Assembly (NCBI RefSeq): GCF_000191045.1
Contig: NC_015185.1
Span: 936,501-1,000,500 of the forward strand
Source: Desulfurobacterium thermolithotrophum DSM 11699
GTDB lineage: Bacteria; Aquificota; Aquificia; Desulfurobacteriales; Desulfurobacteriaceae
Length of the DNA: 64,000 nt
Reading direction: 5' to 3'
The notes beneath the pieces are model-generated. The model worked only from the letters and a program-made list of their open reading frames with translations, did no database searches and was not told where the DNA came from. Below, in pieces: positions 1 to 64,000 of this stretch; the first letter of the stretch is position 1, and each line of letters begins with the position of its first letter. The translations under genes were made by a program, and so were the position numbers.

Positions 1-1
1 T

Positions 2-1222
2 ATTAAATCGATAACTCTTGCTCCTTATAACGAAGGAGAAAAGTTTAAAAAGTTATTTAATCTCCGATATCCTTCAGACTTTAAAAGAAAAGTTCCTGCT
101 GAAAAGTTAACAGGCTATGATGGCTACTTTGTTGTTTCAAATAAAGGAGTGGAAGTTTACGATGGAACGAAAAGACTTCTAAGAGTTTTTCCGTGGGATG
201 GAACTCCTGTTTCGTCGTTTGCAATTAATGTAGAAACAGCTTACAAAGTAGTTCTTGATTTTAAAACTCATGCCACAAGTCTTTTTACAGGAAATATAGA
301 TGATACACCCGAAGATGAAGTAGTTATTCTTACAGATAACGATATCAGAGTTTATCACGTGAAACCTTATGGCGTTTCTAAAGTTTATAAGTTTAGGAAT
401 CCGTTTCCAGGTTCTTATCTCTTTCATATTTCTCCAATAGACATTAATAAGGATGGTAAGTTAGAGTTCTTAATGGATGCTTTTTATCAAGATACGAAAA
501 GCGTTTCTTCAGCCCTTTTTGAGATAAAAAATGGAAAGCTCTCAAAAATTGCTTCTTCCAATCTGATAGTTTCAGGTTTTGATACAAATGGAGACGGAGT
601 AAACGATACGATCTATGGACAGGAAGTAAGTGGAGAGACTGAAAAGCTTTTTGGAAAGAATGTTTATGTTTTAAAACTTGAAGGTAAAAAGTTACAGAAA
701 CTACAAAAAGTTAAGGTTCCAAAAGATTTTCAAGTAACAAGCGCTCAAATCTTTGTAAGTAATGGCAAGAAATACTATGCTTACTATGACCTTGATTACT
801 TCTTTAATGTTTCTGAAAAAGACAAAATTGTTTGGCGTTCACCAATCCAAATAGGAGCTTCACCTAACTGTCTTTACTGGGATGTGGACAGCTATCTTGT
901 TAGCTACTACATAACTCCAAAACCTAAGCCAATAGACATAGATGGTGACGGAAATGAAGAAGTTCTATTTTCTCAGAATAAAAATGAAGTTCCACATTTA
1001 TTGAGAAACGTTTATACTTTTGACGGGGGTAGAATACTACTTCTTTATAAAGATGGTTTCTCTTTTGGTTGGGAAGAAGCAAGTTCTCCTAATTACAATA
1101 TGGGAGGTATAGAAGAGTTTGATTATCTTCCAAATCAAGATATCTTTATTTCTATCTTTACAGAATCAAGTATTATTAAAGGTCCTAAATCAAAACTTTT
1201 ATTCCTAAAACCAAAGCTTTAA
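2..1222 (+). CDS. FG-GAP/VCBS-repeat-like protein, 5' end outside window
   Basis: The reading frame is open from base 2, so the gene starts before the window; a GTG at 149 is only an internal candidate start. About 406 residues are visible. Three short acidic loops of the form D-x-N/D-x-D-G (DINKDGKLEF, DTNGDGVND, DIDGDGNEEV) resemble the Ca-binding loops of FG-GAP/integrin-like beta-propeller blades; another loop (NIDDTPEDEVVIL) looks like a degenerate copy. Such proteins are usually exported or surface-located, but the signal region is not visible. It ends 3 bp before the nucleoside phosphorylase gene and may be co-transcribed with it. Function unknown. Confidence 0.6.
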   Translation: MKSITLAPYNEGEKFKKLFNLRYPSDFKRKVPAEKLTGYDGYFVVSNKGVEVYDGTKRLLRVFPWDGTPVSSFAINVETAYKVVLDFKTHATSLFTGNIDDTPEDEVVILTDNDIRVYHVKPYGVSKVYKFRNPFPGSYLFHISPIDINKDGKLEFLMDAFYQDTKSVSSALFEIKNGKLSKIASSNLIVSGFDTNGDGVNDTIYGQEVSGETEKLFGKNVYVLKLEGKKLQKLQKVKVPKDFQVTSAQIFVSNGKKYYAYYDLDYFFNVSEKDKIVWRSPIQIGASPNCLYWDVDSYLVSYYITPKPKPIDIDGDGNEEVLFSQNKNEVPHLLRNVYTFDGGRILLLYKDGFSFGWEEASSPNYNMGGIEEFDYLPNQDIFISIFTESSIIKGPKSKLLFLKPKL

Positions 1223-1225
1223 AAG

Positions 1226-2020
1226 ATGGTGACAAAGGCTTCTATTTTTATAAAAGAGAAAACAGGTATAGAAAAGTTTGACATTGCTGTTTTAGGTGGA
1301 TCCGGCATTAAACTTGACAAAGTTTTTACAGAAATTCCTTATTCTCAAATTCCACAGATGCCCATTCCTTTTGTACCGGGTCATTCTGGAACTTTAAAGA
1401 TTCTTGAAGTAGGAAAAAAGAAAGTTCTTTTCTTTGAAGGTCGGTTTCACTATTATGAAGATAGAGAAGATTGGGAGTTAAGATTTATACCTGAATTATC
1501 AGCGAAGCTCGGAGTGAAACTTTTTATTTCTACCTGTGCGTCTGGAGCTATTTCAAGAAAAGCAGCACAGTCAGAAATAGGAGTTATCGTTGATCATATT
1601 AACCTTCTTGGTAGAAACCCTCTTGTGGGACTTATAAAAAGCTATGGTGATAAAGTTTTTATAAATGGAAAAGAAATTTACGATAGGAAAGTTTCAGACC
1701 TTTTTCTAAGGAAAGGAATAGAGTTAGGACTGAGTATTTCTCCTGTTGTTCTTGCTTCTGTTCTTGGTCCTAACTATGAAACATTTGCGGAAATACGGTT
1801 TTTAGAAGTTGCAGGTACTGATGTTGTTAGTATGTCAAGTATCCCAGAAATTTTATCTGCAAAATTTTACGGCATGAAGGTTGCAGCATTAACCGTTATA
1901 ACTAACGATACTTTAAAACTTCAAACAACTCACGAGGAAGTGCTAAATATTTCAAGTCAAAGGTCTATGAAACTTTCAAAGCTTTTATGGAAGACGATCC
2001 ATTCTCTCGAACTCAGCTGA
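1226..2020 (+). CDS. Purine nucleoside / methylthioadenosine phosphorylase family protein
   Basis: A 264-residue protein of the PNP/MTAP family (phosphorolysis of nucleosides to base plus ribose-1-phosphate). Visible family landmarks are the phosphate-binding loop LGGSGIKLD, the GRFHYYE segment, DHINLLGRNPLVG, and GPNYETFAEIRFL followed by VSMSSIPEI. The usual TNAAGG segment is here STCASGA, so substrate preference may be shifted and I do not choose between purine nucleosides and methylthioadenosine. The ATG lies 3 bp after the preceding stop with no clear ribosome site, suggesting coupling. Its 3' end overlaps the convergent nrnA gene by 36 bp. Confidence 0.8.
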   Translation: MVTKASIFIKEKTGIEKFDIAVLGGSGIKLDKVFTEIPYSQIPQMPIPFVPGHSGTLKILEVGKKKVLFFEGRFHYYEDREDWELRFIPELSAKLGVKLFISTCASGAISRKAAQSEIGVIVDHINLLGRNPLVGLIKSYGDKVFINGKEIYDRKVSDLFLRKGIELGLSISPVVLASVLGPNYETFAEIRFLEVAGTDVVSMSSIPEILSAKFYGMKVAALTVITNDTLKLQTTHEEVLNISSQRSMKLSKLLWKTIHSLELS

Positions 2021-2980
2021 TTCAATAGCTAATTCTAACTCTTTAAATAATTTGTTCTTTATCTCTTCAAGAGAACCTCTAGTTTCAAAGCCAGAAGCCA
2101 TCTTATGTCCTCCTCCTCCCATTCTTTTAGCAACTTCTGCAACGTTTACATTTCCTTTTGAGCGAAGAGATACCTTCCAGTAATTTTCATCTATTTCCTT
2201 AAAGAATACCGCGACTTCTACCCCAATAATCGAACGAGGATAATTTATAAATCCTTCAGATTCTTCTGGATAGGCTCCACTTTCTTCTAAAAACTTCTTA
2301 AATAGAGTTATATGAGCAACCTTATTTCCAATAGAAAAATCCAAAGTTTTTAAAACAAGTTCCAGCAATTTAAACTTTTGTATTCTGTTCCTTTCAAAGA
2401 TATTTTTTGTGACAACGTAAGGATCTATTCCTTTTTCTATTAACTCTGCAGCAATCTTATGAGTTGTAGGAGATGTGTTATTGTAACCAAATTTCCCTGT
2501 ATCTGTAACTATTCCAGTATAGATGGGAAGAGCAACAGGATATTCAATTAAGGCTGGATTTATCAATTTCATTATTTCGTAAGAGAGTTCACATGTACTG
2601 GATATTTCAGGTTCAACAATAGAATAATCAGCAAAAGGTTCAGCCGTTATATGATGATCAATCACTATTGACTTTTTTGCTGGAATATCTTCAAATCCTG
2701 TTCTTTTAAGCTCAGAAACATCTGTAATGATAACCCAGTCAAACTCTTCTGTTATTTCTTCTTTTACGTTTATTTCCTCAATTCCTGGAAGAAAGTCAAA
2801 AAAGAAAGGAACTCTATCTTTATAGATGATTTTTACATTTTTTCCAAGTCTTTTTAAGAAGTTATGCCATCCTAAAGAACTTCCTATTGCATCTCCATCT
2901 GGATTTTTATGCGTAGTTACTAAAATTTTTCCTTCAAGATCTTTTATAAGATTTGCTATTTCTTCTCTTGAGTGGTTCAT
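1985..2980 (-). CDS. nrnA: Bifunctional oligoribonuclease / PAP phosphatase NrnA
   Basis: A 331-residue DHH/DHHA1 phosphoesterase, the usual length for NrnA, which degrades short oligoribonucleotides and dephosphorylates 3'-phosphoadenosine 5'-phosphate in the cytoplasm. Visible: metal-binding THKNPDGD near residue 23, the DHH signature at residues 108-110, TDTGKF near 160, and the C-terminal substrate loop GGGGHKMASGF. The start has an AGGAG site and overlaps the rbfA stop as ATGA. Pairing of rbfA and nrnA is common in bacteria and supports the call. Confidence 0.9.
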   Translation of the reverse strand: MNHSREEIANLIKDLEGKILVTTHKNPDGDAIGSSLGWHNFLKRLGKNVKIIYKDRVPFFFDFLPGIEEINVKEEITEEFDWVIITDVSELKRTGFEDIPAKKSIVIDHHITAEPFADYSIVEPEISSTCELSYEIMKLINPALIEYPVALPIYTGIVTDTGKFGYNNTSPTTHKIAAELIEKGIDPYVVTKNIFERNRIQKFKLLELVLKTLDFSIGNKVAHITLFKKFLEESGAYPEESEGFINYPRSIIGVEVAVFFKEIDENYWKVSLRSKGNVNVAEVAKRMGGGGHKMASGFETRGSLEEIKNKLFKELELAIESAEFERMDRLP

Positions 2981-3276
2981 AGTAGATCTCCTGGTGATAT
3001 GACAAATTCGGGCCTTGGAACTACTTTCAGCTTTAATCTTTTACCAAGGATATGGTGTATATAACCAGTAGCTTTGTTGAGAATTTCAACTGCTTTTATT
3101 GCATCTTCTTTTTTCAAAGCTGAAATAAAAACGGTTACTTTACTGCCATCTTTTGAAAGATGAACATCATGAATTGTGACAAAAGCGTTATCAGGCAAAT
3201 CAATTTCTATTCTTAGAATATCAGAGAGCTCTCTTATTAAAAGGGATTTTAGTCTTTCTCTTCTTCTTTCTCTCAT
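2977..3276 (-). CDS. rbfA: Ribosome-binding factor A
   Basis: A 99-residue single-KH-domain protein, normal size for RbfA, which binds the 30S subunit and helps 16S rRNA 5'-end maturation. The sequence shows the basic N-terminus (RERRRERLKSLLIRELSDIL), the central DVHLSKDGSKVTVFIS beta segment, and the terminal LKVVPRPEFVI that is typical of the family. It overlaps pmbA upstream and nrnA downstream by 4 bp each, so the three genes should be translated as one coupled unit. Confidence 0.9.
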   Translation of the reverse strand: MRERRRERLKSLLIRELSDILRIEIDLPDNAFVTIHDVHLSKDGSKVTVFISALKKEDAIKAVEILNKATGYIHHILGKRLKLKVVPRPEFVISPGDLL

Positions 3277-4601
3277 TCTCCACTCACTGTTAGTGATTTA
3301 ATAAGAACAGAAGGACTGCAGATATTTCCGATCCATCTTTGGTCTCTTCCAACTTCTGTTATATTTGTAAGAAGTTCTTTAATGTTTCCAGCTACTGTCA
3401 TTCCTGTAACAGGCTGCACTTTTTTGCCATCTTTAAAGTATATGCCACTCACACCAATAGAAAACTCTCCAGATATAGGATTTATTGTATGAATACCCAT
3501 TGCATCTGTTACAAGTAAAACCTCTTCCGGAGTTTTTACCAACTCTTCTATTCCTAGAGCTCCCTTTTCAACGACAAGATTTGTTATTCCAGGCTGAGGA
3601 AGCGCCGATATACTTGTTCTTACTCCATTGCCTGTGGATTTCATTCCAAGCTTTTTAGCTGAGTAAATGTCAAGGAGAAAATTCTTAAGCACTCCTCTTT
3701 CTACTACTGCTTTCTTTCTTGTAGCAACTCCTTCATCATCAAAAGGCATTGTTCCTATTCCGCTTTCATGTGTAGGATCATCATAAAGATTGAAAACATG
3801 GTTTGCGATTTCATATCCTAACTTATCGGCAAAAAGAGATTTTCCTCGGAGGACATTATTTCCAAGAAATACAGGAGATAAAGCCTCTATAATTTCTGCA
3901 AATACCGTATTCTTAAAAATAACAGGAATCTTTTTCGTTTTTAATGGTTTTGCACCAAGAAGTTCTACGGCATTTTCTGCTGCTCTAACTGCTACAAGAT
4001 CAACGTTAAGATCTGAGAAATATCTTCTAACGTCATAGTCCCATCCCATTTGGGACTCTTCATTTTCTTCTGCAGCAAGAAGAATACTTAAAGAAAAGCT
4101 TGAAGTTGTATAGTTGAAACTATGGTCATTTGAGTTGTAATAGTAAATGGTTGAAATGGAATCTTTGTAAGATGCTTTCCTTACTCTCTTTATTCTTGGA
4201 TCAAAGGAGTAGACTTTAGATTCTAAATCTAGTGCAAGATTTATTTTCTCCTCAGTAGAGATCTCACTATACCTATCGTCATATAAAGGAAAGTCAAGAA
4301 AGTTTTCAGCTGGCATTGAAAACGAATAATCATCGGGAGAGGAACTTTTTGCATTTTCTTTCGCACATTCAATAGCAATTCTTATTCCTTCGTCTGATAC
4401 ATCTGTCGTATAAGCAAATCCTAACTTTCCATTTACGACAACTCTTATAGCTAGTCCTTTTTTTACAGGAACTTTTATTCTTTCAATTTCTTTATTTTTT
4501 ACTTCGACTGTAAAACCAGAAGATTCAACAGCATAGATGTCAAAATTTTCGATATCTTGCTTTTTTAAGATTCCGACAGTCTTTTCTATCAGTTTTTTCA
4601 T
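3273..4601 (-). CDS. pmbA: TldD/PmbA family metalloprotease subunit
   Basis: A 442-residue PmbA-type protein. TldD/PmbA partners form a metalloprotease known for antitoxin degradation and for peptide maturation (microcin B17). The stretch PFDDEGVATRKKAVVERG is the PmbA landmark; PmbA lacks the zinc HExxH-like site of TldD, and none is seen here. I chose the ATG at 4601 because AGGAGG lies 5 bp upstream (4605-4610); a longer frame to 4646 would run into the IS110 end. No TldD is in the window. The IS110 element sits immediately upstream, between this gene and gmhA. Confidence 0.85.
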   Translation of the reverse strand: MKKLIEKTVGILKKQDIENFDIYAVESSGFTVEVKNKEIERIKVPVKKGLAIRVVVNGKLGFAYTTDVSDEGIRIAIECAKENAKSSSPDDYSFSMPAENFLDFPLYDDRYSEISTEEKINLALDLESKVYSFDPRIKRVRKASYKDSISTIYYYNSNDHSFNYTTSSFSLSILLAAEENEESQMGWDYDVRRYFSDLNVDLVAVRAAENAVELLGAKPLKTKKIPVIFKNTVFAEIIEALSPVFLGNNVLRGKSLFADKLGYEIANHVFNLYDDPTHESGIGTMPFDDEGVATRKKAVVERGVLKNFLLDIYSAKKLGMKSTGNGVRTSISALPQPGITNLVVEKGALGIEELVKTPEEVLLVTDAMGIHTINPISGEFSIGVSGIYFKDGKKVQPVTGMTVAGNIKELLTNITEVGRDQRWIGNICSPSVLIKSLTVSGE

Positions 4602-4621
4602 TCTTCCTCCTATGAAAGATG

Positions 4622-5722
4622 TCAACCCCCAACACAGAGGTTGCATTTATTTTCAACAAAATCCATAAATTGCCTTCTCTCTCTCAAAACTGCGAACATT
4701 ACTTTAACCAATTTCCTCGCCGCAGCTATCAGCGCTTTCTTCTTCTCTAAACCTTTCTTAACTAACCCTTCGTAAAATCTTTTAACTGAATTGTCTAACT
4801 TGCTGTTCAATAACGCTCTCGTAGCCTGGATAATCTTGTTCCTCGTTCTGCTGTCCCCTTTCTTTGTTATCCTTCCATTTCTAACTTCGTCTCCACTGCT
4901 ATTAACACGAGGAACAAGTCCAAAATAAGCCGCTACCTTGTCTCCGTTTTCAAACCTCTCTTCGTTACATACGGCAGATATAAAGGCTATAGCTACTATA
5001 TCTCCTACTCCAGGTATGCTTTTTAGAAGTTCTACTTTTCCCTTAAGCTCCTCATCTTCTCCTATAAAACTCTTGATATCTTCTTCTGTCTCTCTTATCT
5101 TATCTGTTAAGTATTCTATTGTTTCTATTTGCCTCCATATCGTTTCTCGTAATGACGGAGGCACTTTCTTCTTCGTTTCTTCCTTTATCCTTTCCATCCC
5201 TTTCTTCGTGGTGAGTTCTCTCTTGTTTGTCTTTATCCCATATTCAAGCAATAGGCTATGAAGTCTGTTAATTACCCCTTTTCTCATATCTACAAAGCTA
5301 TCTCTCTCTTTCATCTTTATCCTTAGCTCTTTTTCTTTTCTCGTCGGGACGTAAACTGTCGGAAGTAAGCCCATTTCATAGTAAATGGCTATCGTTTCTG
5401 CATCTATCCTGTCGTTTTTAGCACTGTTAACACCTTTTAGAATGTTCTTAAATTTGTTAGTGTTAACGTAAGTTATTTCATCAACGCAGTTCCTTATCTC
5501 CTCCGTAAAAAATGTTACTCCTGTTAAGGTTTCTACCGCAACTTTTACTGAATATCCTTTTTTCCTAAAAGTTGTTAGGTGATTTTTAAATTTCTCTAAC
5601 TCTTCTGCTTCGTACTTCTTGGTATTAAGTATCCCTGTCAGACAATCTAAATAAGCTGCTGTAAAGCTGTTTTTGTGGTAGTCCACTCCGACATACAGTG
5701 TTTTCTCTACCTTCTCCTTCAT
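4622..5722 (-). CDS. IS110-family DEDD transposase/recombinase
   Basis: A 366-residue recombinase. The N-terminal RuvC-like DEDD domain shows GVDYHKNS (first Asp), VKVAVETLTG (Glu) and KNDRIDAETIA (last acidic pair). After a coiled-coil middle (EYLTDKIRETEEDIKS), the Tnp_20 domain shows LKSIPGVGDIVA and PRVNSSGDEVRNGRITKKG, which contains the conserved serine. I start at ATG 5722 (MKEKVEKTLYVGVDY) because the 69 residues before it fall in the structured leader and do not look like protein. The gene runs to within about 7 bp of the element's right end. It appears intact. Confidence 0.9.
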   Translation of the reverse strand: MKEKVEKTLYVGVDYHKNSFTAAYLDCLTGILNTKKYEAEELEKFKNHLTTFRKKGYSVKVAVETLTGVTFFTEEIRNCVDEITYVNTNKFKNILKGVNSAKNDRIDAETIAIYYEMGLLPTVYVPTRKEKELRIKMKERDSFVDMRKGVINRLHSLLLEYGIKTNKRELTTKKGMERIKEETKKKVPPSLRETIWRQIETIEYLTDKIRETEEDIKSFIGEDEELKGKVELLKSIPGVGDIVAIAFISAVCNEERFENGDKVAAYFGLVPRVNSSGDEVRNGRITKKGDSRTRNKIIQATRALLNSKLDNSVKRFYEGLVKKGLEKKKALIAAARKLVKVMFAVLRERRQFMDFVENKCNLCVGG

Positions 5723-5734
5723 CTCTACCCCCTG

Positions 5735-5925
5735 ATATGTTTTGTGTTTTGCAACCTCTGCTTCGGGACTATTCCCATACTCCAATACGGCGCTTCCCGC
5801 CACTATAATTAGCCGGCAGGAGGCATCGGCTAATCTCCACGCACGGGGCTTATTCCCCAGGGAAAAATCCAGCCTCCTGCCTTTAAAGGTTGCCTCTTTA
5901 CTATAGTCCCGAATTTCAGGGGGTG
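5735..5925 (-). ncRNA. Candidate IS110 bridge RNA in the transposase leader
   Basis: The leader between the element end and the transposase is rich in nested complementarity. A 10-bp perfect stem pairs GCCTCCTGCC (5872-5881) with GGCAGGAGGC (5815-5824). An outer 11-bp perfect stem pairs 5903-5913 with 5762-5772 (TTCGGGACTAT and its complement). A further 7-bp pairing (ATTAGCC/GGCTAAT) competes with the inner stem. This GC-rich, stem-loop-rich stretch contrasts with the AT-rich genome. IS110-group elements are known to encode a bridge RNA at this position that guides donor and target recognition; extent and ends here are estimated. Confidence 0.65.
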
Positions 5926-5932
5926 ACATCTT

Positions 5933-6538
5933 TTATATCATCTCCCCTAGGGGAGGGAAATAGTTATCGTAGGAAAAGAGATATTTTTCAATAAAATCAC
6001 AAAGAATATGACCAAGTGTTATGTGAACTTCCTGAATTCGTGGAGTAGAAAAGCTCTTTACTACAAAACAGTGATCTACTACTTTTAGGAGTTCACCCCC
6101 ATCTTTACCTAAAAAACCAACAGTTAATAATTTTTTTTCCTTAGCCTTTTTTACAGCATTAATTACATTCTTCGAATTTCCACTTGTGCTTATTCCTATA
6201 AGCACATCTCCTTCCTCACCAAGAGCTTCTACCTGTCTTTCAAATATTCTATCAAAGGAATAATCATTTCCTAAAGCTGTAAGGATAGATGTATCTGTTG
6301 TAAGGGCTATAGCTGGAAGAGCTCTTCTTTCCATTCCAAATCTGCCTACAAGCTCAGCAGCTATGTGCTGACAGTCGGCAGCAGATCCTCCGTTGCCACA
6401 TAGGAGTATTTTCTTTCCGTTCTTTACTCTTTTTGCAATTTCAAGAAAGACATTGTAAATCAAATCTCTATTTGCTTCTACGAAAGCCCTTTTTAAATCT
6501 GCACTTTCAAGGAAAGAGTAATATATGAGCTCTTTCAT
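5933..6538 (-). CDS. gmhA: D-sedoheptulose-7-phosphate isomerase GmhA
   Basis: A 201-residue SIS-domain isomerase that makes heptose-7-phosphate for the lipopolysaccharide core. Visible: [20 protein letters not shown] near residues 46-65 with the conserved metal/substrate residues, [12 protein letters not shown], and a C-terminal [13 protein letters not shown] helix. The start overlaps the rho stop as ATGA, so it is coupled to rho. Its last codons form a 14-bp palindrome (5942-5955), and the TAA stop abuts the IS110 terminus, so the original 3' flank has been separated from pmbA. Confidence 0.9.
5942..5955. repeat. 14-bp perfect palindrome at the gmhA 3' end
   Basis: CTCCCCTAGGGGAG is perfectly self-complementary and lies in the last codons of gmhA, less than 10 bp from the IS110 end. 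GC-rich dyads are frequent neighbours of IS110-type insertions, so it may be part of the chosen target, or the remnant of a hairpin once downstream of gmhA. Confidence 0.55.
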
Positions 6539-7806
6539 GCGTTCATCGCCTTTAAGAAATCTTCGTTTGTTTTATATTTTTTAAGTTTCTCTAAGAGAAA
6601 TTCCATTGATTCAACAGGAGACATGGATGTAAGAAGTCTTCTAAGTATCCAAATTCTATTTAACTCCCACTCTGAAAGAAGGAGTTCTTCTTTTCTAGTT
6701 CCTGACTTTTGAATATTTATTGCGGGGAACACTCTCCTTTCCACAAGCTGTCTATCAAGAACAATTTCCATGTTACCTGTTCCCTTGAACTCTTCAAATA
6801 TTACATCATCCATACGACTTCCAGTTTCAACAAGAGCTGTAGCTATAATTGTAAGACTTCCACCTTCTTCTATGTTTCTAGCAGCTCCAAAAAATCTCTT
6901 AGGTTTGTGGAATGCATGAGCATCAATACCACCAGAAAGAATTTTTCCGCTTGGAGGAGTTAAAGTATTGTACGCTCTCGCAAGTCTTGTAAGACTATCA
7001 AGAAGAATGACAACATCTTTTTTGTGTTCAACTAATCTTTTTGCCTTTTCTATAACAATTTCTGCAACTTGAGCATGTCTTTCAGGTGGCTCATCAAAAG
7101 TTGAACTTATAACCTCATCTGCTAAAGTGTTCCTTTTCATGTCTGTAACTTCTTCAGGTCTTTCATCTATGAGGAGAATGATGAGATAAGTATCAGGATA
7201 GTTAGTCTTTATAGCATTTGCCATCTTTTGAAGAAGAACTGTTTTTCCTGCCCTTGGAGGAGCAACGATAAGACCTCTTTGTCCTTTTCCGATAGGAGTA
7301 ATTAAATCAACAACCCTTGTAGAAAGTTCTGAAGGGTCATGCTCAAGCCTAAATCTTTCAGTTGGATGAAGTGGAGTAAGCTGATCAAATTGAGGTCTTG
7401 TTTTTGCAATTTCTGCCGGTTCCCAATTTATAGCATCAACTTTTAAAAGAGCAAAATATTTTTCATTTTCTTTAGGAGGCCTTACTTCTCCTGCAATAGT
7501 ATCTCCTGTTCTAAGACCAAACTTTCTTATTTGGGAAGGAGAAACATAAACATCACTTGAACTTGGAAGATAATTATTTTCAGGAGAACGGAGGAAACCA
7601 AATCCATCAGGTAAAACTTCTAAAACACCTACTCTGAAAATAGCTCCTCTTTTTTCTGCATCTTTCTCTAGAATTCTCTTTATAAGTTCTTGCTTTTTTA
7701 CAGCTTTAACATCAATCCCAAGAGACTTAGCAATCTTCCTCAGGTCAAAAATACTCATTTTCTGGAGCTCTGCAATAGTCAAGCCCTCTAATGTATTTTC
7801 TGCCAT
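6535..7806 (-). CDS. rho: Transcription termination factor Rho
   Basis: A 423-residue hexameric RNA helicase of normal length. Domains in order: N-terminal helix bundle ([22 protein letters not shown]), an RNA-binding OB fold (about 52-125, with [32 protein letters not shown] shared with the family in pieces), and a RecA-like ATPase with Walker A APPRAGKT, Walker [17 protein letters not shown], and the R-loop [21 protein letters not shown] lies about 10 bp before the ATG. It is followed by gmhA with a 4-bp overlap and preceded by tatC. Confidence 0.96.
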
Positions 7807-7851
7807 TACAGAGTTTCCTCCAAATTGGATTTTTCTATCTGAAGTTGGTAT

Positions 7852-8583
7852 TTACTCTTCCCTTCCCGTAATTTTTGCTATCCATATACTAAGCTCGTAA
7901 AGACCTAAAAGAGGTAAAGCCATCATAATTTGGGAAAATATATCGGGAGGAGTTAGAACTGCTGCTACTACAAATATAATGAGTATAGCATACTTTCTAT
8001 TCTTTTCAAGCATTTTATAATTTATGATTCCAAGCTTAGAAAGCAACCAAACAACAACTGGAAGAAGAAAAACAAATCCAAATGCTAATATCAGCTGAAT
8101 GACAAAGGAAATATAACTACCGACTGTAATTTGAGGAGTCAAAATATCATCCATAAATCCTAATAAGAACTTTAAACCAAAAGGAAGAATTACAAAGTAG
8201 GCAAAAGATGCTCCTGTAAAGAAAAAAAGCAAGGAAAAGAAGATAAAGGGAACTATAAACTTTTTTTCATGCTCATAAAGTCCAGGTTCTATGAATTTCC
8301 ATACCTGATACAGAACAAAAGGAAGAGCAATTAAAATTCCAGCAAAGAAAGAAACTTTTAAAGCTGTAAAGAAAGCTTCTGGAGGAGAAAGGAAAATTAA
8401 CTTACCCTTTAAGTTTTCTGGTAATGGTCTTTCTAAGAAAAGTAGAATATCCTTCTTAAAAGGCCAAGCTACTAAAAAACCAACTATTAAGGCTATAACC
8501 GATTTAAAAATCCTTTGCCTAAGTTCTTCTATATGCTCTGTTACTGGTAATTCTTCTTCCGGATTAACAATTCTCTTTGACAT
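7852..8583 (-). CDS. tatC: Sec-independent protein translocase TatC
   Basis: A 243-residue six-helix membrane protein, the twin-arginine signal receptor of the Tat translocon. Visible: the N-terminal cytoplasmic HIEELRQRIFKS, FIEPGLYEHEKKF in the first cytoplasmic loop, and hydrophobic helices ending with TPPDIFSQIMMALPLLGLYE. It lies 10 bp after tatA in the same direction, the normal pairing. The respiratory chemistry expected for this organism would need Tat export of cofactor-bearing enzymes. Confidence 0.94.
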   Translation of the reverse strand: MSKRIVNPEEELPVTEHIEELRQRIFKSVIALIVGFLVAWPFKKDILLFLERPLPENLKGKLIFLSPPEAFFTALKVSFFAGILIALPFVLYQVWKFIEPGLYEHEKKFIVPFIFFSLLFFFTGASFAYFVILPFGLKFLLGFMDDILTPQITVGSYISFVIQLILAFGFVFLLPVVVWLLSKLGIINYKMLEKNRKYAILIIFVVAAVLTPPDIFSQIMMALPLLGLYELSIWIAKITGREE

Positions 8584-8593
8584 ACCACAAACT

Positions 8594-8839
8594 TTATTCC
8601 TTAACTTTTATTTTTTCTGCTTCTTCTTTTTTTTGTGTACCAGCTACAACTGTCTTTTCTTTATCCTTTTCATTCTCCTTCTTTGCTTCTTCTTCATCTA
8701 AAATACCTGAGGAAGCTTTCCTAAACTCATTTATTGCCTTTCCTGTGGATCTTGCCAATTCAGGCAACTTTTTAGGACCAAAAATAAGAAGGGCGATTAC
8801 AAGAATTATAATAAGTTCTTGGGTACCAATACCAAACAT
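8594..8839 (-). CDS. tatA: Twin-arginine translocase subunit TatA/TatE
   Basis: An 81-residue protein with one N-terminal membrane helix (GTQELIIILVIALLIFG), the hinge FGPKKLPELARSTGKAINEF amphipathic helix, and a charged Lys/Glu tail, the standard TatA plan. GGAGG stands 5 bp before the ATG. Only one TatA/B-type gene is present here, directly before tatC, as in minimal TatAC systems. Confidence 0.93.
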   Translation of the reverse strand: MFGIGTQELIIILVIALLIFGPKKLPELARSTGKAINEFRKASSGILDEEEAKKENEKDKEKTVVAGTQKKEEAEKIKVKE

Positions 8840-8852
8840 TCTTCCTCCAGTA

Positions 8853-9641
8853 TCAACAAGGTTTAGTTGCTTCTTTGAGCTCTCTCAAAAGAGATTCTAA
8901 TTCTTCAAAATTTCCTTTTTCTATTCTTTTGACTACCGCACTACCAACTACAAATCCATCAGGAGTATTATACATTTCTCTTATATGTTTTCCTCTTGAA
9001 ATTCCAAAACCAACTACCGTTTTCTTTCCAGTAATTCTTTTAATTCTTTCAATATCTTTTCCTATTTCTTTATAAGCAAGTTCTTCTCTTTCTCCTGTAA
9101 TTCCTGTAACAGAAACATAATAAATAAACTCACCTGTAACTTCTCCTATTTTTCTCACCCTTTCATCGGTACTTGTTGGAGCTGCTAAGAAAATGGGAGA
9201 TAACTTCATAGACTTAACTTTTCTAGCAAAATCCTCTCCTTCTTCAGGAGGAAGGTCTGGAACTATAAAGCCATCCACGCCTGCGTTAAATGCATCTCTA
9301 ATAAACTTATCTTCGCCATAAACGAATATTGGATTATAGTATCCCATTAAAATTATAGGCTTTTCACTCTCAAATTCTCTAATTTTCTTAACAAGTTCAA
9401 AAACCTTTTGAGTGTTTGCTCCTGAAGATAGAGCTCTTTCATGAGCTTTTTGAATAGTAGGACCATCGGCCAAAGGATCAGAAAAGGGCATTCCTATCTC
9501 TACCATATCAGCATATTTCAAGATTAATTTAAAGATCTCTACAGATTCAGAACAACTAGGATCACAAGCTGTAGCATAAACTATTAAAGGTTTTTCTCCT
9601 TTTAAAAGAAGCTTCTCAAAACAGTTTTTTATTCTTTCCAT
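8853..9641 (-). CDS. trpA: Tryptophan synthase alpha chain
   Basis: A 262-residue TIM-barrel enzyme that splits indole-3-glycerol phosphate to indole for TrpB. Catalytic Glu and Asp lie in EIGMPFSDPLADGPTIQKAH; also seen are MGYYNPI, FIVPDLPPEE, and VGFGISRGKHI phosphate-binding loop. It is away from other trp genes: its upstream neighbour is a DedA protein (26-bp overlap) and downstream is tatA, so it is probably driven by the dedA promoter region. GGAG stands 5 bp before the ATG. Confidence 0.95.
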   Translation of the reverse strand: MERIKNCFEKLLLKGEKPLIVYATACDPSCSESVEIFKLILKYADMVEIGMPFSDPLADGPTIQKAHERALSSGANTQKVFELVKKIREFESEKPIILMGYYNPIFVYGEDKFIRDAFNAGVDGFIVPDLPPEEGEDFARKVKSMKLSPIFLAAPTSTDERVRKIGEVTGEFIYYVSVTGITGEREELAYKEIGKDIERIKRITGKKTVVGFGISRGKHIREMYNTPDGFVVGSAVVKRIEKGNFEELESLLRELKEATKPC

Positions 9642-10239
9642 ACTTTCTCCAAACTAAGTAAAGTAAGAATAATATAGCAAAGAGTACTATACCAAATAGT
9701 TTGTGTCTAATAATAATTGATAAAGTTTTTTCTATCAAGTTCCCTATCAAAATATAGGAAGAAACCCAAAGAATTGCACCAAGCAGATTATAAAAAGAAA
9801 ATTCTTTTAAAGGAACTCTAAACGTTCCTATGAGTAATGGTAAAACAGCTCTTACAACAGGAATAAATCTTCCCAAAAGGATGGCTAATTTTCCTTTAGT
9901 CTTTATGAATTCCTTGGTTTTTAAGATTTCTTCTTTACTAAGCTTGAATCTTTCTAGATTCTTTTCTAACTTTTCCTCACCAAAGTAGTGACCAACAAAG
10001 TAAGTTGCAGTATAACCAAGAAAAGTACCAAGAATTCCGCAGAAAAGGAAACTCCAAGGAGAAATGATGCCTTTTGAAACAAGAACTGCTGCAAGGATTA
10101 GTATTTTTTCAGCAGGTAAGAAAAGACCTATTAATAGTCCTGTTTCTAAAAATGTCCATAGAAAGAGGAAAAAGCAAGCAAATTCAGGATGAGACTTGAT
10201 AAATTGAACGGACACTTCTACAAGATTCGCAAGTTCCAC
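9616..10239 (-). CDS. DedA-family membrane protein
   Basis: A 207-residue polytopic protein of the DedA/VTT (SNARE-associated) family, implicated in flippase activity for undecaprenyl phosphate or phospholipids. Visible: the re-entrant motif ETGLLIGLFLPAEKILILAA (the family's acidic residue in a hydrophobic helix) and the arginine-rich GRFIPVVRAVLPLLIG. It starts at GTG 10239. The -35 box of the divergent rpmE promoter begins one base upstream of this GTG, so the two genes share a very short control region. Confidence 0.82.
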   Translation of the reverse strand: MELANLVEVSVQFIKSHPEFACFFLFLWTFLETGLLIGLFLPAEKILILAAVLVSKGIISPWSFLFCGILGTFLGYTATYFVGHYFGEEKLEKNLERFKLSKEEILKTKEFIKTKGKLAILLGRFIPVVRAVLPLLIGTFRVPLKEFSFYNLLGAILWVSSYILIGNLIEKTLSIIIRHKLFGIVLFAILFLLYLVWRKYGKNKKLF

Positions 10240-10268
10240 TTGACACCTTCATAGCTCTAAATTAAACT
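10240..10268 (+). promoter_or_regulatory. Sigma-70-type promoter of rpmE
   Basis: TTGACA (10240-10245), a 17-bp spacer, then TAAACT (10263-10268), about 47 bp before the rpmE start. Consensus -35 and good -10 with ideal spacing. Confidence 0.7.
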
Positions 10269-10314
10269 TCACTAACGCAAAGTAGGTTTAGAATTATATC
10301 AGGAGGTTGTTCAT

Positions 10315-10521
10315 ATGAAAAAGGGCATTCATCCAGAATACAAGGAAACAAGGATTGTTTGTGCCTGTGGTAACACTTGGGTTACAAGATCCACAAAATT
10401 TCCTGAGATTAAAGTTGAAGTTTGCAACCAGTGTCATCCATTCTTTACCGGTAGCCAAAAGCAAAAAGCTGTAAGGGGTAGAGTAGAGAAGTTTATGGCT
10501 AAGTACGGAGATAAGTATTAA
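10315..10521 (+). CDS. rpmE: 50S ribosomal protein L31, zinc form
   Basis: A 68-residue L31. Four cysteines (CACG at 17-19 region and CNQC near 39-42) mark the zinc-binding, C+ type of L31 rather than the zinc-free paralogue. GGAGG lies 7 bp before the ATG, and a good promoter is 47 bp upstream. The stop overlaps the next gene's start as TAATG, so the ThyX-like gene is translationally coupled to a highly expressed ribosomal protein. Confidence 0.95.
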
Positions 10522-10919
10522 TGGGAATTGTCCTTTTATCTCAGACAGAAAATATGCTTAAGGTGATAGCTACTGCAGCTCGGGTTTGTTATTCCGGGCT
10601 GCCTTTAAAAGAGCTTTTATCTAAATATTCTGAAGAGGAAGATAGGAAGTTAATAGAGCGTGTTGTAGGAATGGGGCATCTTTCTGTAGTTGAGCATGGA
10701 GTTATGACTTTCAAAGTTGATAGTTCCTACAAAGACGAACTTTTCAAGATAATGATAGATAAACCGTTTCTTAAAATATCCGATATAGGCAACGGTTTTA
10801 TTGTTTCTCTAAACTTAAGAACAATTTTAGAATTGATATCGGAAAAACCTAACTTAAGATTTACAAAAAAAATTTCAAAGTTTCTTCCTGATTTTCTTTT
10901 TAGACAGAAAAATCAATAG
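10521..10919 (+). CDS. Shortened ThyX-like protein lacking the signature motif
   Basis: A 132-residue protein that resembles the flavin-dependent thymidylate synthase ThyX at both ends: AARVCYSG and MGHLSVVEHGVMTFKVD at the N-terminus, and GNGFIVSLNLRTILEL matching the family's later SLNARSL region. The stretch between them, which in ThyX holds RHRxxSxNexSxRY and most of the FAD/dUMP site, is missing. Real ThyX is about 210-250 residues. The reading frame is intact, so this is a stable shortened form, not an obvious frameshift. It probably is not a catalytic thymidylate synthase. Tail overlaps the convergent gene by 20 bp. Confidence 0.6.
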   Translation: MGIVLLSQTENMLKVIATAARVCYSGLPLKELLSKYSEEEDRKLIERVVGMGHLSVVEHGVMTFKVDSSYKDELFKIMIDKPFLKISDIGNGFIVSLNLRTILELISEKPNLRFTKKISKFLPDFLFRQKNQ

Positions 10920-11955
10920 AAAATCCGGTTTCTAAATTTTGAAATAACTTTTTCCTCTTTTCTTCAAGACCTCTTTTTCCTTCTCTAAAAACAACAGAAA
11001 CAAGATTGAGACCTTCTTCTTTAAAAAAAGTTTTTAACTCATTTAGATTGTTTTTAAATAAGTCTAAGAGCTTTTTGTTCTCAGCAACTATTTCTAACAT
11101 TATGCTTTCATTTAAGAGCATAATAAAAATTCCTAAAGTTCCAAGTTTTGTCTTTAACTCAATGAAAACAGAATGAGGATCACTCTCGTCCTCTGCTAGT
11201 ACCATATAAACATTTCCTTTAAAGTTATCTGTAAAGAAAAATGGAAATGCAATAATACTTCCTAAAATAAAAAGGGAATGAATAGAAATCAAGGTATTTA
11301 TTGCATCTTTTATATTTTTTTGTGTGATAGATTGTGGAAGTTTTTCTTTTACTTCTTGGTATAGCTCGTCTTCTAAAAGAAGAAGAGCAACAAAAATGGA
11401 ATAAGGAGAAAGAAGTTTTGAAAGTATTCCTGACTTAAACGATTCTGAAAACTGTTTAAATTCCTCAAGAAGTTCTTTATAGTGAACAGAAATATAGGTA
11501 TAGAGAGCGTTCATAATTTCTGGTTTTTTAAGAATTTCTCCTAAGAGAAGGAGCTTTTCCGAAGAAAAAGATGGAAGAACAAGTCTGAGCTTACTTATGA
11601 AGTTAGAAAGTATTTCTTCCTTTTTTACAAAAGAAAGCTCAATTCGAGGATATATCGATTTTAGTCTAAAAAGGAGCTCTTCTCCAATAGAAAATTCTCT
11701 ATCTACTTCAACATCAGCTATAAGGAGTAGGTCTCCTACTCTAAGCTTTACCTTTCCTTCAGGGGTAAATCCTTCAAAAACTGCTTTTATAAGAGTAGAC
11801 TGAAGATCTTCTCCTAAATCTTTTTTTGATTGTCCAGAGGTTATGGTTGATAAAAGTTTTTTCATATCATGATAAGAAAAGTTTTCAAGCTTAAAGGGTA
11901 AATCTTTTGAAACTGCTTCTACAGGAATTATTCCTTCAATTCGTCTTATTTCCAT
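10900..11955 (-). CDS. Hypothetical protein with FliK-like C-terminal region
   Basis: A 351-residue protein I cannot name firmly. Residues about 60-110 (VGDLLLIADVEVDREFSIGEELLFRLKS) resemble the beta domain of flagellar hook-length proteins. The last third (LGTLGIFIMLLNESIMLEIVAENKKLLDLF, then NLNELKTFFKEEGLNLVSVVF) has the pattern of the FliK C-terminal export-switch domain. No flagellar genes are next to it; it precedes nothing else in its direction and lies after cysK with an 8-bp gap. The assignment rests on pattern only. Confidence 0.4.
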   Translation of the reverse strand: MEIRRIEGIIPVEAVSKDLPFKLENFSYHDMKKLLSTITSGQSKKDLGEDLQSTLIKAVFEGFTPEGKVKLRVGDLLLIADVEVDREFSIGEELLFRLKSIYPRIELSFVKKEEILSNFISKLRLVLPSFSSEKLLLLGEILKKPEIMNALYTYISVHYKELLEEFKQFSESFKSGILSKLLSPYSIFVALLLLEDELYQEVKEKLPQSITQKNIKDAINTLISIHSLFILGSIIAFPFFFTDNFKGNVYMVLAEDESDPHSVFIELKTKLGTLGIFIMLLNESIMLEIVAENKKLLDLFKNNLNELKTFFKEEGLNLVSVVFREGKRGLEEKRKKLFQNLETGFSIDFSV

Positions 11956-11963
11956 TTTTATCC

Positions 11964-12875
11964 CTAATCAAAAAGGTCTGTACTAAGGTATCTTTCTCCT
12001 GTATCTGGAAGAATAGTAACTACTCTTTTTTTCTTTCCAGTTTCTTTTGCAACCTTAATGGCTACTCTCACATTTGCTCCTGCTGATATACCTGAAAGAA
12101 TCCCAAACCGTGATGCAAGAAGATTTGAATACTTCTTTGCCTCTTCAAAGGAAACAGTTTCTACTTTATCTATAAGTTCAACATCTAAAACCTTGGGTAT
12201 AAATCCAGCTCCTATCCCTTGAATTTTGTGCACTCCTGCAGGTTTTCCTGAGATAACTGCAGATGTATCTGGTTCAACTGCTACAAGAAGGCACTCTGGA
12301 TTTACTTCCTTAAACCTTTTGCCGATACCAGTTAATGTTCCTCCTGTTCCAACTCCTGCAACAAAAATTTCAGGTAAAACGCCCATTTGCTCTAAGATTT
12401 CAACAGCTGTTGTTTCATAGTGAATTAAAGGATTAACAGGATTTTCAAACTGTCTTGCGTGAAAGTACTTTTCAGGATCTTTTCTAACAAGTTCTTCTAC
12501 TTTTTTAACAGCTCCTGGTATTCCTTCTTCTGCTGGAGTAAGAATGAGCTCTGCACCGTAAGCTCTCAGTATTTTTTTTCTTTCTTCACTCATATTCTCA
12601 GGCATAACAATAATGCATTTATAACCTTTAGCTGCACAAACAAGTACAAGACCGATTCCTGTATTTCCACTTGTTGCCTCAATAACTGCTTTTTTTTGTG
12701 ACAACTCTCCTTTCTTCTCTGCATCTTCGATAATTGCAAGTGCAACTCTATCCTTAATTGAACCTCCAGGATTAAACATTTCAAGTTTGAGAAAGAGTTC
12801 CACACCCTCTATCTCTATTCTTAAAAGAGGTGTATTCCCTATATTTTCAAGAATAGACCTTGACAACATCTTCAT
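11964..12875 (-). CDS. cysK: Cysteine synthase (O-acetylserine sulfhydrylase)
   Basis: A 303-residue PLP enzyme of the beta family that makes cysteine from O-acetylserine and sulfide. Visible: FNPGGSIKDRVA with the Schiff-base lysine, the substrate loop EATSGNTGIGL, VGTGGTLTGIG phosphate-binding loop, and GISAGANV. AGAGGAG stands 7 bp before ATG 12875. The 5' end overlaps the Trm10-like gene by 29 bp. I cannot separate CysK from CysM by sequence alone. Confidence 0.92.
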   Translation of the reverse strand: MKMLSRSILENIGNTPLLRIEIEGVELFLKLEMFNPGGSIKDRVALAIIEDAEKKGELSQKKAVIEATSGNTGIGLVLVCAAKGYKCIIVMPENMSEERKKILRAYGAELILTPAEEGIPGAVKKVEELVRKDPEKYFHARQFENPVNPLIHYETTAVEILEQMGVLPEIFVAGVGTGGTLTGIGKRFKEVNPECLLVAVEPDTSAVISGKPAGVHKIQGIGAGFIPKVLDVELIDKVETVSFEEAKKYSNLLASRFGILSGISAGANVRVAIKVAKETGKKKRVVTILPDTGERYLSTDLFD

Positions 12876-13935
12876 TCTTTAACTCCTCTAATAAAAAGAT
12901 TTCTTTCTTCCTTTTAAGGATTTTACCTTCTACTTTTTCAAAAATAGTGTTTTTAAAGACAAAAAATCCACCAATATGTTTAGCTCCTTTCTTAAAGTGA
13001 AAGTCGGTAAGTTCAAATTCTTCTTTCCATTGCTTGTAAAGTTTTTCAGGAATTCCCCTTAAAATTTTTCCCTTTAACGAAAACCTTACTAAGTTCTTTT
13101 CCAATTCTTTTCTTAACCATTTTAACTTTGCAGTTCTTGTAATATTTTGCCTTACAGCCTCAGATAGAGAAATGTCTTCAGTTAAGTACTGACAAACAAT
13201 CTTAACGATATCGTTTATCCTATCTGGTACAAGCTCTATACTTCCTTTATAAGAGATTTTTCTATGTTTAACATTTGGAAAAATCTCCTTAGTAGATCCT
13301 ATCATTCTCTCACCGCTATCAACAATACCACCAACAACAATTAGGGTTTGAGGAGTAATTTCTTCATGAGTAAAGTCCTTATTTCCGTAAGGGTCAAGAA
13401 CTATAATTTCTTTTTGTTCAGGTTTATCAAGAATAGAAAAAGGGATGTAAGGAGTAAAAAATTTTTCAAGTTCCTTTCTTGCTTCATTACTAACAGAAGT
13501 AAGGACAAAGTTTTCTGGAGTAAAGAAGTCTTTCACCACGCCATAAGTTATCTCAATCTGATTTAGAAGACTTTTTTTCTCTCTTGGTAAAAGTTTGTTA
13601 TAAAAGGAAAGATCCACAGCAATTAAAGGGTATTCAAAATCAATATCACTAAAGTTTACAATACCTTTTCTTCCTCTTACTATTGCTGAATCAGGCTTTT
13701 CATCTCCCATAAAAGCAAGAAGCTTTATTTCGTAACATTCATCTACTTTACATCCTGGAAGTAGTTCTTCTCCTATTTCTTTTTCAGTAAAAATTCCAAA
13801 TTTTCCTTTCACTAAACCATAAGCAATACGGTTAAAAATATCGCCTCTTTTTGGGTGAAAAAGCAATTTTGGTCTTCTAAAACCCGCTTCTTTCAACCTA
13901 GTAGCAACCAATTCTTTCGGTTTTTTAAATCTCAT
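12847..13935 (-). CDS. Trm10-like SPOUT tRNA methyltransferase
   Basis: A 362-residue protein. Its middle third matches the pattern of archaeal Trm10 (m1G/m1A at tRNA position 9): EIIVLDPYGNKDFT, then TLIVVGGIVDSGERM, then ISYKGSIELVPDRINDIVKIV, which in SPOUT enzymes forms the knotted SAM site. The N-terminal 150 and C-terminal 70 residues are less familiar; the tail (HIGGFFVFKNTIFEKVEGKIL) could be a nucleic-acid-binding module. I prefer ATG 13935 over GTG 13950. Trm10-type proteins are characteristic of archaea and eukaryotes, so presence in a bacterium suggests lateral transfer. Confidence 0.55.
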   Translation of the reverse strand: MRFKKPKELVATRLKEAGFRRPKLLFHPKRGDIFNRIAYGLVKGKFGIFTEKEIGEELLPGCKVDECYEIKLLAFMGDEKPDSAIVRGRKGIVNFSDIDFEYPLIAVDLSFYNKLLPREKKSLLNQIEITYGVVKDFFTPENFVLTSVSNEARKELEKFFTPYIPFSILDKPEQKEIIVLDPYGNKDFTHEEITPQTLIVVGGIVDSGERMIGSTKEIFPNVKHRKISYKGSIELVPDRINDIVKIVCQYLTEDISLSEAVRQNITRTAKLKWLRKELEKNLVRFSLKGKILRGIPEKLYKQWKEEFELTDFHFKKGAKHIGGFFVFKNTIFEKVEGKILKRKKEIFLLEELKNEDVVKVYS

Positions 13936-14055
13936 GTTTTTAACTTCCACCAGTAACTAATTTTTCTAAACTATGTTATATTGTATCCTAAACAACGATG
14001 ATTTATTTATACTAGCAATATTACAATTTGTTAGTACTTCTCATAGGAGAAAAGT

Positions 14056-15231
14056 ATGAAGAAAGGAATAGCAGAAGTTCCGGGAATAGCCTGTGGTACA
14101 GGTTTTGGAGGGATTAAGAGAACGGAAAAAAAAGTTGATAGACCTGATACACTTGTTGTAGTTACAGATGAGCCTTCAAATTTTGCTGCTGTGTTTACAA
14201 CAAACGATATTCAAGCAGCTCCAGTAAAGTTTTCAAAGTCTTTAAAAGGAAAAATTAATGGTATTGTGGCAAATAGCGGTAATGCTAATGCCTGTACTGG
14301 AGAACAGGGATTAAAAGATGCAGAGGAAATGGCAAGGATAGTATCTAAGCTTACTGGAAAGGAAAAGCCATTTTTAGTGGCCTCAACAGGAGTAATTGGT
14401 GAACCTCTTCCAATGGATAGAGTAAAAAAGGGAATAGAGGAAGCAGTTAAAAACCTTGGAAAAGCAAAGGGAGAAGAACCAGCAAGAGCAATAATGACAA
14501 CAGATACTTTTCCAAAAACTGCTTTTAGAGAAGGTAATGGTTTTGTTATAGGTGGAATTGCAAAAGGTGCTGGAATGATAGATCCTTCAATGGCGACAAT
14601 GCTTTCATTTGTTGCAACAGATGCTAAAGTAAGTAGTGAAATGCTTCAAAGAGCTCTAAAAGAAGCAGTAGACGTTTCTTTTAATGCAATTACAGTCGAT
14701 GGAGATATGAGTACAAACGACTGCGTATTTATCTTATCAACAGGAAAGTCTGAGAAAATAATTGATGACTCAAACTATGAAGAGTTTAAAGAAGTCTTAA
14801 CAGCGGTTCTTAAAGAACTTGCTTACCAAATAGTCAAAGATGGTGAAGGAGCAACAAAAGTAGCTAGAATTGTTGTTAAAGGGGCAAAAACTACAAAACA
14901 AGCAAGAGCAATTGCAAGAAAGATTGCACTCTCTCCTCTTGTTAAAACTGCTATTTTTGGTTGCGATCCTAACTGGGGAAGAATAATTGCCGCAGCTGGA
15001 GCAGCATCAACGGGAATAGAAGAAGAAAAAGTTGAACTTTACATAGGAAACTACCTTCTCTTCAAAGGTAAAAGAACAGATTTCATAGAAGAAGAAGTTT
15101 TCAAGTATTTAAAAGAAAATGACGAAATTGTTATTAAACTTTATCTCAATCTTGGGAACCACTCTTTTGAATATCTAACTTGTGACTTAACGTACGACTA
15201 CGTAAAAATAAATGCAGAATATAGAACTTAA
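14056..15231 (+). CDS. argJ: Bifunctional ornithine acetyltransferase / N-acetylglutamate synthase
   Basis: A 391-residue ArgJ, which recycles the acetyl group in arginine synthesis. Visible: VANSGNANACTGEQG, STGVIGEPLPMD, and the autoproteolysis site GMIDPSMATML, where the bond before the Thr is cut to give alpha and beta chains. A strong AGGAG lies 7 bp before the ATG. coaX follows directly with one spacer base. The 105-bp upstream gap is shared with the divergent Trm10-like gene and must hold both promoters; I could not place clear boxes. Confidence 0.95.
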   Translation: MKKGIAEVPGIACGTGFGGIKRTEKKVDRPDTLVVVTDEPSNFAAVFTTNDIQAAPVKFSKSLKGKINGIVANSGNANACTGEQGLKDAEEMARIVSKLTGKEKPFLVASTGVIGEPLPMDRVKKGIEEAVKNLGKAKGEEPARAIMTTDTFPKTAFREGNGFVIGGIAKGAGMIDPSMATMLSFVATDAKVSSEMLQRALKEAVDVSFNAITVDGDMSTNDCVFILSTGKSEKIIDDSNYEEFKEVLTAVLKELAYQIVKDGEGATKVARIVVKGAKTTKQARAIARKIALSPLVKTAIFGCDPNWGRIIAAAGAASTGIEEEKVELYIGNYLLFKGKRTDFIEEEVFKYLKENDEIVIKLYLNLGNHSFEYLTCDLTYDYVKINAEYRT

Positions 15232-15232
15232 A

Positions 15233-15934
15233 ATGGCAGATTTACTAATAGATGTTGGAAATAGTTTTGTTAAAGCTGCCATTTGGGAGAAAGGAAAGGT
15301 ATGCTCTTTATTTAAACTTTCTACTTTAACTTTTTTAAAACATCCAGAACTTTTGATAGAAAAGCTTAAAAATTTTCATTGGGAAAGAGTAGGAATCTCT
15401 TCTGTCGTTAAAGAGGCAACAGATATCTTAAGAAAACTTTTTCCTGATGCTGTTTTTGTATCAGCAGATTTAGAACTTCCAATAAAAATTGAATATGACA
15501 CTCCAAGAACTCTTGGAGCAGATAGAATAGCAAATGCCTGTGGTGGCTTGGAGTTTGAAAGATCCTTTGCTATTGTGAGTGTAGGAACAGCGGTAGTCGT
15601 AGATTTAGTAGAAAATCAAACTTTTAAAGGAGGAATTATTTTTCCTGGACTAGAAATTATGGCTGAAACTTTAAGTTTAAAAACTTCACAACTACCAAAG
15701 ATCAATGAAATAAAGGAAATCCAAATTCCCGGAAAATCAACTAAAGAGTGTATAGAGAGTGGTATTTTTTTAGCAGTAGTTGGAGGAATAAAAGAAGCTT
15801 TGAACACCTATAATATGGATACAGTTTTAATAACTGGAGGAAATTCCAACATCTTGAAAACCTTTATAAAGAATTCCATCATAGTTTCGGATTTAACTTT
15901 TAAAGGTATAAAAAAAATTTTAGATGAAAATTAA
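15233..15934 (+). CDS. coaX: Type III pantothenate kinase
   Basis: A 233-residue CoaX, an ASKHA-fold kinase for the first step of coenzyme A synthesis. Visible: N-terminal LLIDVGNSFVKAA, the pantothenate motif DTPRTLGADRIANACGG, and VSVGTAVVVDLV. I start at ATG 15233 since the family begins just before the LLIDVGNS strand; an ATG at 15212 would add seven residues and overlap argJ. There is no ribosome site for either, so translation is probably coupled to argJ. Confidence 0.9.
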   Translation: MADLLIDVGNSFVKAAIWEKGKVCSLFKLSTLTFLKHPELLIEKLKNFHWERVGISSVVKEATDILRKLFPDAVFVSADLELPIKIEYDTPRTLGADRIANACGGLEFERSFAIVSVGTAVVVDLVENQTFKGGIIFPGLEIMAETLSLKTSQLPKINEIKEIQIPGKSTKECIESGIFLAVVGGIKEALNTYNMDTVLITGGNSNILKTFIKNSIIVSDLTFKGIKKILDEN

Positions 15935-15935
15935 G

Positions 15936-15960
15936 TGTCTCCCCCAAAAAAGGGAAGACA
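15936..15960. terminator. Possible bidirectional hairpin between coaX and the cytochrome gene
   Basis: TGTCT then CCC (15936-15943) can pair with GGG, a bulged A, and AGACA (15952-15960) around a CCAAAAAA loop. It sits between two convergent stops. No good T-run follows on the plus strand, so the function is uncertain. Confidence 0.35.
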
Positions 15961-15968
15961 AGAGAAGA

Positions 15969-16724
15969 TTAATTTTCGTAAATCTCTTCGGCTGCTTTTC
16001 TAAGGGATTCCTCATTATTTTTATAAAGTGCCATAAGAGGATGCGTTGATTCTCTTGCTGCTTTGACGAAAGCTTCAGGTGTTTTGAACTTTTCCTTTAG
16101 TTCTTTTTTTGAAGAAGCGGTTTGTCCATTATGACATTTAGCACAGTCTGATTCCCATACGTTTACATTTTTAAGATTAGAAGAATCTTCAGGAGAAATA
16201 GTAAGAGAAACTGTTTCTTCTTTTCCAAAAAACTTTTCTATTTTCATTTTAAGATTTGGCCCATGGCCTACATCCCAGTGGCAAGTTAGGCAGTCTCCTT
16301 GAATTTCTCCTCTTTGAAGTTGTCTATGGAAGAAGTTATCAGGTAAAACAGAATGGCAACGCTTACAGTTTGAAACGAAAACATAACGCTCTCTTTCCTT
16401 TCTTTTTTCTATCCAATGTTCAGGATCGTTCATATATCCTTCATGGGAAACATGACCTACAAAATCCTTTATTCCAGATTTTGCTTTTACAGCAAGGTAA
16501 TTAAAAATGTTGTCGTGGGGAAGGTGACAGTCAACACAAGAAGCCCTTCCGAAATGAGAACTTTCCTTCCATGTTTCAATCATAGGCTTCATCTCATGGC
16601 AAGAACCACAAAATGAAGGTTGATTTGTTGCTTTTATTATTTGTGCAGAAACTAAAACAGCTGCTCCAACTACTGCTAAACCTGCTATTCCACTTATTAA
16701 GAGTTTTTTTCCGTTTTTTTCCAT
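15969..16724 (-). CDS. NapC/NirT-type membrane multiheme cytochrome c (five hemes)
   Basis: A 251-residue membrane-anchored cytochrome. An N-terminal helix (LLISGIAGLAVVGAAVLVSA) is followed by five CXXCH heme sites at residues 39, 63, 120, 145 and 194. The first four fit the NapC/NirT/NrfH quinol dehydrogenase plan; the fifth, in a C-terminal extension, is extra compared with the roughly 190-residue tetraheme members. It should pass quinol electrons to a periplasmic reductase, but none is encoded next to it. GGAGG precedes the ATG, and a promoter is seen 35-60 bp upstream. Confidence 0.85.
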   Translation of the reverse strand: MEKNGKKLLISGIAGLAVVGAAVLVSAQIIKATNQPSFCGSCHEMKPMIETWKESSHFGRASCVDCHLPHDNIFNYLAVKAKSGIKDFVGHVSHEGYMNDPEHWIEKRKERERYVFVSNCKRCHSVLPDNFFHRQLQRGEIQGDCLTCHWDVGHGPNLKMKIEKFFGKEETVSLTISPEDSSNLKNVNVWESDCAKCHNGQTASSKKELKEKFKTPEAFVKAARESTHPLMALYKNNEESLRKAAEEIYEN

Positions 16725-16758
16725 GTATGCCTCCTAACATTCAGATAATGAGAGATTT

Positions 16759-16788
16759 ATTGTAAAACAGCATATGTTTTAAAGTCAA
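16759..16788 (-). promoter_or_regulatory. Sigma-70-type promoter of the multiheme cytochrome gene
   Basis: On the minus strand TTGACT (16788-16783), 18-bp spacer, TACAAT (16764-16759). It points at the cytochrome start at 16724. Confidence 0.6.
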
Positions 16789-16929
16789 ACTTTTTAAAAT
16801 CTTTTTAATATTTAAAATTCTTCTTCTATAAAAATCCTCTGTATCAGCATAAATAAAAACTTCGTTGCTTAATACCTCTTCTTTTTATAGTTTAATTTTT
16901 GAGCAAAATCTTAAAACTTGGAGAAAGAA

Positions 16930-17862
16930 ATGTTGGTAGTTAAGTTTGAGTATCCAGATACAGGAAAAAGTGGACTAGCAAAAACTAGTCAGTTAGAAGA
17001 TCTAAAGTATGGAGATAGAGTGATTGTAAAAACAGATAGAAGTGAAGAGTTAGTGAAGGTTTTAAATATTTATTCTGTAGATGAAACCTTTTTGCAAAAA
17101 CTTGGAGTTGATAAAGAGAGTATCTTTGAAGTTTTAAGAAAACCTACCGAGGAAGATCTTAATAAATTCATTGAAAACCAATTGTTTGTAGTTGAAGCAT
17201 TAAAGATATGCAAAGAAAAGGTAAAAAAGCACGAGCTTCCGATGAAACTTGTAAAAGCATACACTACTTTAAATAGGGAAAGAATAGTTTTTTACTTTAC
17301 AGCTGAATCAAGAGTCGATTTTAGACAATTAGTTAGAGATCTTGCAGCCCATTTTAAAACAAGAATCGAACTAAGGCAGATTGGAGTTAGAGATGAAGTC
17401 AAAATGATAGGTGCTGTTGGAATGTGTGGAAGAGTTTGCTGTTGTAAAGATTTCCTTGAATGTTTTGATTCTGTTTCCCTTACTCTTGCAAGACTCCAAG
17501 GACTCCCACCAAATCCTGCAAAACTTTCTGGTACCTGTGGAAGACTCATGTGTTGTCTTAAATTTGAAGAGGGAAATTACTACATAAAGAAGTTTTTACC
17601 TGATGTCGGAGAAACTATTGAAACTCCTGAAGGAAAAGGAACTGTCATTGACATAAGCGTTCCATTAGAGATAATGACTGTTGAATTAGAAACAGGAGGA
17701 AGGAAAAAGTTTTCAATAAGACACTTTGTGACAGAAGAACAGTGGAATGAATATCTTGAAAGATTAAAAGAAAAGTATGATGATAGGTTTAAGTGCTTTT
17801 TAAAATCAGGAGTTACAAATGACGATGAAGATAGTGAAAGAACTGCAGAGTCCTTTGAATAA
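16930..17862 (+). CDS. PSP1-domain protein (RicT/YaaT family)
   Basis: A 310-residue protein with the PSP1 C-terminal domain. Cysteine-rich GMCGRVCCCKDF and GTCGRLMCCLKFE are the hallmark that binds iron-sulfur clusters in Bacillus RicT, where the RicAFT complex affects RNase Y maturation of transcripts. I prefer ATG 16930 (MLVVKFEYP) because GGAG lies 6 bp upstream; the TTG at 16918 has none. The following RlmN-like gene starts inside its last codons. Confidence 0.85.
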   Translation: MLVVKFEYPDTGKSGLAKTSQLEDLKYGDRVIVKTDRSEELVKVLNIYSVDETFLQKLGVDKESIFEVLRKPTEEDLNKFIENQLFVVEALKICKEKVKKHELPMKLVKAYTTLNRERIVFYFTAESRVDFRQLVRDLAAHFKTRIELRQIGVRDEVKMIGAVGMCGRVCCCKDFLECFDSVSLTLARLQGLPPNPAKLSGTCGRLMCCLKFEEGNYYIKKFLPDVGETIETPEGKGTVIDISVPLEIMTVELETGGRKKFSIRHFVTEEQWNEYLERLKEKYDDRFKCFLKSGVTNDDEDSERTAESFE

Positions 17863-18637
17863 GCTTTTTGTATACGAAACAGACGATGGCTATAAGGTAG
17901 AATCTGTTTTTTATAAAGGGGAAAGACTTTGCATTTCTACTCAAGTTGGTTGTCCTATAGGGTGTATCTTCTGTGCTTCTGGAAGTAAAGGTTTTTTTAG
18001 AAATCTTACTTTTGCTGAAATAGTAACTCAATATGAGCTTTTGAGAGATATTTTGCCAATAAAAGGTATAGCTATTGCAGGAATTGGAGAACCTGCACTT
18101 AACATTTCTAATGTAGAGAAGGCAGTTAACTATTTTAGAAACGAAGGATTGAAAGTAACGATAAGTACAGCTGGTTATCCTCTTGAAAACTTTAAAAAAC
18201 TTATAAGACTTAACCACAACGGACTTACTCTTTCTGTGCATGGAATTCTTAATAAGACAAGAGAAAAAATATTTAAGAAAAAGGAAAATTTAGAAGAATT
18301 ACTAAATGCAGTAGATGAACATCTTTCTGAATCTTCTTCTTCTCGTAGAAAGAAGTTTCAGCTCGGATATCTACTTATAAAGGATTTAAATGATGATCTT
18401 GAAAATCTAAGGCTTCTTGGAGAGCTTGCAAAAAAATATAGGTTTACTGTTATGCTCATGATGTACAACAAAGTCGATGGTTTTGATCTTGAACCTGTTA
18501 CAAAGGATGAGTATGAAAAAGCATTCCTCTTTTTAAGAGAAATGGGAGTAAGGGTAACACTCAGCAACAGGTTCAGGATAGATAAATTAGGTGGTTGTGG
18601 AACTCTGACGGTCGGAAGGAGGATAGAATGTTCGTAA
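17819..18637 (+). CDS. Short RlmN/Cfr-like radical SAM methyltransferase
   Basis: A 272-residue radical SAM protein. The motif CPIGCIFCASGSKGFFRNLTFAEIV matches RlmN (in pieces), and the two extra cysteines used in methyl transfer appear retained: one in RLCISTQVGC and one in GGCGTL near the C-terminus. RlmN methylates A2503 of 23S rRNA and A37 of tRNA. RlmN proteins are usually 340-370 residues; the N-terminal accessory domain of about 80-90 residues is absent here. AGGAG stands 7 bp before ATG 17819. A full-length RlmN may exist elsewhere, so specificity is open. Confidence 0.75.
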   Translation: MTMKIVKELQSPLNKLFVYETDDGYKVESVFYKGERLCISTQVGCPIGCIFCASGSKGFFRNLTFAEIVTQYELLRDILPIKGIAIAGIGEPALNISNVEKAVNYFRNEGLKVTISTAGYPLENFKKLIRLNHNGLTLSVHGILNKTREKIFKKKENLEELLNAVDEHLSESSSSRRKKFQLGYLLIKDLNDDLENLRLLGELAKKYRFTVMLMMYNKVDGFDLEPVTKDEYEKAFLFLREMGVRVTLSNRFRIDKLGGCGTLTVGRRIECS

Positions 18638-19119
18638 GAGAGGGAGAGCTCCCAGGAATTGGTAAAAAATATTCTATGAGAACCGCTAATGGAGATAACA
18701 TTGTTGTAGTGATTCACCATACCGGAAAAAGGGAAATTTACTATTTTGAAGATGAAAATGAAGAACCAACAGCGGTTATTGAACTCTCAGATGAAGAAGC
18801 AAGAACTCTTGGCACAATTTTGGTAGGTGCTCTTTTTCAGCCGACTTCTGATGAAGAGAAGATTGGCTTCCTAATGAAACACCTTGCTTTTGAATGGATA
18901 AAGATACCAAAAGCTTCTTTTCTTGTAGGAAAGAGTATTAAAGAACTGGAAATTCGTAAAAAGTTTGGAGTAATAGTTGTTGCAATTATCAGAGATGAAA
19001 ATGTAATTGTTTCACCATCCCCTCTTTTCCAGTTTCAACCTGGAGATACAATTGTTGTTGTTGGAACTCTTGATAATGTCAAAAAGTTTGTTAAACTAAT
19101 AGAAGATAAGGAAGAGTAG
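18628..19119 (+). CDS. khtT: K+/H+ antiporter regulatory subunit KhtT (TrkA-C domain)
   Basis: A 163-residue cytosolic regulator. An N-terminal domain (REGELPGIGKKYSMRTANGDNIVVVIHHTG) is followed by a TrkA-C/RCK_C domain (about 85-160, LVGKSIKELEIRKKFGVIVVAIIRD, then PGDTIVVVGT). This is the KhtT arrangement, and the gene is directly followed, without a gap, by a CPA2 transporter. I use ATG 18628 because GGAGG lies just upstream; it overlaps the previous stop by 10 bp. Confidence 0.88.
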   Translation: MFVREGELPGIGKKYSMRTANGDNIVVVIHHTGKREIYYFEDENEEPTAVIELSDEEARTLGTILVGALFQPTSDEEKIGFLMKHLAFEWIKIPKASFLVGKSIKELEIRKKFGVIVVAIIRDENVIVSPSPLFQFQPGDTIVVVGTLDNVKKFVKLIEDKEE

Positions 19120-20295
19120 ATGGAACATTTCACATTTCTTTTTGCCGTATTTGTTTCAATTCTTACGCTTTCTTATGTTATTTCGGTTAAATTTAAATTT
19201 CCTGTAATTCCTGTATATATTGTTGCAGGAATTTTAGTTTCACTTCTTTTTCACATTCATGATATTCATATATTTAAAACACTTGGTGTTATTTTACTTT
19301 TATTTTATATAGGACTAGAATTTTCTATTGCAGAACTCCAGAGAAACTTTAAGTCAATTATTTCAGTTGGTCTTGTTGATCTAACCTTTAACCTTATTCC
19401 TGTCTTTTTTATAGCAAGACTTTTAGGTTTTGATCCTTTTACAGCTTTTGTTTTAGCTGTTATTCTTTATCCTAGTAGTTCAGCCATAGTCTCAAAACTC
19501 CTTATTGATTTAAGGAAGCTTGCAAATCCCGAAGTTGACACGGTTCTTGCTATTTTAGTCTTTGAGGATATTGCAGCAGCTGCGCTACTTGCTTTTTTAG
19601 TAAACTTTTCCAATGGTGCAGCTACAACCACTGAAACCTTAGGAATTCTTGCAAAGATTGTTCTTTTCCTCTTAGTAGCAGTTGTGTTTGTTATGAATGC
19701 AGGAAAATTAGTTGACTTCACTTTTCAAAAGATTGGTACCTCAACTGAGTTTGTAGTTCTTTTTGTTGCAACACTTTTATTCTTAATAGTTGAGGCAACT
19801 ATTGGTTTTGGCCTTTCAGAATCTATAGGTGCATTTATCGCTGGAATGCTATTTGCGGAAAGCAACTATAAAGAGAAAATAGAATCTGTTGTCATACCTT
19901 ATAGAGATCTCTTTGGAGCTCTCTTTTTCCTAACATTTGGTCTCTCAATAAATCTTGAAAAATTTTCATTTTCTATCATACTTCCTCTTTTTGTGCTGCT
20001 AAGCGTGTCTTTCTTTACAAAAATTTTAACAGGTCTTGTTTCCGTAAAATTTTATGGTCTTGGAAAGAGAAGAGGACTTTCTGCTGGCCTTATGTTACTA
20101 CCAAGAGGCGAATTTTCAATATTAGTGGCTGCAACAACTCCCAAACTAATTCCCTTTACAGCTATTTATGTTCTCATATCATCTATTTTGGGTTCAATAG
20201 TACTTAAAGAATCGCCAAAAATTCTTGACTTTTTCTTTAAGAAAAAAGTTAAAAAGAAGAGTAAGCTTACAAGGTCTCAGCTTTTGGAGGATTAG
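19120..20295 (+). CDS. khtU: CPA2-family cation/proton antiporter KhtU-like
   Basis: A 391-residue membrane protein with about 12 helices of the CPA2 (KefB/KhtU) family. Visible: the conserved acidic and glycine features in IGLEFSIAELQRNF, PSSSAIVSKLL, LAILVFEDIAAAALLAFL, and FGLSESIGAFIAGMLFAES. It lacks a C-terminal TrkA-N domain, as expected when the regulator is the separate khtT product upstream. The pair probably performs K+ efflux in exchange for protons, serving pH or potassium homeostasis. Confidence 0.88.
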   Translation: MEHFTFLFAVFVSILTLSYVISVKFKFPVIPVYIVAGILVSLLFHIHDIHIFKTLGVILLLFYIGLEFSIAELQRNFKSIISVGLVDLTFNLIPVFFIARLLGFDPFTAFVLAVILYPSSSAIVSKLLIDLRKLANPEVDTVLAILVFEDIAAAALLAFLVNFSNGAATTTETLGILAKIVLFLLVAVVFVMNAGKLVDFTFQKIGTSTEFVVLFVATLLFLIVEATIGFGLSESIGAFIAGMLFAESNYKEKIESVVIPYRDLFGALFFLTFGLSINLEKFSFSIILPLFVLLSVSFFTKILTGLVSVKFYGLGKRRGLSAGLMLLPRGEFSILVAATTPKLIPFTAIYVLISSILGSIVLKESPKILDFFFKKKVKKKSKLTRSQLLED

Positions 20296-20916
20296 ATGTT
20301 TATAACTTTTGAAGGAATTGAAGGATGTGGAAAAAGCACACAGGCAAAACTTCTTTATGACTGGTTTTTAAAAAAGGGAAAAGAAGCTATCTTAACCAGA
20401 GAACCAGGAGGAACTCCTGCAGCCGAAGAAATAAGGAACTTCATTCTAAGGCCAAGAAAAGAAACTTTTCCAGCTTTTGCTGAGCTCTGCCTATATATGG
20501 CTGCGAGAGGATTTCACGTTGAAAATTTGATAAAACCTGCTTTAAAAAAAGGAATATGGGTTGTATGTGATAGATTTGTAGATTCAACAGTTGCATACCA
20601 AGGATACGGAAGAGGAATTAACGTAGAGCTTATAGAAAAACTCAATGAAGAAGCAACAGGAAACCTTAAACCTGATTTAACCTTTTTGATTGATGTTCCA
20701 GTGGAAATAGGTTTTTCTAGAATCAAAAGAAGAGATCTTGATAGAATGGAACAGGAAGAAATGGACTTTCATGAAAGAGTTAGGCAAGGTTTTCTTAGAA
20801 TAGCTGAAAAAAATTCTGAAAGAGTTATAGTAATAGATGGAACAAAAAAGGTAGATGAAATTTTTGATGAAATTCTAAACACTTTAAAGAAGAGGGGAAA
20901 CATAAATGCCCTTTAG
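20296..20916 (+). CDS. tmk: Thymidylate kinase
   Basis: A 206-residue P-loop kinase (dTMP to dTDP). Visible: Walker A EGIEGCGKSTQ, TREPGGTPAAEEIRN, the DR motif CDRFVDSTVAYQGYGR, and the lid region RIKRRDLDRMEQ. GGAGG precedes the ATG. holB follows with an 11-bp overlap, the common tmk-holB order. Confidence 0.95.
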   Translation: MFITFEGIEGCGKSTQAKLLYDWFLKKGKEAILTREPGGTPAAEEIRNFILRPRKETFPAFAELCLYMAARGFHVENLIKPALKKGIWVVCDRFVDSTVAYQGYGRGINVELIEKLNEEATGNLKPDLTFLIDVPVEIGFSRIKRRDLDRMEQEEMDFHERVRQGFLRIAEKNSERVIVIDGTKKVDEIFDEILNTLKKRGNINAL

Positions 20917-21736
20917 TAATATTGTTGGACATTCTAAGCAAATATCAATTTTAAAATCCTTGATTGCGGCAGAAAGATTTCCACAAAGTTCTTTATTTGT
21001 TGGTTCTGAAGGTATTGGAAAAAAGTTAATAGCTATAGAAGTTCTTAAACTCCTCACAGAAAGTCCGTTAAATGTAAGAATATTAGGAGAAGAAAAAGCT
21101 GCAACTATCGAAGAGATAAGAGAAGTTTCAGAGTGGCTATTCAAAAAGCCTTCATCGGGAAAGGGAAAAGGATTAGTGATAGATAACGCCGAAGAAATGA
21201 GAAGTGAAGCAGCAAATGCTCTTCTTAAAACTCTTGAAGAGCCTCCAAACTACGGTTTTATAATTTTAATAACAAAGAATGAAGAAGCTATTCTGCCAAC
21301 TCTTAGATCAAGATGCAAAGTATTTAGATTTGGAAAACTTAGCGATTCTAATATTGAGTATATCCTTGAAAAACTTGGATTGAAAGTAGACAAAAGAGTA
21401 ATAAAACTTTCAAATGGAAGTGTTGGAATGGCTGTAAAGCTATCAGAGACTCCGATTCCGGACCTTATAAAAGAGTTTATAAATCTAATGAAATCAAAAG
21501 ATAAACTAAAAGGTATTCTTTTGTTTTCTTCAAAGTTTTCAAAATTATCTCGAGAAGAAACTCTTTTGTTTTTAAATGCTCTTGAAAATCTTCTTTCTCA
21601 GAAAGATACTATCCTTAAATGGTTTGAGGCTATTCAAAAAGGAAGAGAATTCTTGAAATTTTATGGAAAACCACAATCTGTTATTGAGTGGATTCTCTTA
21701 GAAGTTCTTCTTAAAACTGGACGTGAATCCTTTTAA
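20906..21736 (+). CDS. holB: DNA polymerase III delta' subunit
   Basis: A 276-residue clamp-loader subunit. It has the AAA+ fold with a P-loop-like GSEGIGKK, DNAEEMRSEAANALLKTLEEPP and the arginine-finger SRC motif LRSRCKVF. It is shorter than E. coli delta' and lacks the zinc-binding cysteines. It overlaps tmk at the start and converges on the beta-CA-like gene with a 26-bp overlap. Confidence 0.88.
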   Translation: MPFSNIVGHSKQISILKSLIAAERFPQSSLFVGSEGIGKKLIAIEVLKLLTESPLNVRILGEEKAATIEEIREVSEWLFKKPSSGKGKGLVIDNAEEMRSEAANALLKTLEEPPNYGFIILITKNEEAILPTLRSRCKVFRFGKLSDSNIEYILEKLGLKVDKRVIKLSNGSVGMAVKLSETPIPDLIKEFINLMKSKDKLKGILLFSSKFSKLSREETLLFLNALENLLSQKDTILKWFEAIQKGREFLKFYGKPQSVIEWILLEVLLKTGRESF

Positions 21737-22352
21737 CCTTTTGTTTCCTTATAGCTTCAGGAATTTCTTCGAGAAGATCGTGATTTCTTACTTCATCTGG
21801 GTCCTTCAATCCATTAAAATTTATAAGGTAAAAGTTTATTTTATCTCCGTAAACTGCAGATTCATCTAAAATAAACCCACAAATGTAAAGTTTTCCTTCA
21901 GAAACAAGATTTTCAAATTCGGGAATAGATAAAAGGTTATCTATTTGTGTATCTATGTTTATTTCCATTAAGGCAGCATTTAACTGTTTTTCATTTTCTT
22001 CGTAAAGTGGAAGAAGAACTTCTATGTTGTTCTCATAAACTTTCTTTAAAAGTTTAAATTCAATCTCTGCTGGTTGAAAATTAAGATTTACAAACTTTTC
22101 TATATTTATAGCAGTCGTTCCTGCTATTGCTATAAGTGGAATTTCAAAATTTTTAACAGCGAAAAAAACAGAAGCTATATTAGGTAAAACTTGGCAAGCA
22201 GTGTTTGATATTATGTAACTTTCTGGAAAAAGTTGAGAAATCCTCCAAACCATAGATGAAGAACAAATTACACAACAATCGTACGTGGAGGGCTTTTCAC
22301 GTGAAACGCAGTTTTTAGTTAAAAGCTTTTCTATTACTTTTACTCCTCGCAT
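21711..22352 (-). CDS. Beta-carbonic-anhydrase-like protein without zinc ligands
   Basis: A 213-residue protein whose pattern follows the beta-carbonic anhydrase fold: CCVICSSSMVWRISQLFP where enzymes have C-x-D-S-R, an ASVFFAVKNFEIPLIAIAG core strand-helix, and a late LYICGFILDESAVYGDKINFYLI like the enzymes' GxxxDxxTGxV strand pair. The zinc ligands of the GHxxCG motif are replaced (AGTTAINIE), and the Asp-Arg pair is absent. If the fold call is right, it is a non-catalytic or repurposed member. It starts with a TAATG overlap after the phosphodiesterase gene. Confidence 0.45.
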   Translation of the reverse strand: MRGVKVIEKLLTKNCVSREKPSTYDCCVICSSSMVWRISQLFPESYIISNTACQVLPNIASVFFAVKNFEIPLIAIAGTTAINIEKFVNLNFQPAEIEFKLLKKVYENNIEVLLPLYEENEKQLNAALMEINIDTQIDNLLSIPEFENLVSEGKLYICGFILDESAVYGDKINFYLINFNGLKDPDEVRNHDLLEEIPEAIRKQKVKRIHVQF

Positions 22353-22834
22353 TATAATACTCTTACCTCTACAAACCTTTGGAAGGTATCAAGTATAACA
22401 AAAGTTGATTTCCCAGTAAGATAACCGCACAGTTCTCCTGGATTTATTATCTGACATCCATTTATAACTCTCGTATCCAATTTATGAGTATGACCATAAA
22501 GAATATAATCAAAATCAGCTGATTTTGATAGTGAATCTACAAAAAAAGGTTCATGCATAATTGCAAATCTTTTTCCATCAATCTCTTTATAAATAGGAGT
22601 TTTTTCTAGTAGTCCACCCGAAATTTTTAGTAATCCTGCAACTTCGCCATCGTTGTTTCCAAAAACTCCTATGAAATCACACTTCAGTTTTGATAAGAGT
22701 AATTTAATTGAAAAAGGAGAAACAAAATCCCCGCAGTGTATAACAAGGTCTATATCTTCTGAATTAACTATCTTTGCAAATTCCTCAATCTTACTAAGAT
22801 TGTCGTGAGAATCAGATACTACAGCTATCTTCAT
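22352..22834 (-). CDS. YfcE/MJ0936-type metallophosphoesterase
   Basis: A 160-residue calcineurin-like phosphodiesterase. All metal motifs are present: VVSDSHDN, HCGDF, GVFGNNDGE, and YGHTHK. Members act on phosphodiesters with Mn or Ni. It overlaps the topA stop by 4 bp and continues to the carbonic-anhydrase-like gene, so the three are one transcript from the topA promoter. Confidence 0.88.
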   Translation of the reverse strand: MKIAVVSDSHDNLSKIEEFAKIVNSEDIDLVIHCGDFVSPFSIKLLLSKLKCDFIGVFGNNDGEVAGLLKISGGLLEKTPIYKEIDGKRFAIMHEPFFVDSLSKSADFDYILYGHTHKLDTRVINGCQIINPGELCGYLTGKSTFVILDTFQRFVEVRVL

Positions 22835-24930
22835 TTTTTAGCCTCAGAAGGAGGTTTATTTGAAATGAAATCACATTCAGGGTATCTACTGCAACCAAAA
22901 AATTTCTTTCCTTTCTTACTTCTTCTCTCAACAATATCTCCCTCTTTACACTTAGGACACTTACCGTATGTAAGAGGAGCCGTATATTTACATTTGGGGT
23001 AATTTGCACATGCTATAAATTTACCATATTTACCGTTTTTTATTACCAGTTCTCCACCACACTTTGGACAAATTTCACCGGTTTTTTTTGGTTCTCCTTT
23101 AAGACTCTCCTTGTACTTACACTCAGGATACTTAGAACAGGCTATAAATGTTCCATACTTGCCGTGGATTTTAAGAAGAGGAGCTCCACATTTTGGACAT
23201 TCTCTGCCAATTTCTTCGCCTTTAAGGCTTTTGAGTTCTCTTTCTGCTTTTTCAAGTAATTCTTTAAATTCTCCAAAATAAAACTCTTTCAATAATTCTA
23301 TCCATTCCTTTTTACCTTCTTCTATTTTATCTAACTCTTCTTCTATATTAGCTGTGAATTTCACGTCAACTATCTTGGGAAAGAGCTTTTTTAGGATGTC
23401 GTTAATGAATTCTCCGAGCTCTGTCGGTTTTAATTTCTGTTTCTCCTTCTCTACGTATCCTCTTTGAATAATGTTTGAAATTATTGTTGCATAGGTTGAA
23501 GGTCTACCAACCCCTTCTTCTTCAAGTGCTTTAACAAGCGTTCCTTCAGTGTACCTTGGAGGAGGTTCTGTAAAGTGTTGAATTCCCTTTATATCTTCCT
23601 GTTCTACTTTATCTCCTTCGTTTAAATCAGGAAGGAGCTTTTCCTCAAATTCAACAGGATAAACTTTTAAAAATCCTTCTTCTTTTAGAGTGCTTCCAGT
23701 AGCTCTGAATAAAAGTCCGTTTCCTTCAATATCTGCAGAAACAGTATTGAAAACTGCATCTTTCATCTGAGAAGCAACAAATCTTTTCCAGATAAGCTCA
23801 TAAAGCTTATATTGTTCGGAAGTTAAGTACTTCTTTACACTTTCCGGTGTTCTAAAAACAGAAGTTGGTCTTATAGCCTCATGAGCATCCTGCGCAGATT
23901 TTGGAGTCTTAGTTTCATAGCTTCTTTTAGTCTTAGGTAGATATTCTAAACCAAAATTTTCCTCTATAAAATTTCTAACTTCTTTTACTGCTTCATCAGA
24001 AACTCTTGTGGAATCTGTTCTCATATAAGTAATAAGACCTACTCTTTCTTTTCCAAGATCAATACCTTCGTAAAGTTGCTGAGCAATTTGCATTGTCAAT
24101 TTTGCTGGAAAGCCAAAACGCTTTGACGCTTCTTGCTGAAGAGTTGAGGTAATAAAAGGAGGATAGGGTTTTCTTTTCCTCTCTTTCCTTTCAACTCTTG
24201 TTACTACAAAAACTGCTTTTTTAGCTCTATCTATCAATTGATTAGCACTGTTTTTGTCAGGAATGTCAAACTTATCAAGCTTTTTTCCATCAACCGCAAA
24301 AAGTTTTGCTGGAAACTTGGAAGTTTCTTTTCTAAAAATTCCTTCAACAGTCCAGTACTCTTTAGGAACAAATTTTCTTATCTCTTCTTCTCTATCACAG
24401 ATAAGTCTTAGGGCAACCGACTGAACTCTACCTGCAGAAAGAGCCTTTTTAAACTTTTTTGAAAGAAGAGGAGAAATTGTATATCCAACAATTCTATCCA
24501 AAATTCTTCTTGCCTGTTGAGCATTAACTTTATTTTCATCTATTTTATCAGGATTTTTAATTGCTTCTTCTATTGCCTTTTTTGTAATTTCATGAAACCT
24601 TACTCTATAAATACCTTCTTTTTTTATTCTTTTTAAAGCATTTGCAATATGCCAGCTAATCGCTTCTCCTTCACGATCTGGGTCTGTCGCAAGAAGTACT
24701 TCTTCACTTTCCTTAGCAGCTTTTCTAATTTCTTTTAGAACTTTATCTTTACCCTTTATTGTTACATACTTTGGCTTAAAATCCTTTTCTATATCCACTC
24801 CAAACTCTTTTTCAGGAAGATCTATGACATGTCCCATAGAGGCTTTAACGATAAAATCTTTTCCAAGATATCTTTGAATAGTTTTAGCTTTTGCCGGTGA
24901 TTCAACAATTAAAAGCTTTTTCTTTCCCAT
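22831..24930 (-). CDS. topA: DNA topoisomerase I
   Basis: A 699-residue type IA topoisomerase. Visible: Toprim LLIVESPAKAKTIQ and LATDPDREGEAISWH, the active-site tyrosine in GLITYMRTDS, and three C-terminal zinc ribbons (CPKCGAPLL..., CPKCGGEL..., CPKCKEGD...), each with a CxxYPxC half. I choose ATG 24930 over TTG 24933 because GAGG lies 5 bp upstream. A good promoter sits 35-63 bp upstream. Confidence 0.96.
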   Translation of the reverse strand: MGKKKLLIVESPAKAKTIQRYLGKDFIVKASMGHVIDLPEKEFGVDIEKDFKPKYVTIKGKDKVLKEIRKAAKESEEVLLATDPDREGEAISWHIANALKRIKKEGIYRVRFHEITKKAIEEAIKNPDKIDENKVNAQQARRILDRIVGYTISPLLSKKFKKALSAGRVQSVALRLICDREEEIRKFVPKEYWTVEGIFRKETSKFPAKLFAVDGKKLDKFDIPDKNSANQLIDRAKKAVFVVTRVERKERKRKPYPPFITSTLQQEASKRFGFPAKLTMQIAQQLYEGIDLGKERVGLITYMRTDSTRVSDEAVKEVRNFIEENFGLEYLPKTKRSYETKTPKSAQDAHEAIRPTSVFRTPESVKKYLTSEQYKLYELIWKRFVASQMKDAVFNTVSADIEGNGLLFRATGSTLKEEGFLKVYPVEFEEKLLPDLNEGDKVEQEDIKGIQHFTEPPPRYTEGTLVKALEEEGVGRPSTYATIISNIIQRGYVEKEKQKLKPTELGEFINDILKKLFPKIVDVKFTANIEEELDKIEEGKKEWIELLKEFYFGEFKELLEKAERELKSLKGEEIGRECPKCGAPLLKIHGKYGTFIACSKYPECKYKESLKGEPKKTGEICPKCGGELVIKNGKYGKFIACANYPKCKYTAPLTYGKCPKCKEGDIVERRSKKGKKFFGCSRYPECDFISNKPPSEAKK

Positions 24931-24964
24931 CAAGACCTCTAACTTCTAAGATTAGCAAATAGAG

Positions 24965-24993
24965 AATGTAATGAAAGAAAGGAAAGAAGTCAA
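24965..24993 (-). promoter_or_regulatory. Sigma-70-type promoter of topA
   Basis: Minus strand TTGACT (24993-24988), 17-bp spacer, TACATT (24970-24965), placed 35 bp before the topA ATG. Confidence 0.6.
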
Positions 24994-25014
24994 ATCTGAA
25001 GAAACATTGAATTT

Positions 25015-26148
25015 TTAAAGATTTGTTCTTACTATTTCTCTTACATCTCTTTCATTCGGAATTTTCGGTAGATTTCCCATTAAAAATTTCTTTTCCATTA
25101 CAAGATTTACAAAGTTAGGAATTTCTGTTTCTGTCAACCCTACTTCTCTTAGTGATTTAGGAATTCCCAAGAAAGAAAGAAAAGATTGTAGTTTTTCTAA
25201 AATTTCAGCTATACTTCCTTCAAAGTTCATAGCCTTTCCTATTTCTTTTATTTCTTTCTCCGCTGAAAGTCCATAAAAGTTAAGTACTGGAACTAGAAAT
25301 ACACCATTTGCAAGGCCGTGAGGAACTCTATAAATAACTCCTAAAACGTGTGCCATCGTGTGAATAAGTCCTGCTCCAGCATCTGTTATTGCCATTCCAC
25401 CTAAAAGACTTGCTAACATTACTTTTTCTCTTGCTTCAATATCCTTTGGATTTCCGTAAGCGCGAGGAAGATAGTTGGCGATAAGTTCAATAGCCCTTAA
25501 AGAATAAAGTTTAGAAATCTCTGTTGCTCTTTTTGAAACGAAAGATTCTATAGCATGAGTTAAAGCATCGATACCAGTATTTGCTGTAACTATTGAAGAC
25601 ATTGTAACAGTTAATTCCGGATCATCAATAGCAAGAACTGGAAAAAGATATTTGGAAATAAGAGGAGCTTTCTTAAGTCTTTTTTTGTCTGTTAGAACAG
25701 CGTATGGTGTGACTTCCGAACCTGAACCGGAAGTTGTAGGAATTGCTACAAGGGGAATACCTGCTTTTTTGAAAGCTTCAGGAATCCCTATAAATTCGGT
25801 TAATTCTCCTTCGTTTGTAAGCATTACTGAAACAACCTTTGCAACGTCAAGAGGGCTTCCTCCACCTATAGCCACAATTAAGGAAGGAGAAAACTTTTTT
25901 ACTTCCTTGATAATTTCTTTTGCATTTTCTACAGTTGGATCTGGTTCAACAAAATCAAAAACTTCGACTATTCCAGAAAGTTGTTTTTTTACTATATCTA
26001 CATAACCATTTGACACAGCAGATTTTCCACAAATTACCGCAACTTTTTCGTCGTTAAGTGATAGTTGTTTTATTTCATCTTTCAATTTATAAATTGTTCT
26101 TCTTCCAAATATAACTTTTGTAGGCATATGATGTCTTATAATTTTCAT
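25015..26148 (-). CDS. Iron-containing alcohol dehydrogenase
   Basis: A 377-residue group III (iron) dehydrogenase. Visible: the NAD-binding IGGGSPLDVAK, TSGSGSEVTPYAVLTD, and metal ligands in IDALTHAIESFV, AGLIHTMAHVLG and VPHGLANG. Substrate unknown; it could reduce an aldehyde formed in central metabolism. It stands alone between lpxC and topA, and a perfect 19-bp tandem repeat lies 47-84 bp upstream of the start, overlapping where a -35 region would be. Confidence 0.88.
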   Translation of the reverse strand: MKIIRHHMPTKVIFGRRTIYKLKDEIKQLSLNDEKVAVICGKSAVSNGYVDIVKKQLSGIVEVFDFVEPDPTVENAKEIIKEVKKFSPSLIVAIGGGSPLDVAKVVSVMLTNEGELTEFIGIPEAFKKAGIPLVAIPTTSGSGSEVTPYAVLTDKKRLKKAPLISKYLFPVLAIDDPELTVTMSSIVTANTGIDALTHAIESFVSKRATEISKLYSLRAIELIANYLPRAYGNPKDIEAREKVMLASLLGGMAITDAGAGLIHTMAHVLGVIYRVPHGLANGVFLVPVLNFYGLSAEKEIKEIGKAMNFEGSIAEILEKLQSFLSFLGIPKSLREVGLTETEIPNFVNLVMEKKFLMGNLPKIPNERDVREIVRTNL

Positions 26149-26194
26149 TTTTGTCTCCCATTTAAAGTGAAAATTAAATTCTCTTTATAGAAAG

Positions 26195-26232
26195 TTAATA
26201 GATGTTTACGCTATTAATAGATGTTTACGCTA
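26195..26232. repeat. Perfect 19-bp tandem direct repeat upstream of the alcohol dehydrogenase gene
   Basis: TTAATAGATGTTTACGCTA occurs twice head to tail (26195-26213 and 26214-26232). The junction creates the palindrome CTATTAATAG (26211-26220). It lies in the 119-bp gap between lpxC and the dehydrogenase gene; downstream on the minus strand is a TATAAA-like -10, so the repeat could be an operator overlapping the -35. Confidence 0.85.
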
Positions 26233-26267
26233 GAAGAAAAAACCAACTATAGATATTATAAAAAACT

Positions 26268-27188
26268 TTAATTAGTACTGTAAGCCTCTTCATTTCCTAA
26301 TAGTGAAGTTGTAATCTTCTGAGATTTTATTTCTAGCTCTACAACTTCGTATGCTTTTTCTTGGTAAATTGTTTTAACAAGAGCAGCATTAAGTGCATGA
26401 CCTGTTCGATAAGCTGTCACTTTTGCAAGAAGAGGATACCCAAGTATGTATAAATCTCCGACTAAGTCTAACGTTTTATGTGCTACAAACTCGTTTTCCA
26501 TTCTAAGACCCGATTCATTTAAGATGTCATACTTATCTATGACAATCGCGTTTTCAAGACTTCCTCCTCTTGCAAGTCCAGCTGCTCTGAGGGCTTCTAC
26601 CTCATGGTAAAAACAAAACGTTCTTGCTTTTGAGATCTCTTTAAAATTTTCGAGGTTATGAGAATAAACTAATCTTTGATACCTTATTTTTTTATAGGTA
26701 TGATCAAAGGAAATAGTATTATCTATTATCAACTCTTCAAATGGCTCTGCTTTAATTCTTTTGTTATCGTGCTCTATTGAAATTTCCGTAGTTAACTTTA
26801 AGTACTTTCTTTTCTTTTTTTGTTCTTTTACTCCAGAGTCTTCAAAAAGATAGATGTATGGAGCTGAACTTCCATCTAAAATAGGAAGTTCTTCTGAGTC
26901 AAGATATACAAAAAGGTTATCTATACCAAAAGCTGATAATGCTGCCATAAGATGTTCAACTGTTTGAACTGATATCTCTCCATTTGAAAGATTTGTTGCA
27001 TAGTACAATTTCGATAGATATTTTGGAGAAACTTTAATTGATGGTAAGCTTGATATATCCGTCCTTACAAAAACTATTCCGGTATCAGGAGGTGCTGGAA
27101 GAAGTTTGACGTTCACCTTTTTACCTGTATGAAGACCTATTCCACTGAAAGTTATCTCTTTAGCAATTGTTCTCTGAAAGACCTGCAT
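26268..27188 (-). CDS. lpxC: UDP-3-O-acyl-N-acetylglucosamine deacetylase
   Basis: A 306-residue zinc deacetylase, the committed step of lipid A synthesis. Visible: FSGIGLHTGKKV, zinc ligand in VEHLMAALSAFGIDN, EFVAHKTLDLVGDLYILG, and AYRTGHALN. The presence shows a lipid A outer membrane, consistent with GmhA and the porin elsewhere in the window. GGAG precedes the ATG. A TATAAT box (in the 90-bp upstream gap) may be its -10. Confidence 0.95.
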   Translation of the reverse strand: MQVFQRTIAKEITFSGIGLHTGKKVNVKLLPAPPDTGIVFVRTDISSLPSIKVSPKYLSKLYYATNLSNGEISVQTVEHLMAALSAFGIDNLFVYLDSEELPILDGSSAPYIYLFEDSGVKEQKKKRKYLKLTTEISIEHDNKRIKAEPFEELIIDNTISFDHTYKKIRYQRLVYSHNLENFKEISKARTFCFYHEVEALRAAGLARGGSLENAIVIDKYDILNESGLRMENEFVAHKTLDLVGDLYILGYPLLAKVTAYRTGHALNAALVKTIYQEKAYEVVELEIKSQKITTSLLGNEEAYSTN

Positions 27189-27278
27189 TAGCTTCTCCTA
27201 TTCTTTTTGCATAACACATTATAATTTAGAAATAAGAAAAATTTTTAAATTTGAAGAAAAATTTTTTGCAAATTTGCA

Positions 27279-28916
27279 TTAATCACAAAGACCACAGGCC
27301 TTACATCCAGGAAAACAATGAGGAGTAGCTTTTCTTTTATAAGTATTACAGTATTCTCTCCATAAGTATTCTCTTTTTATTCCGCTATCTACTACTTCCC
27401 ACGGAAAGAGTTCATCTTTTTCTCTTTCTCGCGTATAAAGATTATCTATCTTTAATCCTTTTTCCTTTAAGCTTTTACGGAAATTTACTCCGTGAACAGC
27501 AGACTCGATAGCAGCTTCTCCTATTCTTGTATCACCCCGACATATGACAGCTTGAAGGATAGTTCTTTTTATATTTTCATAACTGATTTCTACATTAGGA
27601 ATTTTTCCTATTTCCTTTTTTAAAAGTCTAATTTTCTTTTCAATCTCTGATTTTGGATTTAACCCATACCACTGAAAAGGAGTAAAAGGTTTTGATATTA
27701 TAGGGTTAACACTTAAGTGTATTTTTCCTACTTTACCACGGGCTTTCCAAAACTTTAGTGCTAGTTCTCTAAACCTTTTAGCCATTTCTACAATTCCCAT
27801 TAAATCATCTGTGGTTTCTCCCGGTAAGCCAATTAGAAAATAAAGCTTTATGTTTTCTGCTCCATGTTCTAAAGCTCTTTCAGCAAAAGAAAAATACTTT
27901 TCATCAGGGACTTTTTTGTTTATGGCATATCTAAGAGATTCGTTTCCAGTTTCTGGAGCAAGTGTTACAGTTTTTTGTTGTGATTCCTCTACTATTTTAA
28001 AAATATAAGGGGATGGAGAAGAAACTTTAAGAGAAGAAAAAGAAGCCTTAACGTTATGTTTTTTTAAAATTTTAAAAAGCTCTTCCATTTTTGAATAATC
28101 TGTTACACCTGCTCCAATTAATCCTACTCTATTTCCATATCTTTTTGCTATTTCTATTTCCTTTTCTAAGATTTCTATTTTCTTCTCTCTATAGGGAAGT
28201 CCCATATAAGTTGCAACGCAGAAACGGCATTTTTCTATGCAACCTCTATTAACTTCAATTAAGTACATGTCTTTGAAAGTTATGTCACCTGAAAGAAAAC
28301 AAGAATGAGAGTAGGTTGTCGAGAAAAACGGAGATCTGAATATTTTTTTTCTTTCTCCTTCAATTTTCTCTACAAACTCTCCCTTATAGTGGAATCTGTA
28401 CTCTCTACTTAAAATTACATTATCAAATGCGCTAAGCTCTTCTATTTTTTTATTGCTTTCTGCCAATTTTTTTATGACATCTTCAAGTCTTCTTTCTGCT
28501 TCTCCAAGATAAATAGCATCAAAAAGTGGCATAAAGGGAGCAGGATTATAGAAAAGACCAATTCCTCCACCTAATATAACAGGAAAATCCTTTCCTTCTC
28601 GTTCTTCTCTTAAAGGAGGAATTCCTTCTTTGTGAAGAATAGAGGCAACTTCGAAAAGATGATCTTCATAAGTAATTGAAAAAGCAATAACATCAAATTC
28701 TTTTAAATTTTTTTCAAGAAAAAAAGAGCTTTTTGTATCTTTAAAGAATAAATCACAGCTTACACCTTCTACTGAATTAAGAATAGAATAAACTCGATGT
28801 ATCGCTAAGCTTGAAAGTCCTATTTTCGCCTCTCCAGGATATACAAGACAGACTTTGAAGTCTCCCTTTTTGAACTGTAGATGGTTACATTCTTCTATTA
28901 AAATAACTTCTGTCAT
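27279..28916 (-). CDS. B12-binding-domain radical SAM protein of unknown function
   Basis: A 545-residue protein. An N-terminal cobalamin-binding-like Rossmann domain (FKVCLVYPGEAKIGLSSLAIHRVYSIL to FDVIAFSITYEDH) precedes a radical SAM core with RGCIEKCRFC around residue 228 and the typical APETGNESLRYAINK and LPGETTDDL strands. The tail ends in a cysteine-rich cluster, CFPGCKACGLCD, which may hold another Fe-S cluster. Such proteins with degenerate B12 domains are common in anaerobes; no substrate can be assigned. It follows ftsZ by 10 bp. Confidence 0.75.
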   Translation of the reverse strand: MTEVILIEECNHLQFKKGDFKVCLVYPGEAKIGLSSLAIHRVYSILNSVEGVSCDLFFKDTKSSFFLEKNLKEFDVIAFSITYEDHLFEVASILHKEGIPPLREEREGKDFPVILGGGIGLFYNPAPFMPLFDAIYLGEAERRLEDVIKKLAESNKKIEELSAFDNVILSREYRFHYKGEFVEKIEGERKKIFRSPFFSTTYSHSCFLSGDITFKDMYLIEVNRGCIEKCRFCVATYMGLPYREKKIEILEKEIEIAKRYGNRVGLIGAGVTDYSKMEELFKILKKHNVKASFSSLKVSSPSPYIFKIVEESQQKTVTLAPETGNESLRYAINKKVPDEKYFSFAERALEHGAENIKLYFLIGLPGETTDDLMGIVEMAKRFRELALKFWKARGKVGKIHLSVNPIISKPFTPFQWYGLNPKSEIEKKIRLLKKEIGKIPNVEISYENIKRTILQAVICRGDTRIGEAAIESAVHGVNFRKSLKEKGLKIDNLYTREREKDELFPWEVVDSGIKREYLWREYCNTYKRKATPHCFPGCKACGLCD

Positions 28917-28926
28917 TTAAACCTAT

Positions 28927-30027
28927 TTATTCTTCATCCTTTAACTGTTCTAATAATTTAGAGATATCTAAGTCAAGTTCTTCTATTGTTTCTTTAGAGC
29001 TAAAAGCTGGCTCTCCTGTGTGTGTGTAATTTCTTGTAAATCCAGATTCAAATCTTAAAGGCCTTCCTTTTTCATCAAAACCTGTAGCAATTACGGTAAC
29101 TTCTATTGAACCTTCCAAAGATTCATCTATTTTTACACCAAAGAAGAAATTAGTGTCATCTCTTTTAGCTCTTTCCTTGATAAGTCCAGCAGCTGCATAT
29201 GCCTCATCAAGAGTTAAATCATTTCCTCCTGTAATGTTTACCAAGATTCTGCTTGCACCTTCAACCTGAACATTTTCAAGCAGAGGATTGTCAATAGCTT
29301 TCCTTGCAGCAGTGAGAGCTCTATCTTCTCCGCTTGCTTCACCTGTACCCATAAGAGCATAACCACCACTGTGCATCACAGACTTAACATCTGCAAAATC
29401 AAGATTTATAAGTCCAGGTCGTGTAATAACCTCCGTTATACCTTTAACAGCTTGGTAGAGAACATTGTCTGCAAGCTTAAATGCATTTAAAATGCTCATA
29501 TCTTTAGGAGCTACCGTGAGAAGTTTTTGATTTGGTACTACCATAAGAGTATCTACAAATTCCTTTAGCCTTCTAATTCCAGCTTCTGCAAACTCGTGTC
29601 TCTTTCTCCCTTCAAAGTCAAAAGGCCTTGTTACTACTCCTACTGTCAATATTCCCATATCTTTTGCAATCTTTGCAACTATTGGAGCTGCACCTGTTCC
29701 TGTTCCACCGCCCATTCCTGCTGTAATAAAAACCATGTCTGAACCTTCAAGAATTTCTCTTATCTTTGGTTCATCTTCAAGAGCCGATTGCTCCCCAATT
29801 TCTGGCTTTCCACCAGCTCCTAAACCTTTTGTAAGTTTTTCTCCGATTTGAACCTTTATAGGTACTTGTAGCTTAGAAAGAACCTGAACATCTGTATTTA
29901 TTGCTACAAAATCTACACCTTCGATTCCTCTTTCAAGCATTCTTGCAACAGCGTTTCCTCCACCGCCTCCGACGCCTATAACCTTTATTACTGGACCTTG
30001 AAAACTTTCATCTGCTATGTCAAACAT
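28927..30027 (-). CDS. ftsZ: Cell division protein FtsZ
   Basis: A 366-residue tubulin-like GTPase forming the division ring. Visible: VIGVGGGGGNAVARM, the tubulin signature GMGGGTGTGAAP, NTDVQVL, and NLDFADVK. The C-terminal peptide is LDLDISKLLEQLKDEE, rather different from the classical DIPxFLR tail that binds FtsA. I prefer the second ATG (30027), 5 bp after GGAGG. ftsA is directly upstream. Confidence 0.96.
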   Translation of the reverse strand: MFDIADESFQGPVIKVIGVGGGGGNAVARMLERGIEGVDFVAINTDVQVLSKLQVPIKVQIGEKLTKGLGAGGKPEIGEQSALEDEPKIREILEGSDMVFITAGMGGGTGTGAAPIVAKIAKDMGILTVGVVTRPFDFEGRKRHEFAEAGIRRLKEFVDTLMVVPNQKLLTVAPKDMSILNAFKLADNVLYQAVKGITEVITRPGLINLDFADVKSVMHSGGYALMGTGEASGEDRALTAARKAIDNPLLENVQVEGASRILVNITGGNDLTLDEAYAAAGLIKERAKRDDTNFFFGVKIDESLEGSIEVTVIATGFDEKGRPLRFESGFTRNYTHTGEPAFSSKETIEELDLDISKLLEQLKDEE

Positions 30028-30040
30028 CATTCCTCCTAAA

Positions 30041-31285
30041 CTAAATCAAATCTGCTATAAATCGCCATATACCAGAGAATAATCCGCCTTTTGAATATTC
30101 CTTAGTTAAGTCTTCTTTTATATCTGATAGTCTTTTCTTGTTCTTTAATGAAAGAACATAGTTTGTTACTCCAACAATAGGAGCATAGGAAGGATCTTTT
30201 AGTCTTTCATCACTTGAATTCATGACGGTAGCAGGAGCCTTTAGGAGTTTAGATGTTAAAAGATCTATGTCCTGAAGCTTTGATAAACCTCCTGTAAGGT
30301 AGACTCTATTAAGCTCGCTAACAAAAGAAGGATCTTTTGCATGGAGTTCTTCTTTAATGTCCTTAAGCAACTTTTTTAACTGCATATGAATAAATATGGA
30401 GATAAGTATTTTGGGAGCTCTCTTATGATTTGAACCATAGTTTATAGTAATTATTTCCTCTGGATTAACTTTGAATGCATAAGCACTTCCATACTCTTTA
30501 TAAAGTCTTTCTGCTTCCTTTCTATTCACCTTAAGCTGCTTAACAATAAAGTCAATAATATCTTCACTTCCAAAAGGTATATGTTTATTAAGAATTGGTT
30601 TATCTTCCCTAAAGTAAAAGTACTCCGTGTTACCTGCTCCCATATAAATTACAAGATTATTGTTAAAGTATGTTTTTTCATCTTTTATTCCATGGAATGC
30701 TGCCAAAGACTGTAGTACTAAACCTTTTAATCTAAGATTGACTTCTCTTAAAAGGGATTCTATCGTTTTTATTGATGATTTTGTAGCTAAGACTACAAAA
30801 GCTTTCATTGTTAATTCTCGGCCGTTATGACCTATCGGATTTTGAATTCCTGTAAGGTTTTCTATGATAAATTCCTGAGGAATAATGTGGATGACATCGT
30901 AGTGATTTTTTACAGTTTGACCTAATTTTTTCATTAATTCTCTTTGAGCTTTATTCTTAACTTCATTAACATCACTATAAGATATTGTTTGTATGCCAGG
31001 AAAGGTTATTTTTGATTCAACAACATAACTTAAAGTGTGAGCTCCTGTTACTAATACATAAGCTTCATTAGGAATTGTTGTTGAAGTTTCCATTTTTAGT
31101 TTGTTAAGAGCAGATTTCAAAGAATCTTTAGCCGACTGAAAATTTACAATGTTACCGCTTTTTATTCCTCTTGAAGGAGCAGTTGTCACAGTTAATTTTC
31201 TTTTTCCATCCGAGTGGACAACAGAAAGAGCAGTTCTTATAGAAGAAGTCCCGAGATCTATAGTTAAAATTTTTTGTTCAAGCAT
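30041..31285 (-). CDS. ftsA: Cell division protein FtsA
   Basis: A 414-residue actin-like membrane tether for FtsZ. Visible: TIDLGTSSIRTALS, the central NLVIYMGAGNTEYFYF phosphate-2 strand, VYLTGGLSKLQDID, and a C-terminal amphipathic GIWRFIADLI helix for membrane attachment. GGGAGG precedes the ATG. It overlaps ftsQ by 22 bp. Confidence 0.92.
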   Translation of the reverse strand: MLEQKILTIDLGTSSIRTALSVVHSDGKRKLTVTTAPSRGIKSGNIVNFQSAKDSLKSALNKLKMETSTTIPNEAYVLVTGAHTLSYVVESKITFPGIQTISYSDVNEVKNKAQRELMKKLGQTVKNHYDVIHIIPQEFIIENLTGIQNPIGHNGRELTMKAFVVLATKSSIKTIESLLREVNLRLKGLVLQSLAAFHGIKDEKTYFNNNLVIYMGAGNTEYFYFREDKPILNKHIPFGSEDIIDFIVKQLKVNRKEAERLYKEYGSAYAFKVNPEEIITINYGSNHKRAPKILISIFIHMQLKKLLKDIKEELHAKDPSFVSELNRVYLTGGLSKLQDIDLLTSKLLKAPATVMNSSDERLKDPSYAPIVGVTNYVLSLKNKKRLSDIKEDLTKEYSKGGLFSGIWRFIADLI

Positions 31286-31995
31286 TGATTCCTCCCTCTT
31301 ATAAGCAGATTGGAAAATCGAAAGTCGTAAACGCCAGAAGTTAACTTATTTATAAGTTTATAAAATTTTATAAAGTTATTCCAGGAATTTCCACTATTCC
31401 CTAAATAAACAATTGTTTTTGTTTCTGGAAAGATCAAATTTACCCCTATATCTGTTATTGTTACTTTTGGTTTCATACCATTAATGTTTAGATTCTTAAT
31501 TCTTTCTTTTGCGAGAGCTATTTCCATTCTTATTAAGTTCTTAAGCTTAGTAAAACCATTTTCTATCATAAAAGGAGAACTATTTCCTTTATAAAAATAA
31601 ATGGGGCTAATAGGATAAACTCCATCTTTTTTGGCAAGAACAAAACCGTTATCTCTAATAAAATAGGTACTTCCCTTAAAAAAAAGTCCTAGGGAAGGTT
31701 TAGCTTCAACTATTCTAAATAATAAAGTGCCGTTTTTTAAAGCTATATCACACTTTTTTACCCAAGGAAGAGAATTTGCCAATTCTTTGAGATACTCAAT
31801 CTCCTCTGGACCAATATTTTCACCAGGTTTAATGAATGGGAAAATATGCTGACTTATTTGTGCTTTCCAGCTACCACTTCCTTTTACTATTTCTAATTTT
31901 ACTTGTTTAACTTTTTGAGGAGCAGTTAAAAAGCCGTAAATAGCAATACCTAAAGCAAAAAGGAGAAAAAAGAAAAAAATCGCAAACTTTTTCAA
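31264..31995 (-). CDS. ftsQ: FtsQ/DivIB-like cell division protein
   Basis: A 243-residue single-pass membrane protein: one N-terminal helix (FAIFFFFLLFALGIAIYGFL), then a POTRA-like domain (VKLEIVKGSGSWKAQ to LPWVKKCDIALKNGTLLFRIVEAKPSLGL) and the FtsQ beta domain (FIRDNGFVLAKKDG). Sequence is diverged, and the call leans on its place between ddl and ftsA. It overlaps the ddl stop as ATGA. Confidence 0.8.
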   Translation of the reverse strand: MKKFAIFFFFLLFALGIAIYGFLTAPQKVKQVKLEIVKGSGSWKAQISQHIFPFIKPGENIGPEEIEYLKELANSLPWVKKCDIALKNGTLLFRIVEAKPSLGLFFKGSTYFIRDNGFVLAKKDGVYPISPIYFYKGNSSPFMIENGFTKLKNLIRMEIALAKERIKNLNINGMKPKVTITDIGVNLIFPETKTIVYLGNSGNSWNNFIKFYKLINKLTSGVYDFRFSNLLIRGRNQCLNKKF

Positions 31996-32867
31996 CTTTC
32001 CAAAATCTCCTCTATCAGTTTCTCAAATGGTATTCCAGCAGCATTAGCAGCTTTTGGCAGAAGACTTCTTTCCGTCATTCCAGGAATAGTATTTACTTCA
32101 AGAACATAAGGATTATTCCATTTATCTATTCTAAAATCGATTCTTATAGCTCCTTTACATTCAAGAACCTTAAAAATTTTCTCAGAAATTTTCTTTAGCT
32201 TTTCTTGAAGTTTTAAGTTTAAATTAGCAGGAACTTTATACTCCGTTGTTTGCTTTTTATACTTAGAATCAAAATCGTAAAAACCAGTTTCTGTGACGAT
32301 TTCTACCGGAGGAAGAGCAAAACCATTTAAAACAGCAACTGTTATTTCTCTTCCTTCTATATATTCCTCTATAATTATTTTTGAGTCATACTTAAAAGCT
32401 TCTTCTACTGCTTTTTGGAATGAATTTTCATCTTTTACTACACTAATTCCAACTGTAGAGCCTGTTCTTGCCGGCTTTACAACACAAGGAATTTCAACAG
32501 GTTCTATTTTATCTCCTTGAAAGAAAGTCTCTCCTGCAGGAACAGGTATATTGTAAGTTTTTAACACTCTTTTAGTAATGTCTTTATCCATACAGATAGC
32601 ACTGGTTTGTGTGTTACAACCTGTGTAATTGTAACCTGCTATTTCAAGAAGTCCTTGAACTGTGCCATCTTCTCCGGGAGATCCGTGAAGAGTAATAAAG
32701 ACTTTATCAGGTTTTTGCTGTTTCAGTTTTTCTGTAATATTCTCATCAAGCTCTAACTCAAAAACCTGATGCCCTAATTTTTTCAAAGCAAAGATAACAC
32801 TTTTAGCACTTTTCCTTGAAATCTCAGCTTCCGGAGAAGGACCTCCATATATAACAGCTACTTTCAA
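31992..32867 (-). CDS. ddl: D-alanine--D-alanine ligase
   Basis: A 291-residue ATP-grasp ligase. Visible: AVIYGGPSPEAEISRKSA, LHGSPGEDGTVQGLLE, CVVKPARTGSTVGISVV, and VLEVNTIPGMTERSLLPKAA. It makes the dipeptide that MurF, encoded directly upstream with a 4-bp overlap, adds to the wall precursor. Confidence 0.95.
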   Translation of the reverse strand: MKVAVIYGGPSPEAEISRKSAKSVIFALKKLGHQVFELELDENITEKLKQQKPDKVFITLHGSPGEDGTVQGLLEIAGYNYTGCNTQTSAICMDKDITKRVLKTYNIPVPAGETFFQGDKIEPVEIPCVVKPARTGSTVGISVVKDENSFQKAVEEAFKYDSKIIIEEYIEGREITVAVLNGFALPPVEIVTETGFYDFDSKYKKQTTEYKVPANLNLKLQEKLKKISEKIFKVLECKGAIRIDFRIDKWNNPYVLEVNTIPGMTERSLLPKAANAAGIPFEKLIEEILES

Positions 32868-34171
32868 CTTTTATACCTCTCTCTTATTATTCTTGCAATC
32901 TTCTCTAATCGGTTTCCTCGAGAACCTTTTACTAAAACAGCTTTACCTTGGAAATGGAAAGTTTTAATAAACTTAATAAGTTCTTCCTGACTTGTAAAGT
33001 AAGATTTTTTACCTTTAAATACTTTAAAAGTACTTTCTGTTTCTTTTCCATACGCTATAAGCGTTTCTACTTTGGCATGGTTAAGGAGCTCTCCTATCTT
33101 TTCGTGTTCTTTTTTAGATTCTTCTCCTAATTCAAGCATCTCTCCAATTATTGCAACCTTTGGTAATTCCTGAAGAGACAGGACCTTTATTGCATTTTCC
33201 ATAGATTTCGGATTTGCATTGTAGGAGTCATCTATGAGAATTACTTTGTTAAGTTGCTCTACAGTAAGTCTCATTTCTGGTGGAGTAAATGTTCTTATCA
33301 GCTCTGAAACTTTTTCAATGTTAACTTTAAAAACTTCCGCTAGTCCAACTGCTATAAGGGTGGAATTTACTACTCCTAAACCTGGAATAGGAGAAAAAAA
33401 TTGAAGTCTTCTTCCAAAACTTTCTATTAGAAATTCGGTTTTATTAGGAAAAAGCTGTACATCTAAAAGTTTTATATCTCCTTCCCTACCAAAAGTTATT
33501 GTTTCTTTACTTTTTGAAAACTCTTTAAACTGAATAGGAACTATTGACAGTATAGCACCTTCTGTTATAGAAAGTTTTTCCTTAACTATATCTGAAATGT
33601 CTTTAAAACCTGCTGTGTGGGCTTTTTCAACTGCTGTTACCACGGAAATTTCAGGCTTAACGATTTCTACTAATTCAGGGATTTCTCCTTGCCTATTTGT
33701 TCCAAGTTCTTGAATGTAAAGCTCAGTATCTAAAGGAAGGTTTGACAATGTATAAGTCAATCCCAAAATATTGTTGAAACTCTTTACATTTCTATAAGTT
33801 TTAAAGAATTTAGAAAAAACGTGAGTTAAGAGCTCTTTTGTTGTCGTTTTCCCTACACTTCCAGTGATTGCAATAGTGGTTCCATTAAAATTTCCTCTCT
33901 TCCATTTTCCTAAAAGTTTAAAAGCTTCAAATGTATTTTTTACTTCTATTAAAAATTTTCCCTCGGGAATAGGAAGAGTTCTCTCAGATAAGGTACCACT
34001 AGCGCCGTTTTGGAAAGCGTCTTTTATAAACTGATGTCCATCTCGATTTCCTCTTAGTGGAACAAAAAGACTTCCTTTTTTGACATTTCTTGAATCAAAT
34101 TCAATCGAATTAACTTTTCCGTTTCCTATAAGTTTTCCCTTAACTATCTTTGCAACTTCTTCTGCTCTCAT
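32864..34171 (-). CDS. murF: UDP-MurNAc-tripeptide--D-alanyl-D-alanine ligase
   Basis: A 435-residue Mur ligase. Visible: N-terminal FDSRNVKKGSLFVPLRGNRDGHQFI, ATP-binding ITGSVGKTTTKE, the QELGTNRQGEIPEL middle, and VILIDDSYNANPKSMENAI, which is diagnostic of MurF. It overlaps murE by 32 bp and ddl by 4 bp. Confidence 0.95.
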   Translation of the reverse strand: MRAEEVAKIVKGKLIGNGKVNSIEFDSRNVKKGSLFVPLRGNRDGHQFIKDAFQNGASGTLSERTLPIPEGKFLIEVKNTFEAFKLLGKWKRGNFNGTTIAITGSVGKTTTKELLTHVFSKFFKTYRNVKSFNNILGLTYTLSNLPLDTELYIQELGTNRQGEIPELVEIVKPEISVVTAVEKAHTAGFKDISDIVKEKLSITEGAILSIVPIQFKEFSKSKETITFGREGDIKLLDVQLFPNKTEFLIESFGRRLQFFSPIPGLGVVNSTLIAVGLAEVFKVNIEKVSELIRTFTPPEMRLTVEQLNKVILIDDSYNANPKSMENAIKVLSLQELPKVAIIGEMLELGEESKKEHEKIGELLNHAKVETLIAYGKETESTFKVFKGKKSYFTSQEELIKFIKTFHFQGKAVLVKGSRGNRLEKIARIIRERYKS

Positions 34172-35600
34172 AGAAACTTTCTACAACCTCTCTATCACTA
34201 AAGTGTATTTTTTTATTTCCGATAATCTGATAGTTTTCATGCCCTTTACCAGCTATTAAAACTATGTCATTTCCTCTTTTTTCTTCCAAAGCTTTAAAGA
34301 TAGCTTCTTTTCTATTTGGAATCACAATAACTTTTTCTCTATTTTCTATTCCTGAAAGGATGTCTTCTATTATCTTTGAAGGTTCCTCACTTCTTGGATT
34401 ATCATTTGTAATTATAACTCTATCTGAAAATTTTTCTGCAACCTTTCCCATAAAGGGTCTTTTTTCCCTATCTCTATCTCCTCCACATCCAAAAACTGTT
34501 ATTAACTTTCCCTTTTTAATTTGAGAAAGTACTGTTAAGACTTTCTCAAGAGCATCAGGAGTATGAGCATAATCGATAAAGACATTTTCTACAACTTCTT
34601 CAAGTCTTCCAGGAACTTTAATACTCTCGAATAAATCTTTTATTTCCTCTGCTTTAAAACCAAGAGAAACAAGAAGAGAAAAAGCAGCCGCAACGTTGTA
34701 AGCGTTGTATTCTCCTTTTAAGTTAGTTTTAATTACGTATCTTTTATTTTCTAACCTTAAGGTAATTTCACTTCCAAACTTTTTATTTTCTACATTCTCT
34801 ATCTTTACTTTTCCATTTTTTCCATATGTTATAAGTTCACACGGAAAAATAGCTCTCAATCCAGACAAAACTTTCCCAAATGGGTCATCTATGTTTATAA
34901 CTGAGATACTTTTTGTAAGGAAAAAAAGTTTTTCCTTAGAGAGAAAGTAACCGTAGATGTCTTTGTGAAAGTCTAAGTGATCCTGAGTAAGATTTGTAAA
35001 AATTGCTCCTTCAAATTTAATTCCTGTAACTCTATGAAGTTCAAGACCGTGAGAAGAAACTTCGGATACTACAAACTCTATTTTTTGGTCTAAAAATTCT
35101 CTTAAGAGTTTATTATATTCTAAAGAAGAAGGTGTCGTTCTACTTGCAGCCTTTCTTTTATAGGGAGTACCGTATTCTACAGTTCCTATTATTGCTGTCT
35201 TATGCCCTAATTTGTTCAAAACGTTATATATAATGTAAGAAGTAGTTGTTTTTCCATTTGTACCAGTTACTCCAATTACCTTTAATTTTTTTGAAGGTTC
35301 ACCAAAGAATTTTGAAACAATAAGAGCTTCCTTTTCTCTAATATCCTTAACATAAATAAAAGGTACTTTGTACTTTTTAGAGTAAAGTTTTACTACTTCG
35401 GCATTATCTGAAATAACAGCGACAGCTCCTTTTTTTATAGCCTCAGGAATAAACTTATTACCATCAGTAGAAAATCCGGTAATAGCAAAGAAAAGGGAAC
35501 CCGGAATAACTTCCCGGGAATCATCTGTAATGCTCAATATCTCTAAATCGATTCCTTCATAAGAAATTCCAATATGATTTAAAAGTTTCTTAAGCTTCAC
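34140..35600 (-). CDS. murE: UDP-MurNAc-L-Ala-D-Glu--2,6-diaminopimelate ligase
   Basis: A 486-residue Mur ligase. Visible: ATP-binding VTGTNGKTTTSY, TQDHLDFHKDIYGYFLSKEKLF, YAHTPDALEKVL, and the diaminoacid-selecting TNDNPRSEEP, whose DNPR points to meso-diaminopimelate. I prefer GTG 35600 (MKLKKLLNHIG), since MurE proteins begin about there; a TTG at 35624 is the alternative. The start overlaps the YtxH-like gene by 11 bp. Confidence 0.93.
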   Translation of the reverse strand: MKLKKLLNHIGISYEGIDLEILSITDDSREVIPGSLFFAITGFSTDGNKFIPEAIKKGAVAVISDNAEVVKLYSKKYKVPFIYVKDIREKEALIVSKFFGEPSKKLKVIGVTGTNGKTTTSYIIYNVLNKLGHKTAIIGTVEYGTPYKRKAASRTTPSSLEYNKLLREFLDQKIEFVVSEVSSHGLELHRVTGIKFEGAIFTNLTQDHLDFHKDIYGYFLSKEKLFFLTKSISVINIDDPFGKVLSGLRAIFPCELITYGKNGKVKIENVENKKFGSEITLRLENKRYVIKTNLKGEYNAYNVAAAFSLLVSLGFKAEEIKDLFESIKVPGRLEEVVENVFIDYAHTPDALEKVLTVLSQIKKGKLITVFGCGGDRDREKRPFMGKVAEKFSDRVIITNDNPRSEEPSKIIEDILSGIENREKVIVIPNRKEAIFKALEEKRGNDIVLIAGKGHENYQIIGNKKIHFSDREVVESFYESRRSCKDS

Positions 35601-35892
35601 TTTTCTTATGGATTGTCTCCTCAAGTTTCTTTATCTTGGCTTCAACTTCTTCCAAAATGTTTCTTTTTTCTTGTTCACTTAAGTGTTCCTTTCCTGATTT
35701 AAGAAGATGATTTACTAATTCGGAAATTTCTTTTACTAAATTTCTAGTTCTTTCTGGTAAATCGCTTTCTTTTATTTGTTTCTGAAGTTCTTCTATCTTG
35801 TCAAGAATTTCTTCTTTTTTCGTTGTTGCAAGATAGGTTATTCCTGCTCCAAGAACACTTCCTAATAAAAATATTACTGAACTTCTCTTCAT
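35590..35892 (-). CDS. YtxH-like small membrane protein
   Basis: A 100-residue protein with one N-terminal helix (SSVIFLLGSVLGAGITYLA) and a long charged coiled coil (EEILDKIEELQKQIKE..., LEEVEAKIKKLEETI). This matches the YtxH style of general small envelope protein. GGAGGAG precedes ATG 35892. It heads the murE-murF cluster after a DUF948-like gene, where other bacteria place ftsL/ftsI; it may be an envelope scaffold, but function is not known. Confidence 0.65.
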   Translation of the reverse strand: MKRSSVIFLLGSVLGAGITYLATTKKEEILDKIEELQKQIKESDLPERTRNLVKEISELVNHLLKSGKEHLSEQEKRNILEEVEAKIKKLEETIHKKSEA

Positions 35893-35927
35893 AACTCCTC
35901 CACAATTGGCTTTACTTTTAATATAGG

Positions 35928-36182
35928 TCATTTTTTCTCTTTTTTTCTAAACTTTCTTATAAAAGAAACTGTATCGTTTACCATTTGGAAAGCTTGAGTA
36001 AGATTTAAAACTGTCTTTTTTAGTTCTATCACTGCAGGTCTTAACTGATTATTTACAGTGTCGACACTTTCTTCAAACTTTTTAAGCAGCCTATACATTG
36101 CCATTGCAATCCCCACTACTGATAACGATATGAAAACCATACAAATGGCAATGACTACGAGGGAAATTTCACTTACTGTCAT
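35928..36182 (-). CDS. DUF948-like small membrane protein
   Basis: An 84-residue protein with an N-terminal membrane helix (ISLVVIAICMVFISLSVVGIAMAMY) and a helical tail (LLKKFEESVDTVNNQLRPAVIELKK). This is the DUF948 pattern, often found beside YtxH proteins, as here. GGGAGG stands before the ATG. It is the first gene of the minus-strand murE cluster; the 93-bp gap to the divergent TetR gene must hold the promoter. Confidence 0.7.
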   Translation of the reverse strand: MTVSEISLVVIAICMVFISLSVVGIAMAMYRLLKKFEESVDTVNNQLRPAVIELKKTVLNLTQAFQMVNDTVSFIRKFRKKEKK

Positions 36183-36198
36183 TTAGCCTCCCATCAAA

Positions 36199-36210
36199 CT
36201 AAAATTTTAG
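36199..36210. promoter_or_regulatory. Palindrome in the DUF948/TetR divergent gap
   Basis: CTAAAATTTTAG is a perfect 12-bp dyad located between the two divergent starts, 17 bp before the DUF948 start. AT-rich dyads occur by chance here, but the position fits an operator for the adjacent TetR regulator. Confidence 0.3.
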
Positions 36211-36275
36211 CTCTTAATCAATTCTATCATGGTTTAAAAGCTTATAATAATCAATACAATTAAAGGAGGAAATAG

Positions 36276-36848
36276 TTGAAAGAGAAAATTCTTGAAGCTG
36301 CTGAAAAGGTATTTTCTGAGAAAGGTTTTTATGAGGCAAAAATCTCAAAAATTGCTGAATTGGCTGACGTTTCTGTAGGAACTATATATAGATTTTATAA
36401 GAGTAAAGAAGAGCTCTACGGAGAAGTTATAAAGAAAAAACTTTTAGAAATGGAAAAAGAAGTAGAAAGAGCCATTGAAGGAAAAGAACCGCTAGAAGCT
36501 ATAAAAGCATATGTTAATACCGTTGTTAACTTCTTTTCTAAAGAACAGGATTTCTTTGAGATATTTATGATGGAGCTCGGAAGTTCATTTGTCATAGATG
36601 CAGAAAGATTCAACTTATCTGAGTGGTATAGGAATTATGTTAAAAAACTTTCAAAAATCATTGAAAAAGGAATAGAAAAAGAAATTTTTAAATCAAACTT
36701 AAATCCTGAAGGAGTATTTCTTCTTATTTCAGGTGCCCTTGCAAACATTGATTATTTTCGCTTAAAAGGCTTTATAGATATGGAACCAAACGAGGTTAAA
36801 AACCTCGTTCTTGAAGTAGTTTTAAGGGGAATACTTAATAGAAATTAA
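36276..36848 (+). CDS. TetR/AcrR-family transcriptional regulator
   Basis: A 190-residue regulator. The N-terminal helix-turn-helix (ILEAAEKVFSEKGFYEAKISKIAELADVSVGTIYRFYKSKEEL in pieces) is typical; the C-terminal ligand domain is helical and has no recognisable ligand. Start is TTG 36276, 6 bp after a strong AAAGGAGG; no better ATG exists. TATAAT at 36243-36248 may be its -10. It is divergent from the DUF948/mur operon and its stop touches the bioA stop, so targets are not clear. Confidence 0.85.
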   Translation: MKEKILEAAEKVFSEKGFYEAKISKIAELADVSVGTIYRFYKSKEELYGEVIKKKLLEMEKEVERAIEGKEPLEAIKAYVNTVVNFFSKEQDFFEIFMMELGSSFVIDAERFNLSEWYRNYVKKLSKIIEKGIEKEIFKSNLNPEGVFLLISGALANIDYFRLKGFIDMEPNEVKNLVLEVVLRGILNRN

Positions 36849-38189
36849 TTATTTATCAAGTATTTCTCTTGTAGCACTGTATGCAATGTCTACAAGTTTA
36901 TCAATCTCATCGAATTCAATAACGTATGGAGGCATAAAGTAAATAATATCGCCTAAATTTCTAAGGAGAGCTCCCTTTTCAAGAGCCTTTCTGTAAATTT
37001 GAAATCCTATCCGCTTTTTCCAATCAAAGGGTTCTTTATTTTCCCTATTTTTCACAAGTTCCACTGCTACGATAAATCCCTTATACCTTACTTCTCCACA
37101 GAACTTATAATTCAAGAATCTTTCCTTGACTCTTTTCTGCAGGTACTCATATTTTTCCTTATTCTTTTCCAAAATATTTTCTTCTTCGAAAATATTAAGA
37201 ACCTCTACTGCTACAGCACAAGCAAGAGGGTTTCCTGTATAACTATGTGAATGCAAGAAAGCTTTAAGAGATGTATAATCATCATAAAAAGCATCGTATA
37301 TTTCATCAGTTGTTAAAACTACTGACAACGGTAAATAACCACCTGTAAGTCCTTTTGACAAAGTCATAAAGTCGGGAGTAATACCTGCATGTTCACAGGC
37401 AAACATCTTGCCCGTTCTTCCAAAACCAACGGCAATTTCATCAGCAATGAGATGGATTCCAAGTTCTTTTGTTAGTTTTCTTAATTTCTGTAAATATTTT
37501 GGTGAGTATATCTTAAAACCTCCTGCGCACTGCACAATTGGTTCAATTAAAACGGCACAGACTTCATTTTTATGTTTTAGTAAAGCTTCTTCCATAAAAT
37601 CAAAACACTGTGCATCACAGGTATTTCTATTTTTTCCATAAGGACATCTAAAACAATCAGGACCCTTTACTCTGATGTTGTTAATCATTATTTCTTTGTA
37701 CATTTCACTGTATAATTTTTCTCCACATACTGATAGAGCTCCAAGTGTTTCTCCATGATATCCACTATCTAAATAAACAAATTTGTTTCTTATCTCTCCT
37801 TTATTTTTGAAATAACCAAAACTCATTTTCATTGCTACTTCTATAGCGCTTGAACCATTATCAGCAAAGAAAACCTTTGAAAGAGGTTTTGGAACAACTT
37901 TTAGTAGTTTCTCTGTGAGCTCCAAGGCAGGTTCATGAACAAAGTTTGCAAATATGACATGTTCAAGCTTTTCAACCTGTCTTTTTAAAGCATTATTTAA
38001 TCTTTCATTAGAATGACCAAATAGATTTACCCACCAAGAAGAAATAGCATCAATATATTTTCTTCCTTTATCATCATAAAGGTATATCCCTTTGCCTCTA
38101 ACAATCTTTATAAGAGGATATTTTTCATGATCTTTCATTTGTGTACATGGATGCCAAATTGGATAATCTTTCACTGTAACCTCCTTCAT
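36849..38189 (-). CDS. bioA: Adenosylmethionine-8-amino-7-oxononanoate aminotransferase
   Basis: A 446-residue class III PLP aminotransferase, biotin synthesis. Visible: YPIWHPCTQMKDHE, SSWWVNLFGHSNERL, the DSGYHGETLGALSV loop, and the lysine motif FMTLSKGLTGGYLPL. WHPCTQM near the start distinguishes BioA from relatives. No other bio gene is adjacent; it follows the NapH-like gene by 17 bp and is probably the last gene of that operon. Confidence 0.93.
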   Translation of the reverse strand: MKEVTVKDYPIWHPCTQMKDHEKYPLIKIVRGKGIYLYDDKGRKYIDAISSWWVNLFGHSNERLNNALKRQVEKLEHVIFANFVHEPALELTEKLLKVVPKPLSKVFFADNGSSAIEVAMKMSFGYFKNKGEIRNKFVYLDSGYHGETLGALSVCGEKLYSEMYKEIMINNIRVKGPDCFRCPYGKNRNTCDAQCFDFMEEALLKHKNEVCAVLIEPIVQCAGGFKIYSPKYLQKLRKLTKELGIHLIADEIAVGFGRTGKMFACEHAGITPDFMTLSKGLTGGYLPLSVVLTTDEIYDAFYDDYTSLKAFLHSHSYTGNPLACAVAVEVLNIFEEENILEKNKEKYEYLQKRVKERFLNYKFCGEVRYKGFIVAVELVKNRENKEPFDWKKRIGFQIYRKALEKGALLRNLGDIIYFMPPYVIEFDEIDKLVDIAYSATREILDK

Positions 38190-38206
38190 TTCAAAGGAAG
38201 AAAAAA

Positions 38207-39049
38207 TTATTTTTTAAGACAAATACTTTCTTTACCTTTAAAAAGAAAAGAAGGATAATTTAGATCTATAATTTTGCAAACTTTTACACAGTTAAGACAT
38301 CTTAGACATGTTGGAGAATTTGGATCTTTATAGATAGGATAATCAACAGGACAAGATTTTCTGCACAAGTTACACTCTATACATTTTTCTTTGTCTACCT
38401 TGAAGTCAACTATACTAAATTTGTTGAAAATAGAAAATAGAGCTCCAAGTGGACAAATATATCTGCAAAAAGGTCTTTTTATGAAGATCGAACCATAAAG
38501 AAACATTGAACCAAGAGCAAGTTTAAAAAGAAAGAAAGAACCTGCCATATTGAGTATCATAGAACTGACAGCTATCCAATAGATTCCAGCTTCTAAGGTT
38601 CCAGTTGGACAAATCATACAAAAATAAGGTTCCTTCCAAATAAGTGGTAACAGTATTACTCCTAAAACAAGCATTAAATACTTTAAATAAACAAAATGCT
38701 TAGGAAGATTAAACTTCATAGAGGGTATTTTATAGAGCAAATCTTGAACTAAACCAAATGGACAAATCCACCCACATATCCATCTACCAAACGTAGTTGA
38801 AACTGCGGTTATTATTCCAATGGTAATCAAAGGAATCTTTGTTATTATCATAAAGTGAGCAAGTGTTCCTATTGGACAAGAATAAACAGAAGCCGGACAG
38901 GCATAACAATTTAAAACAGGAAATGGAATTGACTTTAACTTCCCAGTATAAAGACGACCTGTAAAAAAATTTAACAGCTGAAAATTTACCAAAATTCCAG
39001 TAAGAAACTGATAAATTCTCCTATTCTTGAAAAGAGAAACTTTCAGCAT
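38207..39049 (-). CDS. NapH-like polytopic 4Fe-4S protein
   Basis: A 280-residue membrane protein. N-terminal FPVLNCYACPASVYSCPIGTL, then CGWICPFGLVQDLLYK and CRYICPLGALFSIF (the CxxxCP motifs of the NapH/NosR/CcoG group), about five hydrophobic helices, and two C-terminal ferredoxin motifs (CIECNLCRKSCPVD and CLRCLNCVKVCK). It should move electrons between quinol or a cytosolic donor and a periplasmic or thiol acceptor. Start ATG 39049 overlaps the small CXXC gene's stop as TAATG. The first Cys cluster is that of the family found beside CXXC peptides. Confidence 0.8.
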   Translation of the reverse strand: MLKVSLFKNRRIYQFLTGILVNFQLLNFFTGRLYTGKLKSIPFPVLNCYACPASVYSCPIGTLAHFMIITKIPLITIGIITAVSTTFGRWICGWICPFGLVQDLLYKIPSMKFNLPKHFVYLKYLMLVLGVILLPLIWKEPYFCMICPTGTLEAGIYWIAVSSMILNMAGSFFLFKLALGSMFLYGSIFIKRPFCRYICPLGALFSIFNKFSIVDFKVDKEKCIECNLCRKSCPVDYPIYKDPNSPTCLRCLNCVKVCKIIDLNYPSFLFKGKESICLKK

Positions 39050-39189
39050 TACTTGATTCCTATACAACTAAGACAGAGAATTTTGCCATTATTCCAGATA
39101 ATTCTATATTCGCCACTTAAAATACCAATTGTTATGAAGAATAAAGACAGGAGCAAAAGAGCTCCTGCCAGTAATTTCCTACTCATCAT
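39049..39189 (-). CDS. 46-residue CXXC membrane peptide (CD1871A-like)
   Basis: A very small gene, [15 protein letters not shown]... then a helix and a tail ending ILCLSCIGIK. The layout is one membrane helix, then GEYRIIWNNGKILCLSCIGIK with a CXXC pair. This matches small CXXC proteins that occur beside NapH-like ferredoxins in anaerobes. It begins by overlapping the mrp stop (TAATG) and ends by overlapping the NapH-like start (TAATG), so both junctions are translationally coupled. Its ATG has only a weak GGAAAA site. Too short for usual gene callers. Confidence 0.75.
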   Translation of the reverse strand: MMSRKLLAGALLLLSLFFITIGILSGEYRIIWNNGKILCLSCIGIK

Positions 39190-40061
39190 TATTTTCCAAG
39201 CTTTTCTAAAATTTCGTCTGTAATCTTTTTAAAACTTTGAGTAGATTTACTTTCGGGATGAGATATCACAATAGGAGTTCCCTTATCTCCAGCTTCCACA
39301 ACTGCAGGTTCTATTGGTATTCTACCTAAAAATGGAACACCAAGCTCTTTTGCAGCATTTTCACCACCACCTTTTTTGAATATCTCTATCTCTTTACCGC
39401 AGTGAGGACAAATAAGCCCGCTCATATTTTCCACAATTCCAATAACAGGAACATTCATCATTTTTGCAAAACTTATTGATTTTCTTGTATCAAGAAGTGA
39501 AACTTCCTGTGGAGTCGTAACAATTACAAATCCATCCATTGGTTTTACAAGCTGAGCAACACTTAAAGCTTCATCTCCCGTTCCTGGAGGTAAATCAACT
39601 ATGAGAAAATCTAGTTCTCCCCAGTCAATTTCTGCAAGAAATTGCTTTATTGCTTGATGTTTTAAAGGTCCTCTCCAAATAACGGGTTGATCAGGATTTT
39701 CAAGAAGAAAAGCCATTGAAACGACTTTAAGATTTGGTAAGGAAGGAAAAATAAACGGCTTAATTGTTTTACTCTCTGAATCAGCAAAAAGCCTTTGTCC
39801 TTCAGCTCCAAGCATTTTTGCAACATTTGGACCATGAAGATCAGCATCCAAAAGCCCTACTTTAAATCCTCTTTTTGCTAGTTCTGCAGCAAGATTTGTT
39901 GCAACTGTTGTTTTTCCAACACCACCTTTACCACTCAAAACTCCAATTTTGCGTTTTATTTTTGAAAGATTACACGTTAATTTAACATCCATTGGGTCTT
40001 GAGCTGTTTGACATGTGCTTTTATGAGCACAACCTTCGCATTTTTTCTCATCAATTGCCAT
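39189..40061 (-). CDS. mrp: Mrp/NBP35-family Fe-S cluster carrier ATPase
   Basis: A 290-residue MinD-type ATPase that carries 4Fe-4S clusters to apoproteins. Visible: an N-terminal cysteine cluster [10 protein letters not shown], deviant Walker [34 protein letters not shown], and the C-terminal cluster-binding CPHCGKE. ATG 40061 is chosen because GGAGG is 7 bp upstream. It precedes two Fe-S/thiol proteins, so it may supply their clusters. Confidence 0.92.
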
Positions 40062-40074
40062 TTTTAACCTCCTT

Positions 40075-40860
40075 TCAACCATCTCCCAAATGTCTATTAA
40101 CTATCTCAAAAAGTTTACTGTAAGTATTTTGGGACGCTCCTATAATGTTTCCACTTTTAATATATTCTTTATTGCCGTTAAAGTCACTTACCTTCCCTCC
40201 AGCTTCCTCAATAAGAAGAACACCAGCCGCTATATCCCACAGATGAAGAGACATTTCCCAAAAACCATCAAATACTCCTTTAGCAGTATAAGCTAAATCA
40301 ATTGCTGCAGAACCACATCTTCTAATACCTGAAACTTTCCAAAAAACCTCTTTAAAGCAAAGAAGATATCTATCAAGAAAATCTTTTCCCCTAAAGGGAA
40401 AACCTGTAGCAATTAAAGCTTCTTCAAAATTCCTTTTACTAACTTGTAACTTCTTGCCATTACAATAAGCACCGCTTCCTTTTTCAGCCGTAAATATTTC
40501 TCCAAGAGCGGGTGCATTTATAACAGCTGCTACAAGTTCTCCTTTATACTCAACTCCAATGGAAATACAAAAAACAGGAAGACCGTGTATAAAGTTTTTT
40601 GTTCCATCAAGAGGATCAATGTACCACTTCCAGTCATCACCTGAGTAAAGACCACTTTCTTCTGCCACTATAGAATGTTGAGGAAACGATTTCTTTATGG
40701 TTTCAATAATTATCATCTCTGATTTTTTATCAGCTTCTGTAACATAATCGTTTTTAGACTTTAGTTCTATTTGAGAGTCTTTAAGTTTTGTAAAGTACTG
40801 CATTAAAATGTCTGCTGCCTTTTTAGAAGCTTCCAAAGCTGTTTCAAGAACTTTACTCAT
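40075..40860 (-). CDS. suhB: Inositol monophosphatase family protein
   Basis: A 261-residue Mg-dependent phosphatase. Visible: VAEESG, the metal motif [29 protein letters not shown], and [15 protein letters not shown]. Substrate could be inositol phosphate, fructose-bisphosphate or PAP; the symbol indicates family only. ATG overlaps the preceding stop by 8 bp, with GGAG 7 bp upstream. Confidence 0.88.
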
Positions 40861-41098
40861 AGAAATCTCCAGAGCTTGGTTTGTAAGATATAGATATTAG
40901 GTTACCATTTTCCAGTAAATATTCAATTTTAAACGTATGATGGAAAGAAACATAAGAAATAGACTTAACAGATAACAAACTTTGAATATGAAAAATTGCT
41001 TCATCCCACATTTCAATATCTGTAAATTCCACTGTAAGATCGAAACCTTTCATAGTAAAGGCTTTTTCAACAGCAGCTATGAATTCTTCAGATAACAC
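40853..41098 (-). CDS. Hypothetical protein, 81 residues
   Basis: A small acidic protein with alternating beta-like hydrophobic stretches (KGFDLTVEFTDIEMWDEAIF, SISYVSFHHTFKIEYLL). No membrane segment and no recognised family. I choose GTG 41098 because AAGGAG lies 6 bp upstream; a TTG at 41125 has no site. First gene of the suhB-mrp-bioA operon, divergent from the phosphate island. Confidence 0.6.
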   Translation of the reverse strand: MLSEEFIAAVEKAFTMKGFDLTVEFTDIEMWDEAIFHIQSLLSVKSISYVSFHHTFKIEYLLENGNLISISYKPSSGDFYE

Positions 41099-41154
41099 TA
41101 CTTTCTCCTTAAAGTAAGAATACAAATGTATTTTATATCAGCTTTTGAAATTGC

Positions 41155-41197
41155 TTTAAGAATTTTTAACAAATTCTTAACAATTTTAAAGTAATAT
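41155..41197 (+). promoter_or_regulatory. Pho-box-like promoter of the phoB-type operon
   Basis: TTAACA at 41166-41171 and again at 41177-41182, an 11-bp period, with a weaker copy (TTTAAG) 11 bp earlier at 41155. A TAATAT at 41192-41197 follows after 9 bp. The repeat-plus-10-bp arrangement is the form of an activator-dependent PhoB/PhoP promoter. Confidence 0.7.
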
Positions 41198-41254
41198 CAA
41201 ATTGCAAAAGATTTGATAGTATTTCATAAAAAACTAAACTGAGGATATTTGGCT

Positions 41255-41800
41255 ATGGAGGAACTTCAAGCTAATAAAAGAGTTAAAGCAATCTTGCGCG
41301 CATACCAAGTTTACTTTAGAAAACTTGCCTTTGAAAGACTTCCTACGTTAGCAGAAGAATACTTTGGAAGTGCTGGATTTAGAATTGTATCCGATGCATT
41401 AGCAGATGCTACAGCTGCTGCAGTTCCTGGTCTTCTAGAGGCTGTAGAAGGCATTGCAGAAATTCCTGATGGAGATCTTTTAAAAGTTCTTGAACTTCAC
41501 TATATAGTTCATAGTGCTGCCAGAGAAATAACTAGAGATGAAACCATTGGTCTTTTCGTACCAAATAGGGTTTCTGAGAAAAGACTCGAGATGGTTGCTA
41601 AAAAGTGTCCCCACGATGCAGATGGTATCAAACTAGCAGTATTTGTTGGAGTCGTTGCTGGTGTTATAAAGGCTTTAGGAGGAAAAGCGAATGGAATAAC
41701 AGATGAAAAATTTATGGAATATTTACCTAAGGGAAGCTATGCCGTTTGGGCTATTAAGGAAGATGAAAGCTGTAAGTTAATAGTTGAAGAGGTAGTATAG
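41255..41800 (+). CDS. Unknown protein, first gene of the phosphate-response operon
   Basis: A 181-residue soluble protein I do not recognise. Mostly helical by pattern (LRAYQVYFRKLAFERLPTLAEEYFG), with a LADATAAAVPGLLEAVEG hydrophobic core, a KKCPHDADGIKLAVFVGVVAGV segment and a second Cys near the end. No signal peptide or membrane helix. It stands first in an operon with the response regulator and kinase, directly behind a Pho-like box, so it may be a sensor or adaptor. I choose ATG 41255 (9 bp after GAGGA) over TTG 41249. Confidence 0.7.
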   Translation: MEELQANKRVKAILRAYQVYFRKLAFERLPTLAEEYFGSAGFRIVSDALADATAAAVPGLLEAVEGIAEIPDGDLLKVLELHYIVHSAAREITRDETIGLFVPNRVSEKRLEMVAKKCPHDADGIKLAVFVGVVAGVIKALGGKANGITDEKFMEYLPKGSYAVWAIKEDESCKLIVEEVV

Positions 41801-41815
41801 AGGGATTTGTTTAAC

Positions 41816-42469
41816 ATGTTTAGAATAGCAGTTGTTGAGGATGATATCTCAATAGGAAACTTACTAAAAAGAATTCTTTCAAAAGAAGGATTTTACGTAA
41901 AAGTTTACTCTACAGGAGAAGCTCTTATTAACGAATTATTCGAGTATGGAAAAGAATACGACTTAATCATCCTTGATGTAATGCTTCCTGGAATGAATGG
42001 AGTTGAAACTTGTAGATTCTTAAGAGAAAGAAAGGTTAAGGTACCTATCTTGATGCTTACAGCTCTTTCTGAAGAAGACGATAAAGTTATAGGCCTTGAT
42101 AGTGGAGCTGATGATTACGTTACTAAACCCTTTGGAGTAAAGGAGCTCCTTGCAAGAATTCGAGCTTTATTAAGAAGAAAAGAAACTATATCAGGAACTC
42201 AAAGTAAGGAAATAGTCTTTAATGGTAATTTTGTGGAAATAGAAGGCAAGAAAATAGAACTAACAAAGAAAGAAATAGAGGTCCTTAAAATTCTCTTTGA
42301 AAATAAAGGTACTCCCGTTTCGAAAGAGACACTGCTTCTCAAAGTTTGGGAAAGTAGAGACGTTTCCAAAAGAACAATTGACGTTCATATAAAACACTTA
42401 AGAGATAAGTTAGGAAAGTTTGGAAATAGAATTAAGACTGTTTGGGGTGTTGGGTATAAGTTTGAGTAA
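41816..42469 (+). CDS. phoB: PhoB-like OmpR-family response regulator
   Basis: A 217-residue regulator. Receiver: acidic pair at residues 9-10 (VVEDD), phosphoacceptor Asp54 in [10 protein letters not shown], Thr in MLTALSEE, Lys in YVTKPFG. C-terminal winged helix (about 130-217): [19 protein letters not shown] and [23 protein letters not shown]. It resembles PhoB/OmpR; the phosphate name rests on its setting among a Pho-box, PsiE and PstS genes. ATG 41816 lies 10 bp after AGGGA. It runs on into the kinase with overlap. Confidence 0.8.
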
Positions 42470-43367
42470 AGAACTTCTTTTAAAACTTCAATCGACGGCA
42501 GATGGAATATTCTTTATAGACAATAAAGGATTTTTACTCGGAACTTATAAAAAACTTTGGGATTTATATCCATTTGCTGAAACAATTAGTGCCTTTAATG
42601 AAGCTCTTAAATTAGGTAAATCACATTTTGAAATAGAAGAAAAAGAAAGATTTTACAGAGTAAAAATATTAAAACTTGAAGAAAACATCTTTCTTGTACA
42701 AGTAAAAGATATAAGCTGCGAGAAAAAGTTAGAGAAAATAAAAAAGGATATAGTTTCCACGCTTTCACATGAGCTTCGTACTCCGATAACTGTAATAAAG
42801 GGAAATGCAGAATATCTACTTTATTATTCAGACAATTCAGAAAAAGAAATTATTGAAGAAATTTTAAAAAAAGCTTCCCAGATGTTAGAAATTTTAACAG
42901 GATTAAATAAGCTTATAGCTATAGAAAAGAGTTTTAGAGAGTACAACTTAAAGGATTTGATAATAAATTCCTTAAAAGATTTAGTAGAAAAAGCAGAAAA
43001 AAAGGGATTAAAAGTTGAGATAGATCTTCAAGATATAGTTGTTCCCTGTGAAAAGATACTGGTAGAACAAATGATTAGAAACTTAGTAGACAATGCAATA
43101 AAGTTTACTAAGAAGGGGAAAATAGAAATAACCTTAAAAAGAAACAACAAAGAAGTAGTTATCTTGATAAAAGATACAGGTAAAGGAATAAAAGAAGAAT
43201 TGAAAAAACATATTTTCGAAAAATATGTAAAGTCTCCTGAAAGTAACGGACAAGGTATTGGCCTTTCCATCGTAAAAGAAATCATCAATTACCACAACTG
43301 GAAGATAGACTTCCAATCTGAAGAAGAAAAAGGAACAACATTTTCCATAAAAATTCCTCTCTCTTAA
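42462..43367 (+). CDS. Soluble PhoR-like histidine kinase with PAS domain
   Basis: A kinase of about 301 residues. A PAS-like N-terminus (residues about 5-85, [17 protein letters not shown]...), then the H-box [18 protein letters not shown]-box [14 protein letters not shown], and G-boxes DTGKGI and [11 protein letters not shown]. No membrane helix exists in any frame start, so it is cytosolic, unlike E. coli PhoR. The start is uncertain: TTG 42462 is overlapped with the phoB stop, but GTG 42447 or TTG 42450 are possible. Confidence 0.8.
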
Positions 43368-43396
43368 CACTTTCTTAACAATTCCCGATTTAAACT
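43364..43396 (+). promoter_or_regulatory. Pho-box-like promoter of the porin gene
   Basis: TTAACA at 43364-43369 and 43375-43380, an 11-bp period as at 41166, then TAAACT (43391-43396) 10 bp later. The first repeat overlaps the kinase stop codon. Good agreement with the promoter of the unknown/phoB operon. Confidence 0.7.
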
Positions 43397-43436
43397 TCAC
43401 TTAGACCAGTTATTCAACTTTAAAAGGGAGGAAAAG

Positions 43437-44594
43437 ATGAAGAAAACGTTGGCTTTGGCTTCTGCTCTTTTAATGATGGGAATGGGAACTTCATCCATGG
43501 CAAAAGATGCTACTGTTTTAATCGGGGGGGTACCAGTAAAGCAACTTTATGTAGATGAGGAAGGAAGACTCTACCTTACTCCAGGAGAAGGTAGAAAGCC
43601 CGTAAAAATCGAAGTTCCAGCAGCAAAAGGAACTCCTCTCGTTTCAAAAGACAAGAAAATCAAGATTGAAGGAAAAGCTTACATCCATTACGATGTTGAT
43701 CTTAAAAACGGAAACCACAATAACGCTTTCAAGATCACAAGAAATTACTTTGAAGTTCGCGGATACTTCAACGACAAGGATTACTTTAGAACAACCTTAG
43801 ATGTTAAGCAAGAAAAAGACTCTGGTGGTAATATGGACGGTTCCTATGTAGCAAGACTCAAATATGCTTACGTTTACTTTGCAGACGTTCTCCCATACAC
43901 AGGTGTTGAACTTGGCTTAGCTCACAGACCTTGGATTGACTGGGAAGAGCACCACGGCTGGCTCCACAGGGATGTGGAGGAAACTCTCATAGAAAACCAC
44001 AGCGGCGCAGGACTTATAAACTCTGCAGATCTTGGAGCAAACTTTAAAGGTAAATACGGTATAGCTTCCTGGGAATTCGGTATCTTTAACGGTGAAGGTT
44101 ACCACGGAGCTGAAGACAGCGACCACTTTGGAAAATCCTTAGAAGGAAGACTTTCTTTAAATCTCTTTGAAGGGTTTACACTTTCAGGACATACGGTTCA
44201 CTCCTTTGATCATAAAGATAAAGATATGGATAGGCACATCTACCAGATTCATGCCGTTTACAACAACCCATATTTCTTAGTTGCCGCTCAGTATATTTGG
44301 GATAAGGATGATTACTACAATAGTAATGATGTAACCCAAAAGGGATATTCAGTAAACGGAGACCTTAAACTTAAGCCATTTACAGGATACCCACTTGGCA
44401 TCTTTGCAAGGTATGACCATTGGGATACTAATACAGATGCTGACAATTCTGTTAGAAAACATTTTGTTTATGGTGCATTTTATAAGCTTAACAAACATGT
44501 CAAACTTACTTTAGCTCATGATAGAGTCTTAGCTGAAGACAATGCTGGAAGTGACTCAAATACTCTTATGGCAGTTGCTCAAGTTAAGTGGTAA
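43437..44594 (+). CDS. Outer-membrane porin, probably phosphate-related
   Basis: A 385-residue beta-barrel protein. A Sec signal (MKKTLALASALLMMGMGTSSMA) is followed by a linker, then many amphipathic strands with aromatic girdles (LKYAYVYFADVL, YGIASWEFGIFNGEG, LFEGFTLSGHTVHSF, GIFARYDHWDT) and the barrel-assembly ending in a final Trp. Pattern is like the porin O/P (phosphate-selective) family. It has its own Pho-like box 43364-43396 and GGGAGG before ATG. A short hairpin follows. Confidence 0.8.
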   Translation: MKKTLALASALLMMGMGTSSMAKDATVLIGGVPVKQLYVDEEGRLYLTPGEGRKPVKIEVPAAKGTPLVSKDKKIKIEGKAYIHYDVDLKNGNHNNAFKITRNYFEVRGYFNDKDYFRTTLDVKQEKDSGGNMDGSYVARLKYAYVYFADVLPYTGVELGLAHRPWIDWEEHHGWLHRDVEETLIENHSGAGLINSADLGANFKGKYGIASWEFGIFNGEGYHGAEDSDHFGKSLEGRLSLNLFEGFTLSGHTVHSFDHKDKDMDRHIYQIHAVYNNPYFLVAAQYIWDKDDYYNSNDVTQKGYSVNGDLKLKPFTGYPLGIFARYDHWDTNTDADNSVRKHFVYGAFYKLNKHVKLTLAHDRVLAEDNAGSDSNTLMAVAQVKW

Positions 44595-44617
44595 AAAGTG
44601 CTTTTCTCATAGCTCGT

Positions 44618-44645
44618 TGGGGTCTCCCCAGCCCCTCCTTTTTTA
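44618..44645 (+). terminator. Possible terminator after the porin gene
   Basis: TGGGG-TCT-CCCCA (44618-44630) with a T-run CCTTTTTT (44637-44644) seven bases on. A weak intrinsic terminator; transcription may read into the PsiE-like gene. Confidence 0.45.
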
Positions 44646-44665
44646 AAAAAGTTGAGGATTGATAG

Positions 44666-45127
44666 ATGGTAAGTAGAATAGGCAACATTGCTCAGATTGA
44701 TTTTCTTGGTATTGCTGTTAGAATCACCTTAACAGCTTTAAAGTTTTTCCTTGCTACAGCATTAATCCTTTCAATTATAGACCTTTTTATAAAAACGTAT
44801 CGTAGTTATCCCCATATAGACGAAATCTTTGAAAATGTTATAGGAGGAGTTTTTTCAATCTTCATTCTTGTGGAGCTCGTTAAAGGAATTACAGATTTTA
44901 TTAATATTAGAAGAATAAGAATAACAACAGTTATTGATTTTACCATTATTTTTATTCTTAGAGAGCTGACAATAAGTCTTTATCAGCACGAAGTTAAAAA
45001 TCTTATCTCGTTTTCTATAGCAACTCTTTTATTAGTCATATGCAGAGTGGCTTCAATAAGATTTTCACCAGGAAATCCATTCAAATTAAAGCTTAAACAA
45101 AATGAGAAGGAGGTTCAAAATGTTTAA
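44666..45127 (+). CDS. PsiE-like phosphate-starvation-inducible membrane protein
   Basis: A 153-residue protein with about four hydrophobic helices (LTALKFFLATALILSIIDLFI, FENVIGGVFSIFILVELVKGI, TVIDFTIIFILRELTISLY, LISFSIATLLLVICRVASI). The helix pattern and the RELT segment are those of the PsiE family, which is induced by phosphate starvation. Its stop overlaps the start of the following PstS gene by 8 bp, supporting a joint operon. Confidence 0.65.
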   Translation: MVSRIGNIAQIDFLGIAVRITLTALKFFLATALILSIIDLFIKTYRSYPHIDEIFENVIGGVFSIFILVELVKGITDFINIRRIRITTVIDFTIIFILRELTISLYQHEVKNLISFSIATLLLVICRVASIRFSPGNPFKLKLKQNEKEVQNV

Positions 45128-46163
45128 GACAACCAGAAGAAAACTAATGTTTATCGCAGCGGGATTGGTTTCCAGTGTGCTTATAGGATCACAGCAGGTA
45201 AATGCTGGTTCTAATACGATTAACGGAGCTGGAGCCACATTTCCTTATCCTGTTTACGTGAAGTGGGCAAAAGAGTATAAAAAAGCAACAGGAATCAGGG
45301 TTAACTATCAAGGAATTGGTTCTGGAGGAGGAATCAGACAGATAACTGCAAGAGTAGTAGATTTTGGCGGTTCAGACAAGATGCTTTCCCCCGTAGAACT
45401 TGAAAAAAGAAAACTTTACCAGTTTCCTGCAGTGATAGGTTCTATCGTTGTGGTTTACAACCTCCCTGGAGTAGGTGATGGTGAATTGAAGCTTTCAAAT
45501 AAGGCAGTTAGCGAGATTTTTATGGGCAAAATTAAATATTGGGATAATCCCTTGATAAGAAAAGACAATCCAACTATTAAGCTTCCTCATATGAGAATTA
45601 CAGTAGTTCATAGGTCTGAAGGTTCAGGGACAACTTGGAACTTTACCTATTGGTTGAGCCACATTTGTTCAGATTGGAAAGAAAAAATTGGATATGGGAA
45701 GGTTGTTAACTGGCCTACAGGAATGGGAGCAAAGGGAAATGCAGGAGTGTCTGCTTACGTTCGCAGAATTCCAGGAGCTATCGGTTATGTAGAGTACGCC
45801 TACAAGCTTCAAAACCATCTTAAAGCAGCTCAGCTTCAAACCACTGCTGGGAACTTTATAAAACCTACAGAAAAAACCTTTAAGGCTGCTGCCTCCCATG
45901 CAAGTATGTATTGGGAATCCCATTTTTACAACAGGGGAAACATACTTCTTGCTGCTGGCGAAAATAGTTGGCCTTTAACAGTTGCTACTATGATTCTTCT
46001 TCCAAAAGAGAAGATGGAAAACAATAAGAGAGTGGTGGACTTTTTCAACTGGGCTTTTGAGAACGGAGATAGAATCGCTTCGGAACTTGGTTATGTTCCA
46101 CTTCCAGAAAGTGTTAAGAAAGAAATCAGGAAATACTGGAAAGAAGTTGTTTTTGAAGAGTAA
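45120..46163 (+). CDS. pstS: Phosphate-binding protein PstS (periplasmic form)
   Basis: A 347-residue high-affinity phosphate-binding protein. A Sec signal (KLMFIAAGLVSSVLIGSQQVNA) with no lipobox Cys, so a soluble periplasmic protein. Phosphate-site elements: NGAGATFPYPVYVKWA, GIGSGGGI, DFGGSDKML, and VVHRSEGSGTTWNFTYWLS. I choose ATG 45120 over 45102 because GGAGG stands 8 bp upstream. A strong terminator follows. A close paralogue lies next. Confidence 0.92.
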   Translation: MFKTTRRKLMFIAAGLVSSVLIGSQQVNAGSNTINGAGATFPYPVYVKWAKEYKKATGIRVNYQGIGSGGGIRQITARVVDFGGSDKMLSPVELEKRKLYQFPAVIGSIVVVYNLPGVGDGELKLSNKAVSEIFMGKIKYWDNPLIRKDNPTIKLPHMRITVVHRSEGSGTTWNFTYWLSHICSDWKEKIGYGKVVNWPTGMGAKGNAGVSAYVRRIPGAIGYVEYAYKLQNHLKAAQLQTTAGNFIKPTEKTFKAAASHASMYWESHFYNRGNILLAAGENSWPLTVATMILLPKEKMENNKRVVDFFNWAFENGDRIASELGYVPLPESVKKEIRKYWKEVVFEE

Positions 46164-46207
46164 ATTTCTGAATTGCATGGTTTGAATCAATACATCTCCA
46201 GAACTGT

Positions 46208-46229
46208 CCCCCTCGTGGGGGATTTTTTT
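46208..46229 (+). terminator. Rho-independent terminator after the first PstS gene
   Basis: CCCCC-TCGT-GGGGG (46208-46221) followed by A and seven T. Compact stem and clean T-run, in the gap before the second PstS gene. Confidence 0.85.
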
Positions 46230-46265
46230 ATTAAAATTATTCAAATTCCAAAGGAGGGAAATTTA

Positions 46266-47348
46266 ATGGTGAAAAGGAAGGCTATAGTGGCTCTTACTCT
46301 ACCACTGACTGTTCTTTTTGCTGGTTGCTTTGGTGGAAGTAAAGAAAAAAGTGACTCTAATACTAAAGAAACTACTGTTGAGAGTAGAGAACAATCAAAA
46401 GCAGTTATTAACGGAGCTGGAGCAACATTCCCTTATCCTGTTTACGTAAACTGGGCAAAGGACTACGAAAAAGCTACAGGAGTGAAAGTAAATTATCAAG
46501 GAATTGGTTCTGGTGGTGGTATCAAACAGGTAACAGAAAGAACTGTTGATTTTGGCGGTTCAGACAAGATGCTTTCACCCCAGGAGCTTGACAAAAGAAA
46601 ACTCTACCAGTTTCCAGCAATTATCGGTTCTATCGTAGTTGTATATAACCTACCTGGTGTTGGAGATACAGAACTCAAACTCTCAAACAGAGCAGTTTGT
46701 GATCTCTTCATGGGTAAAATCAAGTACTGGGACAATGAAGAGATTAAGAAGGACAACCCGAACGTCAAACTGCCTCACCAAAGAGTTACTGTGGTTCACA
46801 GATCTGAAGGTTCAGGAACAACTTGGAACTTTTCCTACTGGCTAAGCAACATCTGTCCAGAGTGGAAGGATAAGGTTGGGTATGGAAAGGTCGTAAACTG
46901 GCCTACAGGAATTGGGGCTAAAGGTAACGCTGGTGTGACAAACTACGTTAAACAAACCCCGGGTGCTATTGGTTACGTTGAGTATGCCTACAAGCTTCAG
47001 AACAAACTATCTGCCGCTCAGCTCCAGACAAAAGAAGGAAACTTTGTTAAGCCAACAGAAGAAGCATTCAAAGCTGCTGCTTCACATGCCAACTGGAATA
47101 TGAAAAGCCACTTTTATCTCGAAGGTAATCTCTTACTTCAACCTGGAAAAGACAGCTGGCCACTTACGGCTGCAAGTGTAATTCTCCTTCCAAAAGAGAA
47201 GAAAGAAAAAAACAAACTTGTAATTGATTTCTTTGATTGGACATTTACAAATGGAGATAACACAGCTATTAAGCTTGGATACGTTCCACTTCCAGAAAAC
47301 GTAAAAACAGAAATTAGAAATTACTGGAAAGAAGTTGTCTTAAAGTAG
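46266..47348 (+). CDS. pstS: Phosphate-binding protein PstS (lipoprotein form)
   Basis: A 360-residue paralogue of the preceding PstS, highly similar along the mature part (GAGATFPYPVYVNWAKDY, GIGSGGGIKQV, HRSEGSGTTWNFSYWLS). Its leader, LPLTVLFAGC, has a lipobox, so it should be lipid-anchored, followed by a Ser/Lys/Glu-rich linker. GGAGGG stands before ATG 46266. No second Pho-like box is visible in its gap; transcription past the terminator or an unseen promoter is needed. Confidence 0.92.
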   Translation: MVKRKAIVALTLPLTVLFAGCFGGSKEKSDSNTKETTVESREQSKAVINGAGATFPYPVYVNWAKDYEKATGVKVNYQGIGSGGGIKQVTERTVDFGGSDKMLSPQELDKRKLYQFPAIIGSIVVVYNLPGVGDTELKLSNRAVCDLFMGKIKYWDNEEIKKDNPNVKLPHQRVTVVHRSEGSGTTWNFSYWLSNICPEWKDKVGYGKVVNWPTGIGAKGNAGVTNYVKQTPGAIGYVEYAYKLQNKLSAAQLQTKEGNFVKPTEEAFKAAASHANWNMKSHFYLEGNLLLQPGKDSWPLTAASVILLPKEKKEKNKLVIDFFDWTFTNGDNTAIKLGYVPLPENVKTEIRNYWKEVVLK

Positions 47349-47391
47349 TTGAATAGAAAAATACTAAATGGTTGAATAGTTAAATAGAAAG

Positions 47392-47412
47392 AAGGGGCTT
47401 TTGCCCCCTTAA
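47392..47412. terminator. Bidirectional hairpin between pstS and purH
   Basis: AAGGGGC-TTTT-GCCCCCTT followed by AATTTT on the plus strand, with A/T-rich sequence on the other side. Located between two convergent genes. Confidence 0.65.
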
Positions 47413-47414
47413 TT

Positions 47415-49010
47415 TTAATGTCTAAAATGTCTTATTCCCGTGAATACCATTGCCATTCCGTGTTCGTTAGCAGCTTCTATTACTTCTTTATCTCTTATTG
47501 AGCCACCTGGTTGGATTACTGCAGTTACTCCAACCTTTGCAGCTTCATCAACACTATCTCTAAATGGGAAGAAAGCTTCTGAGGCTAAAACAGAACCGGA
47601 TAAATCTAATCCCATAAGTTTTGCTTTTTCAGCTGCACAGCGAGCTGAATCTACTCTTGAAGTTTGACCAACGCCGATTCCTACTGCAACACCATCTTTT
47701 GCGTAAACTACAGAGTTTGACTTAACCCACTTTACAACTTTGAAAGCAAAGAGTAAATCTTTCCACTCCTTCTCTGTTGGTTCTCTATCTGTAACAACTT
47801 TTATCTTCTCGGGATCAACTGTTATTAAGTTTCTATCTTGTACTAAAAGACCTCCAACCACTCTTCTATATTCAAATGGAGAATCAATTCCTTTTCTTTC
47901 TAAGCCTTCAAGTCCTTTAGTAGTAAGAACTCTTAAGTTTTTCTTTGTTTTTAGAATTTCAAGAGCTCCTTCGTCGTAATCAGGAGCTATTACGCACTCG
48001 TAAAATCTCTCTGTTATAAGTTTTGCAACCTCTGAAGTAACTTTTGCGTTAAAGGCAATAATTCCACCGAAAGCAGAAACAGGATCAACCTTTAAAGCTT
48101 TTTCATAAGCTTCCTCTACGCTTTTTCCAAGTGCCATTCCGCATGGATTAGCGTGTTTAATAATTGCACAGGCTATACCATCTGCTTGCGGATCAAACTC
48201 AAGGACAAGGTTCAAAGCACCGTCAAGGTCGTAAATGTTGTTAAAGGAAAGCTCCTTCTCTCCATGGAGCTTCTCAGCTCTTGTTACACAAGGTTCTTTA
48301 ACAAAAACCTCTCTGTAAAAAGCTCCTCTCTGGTGTGGATTTTCACCGTATCTCAGATCCTGAACCTTTTCAAAGGTAATTGTTAGAGGATTTCTCAACT
48401 CTCTGCACTGGATCTCATCTCCGTTTTCATCAATTGAGTAGAGAAAATCCGAAATCAGTGCATCGTAGTGAGCAGTCAGGTTAAAAGCCTTCCTTGCGAG
48501 GTTGAAACGGGTTTTGAGAGAAATCTCTCCAGTCTCTTTGAGCTCCTTTATTATCTCTGGATAGTCTTTTGGGTCTGTAACGATTGCAACGTATTTATAG
48601 TTTTTAGCAGCAGCCCTAACCATTGTTGGACCGCCAATATCTATGTTTTCAATTATTTTCTCTAATCTCGCGCCTTTTGCGACTGTTTCCTTGAATGGAT
48701 ACAAGTTTACTACCACCATATCAATTCTTTCAATCCCTAACTCTTTCATAGCTTTTAAGTGCTCTTTACTGTCTCTTTTTGCTAAGATTCCACCGTGGAC
48801 TTTTGGATGAAGTGTTTTAACTCTTCCTTCCATTATTTCTGGAAAACCTGTTAAGTCTGAAATTTCCTTTACAGGTATTCCAGCTTCTTTTAAAAGTCTT
48901 GCAGTTCCACCGGTTGAGATAATTTCAACACCAAGGTTTGAAAGTTCTTTCGCAAATTCCACAACTCCTGTCTTATCAGAAACTGAAACAATGGCTCTTA
49001 CAGGTCTCAC
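47415..49010 (-). CDS. purH: Bifunctional AICAR transformylase / IMP cyclohydrolase
   Basis: A 531-residue PurH, last two steps of purine synthesis. N-terminal cyclohydrolase MGS-like domain: ALVSVSDKTGVVEFAKEL-like start, STGGTARLLKEAGI, GRVKTLHPKVHGGILA. C-terminal transformylase: RYGENPHQRGAFY, IIKHANPCGMALG, SNSVVYAKDGVAVGIGVGQTSRVDS, and IQPGGSIRDKEVI. Full length. GGAGG lies upstream of ATG. Divergent from alr across a 92-bp gap. Confidence 0.96.
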   Translation of the reverse strand: MRPVRAIVSVSDKTGVVEFAKELSNLGVEIISTGGTARLLKEAGIPVKEISDLTGFPEIMEGRVKTLHPKVHGGILAKRDSKEHLKAMKELGIERIDMVVVNLYPFKETVAKGARLEKIIENIDIGGPTMVRAAAKNYKYVAIVTDPKDYPEIIKELKETGEISLKTRFNLARKAFNLTAHYDALISDFLYSIDENGDEIQCRELRNPLTITFEKVQDLRYGENPHQRGAFYREVFVKEPCVTRAEKLHGEKELSFNNIYDLDGALNLVLEFDPQADGIACAIIKHANPCGMALGKSVEEAYEKALKVDPVSAFGGIIAFNAKVTSEVAKLITERFYECVIAPDYDEGALEILKTKKNLRVLTTKGLEGLERKGIDSPFEYRRVVGGLLVQDRNLITVDPEKIKVVTDREPTEKEWKDLLFAFKVVKWVKSNSVVYAKDGVAVGIGVGQTSRVDSARCAAEKAKLMGLDLSGSVLASEAFFPFRDSVDEAAKVGVTAVIQPGGSIRDKEVIEAANEHGMAMVFTGIRHFRH

Positions 49011-49102
49011 GGTATCCTCCTTCGTTCACAGTTTGCTGGTAAATGATAGCAGAGGGTGGTAGAATAAGCGAAATTTCTCACGCAGCACAGTGAAGGAAGG
49101 AA

Positions 49103-50164
49103 ATGCTTAGGTGGGCTGAAATTCATCTTAATAGGCTTTTCCATAACTACAGAGAAATTAAAAAGATTTCCGGAAGAAAGAAAATCTTTGCAGTGGTAAA
49201 GGCAAATGCTTATGGACATGGAAGCGTCAGAATTTCAAAGTTTTTAGAGGATAAAACAGATGTTTCTGGCTTTGCAGTTGCAACTTTTGAAGAAGGAAAA
49301 GAATTAAGAGAAGCAAGAATAAGAAGAGAAATCCTTGTTATGGCTTCTCACCTTGAAGAAGGGTATAAAGAAGCTGTTGATTATAGACTTACTCCGGTTA
49401 TTTTTGATTTTGAAGGTCTAAAACTTGTTAAAGAACTCGATATTCCCTTTCACGTAAAAATAGATACGGGAATGGGAAGACTTGGTTTTTTAGAAAATGA
49501 ATGGAATGAACTTCTTTCAGAACTTAAATACTCTAAAGTAGAAGGTATTATGAGCCATTTTTCTTCTGCAGATGAAGACTTGGACTTTACAAAAGAACAA
49601 TTTAAAAAATTTTACTCTTTTGCTTCTGAGCTTAAGCAATTAAAACCTGAAATAAAAATCCATATCGATAACAGTGCTGCAATTCCTATAAAATTTGATT
49701 CAATTTTGACTCACTGCCGTGTTGGTATTGCTCTTTACGGTTCTAAACCTTATCCAGATTACCCCCTCAATCTTAAACAGGTTATGGAAGTTAAGGCAAA
49801 GGTTATAAGCATTAAGGAGCTTCCTTCTGAATTTCCCATTTCTTACTCTAAAACTTATAAGACTTCTAAGCAAGAAAAAGTTGCTGTAATAAGTTTTGGA
49901 TATGCTGATGGTTTGCTAAGAAGCCTTTCTAATAAAGGAGAAGTTCTTATAAATGGCAGAAGATGCCCTATAAGAGGAAGAATTTGCATGGATATGACTA
50001 TTGTTTCTATTGAGGGTTTAAAAGTTAGAAAAGGAGATACGGCCATAATAAGTGGAGAAAAATTAACTTTTGAGGAGATTGCAGAAAAAGCTGGAACGAT
50101 TCCCTATGAGATTATGTGTGATATCAGTCCACGAGTAAAGAGGATTTATCATGAAGGAGTATAA
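49103..50164 (+). CDS. alr: Alanine racemase
   Basis: A 353-residue PLP fold-type III racemase, providing D-alanine for the Ddl/MurF pathway. Visible: AVVKANAYGHGS with the PLP lysine, VKIDTGMGRLGF, the HCRVGIALYG strand, and RGRICMDMT near the catalytic tyrosine region. AAGGAAGG precedes the ATG. prmA follows with a 14-bp overlap. Confidence 0.93.
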   Translation: MLRWAEIHLNRLFHNYREIKKISGRKKIFAVVKANAYGHGSVRISKFLEDKTDVSGFAVATFEEGKELREARIRREILVMASHLEEGYKEAVDYRLTPVIFDFEGLKLVKELDIPFHVKIDTGMGRLGFLENEWNELLSELKYSKVEGIMSHFSSADEDLDFTKEQFKKFYSFASELKQLKPEIKIHIDNSAAIPIKFDSILTHCRVGIALYGSKPYPDYPLNLKQVMEVKAKVISIKELPSEFPISYSKTYKTSKQEKVAVISFGYADGLLRSLSNKGEVLINGRRCPIRGRICMDMTIVSIEGLKVRKGDTAIISGEKLTFEEIAEKAGTIPYEIMCDISPRVKRIYHEGV

Positions 50165-50963
50165 AGTTTACGAGTTTGAGATATCTAAAGAAGATTTTGA
50201 AATTTTAGAGGAAAAACTATTTTCTCTTGGAACTCTTGGAATAGAAGTTGTTTCAGAAGAAGAAAGAGTTAGATTTAGAGCTTATTTTAACGGCGATATA
50301 AAGTTGGCCAAAGAGCTCTCCAAGTATTTAGTTTCAGAAAGCTTATTAAAAGAGAAAAACTGGAATGAAGAGTGGAAAAAGTACTTTAAACCTGTAATGG
50401 TCTCAGAAAAAATTTGGGTAATTCCCTCGTGGATGAAAAACGATTTTAAAGTTCCTAAAGGAGCAATTCCAATTTACATTTATCCAGGGCAGACCTTTGG
50501 AACAGGAACTCATGAAACGACAAAGCTTACAATGAGATTCATAGAAAAAATCTTAAAGCCAAATGATTCTTTTTTAGACGTTGGATGTGGAAGTGGTATT
50601 CTCTCCATCTTAGCTAAAAAACTTGGAGCCAAAAAAGTTGTTGGTTGTGATATTCAAAGAGAAGTAGTTGAGGAAGTAAAGCTTAATAGCAATTTAAATG
50701 AGGTATTCGGCATAGAAGTAATACATGGAAGTATTGGCGATGTTAAAGATGAGTTTGATATCGTTGTATCAAATATAGAAAAGCACCTTTTAGAACCTCT
50801 AATTCCAGAGATTGCGAAAAGAGCCAAAAAAGCTGTCGTTTTATCCGGAGTTTTGAAAAAACAGAGAGATAGTTTTAAAGAAGTTCTTAAAAAAAGAAGC
50901 GGACTTAAAATCTTAGAAGAGTCAGGAGAAGGAGAATGGGTAGCTTTCTTATGCAGAAAATAG
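50151..50963 (+). CDS. prmA: Ribosomal protein L11 methyltransferase
   Basis: A 270-residue SAM enzyme. An N-terminal L11-recognition half (YKVYEFEISKEDFEILEEKL), then PGQTFGTGTHETTKL and the SAM motif FLDVGCGSGILS, with VVSNIEKHLLEPL. A little shorter than E. coli PrmA, as for thermophile versions. ATG 50151 overlaps alr's end. Confidence 0.9.
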   Translation: MKEYKVYEFEISKEDFEILEEKLFSLGTLGIEVVSEEERVRFRAYFNGDIKLAKELSKYLVSESLLKEKNWNEEWKKYFKPVMVSEKIWVIPSWMKNDFKVPKGAIPIYIYPGQTFGTGTHETTKLTMRFIEKILKPNDSFLDVGCGSGILSILAKKLGAKKVVGCDIQREVVEEVKLNSNLNEVFGIEVIHGSIGDVKDEFDIVVSNIEKHLLEPLIPEIAKRAKKAVVLSGVLKKQRDSFKEVLKKRSGLKILEESGEGEWVAFLCRK

Positions 50964-51769
50964 ACCTTCACTGTCATTCTACTGCTTCTGACGGATCTTT
51001 AAGTCCTAAGAAATTAGTGGAAAAAGCGAAAAATATAGGAATTTCCATACTTTCTGTTACAGATCACGATACAGTTTCTGGTGTAAGCGAAGCTGTGGAA
51101 GAGGGAAAAAAGTTAGGAATAAAGGTAATTCCTGGTATTGAAGTTACAGCAGATACAACATTCCTTGGTAAAGGTAAAAGAGAGTTTCATATTCTTGGTT
51201 ATTATGTTGATGTTGAATCTAAGGCAATAAAAGAATTAACTGAATTCTTTCAGAGCTCAAGAATAAAAAGAAATGAAGAACTTTTATCAAAGCTTGAAGA
51301 TAGAGGATACAACATAAGTTATGAAGAAATGGTTTCTCTTTATGGACTAAATTTTGGAAAACCAAATATAGTCAAGGTTTTGATAGATAGAGGTTATTTC
51401 AAAGAAAGAGATGAAGCAATTGATTTTCTATCTTCTCTAAGAGTTAAAAGGGAAAAACTTGATTACAGAGAAATTACACGACTAATAGATGAAGCTGGTG
51501 GTATAGCTATCATTGCTCATCCTGTTACCTTGAAAATTTCTTATCAGGAAATTTATTCTTTTCTTAAAAATGCCAAGAAGGAAAAGATATCGGGTCTAGA
51601 AGTGTTTCACTACAAACACATTCCTGCAGATGTTGTTACTTTGAAGAAAATGTGTAAAGACTTAGATCTTTATTTTACCGGAGGTTCGGACTTTCACGGA
51701 GATAATAAGCCTTGTATAGAATTAGGATTTTTAAAGATTACAGCTTTAGATATCAACTTTTCTGTTTAG
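50951..51769 (+). CDS. PHP-domain phosphoesterase (RNase AM-like)
   Basis: A 272-residue PHP phosphoesterase. Metal motifs DLHCHSTASDGSLSP, VTDHDTVSG, PGIEVTAD and a late GGSDFHGDNKP. The family includes 3',5'-nucleoside bisphosphate phosphatases and RNase AM of 5' rRNA maturation. I prefer ATG 50951, where PHP proteins begin; ATG 50936 is alternative. It overlaps prmA's end. Confidence 0.82.
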   Translation: MQKIDLHCHSTASDGSLSPKKLVEKAKNIGISILSVTDHDTVSGVSEAVEEGKKLGIKVIPGIEVTADTTFLGKGKREFHILGYYVDVESKAIKELTEFFQSSRIKRNEELLSKLEDRGYNISYEEMVSLYGLNFGKPNIVKVLIDRGYFKERDEAIDFLSSLRVKREKLDYREITRLIDEAGGIAIIAHPVTLKISYQEIYSFLKNAKKEKISGLEVFHYKHIPADVVTLKKMCKDLDLYFTGGSDFHGDNKPCIELGFLKITALDINFSV

Positions 51770-52460
51770 TTTTTCTTTTCTTAGCGTATTTAGCAATGAG
51801 CTTTGAAAATTTATAGTTCCTCATTTCCTTAGCAACATCAAGTGGTGTTTTACCTTTGTCGTTTTTTATCTTCACATCTGCACCACTTTTAAGAAGAAGT
51901 TTTGCAACTAAACTTGCCTTCCTTGTTCTTGCACAGTAGTGAAGGGGCGTATTTCCATAAAAATCTCTTTCGTTAACGTTTGCTCCCTCTTTTATAAGAA
52001 GCTTTGCCACAGAATAACTATTATAGATGGCAGCAAAGTGAAGTGGAGTATAGCCATAGTTATCCTTGGCATTTATATTTGCACCGTGATTGATGAGAAG
52101 TTTTGCAATTTTAAAGTTATTTCTCATTGTAGCTAAGTGTAAAGGAGTAACTCCAAAGTAATCTTTTGCGTTTATATTTGCACCTTTTTCAATGAAAAGC
52201 TTTACCAATTTTATATTGTTAAAATCAATAGCATAAAATAGAGGAGTCCACTTAAACTTATCTGTAATGTTAATGGGAACTCCTTTTTTGAGAAGTTTTT
52301 TCACTTTTTCTACGTCTCCCTCTTTTGCAGCTCTAAAGAAATTCCTTTTTGTTCTTTTGTCTATTTGAGAAATTTGAGTTTTTGTTTCACCAAAAGTAGT
52401 TGTTGAGAACGAAGTTAATAATACTACTAAAGCAGAAATAGCTATAAATAATCTTTTCAT
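51753..52460 (-). CDS. Exported ankyrin-repeat protein
   Basis: A 235-residue protein with a Sec signal (MKRLFIAISALVVLLTSFST) followed by about six ankyrin repeats, seen as DKFKWTPLFYAI, DYFGVTPLHLAT, DNYGYTPLHFAA, DFYGNTPLHYCA and NDKGKTPLDVAK. Ankyrin stacks mediate protein contacts; this should act in the periplasm or at the cell surface. No partner can be inferred. It follows mfd with a 4-bp overlap. Confidence 0.85.
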   Translation of the reverse strand: MKRLFIAISALVVLLTSFSTTTFGETKTQISQIDKRTKRNFFRAAKEGDVEKVKKLLKKGVPINITDKFKWTPLFYAIDFNNIKLVKLFIEKGANINAKDYFGVTPLHLATMRNNFKIAKLLINHGANINAKDNYGYTPLHFAAIYNSYSVAKLLIKEGANVNERDFYGNTPLHYCARTRKASLVAKLLLKSGADVKIKNDKGKTPLDVAKEMRNYKFSKLIAKYAKKRKTKQKS

Positions 52461-55400
52461 CCTTTCATCATCTCTTCAAGAATTTCTATTATCTTGTCTA
52501 AATTTTCAGCTTCCATGTAAAGTTTTTTATCTGGAGTGAAAGTTGCATCTTTAGATTTTACAAATTCTACAAGTTTTTCAGGAAGAATATTAGGGGATTC
52601 ACCAAAAACTATAACTAGCCTTCCAGAAGGAGTCATTGTAATTTCCTTTATGCCTATCTCTTTTGCTAATTTTTTTATCTTCATAATTTTGAATATATTT
52701 ACGAGAGGATCGGGAATGGCTCCATGAACTTTTTCTATTTCACTTAGGATTTCTTCAGGGTTTTCGCTTTTAGAGAGCTCTCCATAAATTCTTAATCTTT
52801 CCTTCGTATCCTCTATATAGTCTTCAGGAATAAATGCTTCAAATGGAACAGTTATCTTAACGTCTTCTTCTTCTTTTTCAGTTGTTACTTCTTCAAATAG
52901 TTTCAAGTATAAGTCTAAACCTATCGTGTTAACAAATCCACTTTGCTTAGGACCAAGTAAAGTTCCTGCACCTCTAATTTCTAAATCTTTCATAGCAAGT
53001 TGAAATCCACCACCTACAGGTGAAACTTTCTTCATTGCTTCAAGTCTTTTAACTGCTTCTGGTGTAAGTTTTCCTTTTGAAGATGTAAGAAGATAGCAGT
53101 AACCCTTTTCAATACCTCTTCCTACCCTTCCTCTTAGCTGGTAAAGTTGGGAAAGTCCAAATCTTTCAGCACCAATTACAATAAGAGTGTTAGCTGAAGG
53201 AATATCAAGACCAGATTCAATAATAGAGGTAGCAATTAGAATTTTTATATCTCCTTCAAAAAATTTGTGCATTACTTTTTCTATTTTTTCAGTTTTCATC
53301 TGTCCATGAACAATATCAACAGGAATATTTGGAAACATTTCTTCTACTTTTATTTTTAAAGGTTCTAGTTCGTCTATATCGTTTTGAACTATAAATACCT
53401 GACCGTTTCTTTTTAGCTCTCTTTCTACTGCAGTCTTGAGAATTCTGTCTGAGTATTTCGAAACAACAACTTTTGTTCCTCTTCTTCCTACAGGAGGAGT
53501 TTCTATCACGGAGATATCCCTAAAACCTGATAAAGCAGAATAAAGAGTTCTTGGAATTGGAGTAGCAGAAAGATAAAGAACATCGAGGTTTTTCTTTATC
53601 TTTGTAAGCTTTTCTTTTGTTTTTACACCAAACCTGTGTTCTTCATCTATTATTAAAAGACCAAGATTTTTAAATTCCACATCATCCTGAGTAAGTCTAT
53701 GAGTTCCAATAATTATGTCAATTTCTCCATTTTTTAGTTTTTCAAGTATCTCCTTTTGCTCTTTTTTTGTTTTAAATCGGGAAATTGCTTCTATTTTCAC
53801 AGGAAAACCTTTAAATCTTTTCTTAAATGTCCTGTAGTGCTGATCTGCAAGTATAGTAGTTGGTACTATGACTGCAACCTGTCTACCATCTGTTACTGCT
53901 TTCATAGCAGCTCTCATTGCTACTTCTGTTTTTCCAAAACCAACATCTCCACAAATAAGTCTATCCATAGGTTTTTCTGATTCCATATCTTTATAAACTT
54001 CTCTGATTGCTTTTAACTGGTCAGGAGTAGGTTTGTATGGAAAACGCCTTTCAAATTCTCTTAGAAGATTCTCATCTCCTAAAATCTTTTCTCCTTTTGC
54101 GCTCTTTCTTTCTTTGTAAAGTTCTGCTAGTTCTTTAGCAAAGTTTATAAGAGATGCTTTTATCTTTCTTTCAAGATTTTTCCAGGAAGTTCCCCCAAGC
54201 TTATCAAGTTTTGGAGATTTACCTTTGTATCCTGAATACTTATAAATCCTATCTATCTGGGTAAAAGGAGCATAGAGTCTTTCTCCACCTGCATATTCAA
54301 TCTCTATAAAATCAAAAGTCTTATTTCCTATTACTCTGCTGATTATCCCTTGAAATATTCCAATTCCATAATCTCTATGAACCACTAAAGTTCCTGGTTC
54401 TAAGGTTGTTATATCTTCTTTCTTAGCCGTTTCAAAAACTACTTCAGATTCAGTTAACCAAGCTTCTTTTCTCTCGTCTATTTTGAAACTTCCAGATGAA
54501 ACTCCCTTTTCAATTTGAATGTCTAGTCCAAATTTTTTAGAAAGCTTTTCTGCTTCTATTTTTAAAGTTTCTGAAGTATAAAAAAGCTTAACTTTAAAAC
54601 CTTCTAAGGATTTAAAAAGTTCTTTAATGTTTTCGTCGTTTACAGAAGGAAGAGGTTTAATCCCAAAGTCTATTCCATCTTTAACAGGTTTATCATATAT
54701 AGACACTATAGGTTTTATATCTATTTTCCAAACAAACTTTTCCGGTTTTGAGGAAGGAATACCCTCCTTTTTTAAAAGCTCAAAATTTTCTTCAACAGTC
54801 TTTATAAATGTCTCTCCTGTTGTCCTTACTTGATCTGGTTCAAAAACGATAGCAGGAAGAGTTCCTCCTATATATTCTGTTACTGGAACAAGTTCAAAAA
54901 CATCGGGTAATAGTTTTTCCGCACCGCTGATTTCTCCTAAAAGGAAATGACGCTCAACAACTCCTGGATATATTTCTTCTAACTTTTTTAGTTTTTCTCT
55001 ATCCTGCAAAAGCTCTAAAGTTGGAATGATTACGAACTTTTCTATTATTTCTTTGTTTAAATAGAGCTCTTCAACAGTATCTCCAAAAAACTCAGCAACT
55101 AATCTTTCACCCTCAGGACTAACTAACTCAAGAGTATCTCCCTTTATCGAAAATTCTCCTTCCTCAGGTTCACTATCTACTCTTTTATAACCCAAAGTTG
55201 TAAGCTTTTTAGGAATTAACGAATAATCTATTTCCTTCCCTTTTTCTATCTCAATAACATATTCGATTAAGTTTTCAGGTAAAATCACTTTTTGAAATAG
55301 AGAGTGAGGGGTTAAAAGAAGCACGTTAAAGGGCTCTGAAAGAAGTTGGTAAAGAGACTTTAGTCTACGGTATTGATAAAGAGATAAAGGAGATGAAATA

Positions 55401-55636
55401 TCAAGAGGTGGTACATCCCAAGCTGGAAGATAAATAACTCGAAGGCCAAATCTTTTTAAGTCCTCGATTATTGACTCTGCTACTACTTCCGAAGGAACTA
55501 AAAATAGAAAGGAAGATATTAACTCTTTGATTTCCTTTAAGATAAAACCCTTTGATCCTCCAGGAAGACCATAGCATTTAACTAACTCTTTATTTTTTAC
55601 CTTACCTTTAAGTAGCTTTAAACTTCTTTTTATCAT
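52457..55636 (-). CDS. mfd: Transcription-repair coupling factor Mfd
   Basis: A 1059-residue ATPase that removes stalled RNA polymerase and recruits UvrA. Order: UvrB-homology N-terminus, RNA-polymerase-interacting domain (GTLVVHRDYGIGIFQGI), RecG-like translocase with CGDVGFGKTEVAMRAA, IDEEHRFGV, SATPIPRTL and RGRVGRG, then a C-terminal TRCF domain. Slightly shorter than E. coli Mfd. The start overlaps the small gene upstream by one base. Confidence 0.95.
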   Translation of the reverse strand: MIKRSLKLLKGKVKNKELVKCYGLPGGSKGFILKEIKELISSFLFLVPSEVVAESIIEDLKRFGLRVIYLPAWDVPPLDISSPLSLYQYRRLKSLYQLLSEPFNVLLLTPHSLFQKVILPENLIEYVIEIEKGKEIDYSLIPKKLTTLGYKRVDSEPEEGEFSIKGDTLELVSPEGERLVAEFFGDTVEELYLNKEIIEKFVIIPTLELLQDREKLKKLEEIYPGVVERHFLLGEISGAEKLLPDVFELVPVTEYIGGTLPAIVFEPDQVRTTGETFIKTVEENFELLKKEGIPSSKPEKFVWKIDIKPIVSIYDKPVKDGIDFGIKPLPSVNDENIKELFKSLEGFKVKLFYTSETLKIEAEKLSKKFGLDIQIEKGVSSGSFKIDERKEAWLTESEVVFETAKKEDITTLEPGTLVVHRDYGIGIFQGIISRVIGNKTFDFIEIEYAGGERLYAPFTQIDRIYKYSGYKGKSPKLDKLGGTSWKNLERKIKASLINFAKELAELYKERKSAKGEKILGDENLLREFERRFPYKPTPDQLKAIREVYKDMESEKPMDRLICGDVGFGKTEVAMRAAMKAVTDGRQVAVIVPTTILADQHYRTFKKRFKGFPVKIEAISRFKTKKEQKEILEKLKNGEIDIIIGTHRLTQDDVEFKNLGLLIIDEEHRFGVKTKEKLTKIKKNLDVLYLSATPIPRTLYSALSGFRDISVIETPPVGRRGTKVVVSKYSDRILKTAVERELKRNGQVFIVQNDIDELEPLKIKVEEMFPNIPVDIVHGQMKTEKIEKVMHKFFEGDIKILIATSIIESGLDIPSANTLIVIGAERFGLSQLYQLRGRVGRGIEKGYCYLLTSSKGKLTPEAVKRLEAMKKVSPVGGGFQLAMKDLEIRGAGTLLGPKQSGFVNTIGLDLYLKLFEEVTTEKEEEDVKITVPFEAFIPEDYIEDTKERLRIYGELSKSENPEEILSEIEKVHGAIPDPLVNIFKIMKIKKLAKEIGIKEITMTPSGRLVIVFGESPNILPEKLVEFVKSKDATFTPDKKLYMEAENLDKIIEILEEMMKG

Positions 55637-55881
55637 TATCCTTCTAACAGCTTTGCTTCTCTTTGCATTAATCTGTTAAAAAGTACGTCCCAGAAAACTG
55701 TTAAGTTCCTACCCTTTACACTTTCCTTAAAGAAATTTACAGAATCTTCAATTTCTCCCTTTAATATTTCAAATAAATTATCCTTTTTAAGGCCAGAATC
55801 TATTTTATCTTGATTATAGAGAAAAAAATCTGCAACTATTGTTCTTGCAAGTCTTTGGGCTTTATCTGTATTGTCTACCAT
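55636..55881 (-). CDS. Conserved small hypothetical protein, 81 residues
   Basis: An 81-residue soluble protein, MVDNTDKAQRLARTIVADFF with a helix-rich body (LFEILKGEIEDSVNFFKESV). Its LARTIVADFFLYNQ opening resembles a short conserved module in delta-proteobacteria-like genomes, but I cannot name it. It sits between accD and mfd with minimal gaps. Confidence 0.55.
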   Translation of the reverse strand: MVDNTDKAQRLARTIVADFFLYNQDKIDSGLKKDNLFEILKGEIEDSVNFFKESVKGRNLTVFWDVLFNRLMQREAKLLEG

Positions 55882-55900
55882 TTAAATCCTCCTTCCTTCA

Positions 55901-56740
55901 TCATCCCAATAGATCCACTAGCTTTGAAAGAGTATTCCTAAGCTCTTTTCTTTCAACAACCATATCAATAAGCCCGTGCTCTAAAAGAAACTCTGAACGC
56001 TGAAAACCCTTAGGAAGCTTTTGTCTAATAGTTTGTTCTATGACTCGGGGACCGGCGAAACCAATAAGAGCCTTAGGCTCAGCAATAATCACGTCCCCAA
56101 GGAAAGCAAAGCTCGCTGATACTCCGCCCATTGTTGGATGAGTAAGGACGGAGATATAAGGAACCCCCCTTTCCTCAAGGCGCGTAAGGGCCGCAGATGT
56201 TTTTGCCATTTGCATCAAAGATACAATTCCTTCCTGCATTCTAGCACCACCAGAAGCCGAAATGCAGATAAAGGGAACCTTTTCTTCTGCAGCCCTTTCT
56301 ATATTTCTCGTTATCTTCTCGCCGACCACCGAGCCCATACTACCACCCATAAAACGAAAATCAAAACAACTTATCAAAACATCTTTACCATCTAACTTTC
56401 CTTTAGCATTTATCACAGCATCTTTTAATCCAGTTTTTTCCTGAGCTTCTTTTAATCTTTGACTATAGGATTTCCTATCTACAAACTCTAAAATATCTTT
56501 GGGCTCAAGGTCAGTATCCAATTCTTCGTAAGTACTTTTATCAAACAACATATAAAGTCTATCCTTTGCAGGAACAGGAAAGTGATAACCACACTTAGGA
56601 CATACCATAAGATTACTTTCGAGTTCTCCTTTAAAAAGAAGAGATTTACAGCTATCACACTTAATCCAAAGACCTGTTGGAACAGGAGACTGTGTTTTTT
56701 GCTCCTTAATCAATTTCTTTCTGAAGAAATTTTTAAACAT
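55901..56740 (-). CDS. accD: Acetyl-CoA carboxylase carboxyltransferase subunit beta
   Basis: A 279-residue subunit. N-terminal zinc ribbon ([27 protein letters not shown] in pieces, CxxC pairs), then the crotonase-like core with [39 protein letters not shown] and [12 protein letters not shown]. It starts directly after the arsR-like gene (TAAATG), so fatty-acid supply may be co-regulated with it. Confidence 0.95.
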
Positions 56741-57052
56741 TTACTGACCTCTAAAACAAGCTATTTGAGGCAGTATGTTAAGAAGTTCCCTAAAGGCTTC
56801 AGAGGATATAGTATAATATACCTTGTTTCCTTTTCTCATTTTTGCAACTATTCTTTTATACCTAAGAGTCCTTAAATGCTGAGATAATGAAGACTGAGAA
56901 ATTCCTAACTCTTGTTCTAAGTCTGTTACACACATAGGTTTTTCTTTTAGTGTAAAGAGAATCTTTAATCTTACCGGTGATGCAAGAGCTTTTAAACATT
57001 CTGCACCTTCTTCTATTCTTTCATCACTAAGCATTAATTCTTCTTTTGCCAT
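56741..57052 (-). CDS. ArsR-family transcriptional regulator
   Basis: A 103-residue winged-helix repressor: LASPVRLKILFTLKEKPMCVTDLEQELG, then SQSSLSQHLRTLRYKRIV, RKGNKVYYTI. Cys residues (ECLKA, PMCV, ACF) could bind a metal or sense thiols, but the canonical ELCVCDL arsenic motif is not present. ATG 57052 follows GGAGG. An inverted repeat 50-70 bp upstream is a likely operator. Leads into accD. Confidence 0.85.
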   Translation of the reverse strand: MAKEELMLSDERIEEGAECLKALASPVRLKILFTLKEKPMCVTDLEQELGISQSSLSQHLRTLRYKRIVAKMRKGNKVYYTISSEAFRELLNILPQIACFRGQ

Positions 57053-57101
57053 AATTCCTCCTACATCCAATTAGTGATTTTATTAATTATAAATGATTTC
57101 T

Positions 57102-57124
57102 ATTCAGAAATCAAACTTCTGAAT
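57102..57124. promoter_or_regulatory. Inverted repeat, candidate ArsR operator
   Basis: ATTCAGAA (57102-57109) and TTCTGAAT (57117-57124) form 8-bp perfect arms around 7 bp. The position upstream of the arsR-like gene and divergent ridA fits autoregulation of both. Confidence 0.5.
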
Positions 57125-57169
57125 GATTACCATATTAGACTATCAGAATTATGATTTTACTTTAGTTAA

Positions 57170-57182
57170 CGTATAATATACG
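57170..57182. promoter_or_regulatory. 13-bp palindrome containing a TATAAT box
   Basis: CGTATAATATACG is a perfect dyad in the divergent gap before ridA and contains TATAAT at 57172-57177. It may be a -10 region embedded in an operator; no consensus -35 sits 17 bp upstream. Confidence 0.35.
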
Positions 57183-57259
57183 ATTACAAATTAAGATTTT
57201 CAACTCTTTTTGTTAAATTTGTTTTAAAAGTATTTAATACATTAGGAGGTTATATAACT

Positions 57260-57640
57260 ATGAAAATAATAAATACAAGCGGAGCGCCAAAACCTGTAGG
57301 ACCTTACTCTCAGGGAATTTTATCAGGAAATTTAATTTTCACAGCTGGGCAGATAGGAATAAATCCAAAAACGGGAAAACTTGAAGAAACTTTTGAAAAA
57401 CAAGTCTTACAAGCATTAAAAAATCTTGAAGCTATTTTAAATAGAGTAGGAGCAAGTAAGTGCAGCATTTTAAAAGTTACGGTTTTTTTAAAGGATATAA
57501 CTAAATTTAAAGAGTTTAATAAAATTTATAAAGAGTTCTTAAAAGACTGTCCCGTTAAACCTGCAAGATCAGTAGTAGAAGTTTCTAACTTACCTTTAGG
57601 TGCAGAGGTAGAGATCGAATGCATAGCTCAGAGAGGATAG
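57260..57640 (+). CDS. ridA: RidA-family enamine/imine deaminase
   Basis: A 126-residue protein of the RidA/YjgF family that hydrolyses reactive enamines released by PLP enzymes. Visible: the catalytic arginine in PARSVVEVSNLPLGAEVEIECIA and the start KPVGPYSQGILSGNLIFTAGQIG. AGGAGG stands 9 bp before the ATG. rsmI overlaps its end by 22 bp. Confidence 0.94.
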   Translation: MKIINTSGAPKPVGPYSQGILSGNLIFTAGQIGINPKTGKLEETFEKQVLQALKNLEAILNRVGASKCSILKVTVFLKDITKFKEFNKIYKEFLKDCPVKPARSVVEVSNLPLGAEVEIECIAQRG

Positions 57641-58476
57641 GAAAACTATACATCGTTGCAACTCCTATTGGAAATCTTGAAGATATAACTTTTAGAGCTC
57701 TGAAAGTTTTAAAAGAAGTTGATTTGATTGCCTGTGAAGATACAAGGAGAACTATTAAACTTCTTAACTATTACAAAATTCCTGTAAAGAAACTTGTTCC
57801 GTACCATGAACACAACGAAAGAAAAGTTTCAAAGAAGTTGATTAAAGAACTCTTATCAGGAAAAGACATTGCACTTGTTTCTGATGCTGGTACTCCCTGT
57901 ATTAGCGATCCAGGTTATAGAATTGTGAGTCTTGCAAGAGAAAAGAAAATCGATGTTATTCCAATACCTGGAGCATCTGCCGTAATTGCAGCTCTTTCTG
58001 CTTCAGGCTTTCCAACAGATAGGTTTCTTTTTGTTGGATTTTTGCCTAAAAAAGAATTACAGCTTAAGAAAACGATAAAAGAAATTTCAAAGCTACCTTA
58101 TACCGTTGTAGCTTACGAGTCTCCTCATCGTCTTGAAAAAACTCTTAAAATTTTAAAAGAAATGATTCCAGAGAAAAAGATTGGTATCTATAGAGAAATT
58201 ACTAAACTAAATGAAGAATTTTTGGAAGGAAATCCAGGAAAACTACTTAACGAACTTACTTTAGAAGATAAATTAAAAGGAGAATTCGTTCTTCTATTCT
58301 ATCCTTCAAAAGAAGAGAAAGAAAATGAAAATGAAAAAAGCTTAGATGAAATCTTACTTCAGTTAAAAGAAGAAGGAAATTCTCTTAAGACTACCGTTAA
58401 GGAGGCCTGTCAAAGGACAGGTCTCCCTAAGAATGAAGTCTATAAAAGAGCTCTTGAGTTATTTAGTAGGGATTGA
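57619..58476 (+). CDS. rsmI: 16S rRNA 2'-O-methyltransferase RsmI
   Basis: A 285-residue SAM enzyme that methylates C1402 of 16S rRNA. Visible: IVATPIGNLEDITFRAL, LIACEDTRRTIKLL, LVSDAGTPCISDPGY and IPGASAVIAALSASGFPTDRF. The C-terminal region (LDEILLQLKEEG...EVYKRALEL) matches the family's terminal helix domain. Converges on speD with an 18-bp overlap. Confidence 0.94.
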   Translation: MHSSERIGKLYIVATPIGNLEDITFRALKVLKEVDLIACEDTRRTIKLLNYYKIPVKKLVPYHEHNERKVSKKLIKELLSGKDIALVSDAGTPCISDPGYRIVSLAREKKIDVIPIPGASAVIAALSASGFPTDRFLFVGFLPKKELQLKKTIKEISKLPYTVVAYESPHRLEKTLKILKEMIPEKKIGIYREITKLNEEFLEGNPGKLLNELTLEDKLKGEFVLLFYPSKEEKENENEKSLDEILLQLKEEGNSLKTTVKEACQRTGLPKNEVYKRALELFSRD

Positions 58477-58989
58477 AGGTTCACAAGGTTTTAGTTTTCC
58501 ATTTTTATACTCGTAAGCTTTTATTACGCAAGGTCCTCCAATGTATCTTTCAACATCAACAAAAGATGCATATTCAACGTCAAACCACTTAATTGTAAGT
58601 TCAAAAGCAACCATTGGATCAAAGTCTTTACAGCTGTAAGCATCAAGGCTGAAAAATTTTTCTTCAGGCCAAGTATGAATTGTACAGTGGCTTTCAAGCC
58701 AAATTGAAACTCCAGAAACTCCGCTATCTTCAGTTGCTCTTCTTTTTAAAGTTTCTTCCATGAACTCTAAAGTTCTACTTTTTACATTTTCTTCAGAGAG
58801 TTTTTTAACAAACTGTTCAAGCTCAGATTGTGCAAATGGAAATCTAGCAACAATTGGAGGATAAACTAAGGTCATATCAAGTTGTCTTGCCATTTCTTCC
58901 ATATAATCATAAATAGGTTGAATAGCATTTATTTTCCTTATATCCCTTACAGTAGCATCCATCATTATATGTCTTCCTACAAACTCCAT
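58459..58989 (-). CDS. speD: S-adenosylmethionine decarboxylase proenzyme
   Basis: A 176-residue prokaryotic AdoMetDC, polyamine synthesis. The self-processing site is ESHCTIHTWPEE, cleaved between Glu99 and Ser100, with the Ser giving the pyruvoyl group. The family's class 1B members have about 120-140 residues; this one has an extra helical insert of about 40 residues (FVKKLSEENVKSRTLEFM...RRATED). Start ATG 58989 has AGGAGG 7 bp upstream. It lies downstream of rplI with a hairpin between. Confidence 0.85.
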   Translation of the reverse strand: MEFVGRHIMMDATVRDIRKINAIQPIYDYMEEMARQLDMTLVYPPIVARFPFAQSELEQFVKKLSEENVKSRTLEFMEETLKRRATEDSGVSGVSIWLESHCTIHTWPEEKFFSLDAYSCKDFDPMVAFELTIKWFDVEYASFVDVERYIGGPCVIKAYEYKNGKLKPCEPSIPTK

Positions 58990-59005
58990 GGCAAACCTCC
59001 TAAAT

Positions 59006-59028
59006 AAGGTTTGCCCCAAACGGGGCAA
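59006..59028 (-). terminator. Hairpin between rplI and speD
   Basis: TTTGCCCC-AAAC/GTTT-GGGGCAAA forms an 8-bp perfect stem close to the speD ribosome site, with only a weak T-run on the minus strand. It may attenuate read-through from the ribosomal operon into speD. Confidence 0.5.
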
Positions 59029-59031
59029 AGG

Positions 59032-59484
59032 TTACTTATTGAGAGGAACTACATCAACAGTTATAGTAGCTTCAATGTCCTTAAATAGATGAATCTTTAC
59101 TTCGTAAGAACCTGTTTCTCTAATCGGTTTTTCAAGAATAATTTGTCTTTTTTCAACATCTTCAAAACCAGCTTTATGAAGAGCTTTTTCTATTTGGGAA
59201 GTTGTTACAGAACCAAAAAGTTTTCCTTCCTCTCCAGCTTCATGCTCTATAACAACTCTTGTAGAAGATAATTGTTCAGCTAATTCCTTATATCTTTCAA
59301 GCTGTCTTTGAGCTTTTCTTTGGAGAGCTTTAAGCTCATTTCTCACTTTTGCAATATTAGACTTTGACGCAGGAAGAGCAATTCCTTCAGGAATGAGATA
59401 GTTTCTTGCATAACCATCCTTTACTCTTACAACATCTCCAACCTTTCCAAGATTTTCCATATCTCTAAGTAGAATTACTTCCAT
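59032..59484 (-). CDS. rplI: 50S ribosomal protein L9
   Basis: A 150-residue L9: N-terminal VILLRDMENLGKVGDVVRVKDGYARNYLIP, a long central helix, and a C-terminal domain with LFGSVTTSQIEKAL. I choose ATG 59484 because GGAGGTGAAG lies directly upstream. It overlaps the DUF2232 gene. Confidence 0.95.
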   Translation of the reverse strand: MEVILLRDMENLGKVGDVVRVKDGYARNYLIPEGIALPASKSNIAKVRNELKALQRKAQRQLERYKELAEQLSSTRVVIEHEAGEEGKLFGSVTTSQIEKALHKAGFEDVEKRQIILEKPIRETGSYEVKIHLFKDIEATITVDVVPLNK

Positions 59485-60274
59485 TTTCTTCACCTCCCTT
59501 TAGTTTTCTGAAATCAAACCAATAATCAAAAATTCCTGCAACAATTGAAGCTATCAAAGCTATTGCTGGGAAAAATACAATTACAAAGAAAGTGATAAAT
59601 TTAATCCAGAAAGAAAACCTTTCTACATAATAAGAAAAGATGGCAAATCCTTGAACAACAAAAAAGCCTAAAACTCCAAGAAATATGTTTATTCCAATAG
59701 GACGGAACTCAGGAAACCACTTTAAAATTGTTAAAAAACCAGATAATAAAAAGAGCAGTATAACCCAAAATCCAAATTGAAGCTTTTTAAAACCAAAGTC
59801 TTCTTTTGCTATCAAGCTTATTATTCCTACGCTAATTGTAGATATAACAATTGACGAAAGAAAGTAAATTCCCCATCTAACTTGAGAAAACCAGGGAATT
59901 TGTTTAACTTCTTCAGGAAGTCCTATAAGAATATCCTCTAAAACGGTTACCCCAAAAGAAATCAGAGACAAGATAATAATAAGATTTTCTAACTTAAACT
60001 TTCCTTTTAGTAGCTTAGCTAATATTCCTATTAAAGAAAACGCAGAAATATCAAAAATTGCTTTCCAGTTTCCGAAGAAAACAATGCTACCAACTGATAT
60101 AACAGATAATAAAAGAGTTCTTACTAATCCTATTTCTTTCGTAGCAAGATAGGAAAAAGCAGGAATGAATAAAGAAAAACCAAGGGCAAGAGGCATAAGA
60201 GCCTCTACGCCCATTAATAATCCCGCTATAATCATTAACAAAACATAAAAAGCTGGTAACTTAAAGCTTTTCAT
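59465..60274 (-). CDS. DUF2232/YybS-like membrane protein
   Basis: A 269-residue protein with about eight hydrophobic helices (FYVLLMIIAGLLMGVEALMPLALG, LGVLGFFVVQGFAIF, FITFFVIVFFPAIALIASIVAG). DUF2232 (YybS) proteins are found between rpsR and rplI in many genomes, exactly as here. Function unknown. It overlaps the rpsR stop (TAATG). Confidence 0.7.
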   Translation of the reverse strand: MKSFKLPAFYVLLMIIAGLLMGVEALMPLALGFSLFIPAFSYLATKEIGLVRTLLLSVISVGSIVFFGNWKAIFDISAFSLIGILAKLLKGKFKLENLIIILSLISFGVTVLEDILIGLPEEVKQIPWFSQVRWGIYFLSSIVISTISVGIISLIAKEDFGFKKLQFGFWVILLFLLSGFLTILKWFPEFRPIGINIFLGVLGFFVVQGFAIFSYYVERFSFWIKFITFFVIVFFPAIALIASIVAGIFDYWFDFRKLKGGEENGSNST

Positions 60275-60516
60275 TAGTCTATCTTCACAAATGGGAGTAA
60301 TGCAAGATGTCTTGCTCTTTTAACTGCTCTTGCAAGCTGTCTTTGATGTTTTGAGCATACACCAGAAATTCTTCTTGGAATAATCCTTCCTCTTTCAGAA
60401 ATAAAAGGTTTAAGAAGTTCAACGTTCTTATAGTCAATCTTCTCTATTTTTTCAGCGCAAAACTTACAATATTTCCTTCTTCTTACAAATCTTCTCTGTG
60501 GAAGTCCATTACTCAT
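60274..60516 (-). CDS. rpsR: 30S ribosomal protein S18
   Basis: An 80-residue S18: [41 protein letters not shown] in pieces, and [22 protein letters not shown]. The CKFC pair is retained, as in zinc-binding versions. GGAGG precedes ATG. Confidence 0.96.
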
Positions 60517-60527
60517 TATTTACCTCC

Positions 60528-60905
60528 TTAAAATTCAATATCGTCGATTTCATCTAAGGTTTCGTTTTGTTCTCTTCTGGGATCAAGTCCAACTACTCTA
60601 TCTGCTCTTACTTCAATTCTTGAACGTTTTTCACCTTCTTCTGTTTCCCAGTTAGATTGTCTTAATCTTCCTTCTACAAGGACTCTAGATCCCTTACTGA
60701 ATCTACTTACAGCTCTGTCAGCTGCATCTCCCCACAAAACAATGTCAATAAATAGCGTATCTTCCTGCCAATTACCACTTCTGTCTCTATAGGGATTATT
60801 AACTGCTATTCTAAACCTTGTAAAAGGCGTTCCAGTATTAGTATGAGATAGTTGAGGATCAGCAACTAATCTTCCAATAAGAAATACTTTATTGAGGTTA
60901 GCCAT
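60528..60905 (-). CDS. ssb: Single-stranded DNA-binding protein
   Basis: A 125-residue SSB with OB fold (MANLNKVFLIGRLVADPQL, FRIAVNNPYRDRSGNWQEDTLFIDIV) and an acidic tail ending DEIDDIEF, the variant of the DDIPF interaction tip. It overlaps the rpsF stop (TAATG), standard rpsF-ssb-rpsR order. Confidence 0.94.
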   Translation of the reverse strand: MANLNKVFLIGRLVADPQLSHTNTGTPFTRFRIAVNNPYRDRSGNWQEDTLFIDIVLWGDAADRAVSRFSKGSRVLVEGRLRQSNWETEEGEKRSRIEVRADRVVGLDPRREQNETLDEIDDIEF

Positions 60906-61285
60906 TACTCTTCTCCCTTAGACTCTTCGGCAGCAGCTGGAGCGGTTTCAGCTTTTGCTCCAAGTTTTTCTTTAAGTTCCTTGACCTCAGATGGCTTTAA
61001 TCTAAAAGTTAAAAATCTAATTACATCTTCATTAATTCTAAAGAAGTTCTCCATATTTTTAACAAAATCCCTATCGTTTGTTTTAATGTACTCTAAAACG
61101 TAGTATCCTCTATCGTAGTCATTAATTGGATAAGCTAACTCTCTTCTTCCCCATTTATCAATGTGAAGAACTTCTCCATTGTATCTTTCAACGTATGAGT
61201 TAACTTTTTCTATTCCTTTCTCAATTTCTTCATCAGACATGGTTGGTCTAAGTATATAAACCATCTCATAGTAGTATTCTCTCAT
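60905..61285 (-). CDS. rpsF: 30S ribosomal protein S6
   Basis: A 126-residue S6: REYYYEMVYILRPTMSDEE, IDKWGRRELAYPIND, YYVLEYIKTN, with a Glu/Ala-rich tail (AETAPAAAEESKGEE). ATG 61285 follows GGAGG by 6 bp. Confidence 0.95.
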   Translation of the reverse strand: MREYYYEMVYILRPTMSDEEIEKGIEKVNSYVERYNGEVLHIDKWGRRELAYPINDYDRGYYVLEYIKTNDRDFVKNMENFFRINEDVIRFLTFRLKPSEVKELKEKLGAKAETAPAAAEESKGEE

Positions 61286-61296
61286 TTCAACCTCCA

Positions 61297-61866
61297 TTAA
61301 TTACATTTACTCATGATTTTGTTGTCGATATCTCCCTTTTTGATAACCTCTTTCAAACAACTAACTGCTTTATCTATTGCTTTACCCAAAGCTTCTAATT
61401 CATCTTCTCTAAAGGGAGATAGCACATAATTAACAACTTCCTCTTTTGTTTGAGGTCTTCCTATTCCTATTCGTAGTCTCGAAAAGTTTTGACTTCCAAA
61501 GCACTGCTCTATAGAAGCCACTCCTTTATGGCCACCACTGCTTCCTTTTAATCTCAGACGAAGCTTTCCTAAGGGAAGGTCAAGATCATCGTAAATTACT
61601 AAGGTTTCCTCTGGTTTTATCTTGTAAAACTTTGCAAGTTCTCCAACACTTTCCCCACTAAGGTTCATATACGTAATTGGCTTTAGGAGAAAAATTTTCT
61701 TACCATCATCATTCCTTAGCTCAGCAATCTTTCCTTTAAACTTCTCCTTTGAAAAATCTGTACCAAGCACTTCAGCTAAACGGTCTAAAACCATCCAGCC
61801 TACATTGTGCCTGGTTTTCTCGTATTTCTTTCCAGGATTACCAAGCCCTACAATCAATCTTATCAT
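61297..61866 (-). CDS. pth: Peptidyl-tRNA hydrolase
   Basis: A 189-residue Pth: LIVGLGNPGKKYEKTRHNVG with the catalytic His, KPITYMNLSGESV, YDDLDLPLGKLRLRLKGSSGGHKG. It overlaps the rplY stop by 4 bp (ATGA), the usual rplY-pth pair. Confidence 0.95.
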   Translation of the reverse strand: MIRLIVGLGNPGKKYEKTRHNVGWMVLDRLAEVLGTDFSKEKFKGKIAELRNDDGKKIFLLKPITYMNLSGESVGELAKFYKIKPEETLVIYDDLDLPLGKLRLRLKGSSGGHKGVASIEQCFGSQNFSRLRIGIGRPQTKEEVVNYVLSPFREDELEALGKAIDKAVSCLKEVIKKGDIDNKIMSKCN

Positions 61867-62450
61867 TCTTCTCCAGTCTCTTCAGATTCTTCTGTTGTAG
61901 TTTCTTCAGGTTCAGCAACTACAACTACAGTTTCTTCAGGGTTATCTACAATTTTAATTCCTTCAGGAACAGAAATCTCTCCTACGTGAAGAGCATCTCC
62001 TGCATGAAGGTTGGAAATATCAACTACAATTTTTTCAGGAATAGCTCTTGGAAGAGTTTCAATTTCAATTTCTCTTTTCATGATTTCAAGAACACCACCT
62101 TCTTCAGATACACCTATTGGTGTTCCAACAAACTCAAGTTCAACAACTGTTGTAATAGTTTCTCCGAACTTGACTTCTTGGAAGTCAACGTGGATAGGTA
62201 CATCACCCAGCCAGTTGTACTGGATGTCCTTGAGAATACAAATTCTCTCTTCACCATCAAGGTCTAACTTAACAAGACCGTGATGGTGCTTAATCTTTCT
62301 TACTTCACTGGCAGGAATGGCTATGTGTGTTGCCTCTGGTCTTCCACCACCGTAAATAACGGCTGGTAGAAGGCCTTCCCTGCGCAGTTTTCTTGCTACC
62401 CCTTTTCCTGTCTTTTCTCTTCGGGTAGCTTTCAAGCTTACTGTTTTCAT
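61863..62450 (-). CDS. rplY: 50S ribosomal protein L25/Ctc
   Basis: A 195-residue Ctc-form L25: RREKTGKGVARKLRREGLLPAVIYGG RNA-binding domain in pieces, a central LDGEERICILKDIQYNWLGD, and a C-terminal TL5-type domain with an acidic tail. GGAGG precedes ATG. First gene of a ribosomal operon with a strong promoter. Confidence 0.94.
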   Translation of the reverse strand: MKTVSLKATRREKTGKGVARKLRREGLLPAVIYGGGRPEATHIAIPASEVRKIKHHHGLVKLDLDGEERICILKDIQYNWLGDVPIHVDFQEVKFGETITTVVELEFVGTPIGVSEEGGVLEIMKREIEIETLPRAIPEKIVVDISNLHAGDALHVGEISVPEGIKIVDNPEETVVVVAEPEETTTEESEETGEE

Positions 62451-62488
62451 ACTTACCTCCTATTTTAGTTTTGCGGGAAAGCAGGCAA

Positions 62489-62517
62489 TATTTACATTCA
62501 GAATGAGAATTTGTCAA
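62489..62517 (-). promoter_or_regulatory. Sigma-70-type promoter of the rplY ribosomal operon
   Basis: Minus strand TTGACA (62517-62512), 17-bp spacer (62511-62495), TAAATA (62494-62489), 39 bp before rplY. Its -35 box is directly next to the target duplication of the IS5-like element. Confidence 0.75.
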
Positions 62518-62526
62518 GGGGTTTAG
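62518..62526. repeat. Target-site duplication of the IS5-like element (left copy)
   Basis: GGGGTTTAG at 62518-62526, repeated exactly at 63509-63517. A preceding A is shared by both, so a 10-bp reading is possible. Confidence 0.8.
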
Positions 62527-63508
62527 GGAGGGTGTTTGAAAATTGCCAAAATTAAGAAAAAAGCCTATCCTCTCCGGTATGAAAGCGAAAAGACTAAATT
62601 TCCACAAAGTACTCAACCTATCAAAAACATACATGAACCGGAGAGGACAGGCTGTACTGGTATATTTATATCCTTTTAAAACCAAAAGAGGAAGACCCAA
62701 GAAATACCCTGACGAGATAATTCTTACCCTTCTTTTCCTCCAAGTAGCCTGGAACCTATCATTCAGAGACCTTGAATATTTGGCAGTTCAGATATTTGGA
62801 AGAGAGAATATTCCTGATTTTTCAACCTATTATTACCGACTCAAGCAACTACCTTCCATTCTCCTTGTAGATTTTCTGAACTTTGTCTCTCGAAGACTCT
62901 TAGGGAAGTATCATAAAGAACTAAGATTTCTGATAATAGATGGAACTGGCTTCAAATACAATGAGATTTATCCATTGAAAATTCTAAGAGGCAAAGAGAT
63001 AAAGGAGGTAAAAAGCCACGTTAAAGTTGTTGTATTAAGCGTTCATCTAAAAGATGGAAAAAGGTTCATTCTTACTGCATTACCTGGAGAGAGTTACGCT
63101 TCGGAAGTGAAACTTGGAGAGAAAATAGTTAGGTGGTTAAACGAAAGGGGATTTATATGGAGAGCTTTGAAAGGAAAGCCATTTTTAGGAGACAAAGCTT
63201 ATGACAGCATTAAGTTTATTGAGCTTGTTCTGTTAGCAGGCTTAAAGCCTTACATAAAGGTGAGAGAAACATTAAGGAAGGGAATTAAATCTGAGATTAG
63301 GCTTAAATGCAAAGAGCTTTTAGAATCTGATGAAATTTACAGGTTTAGAGGACTGATAGAGAGTATTTTTGGAGAAGTTAAGCAGGATGTTGGAAGTTAC
63401 GAGAAAACAAAGAGCTTTCATATAGCTCAACTGTTTGTTTTAGCTAAGTTTATCCTCTTTAACATGGGAGTTTTGTTCTTTGTCTGGATGATTTTTCAAA
63501 CACTCTCA
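62527..63508 (+). mobile_element. IS5-like insertion sequence, 982 bp
   Basis: Left end GGAGGGTGTTTGAAAA (62527-62542) and right end (63493-63508, complement TGAGAGTGTTTGAAAA) are imperfect terminal inverted repeats, 14 of 16. GGGGTTTAG flanks both sides (62518-62526 and 63509-63517), a 9-bp target duplication, which suits the IS903/IS5-type DDE group. It lies between mutS (3' end) and the rplY promoter. Confidence 0.85.
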
Positions 63509-63517
63509 GGGGTTTAG
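62579..63517 (+). CDS. IS5-like DDE transposase
   Basis: A transposase of about 312 residues from ATG 62579 (or 324 from TTG 62543, which has GGAGG 11 bp upstream). An N-terminal helix-turn-helix region (KRGRPKKYPDEIILTLLFLQVAW) leads to the DDE catalytic residues: Asp in FLIIDGTGF, Asp in FLGDKAYDS, Glu in RGLIESIFGEVKQ. The frame leaves the element: its TAG stop (63515-63517) is in the duplicated target. Looks intact, so possibly active. Confidence 0.85.
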   Translation: MKAKRLNFHKVLNLSKTYMNRRGQAVLVYLYPFKTKRGRPKKYPDEIILTLLFLQVAWNLSFRDLEYLAVQIFGRENIPDFSTYYYRLKQLPSILLVDFLNFVSRRLLGKYHKELRFLIIDGTGFKYNEIYPLKILRGKEIKEVKSHVKVVVLSVHLKDGKRFILTALPGESYASEVKLGEKIVRWLNERGFIWRALKGKPFLGDKAYDSIKFIELVLLAGLKPYIKVRETLRKGIKSEIRLKCKELLESDEIYRFRGLIESIFGEVKQDVGSYEKTKSFHIAQLFVLAKFILFNMGVLFFVWMIFQTLSGV

Positions 63518-63554
63518 AGAAATTTTAAAAAATTAGAAGCCAAAAAAATTAATA

Positions 63555-64000
63555 TTACTTTTTCTTTATTGTTTTTACAATTTCCTTTAGCCTTGAAAGT
63601 ATCATGAGAGCTTCTAAAGGGGTAGTTGTTGAAATTTCTATTGCTTCTAGTTCTTTTATTAACTTTTCTTCAAGTCCTATACTCCAAGAAGTTTCTTTCT
63701 CTTCTGCAAGTCTTAGGAGTGGGAGCTCTTTGCCTCCTCTTTCAAGCTGATAGAGAATCTCTTTTGCTCTGTCTATGACTTCTTTCGGAAGACCTGCAAG
63801 CTCTGCAACATGAATTCCATAAGATTTTTCAGAAGCTCCTGGAAGAACTTTGTGAGTAAAAACTATTTTTTCATCTATTTCTTCAACCGTAACATGAAAG
63901 TTTTTTACTCCTTTAACTTTTCCTTCTAGTTCTGTAAGTTCATGATAGTGGGTTGCAAAAAGTGTTTTAGCTCCAACTTTTCCAGAAATGTATTCCACAA
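63555..64000 (-). CDS. mutS: DNA mismatch repair protein MutS, C-terminal part
   Basis: The gene continues beyond the window. Visible: [24 protein letters not shown] (in pieces), the conserved [25 protein letters not shown], and a C-terminal helix-turn-helix. The ATPase and mismatch-binding domains lie outside. The stop is 38 bp from the IS5-like element. Confidence 0.9.

Follow-up and report, generated by a model that had tools for sequence, protein, structure and literature searches.

An archaeal-type Trm10 homologue conserved in the bacterial order Desulfurobacteriales

Introduction

Trm10 has been described as an archaeal and eukaryotic methyltransferase (PMC6410153, PMC7293042). Among the archaeal species examined in one study, it occurred only in Thermococci and Thermoprotei (PMC12247713). 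One analysis divided the branch of m1G-forming enzymes into groups found in bacteria only and groups found only in archaea and eukaryotes, Trm10 and COG2428 being among the latter (PMC1829167), and according to a review m1R9 is not found in bacteria (PMC10941002). Our literature search, judged largely from titles and abstracts, found no report of a bacterial Trm10 or of bacterial m1A9 or m1G9. An open reading frame of the heat-loving vent bacterium Desulfurobacterium thermolithotrophum, located in the 64,000-nucleotide stretch of DNA analysed here (the window), was nevertheless proposed in an initial annotation to encode an archaeal-type Trm10-like methyltransferase. Here we ask whether this gene is a Trm10 gene, what its product would do, and how it came to be in a bacterium.

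Results

The gene product belongs to the Trm10 family

The genome of D. thermolithotrophum is a single contig of 1,541,968 bases. The trm10-like gene (12847..13935, minus strand) encodes 362 amino acids, and its assignment draws on NCBIfam Trm10 models, Trm10 chains in the PDB and a structural model. The frame is complete, with the same ends as in the initial annotation, from an ATG at 13935 to a TGA stop codon at 12847-12849. An upstream GTG at 13950 is disfavoured as the start, since the family members align from the ATG onwards.

Only two NCBIfam models matched the protein at E <= 1, and both are Trm10 models: NF041071 (Thermoproteota-type, E 3.1e-36) and NF041140 (Thermococcales-type, E 1.2e-30). 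The scores of 124.6 and 106.9 bits missed the equivalog cut-offs of 330 and 550, respectively, and thus the protein was filed as a Trm10 in the wide sense, in neither of the named archaeal subgroups. When the PDB was searched with phmmer, the best sequence match was Trm10 of Thermococcus kodakarensis (6ems, 2.3e-21), and Trm10 of Sulfolobus acidocaldarius (5a7y) matched at 1e-15. With a 20-sequence profile these values became 2.1e-26 and 3.1e-23. The match to eukaryotic Trm10 (4fmw) was much weaker, with E 0.18 for the single sequence and 0.0033 for the profile. Over the core, the protein is 28.2% identical to T. kodakarensis Trm10 (TkTrm10) and 28.7% to S. acidocaldarius Trm10 (SaTrm10), while these two are 31.7% identical to each other.

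An AlphaFold2 model was built from a 12-sequence alignment (pLDDT 87.9, pTM 0.84) and compared with known structures by VIA-align 2. The top match was SaTrm10 (5a7y_B; Z 21.4, 273 residues, rmsd 3.3, 22% identity), which covered residues 3..322 of the 362 in the model. Chains of TkTrm10 followed with Z 18.7-20.8, eukaryotic Trm10 with about 16-17 and recent Trm10-tRNA complexes with 13.1. Other SPOUT enzymes, including bacterial ones, reached about 11, and no bacterial SPOUT enzyme stood above the Trm10 chains in the structural match list. The open reading frame therefore encodes a Trm10 homologue of the archaeal type, and the resemblance is far beyond chance. This bears out the proposal of the initial annotation: a closer bacterial SPOUT clade was looked for with NCBIfam, PDB, Foldseek and VIA-align 2 and none was found, and by sequence the archaeal Trm10 enzymes are the nearest kin.

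The model shows the three-part architecture of archaeal Trm10, with an N-terminal domain, a SPOUT core and a C-terminal extension. The N-terminal domain (residues 1-100; 13636..13935, minus strand) is of the archaeal Trm10 type, as judged from the alignments with 5a7y_B over model residues 3..322 and with 6ems over residues 2..259. The SPOUT methyltransferase core (residues 101-265; 13141..13635, minus strand) aligned with 6emu_B over residues 102..265 (Z 20.8). It is followed by a C-terminal helix and hairpin region (residues 266-322; 12970..13140, minus strand) that is common to archaeal Trm10, and here the alignment extends to residue 322 in 5a7y_B and to about 310-316 in TkTrm10. The initial annotation had suggested that the extra N- and C-terminal regions may define a different substrate. 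That they make the protein distinctive was not supported, since it superposes on SaTrm10 over residues 3-322 and, both in its N-terminal domain and in its C-terminal region as far as about residue 322, is an ordinary archaeal Trm10. Only the tail (residues 323-362; 12850..12969, minus strand) is extra. The tail is unmatched in TkTrm10 and SaTrm10. It occurs in most proteins of the host's own family (f1, 22 genomes searched) and is missing in the second, divergent family of the order (f2), whose proteins keep the active site.

Two f1 loci vary in this part of the gene. In the metagenome-derived genome G012 (locus L032, G012:C35), the trm10 frame is interrupted at about residue 318-320 and the rest of the tail can be read in another frame; either the tail is decaying here or the sequence contains an error. 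In genome G009 (locus L020), the match to the Trm10-like protein stops at residue 339.

Active-site residues and predicted target

Six residues of TkTrm10 have been described: D104, E115, Q122, G202, D206 and D245 (PMC6410153). In our mapping, TkTrm10 residue numbers are the 6ems chain numbers less 20. The equivalents in the D. thermolithotrophum protein are D108, E119, Q126, G202, D206 and D238. All six were identical in every row of a 12-row alignment (A4; eight sequences from f1, two from f2, TkTrm10 and SaTrm10). In an alignment of 20 f1 sequences (A1), five of them were identical in 20/20 rows, and D108 was D in 19 rows and E in one. According to the 6ems alignment, the GGIVD motif (residues 202-206; 13318..13332, minus strand) corresponds to G202..D206 of TkTrm10 at the SAM site. 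D238, the equivalent of D245, is in the VPDRIN motif (residues 236-241; 13213..13230, minus strand), within the stretch GSIELVPDRIN (residues 231-241). The initial annotation had recognised an archaeal Trm10 pattern in these motifs, in agreement with the NCBIfam matches, the PDB matches and the Z of 21.4.

D245 was reported to be strongly conserved among archaeal enzymes that form m1A9 and to be lacking in those specific for m1G9, though it does not decide A/G specificity alone (PMC6410153). In the same study, exchanging a single carboxylate of TkTrm10 for N changed little (PMC6410153). A review instead names D206 of TkTrm10 and D184 of SaTrm10 as the m1A9-linked aspartate (PMC5372732). Both candidate aspartates are present in the D. 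thermolithotrophum protein, so the prediction of A9 is independent of which paper is right. Since the equivalent of D245 is kept and is not the sole determinant, A9 is the predicted and likeliest target, and G9 may be methylated as well.

The two characterised archaeal enzymes serve as references here. SaTrm10 (5a7y/5a7z/5a7t), which forms m1A9, has the same N-terminal, SPOUT and C-terminal parts and the six active-site residues, but its aligned part has no counterpart to the tail after about residue 322. TkTrm10 (TK0422; 6ems/6emt/6emu/6emv), which forms both m1A9 and m1G9, has the same active-site residues and leaves the last ~40 residues of the D. thermolithotrophum protein unmatched. Eukaryotic Trm10/TRMT10A and TRMT10C share the SPOUT core fold. 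At the position of D245, however, alignments show T in Trm10 of S. pombe and A in human TRMT10A, where the D. thermolithotrophum protein has D238.

Trm10 is found throughout the order

A search with the protein itself gave a match in 21 of the 22 f1 genomes. With the NCBIfam model, 23 of the 24 genomes of the order matched, including all 17 with at least 90% completeness and at most 5% contamination. G014, the sole genome that did not match, is 83% complete and in 300 contigs. The gene spans eight genera and both families of the order. A control search was made on 14 well-known genomes, in which the NCBIfam Trm10 model matched S. acidocaldarius only.

In the phylum, profile A1 matched 23 of 136 genomes, all of them Desulfurobacteriales. 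The initial annotation had remarked that bacteria mostly lack this family, and with this profile Trm10 was indeed absent from 367 other bacterial genomes, namely 112 Aquificota genomes outside the order and 255 outside the phylum (23/391 matched overall in the wider sample; G160, G307, G187 and G330, among the genomes outside the phylum, are labelled as the same domain). Two further searches in other phyla, of 2 and 9 genomes with no positive control among them, also gave no Trm10 match. A scan of genome contigs with A1 found 11 loci, all in Desulfurobacterium, Thermovibrio or Desulfurobacteriaceae, but its patterns are strict, missing f2 and all archaeal Trm10, and thus the scan is no proof of absence elsewhere.

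Alternative functions

With about 28% core identity and both equivalog cut-offs missed, the substrate is not assured by homology. The protein might therefore be a Trm10-fold enzyme whose tail helps to direct it to a changed substrate, be it rRNA, a protein or a different position in tRNA. The extra tail of ~40 residues in f1 would suit such a change, as would the low identity to characterised Trm10, and SFM1, a sister family, is an example of a switch to a protein substrate close to Trm10 among the SPOUT enzymes. However, the six active-site residues tested are all kept and the N-terminal domain architecture is retained. The f2 proteins have no tail yet an intact active site, indicating that the tail is not essential to the Trm10 family. 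We consider a changed substrate unlikely. That the protein is itself an SFM1-like (COG2428) arginine methyltransferase is far less probable still and was rejected by sequence, Foldseek and structural scores. The two share the SPOUT superfamily fold (Z 12.5), and the Pfam SFM1-like model (PF04252) gave a weak match (E 3.7e-5), but its 23.8 bits are under the gathering cut-off of 27, whereas the Trm10 models matched at 1e-30 or better. No SFM1 chain was among the PDB sequence matches at E <= 1, where Trm10 reached 2.3e-21. SFM1 was far under Trm10 in every comparison, including Z (against 21.4 for SaTrm10) and Foldseek (2.5e-3 against 1.5e-17 for SaTrm10).

Trm10 and TrmD both make m1G, and TRMT10C is an RNase P subunit (PMC10941002). 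Members of the Aquificaceae use the protein RNase P HARP (PMC10941002). The gene might thus be a stand-in for TrmD (m1G37), or its product a partner of a protein-only RNase P, like TRMT10C in animal mitochondria. The TrmD model TIGR00088 was not among the NCBIfam matches of the Trm10-like protein at E <= 1, and TrmD itself is present in the same genome (2.2e-88; C1:1408271-1408954) and in 20 of the 24 genomes of the order. RNase P RNA was found in 23 of these 24 genomes and HARP (PF08745) in none. Therefore, Trm10 neither replaces the m1G37 enzyme nor works with a HARP-type RNase P; both roles were rejected, and we give them hardly any credence.

Proposed role in tRNA modification

We are fairly confident that the gene is a working bacterial Trm10 of the archaeal type, a SAM-dependent enzyme that modifies purine 9 of tRNA by N1 methylation. 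The SPOUT enzyme would probably be monomeric and would bind tRNA by its N- and C-terminal domains. Methylation of N1, most likely of A9 and possibly also of G9, would keep position 9 from forming Watson-Crick pairs and make the tRNA core more stable, which in turn may help tRNA folding at high growth temperature.

The host has both predicted targets. Its genome contains 43 tRNA loci, which ARAGORN reads as 42 distinct tRNA sequences. The selenocysteine tRNA, which has an 8-bp acceptor stem, was set aside, and position 9 in the other 41 is A in 25, G in 14 and C in two (both tRNA-Glu). Purine 9 is common in tRNAs, and thus the abundance of A9 and G9 is neither a proof of Trm10 action nor specific to owners of Trm10. 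As for function, m1A9 and m1G9 have been suggested to support the 9-23-12 triple and the L shape (PMC5372735), and prevention of Watson-Crick pairs and D-arm folding are listed among their roles (PMC6313347).

Within Aquificota there is a precedent in the Aquifex-type Trm1 (PF02005), which likewise belongs to an archaeal/eukaryotic family unusual in bacteria; Aquifex aeolicus is described as exceptional among eubacteria in having it (PMC6313347). Trm1 is an unrelated enzyme that acts at position 26/27, and it occurs in Aquificota families without Trm10. Best matches at E <= 1e-40 were found in 60 of 64 genomes of family f3 and in 6 of 7 of family f5, and in none of the 41 genomes of family f4 or the 24 of the Trm10-owning order. 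Weaker PF02005 matches in f4 and/or the Trm10-owning order are confined to a short segment (some 80-90 positions in the listed rows), and we read them as other methyltransferases. Trm10 and archaeal-type Trm1 are thus complementary among Aquificota families, a correlation over few independent events. Family f4 has neither of them.

The find is of an enzyme of a familiar kind in a domain where it was not expected, a genuine bacterial branch with m1A9, and perhaps m1G9, as its predicted product. We tentatively suggest that a deep third prokaryotic lineage of Trm10 provides Desulfurobacteriales with m1A9, possibly accompanied by m1G9, and that within Aquificota this lineage and the archaeal-type Trm1 of the sister families were imported as alternatives, each stabilising the tRNA core at high temperature, a proposal that we hold at somewhat under even chances. 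If it is true, m1A9, a mark reported as not found in bacteria, occurs in a bacterial order, and the enzyme, probably together with its mark, would reach into a third domain of life through the bacterial lineage. The bacterial proteins would add distant sequences to the question of A9 versus G9 specificity, and culturable bacteria with a separate TrmD would be available for its study. The complementary spread of Trm10 and Trm1 makes interchangeable stabilisers of the tRNA core a testable idea.

Genomic context and origin

The cysK gene for cysteine synthase A (11964..12875, minus strand; TIGR01139, 6.6e-121) overlaps the 3' end of trm10 by 29 nt. It is directly downstream of trm10 in all 20 other f1 genomes that carry the gene, and the overlap is present in 19 of these loci; the twentieth has the broken trm10 frame. 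On the other side, argJ (14056..15231, plus strand; PF01960, 5e-142) is divergent from trm10, as in 17 of 20 f1 loci (some with a flank of 1.5 kb only). Two f2 loci have neighbours different from those in f1. No plasmid or viral match was found for trm10, and together with the fixed neighbourhood this led us to reject a recent mobile gene. It is a settled chromosomal gene.

The initial annotation considered transfer plausible on the grounds of shared hot habitats. A transfer from an archaeal-type lineage is indeed plausible, but our tree with two archaeal references gives neither donor nor direction. Its 26 rows include as references only TkTrm10, SaTrm10 and two eukaryotic sequences, with long branches. 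Eukaryotic Trm10 was split from the rest (100/100), while f1, f2, TkTrm10 and SaTrm10 were not separated, so that a phylogeny with archaeal Trm10, as the initial annotation had suggested, sets the eukaryotes apart and leaves bacteria, Thermococcus and Sulfolobus without an order. AU tests rejected none of the three groupings (p 0.449, 0.377 and 0.36). The direction from archaea to bacteria is suggested by the absence of the gene from the other bacteria tested, in a comparison with two archaeal sequences.

A recent transfer from a hyperthermophilic archaeon, in place of an old resident gene, would be in keeping with the shared hot habitat and with a family that is otherwise archaeal and eukaryotic. 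This would concern the origin and not the function of the gene, and we regard it as very unlikely. The gene is present in eight genera and both families and is fixed beside cysK in f1, and its core identity to both archaeal references is 28%, against 31.7% between the references. Since the gene spans the whole order, any transfer would be old and would predate the diversification of the order. The distance of the bacterial clade from TkTrm10 and from SaTrm10 is about the same as that between these two, which points to an old acquisition or old retention. From the sequences compared, an old acquisition fits better than a recent one. In the proposed history, the ancestor of Desulfurobacteriales would have received the gene from an archaeal-type lineage, or retained it, and its descendants would have kept it.

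Other genes of the window

Three further genes of the window deserve a remark. A radical SAM protein of 272 aa (17819-18637, plus strand) is closest to RlmN (TIGR00048, 4.9e-37; 127.7 bits against a cut-off of 290). It matches the model only from position 82 and thus lacks the N-terminal part of RlmN. In the trm10 gene row, cysK is followed directly by a gene for a FliK-like protein (10900-11955, minus strand; Flg_hook 3e-06, just under the cut-off), which adjoins cysK in 16 of 20 f1 loci. An open reading frame of 132 aa (10521-10919, plus strand) matches only the N-terminal third of ThyX, through its residues 5-67 (PF02511, 1.5e-11; TIGR02170 under cut-off). A frame of similar size (127-134 aa) is in the same place in eight other f1 loci, which suggests a short, conserved ThyX-like protein and not a random fragment.
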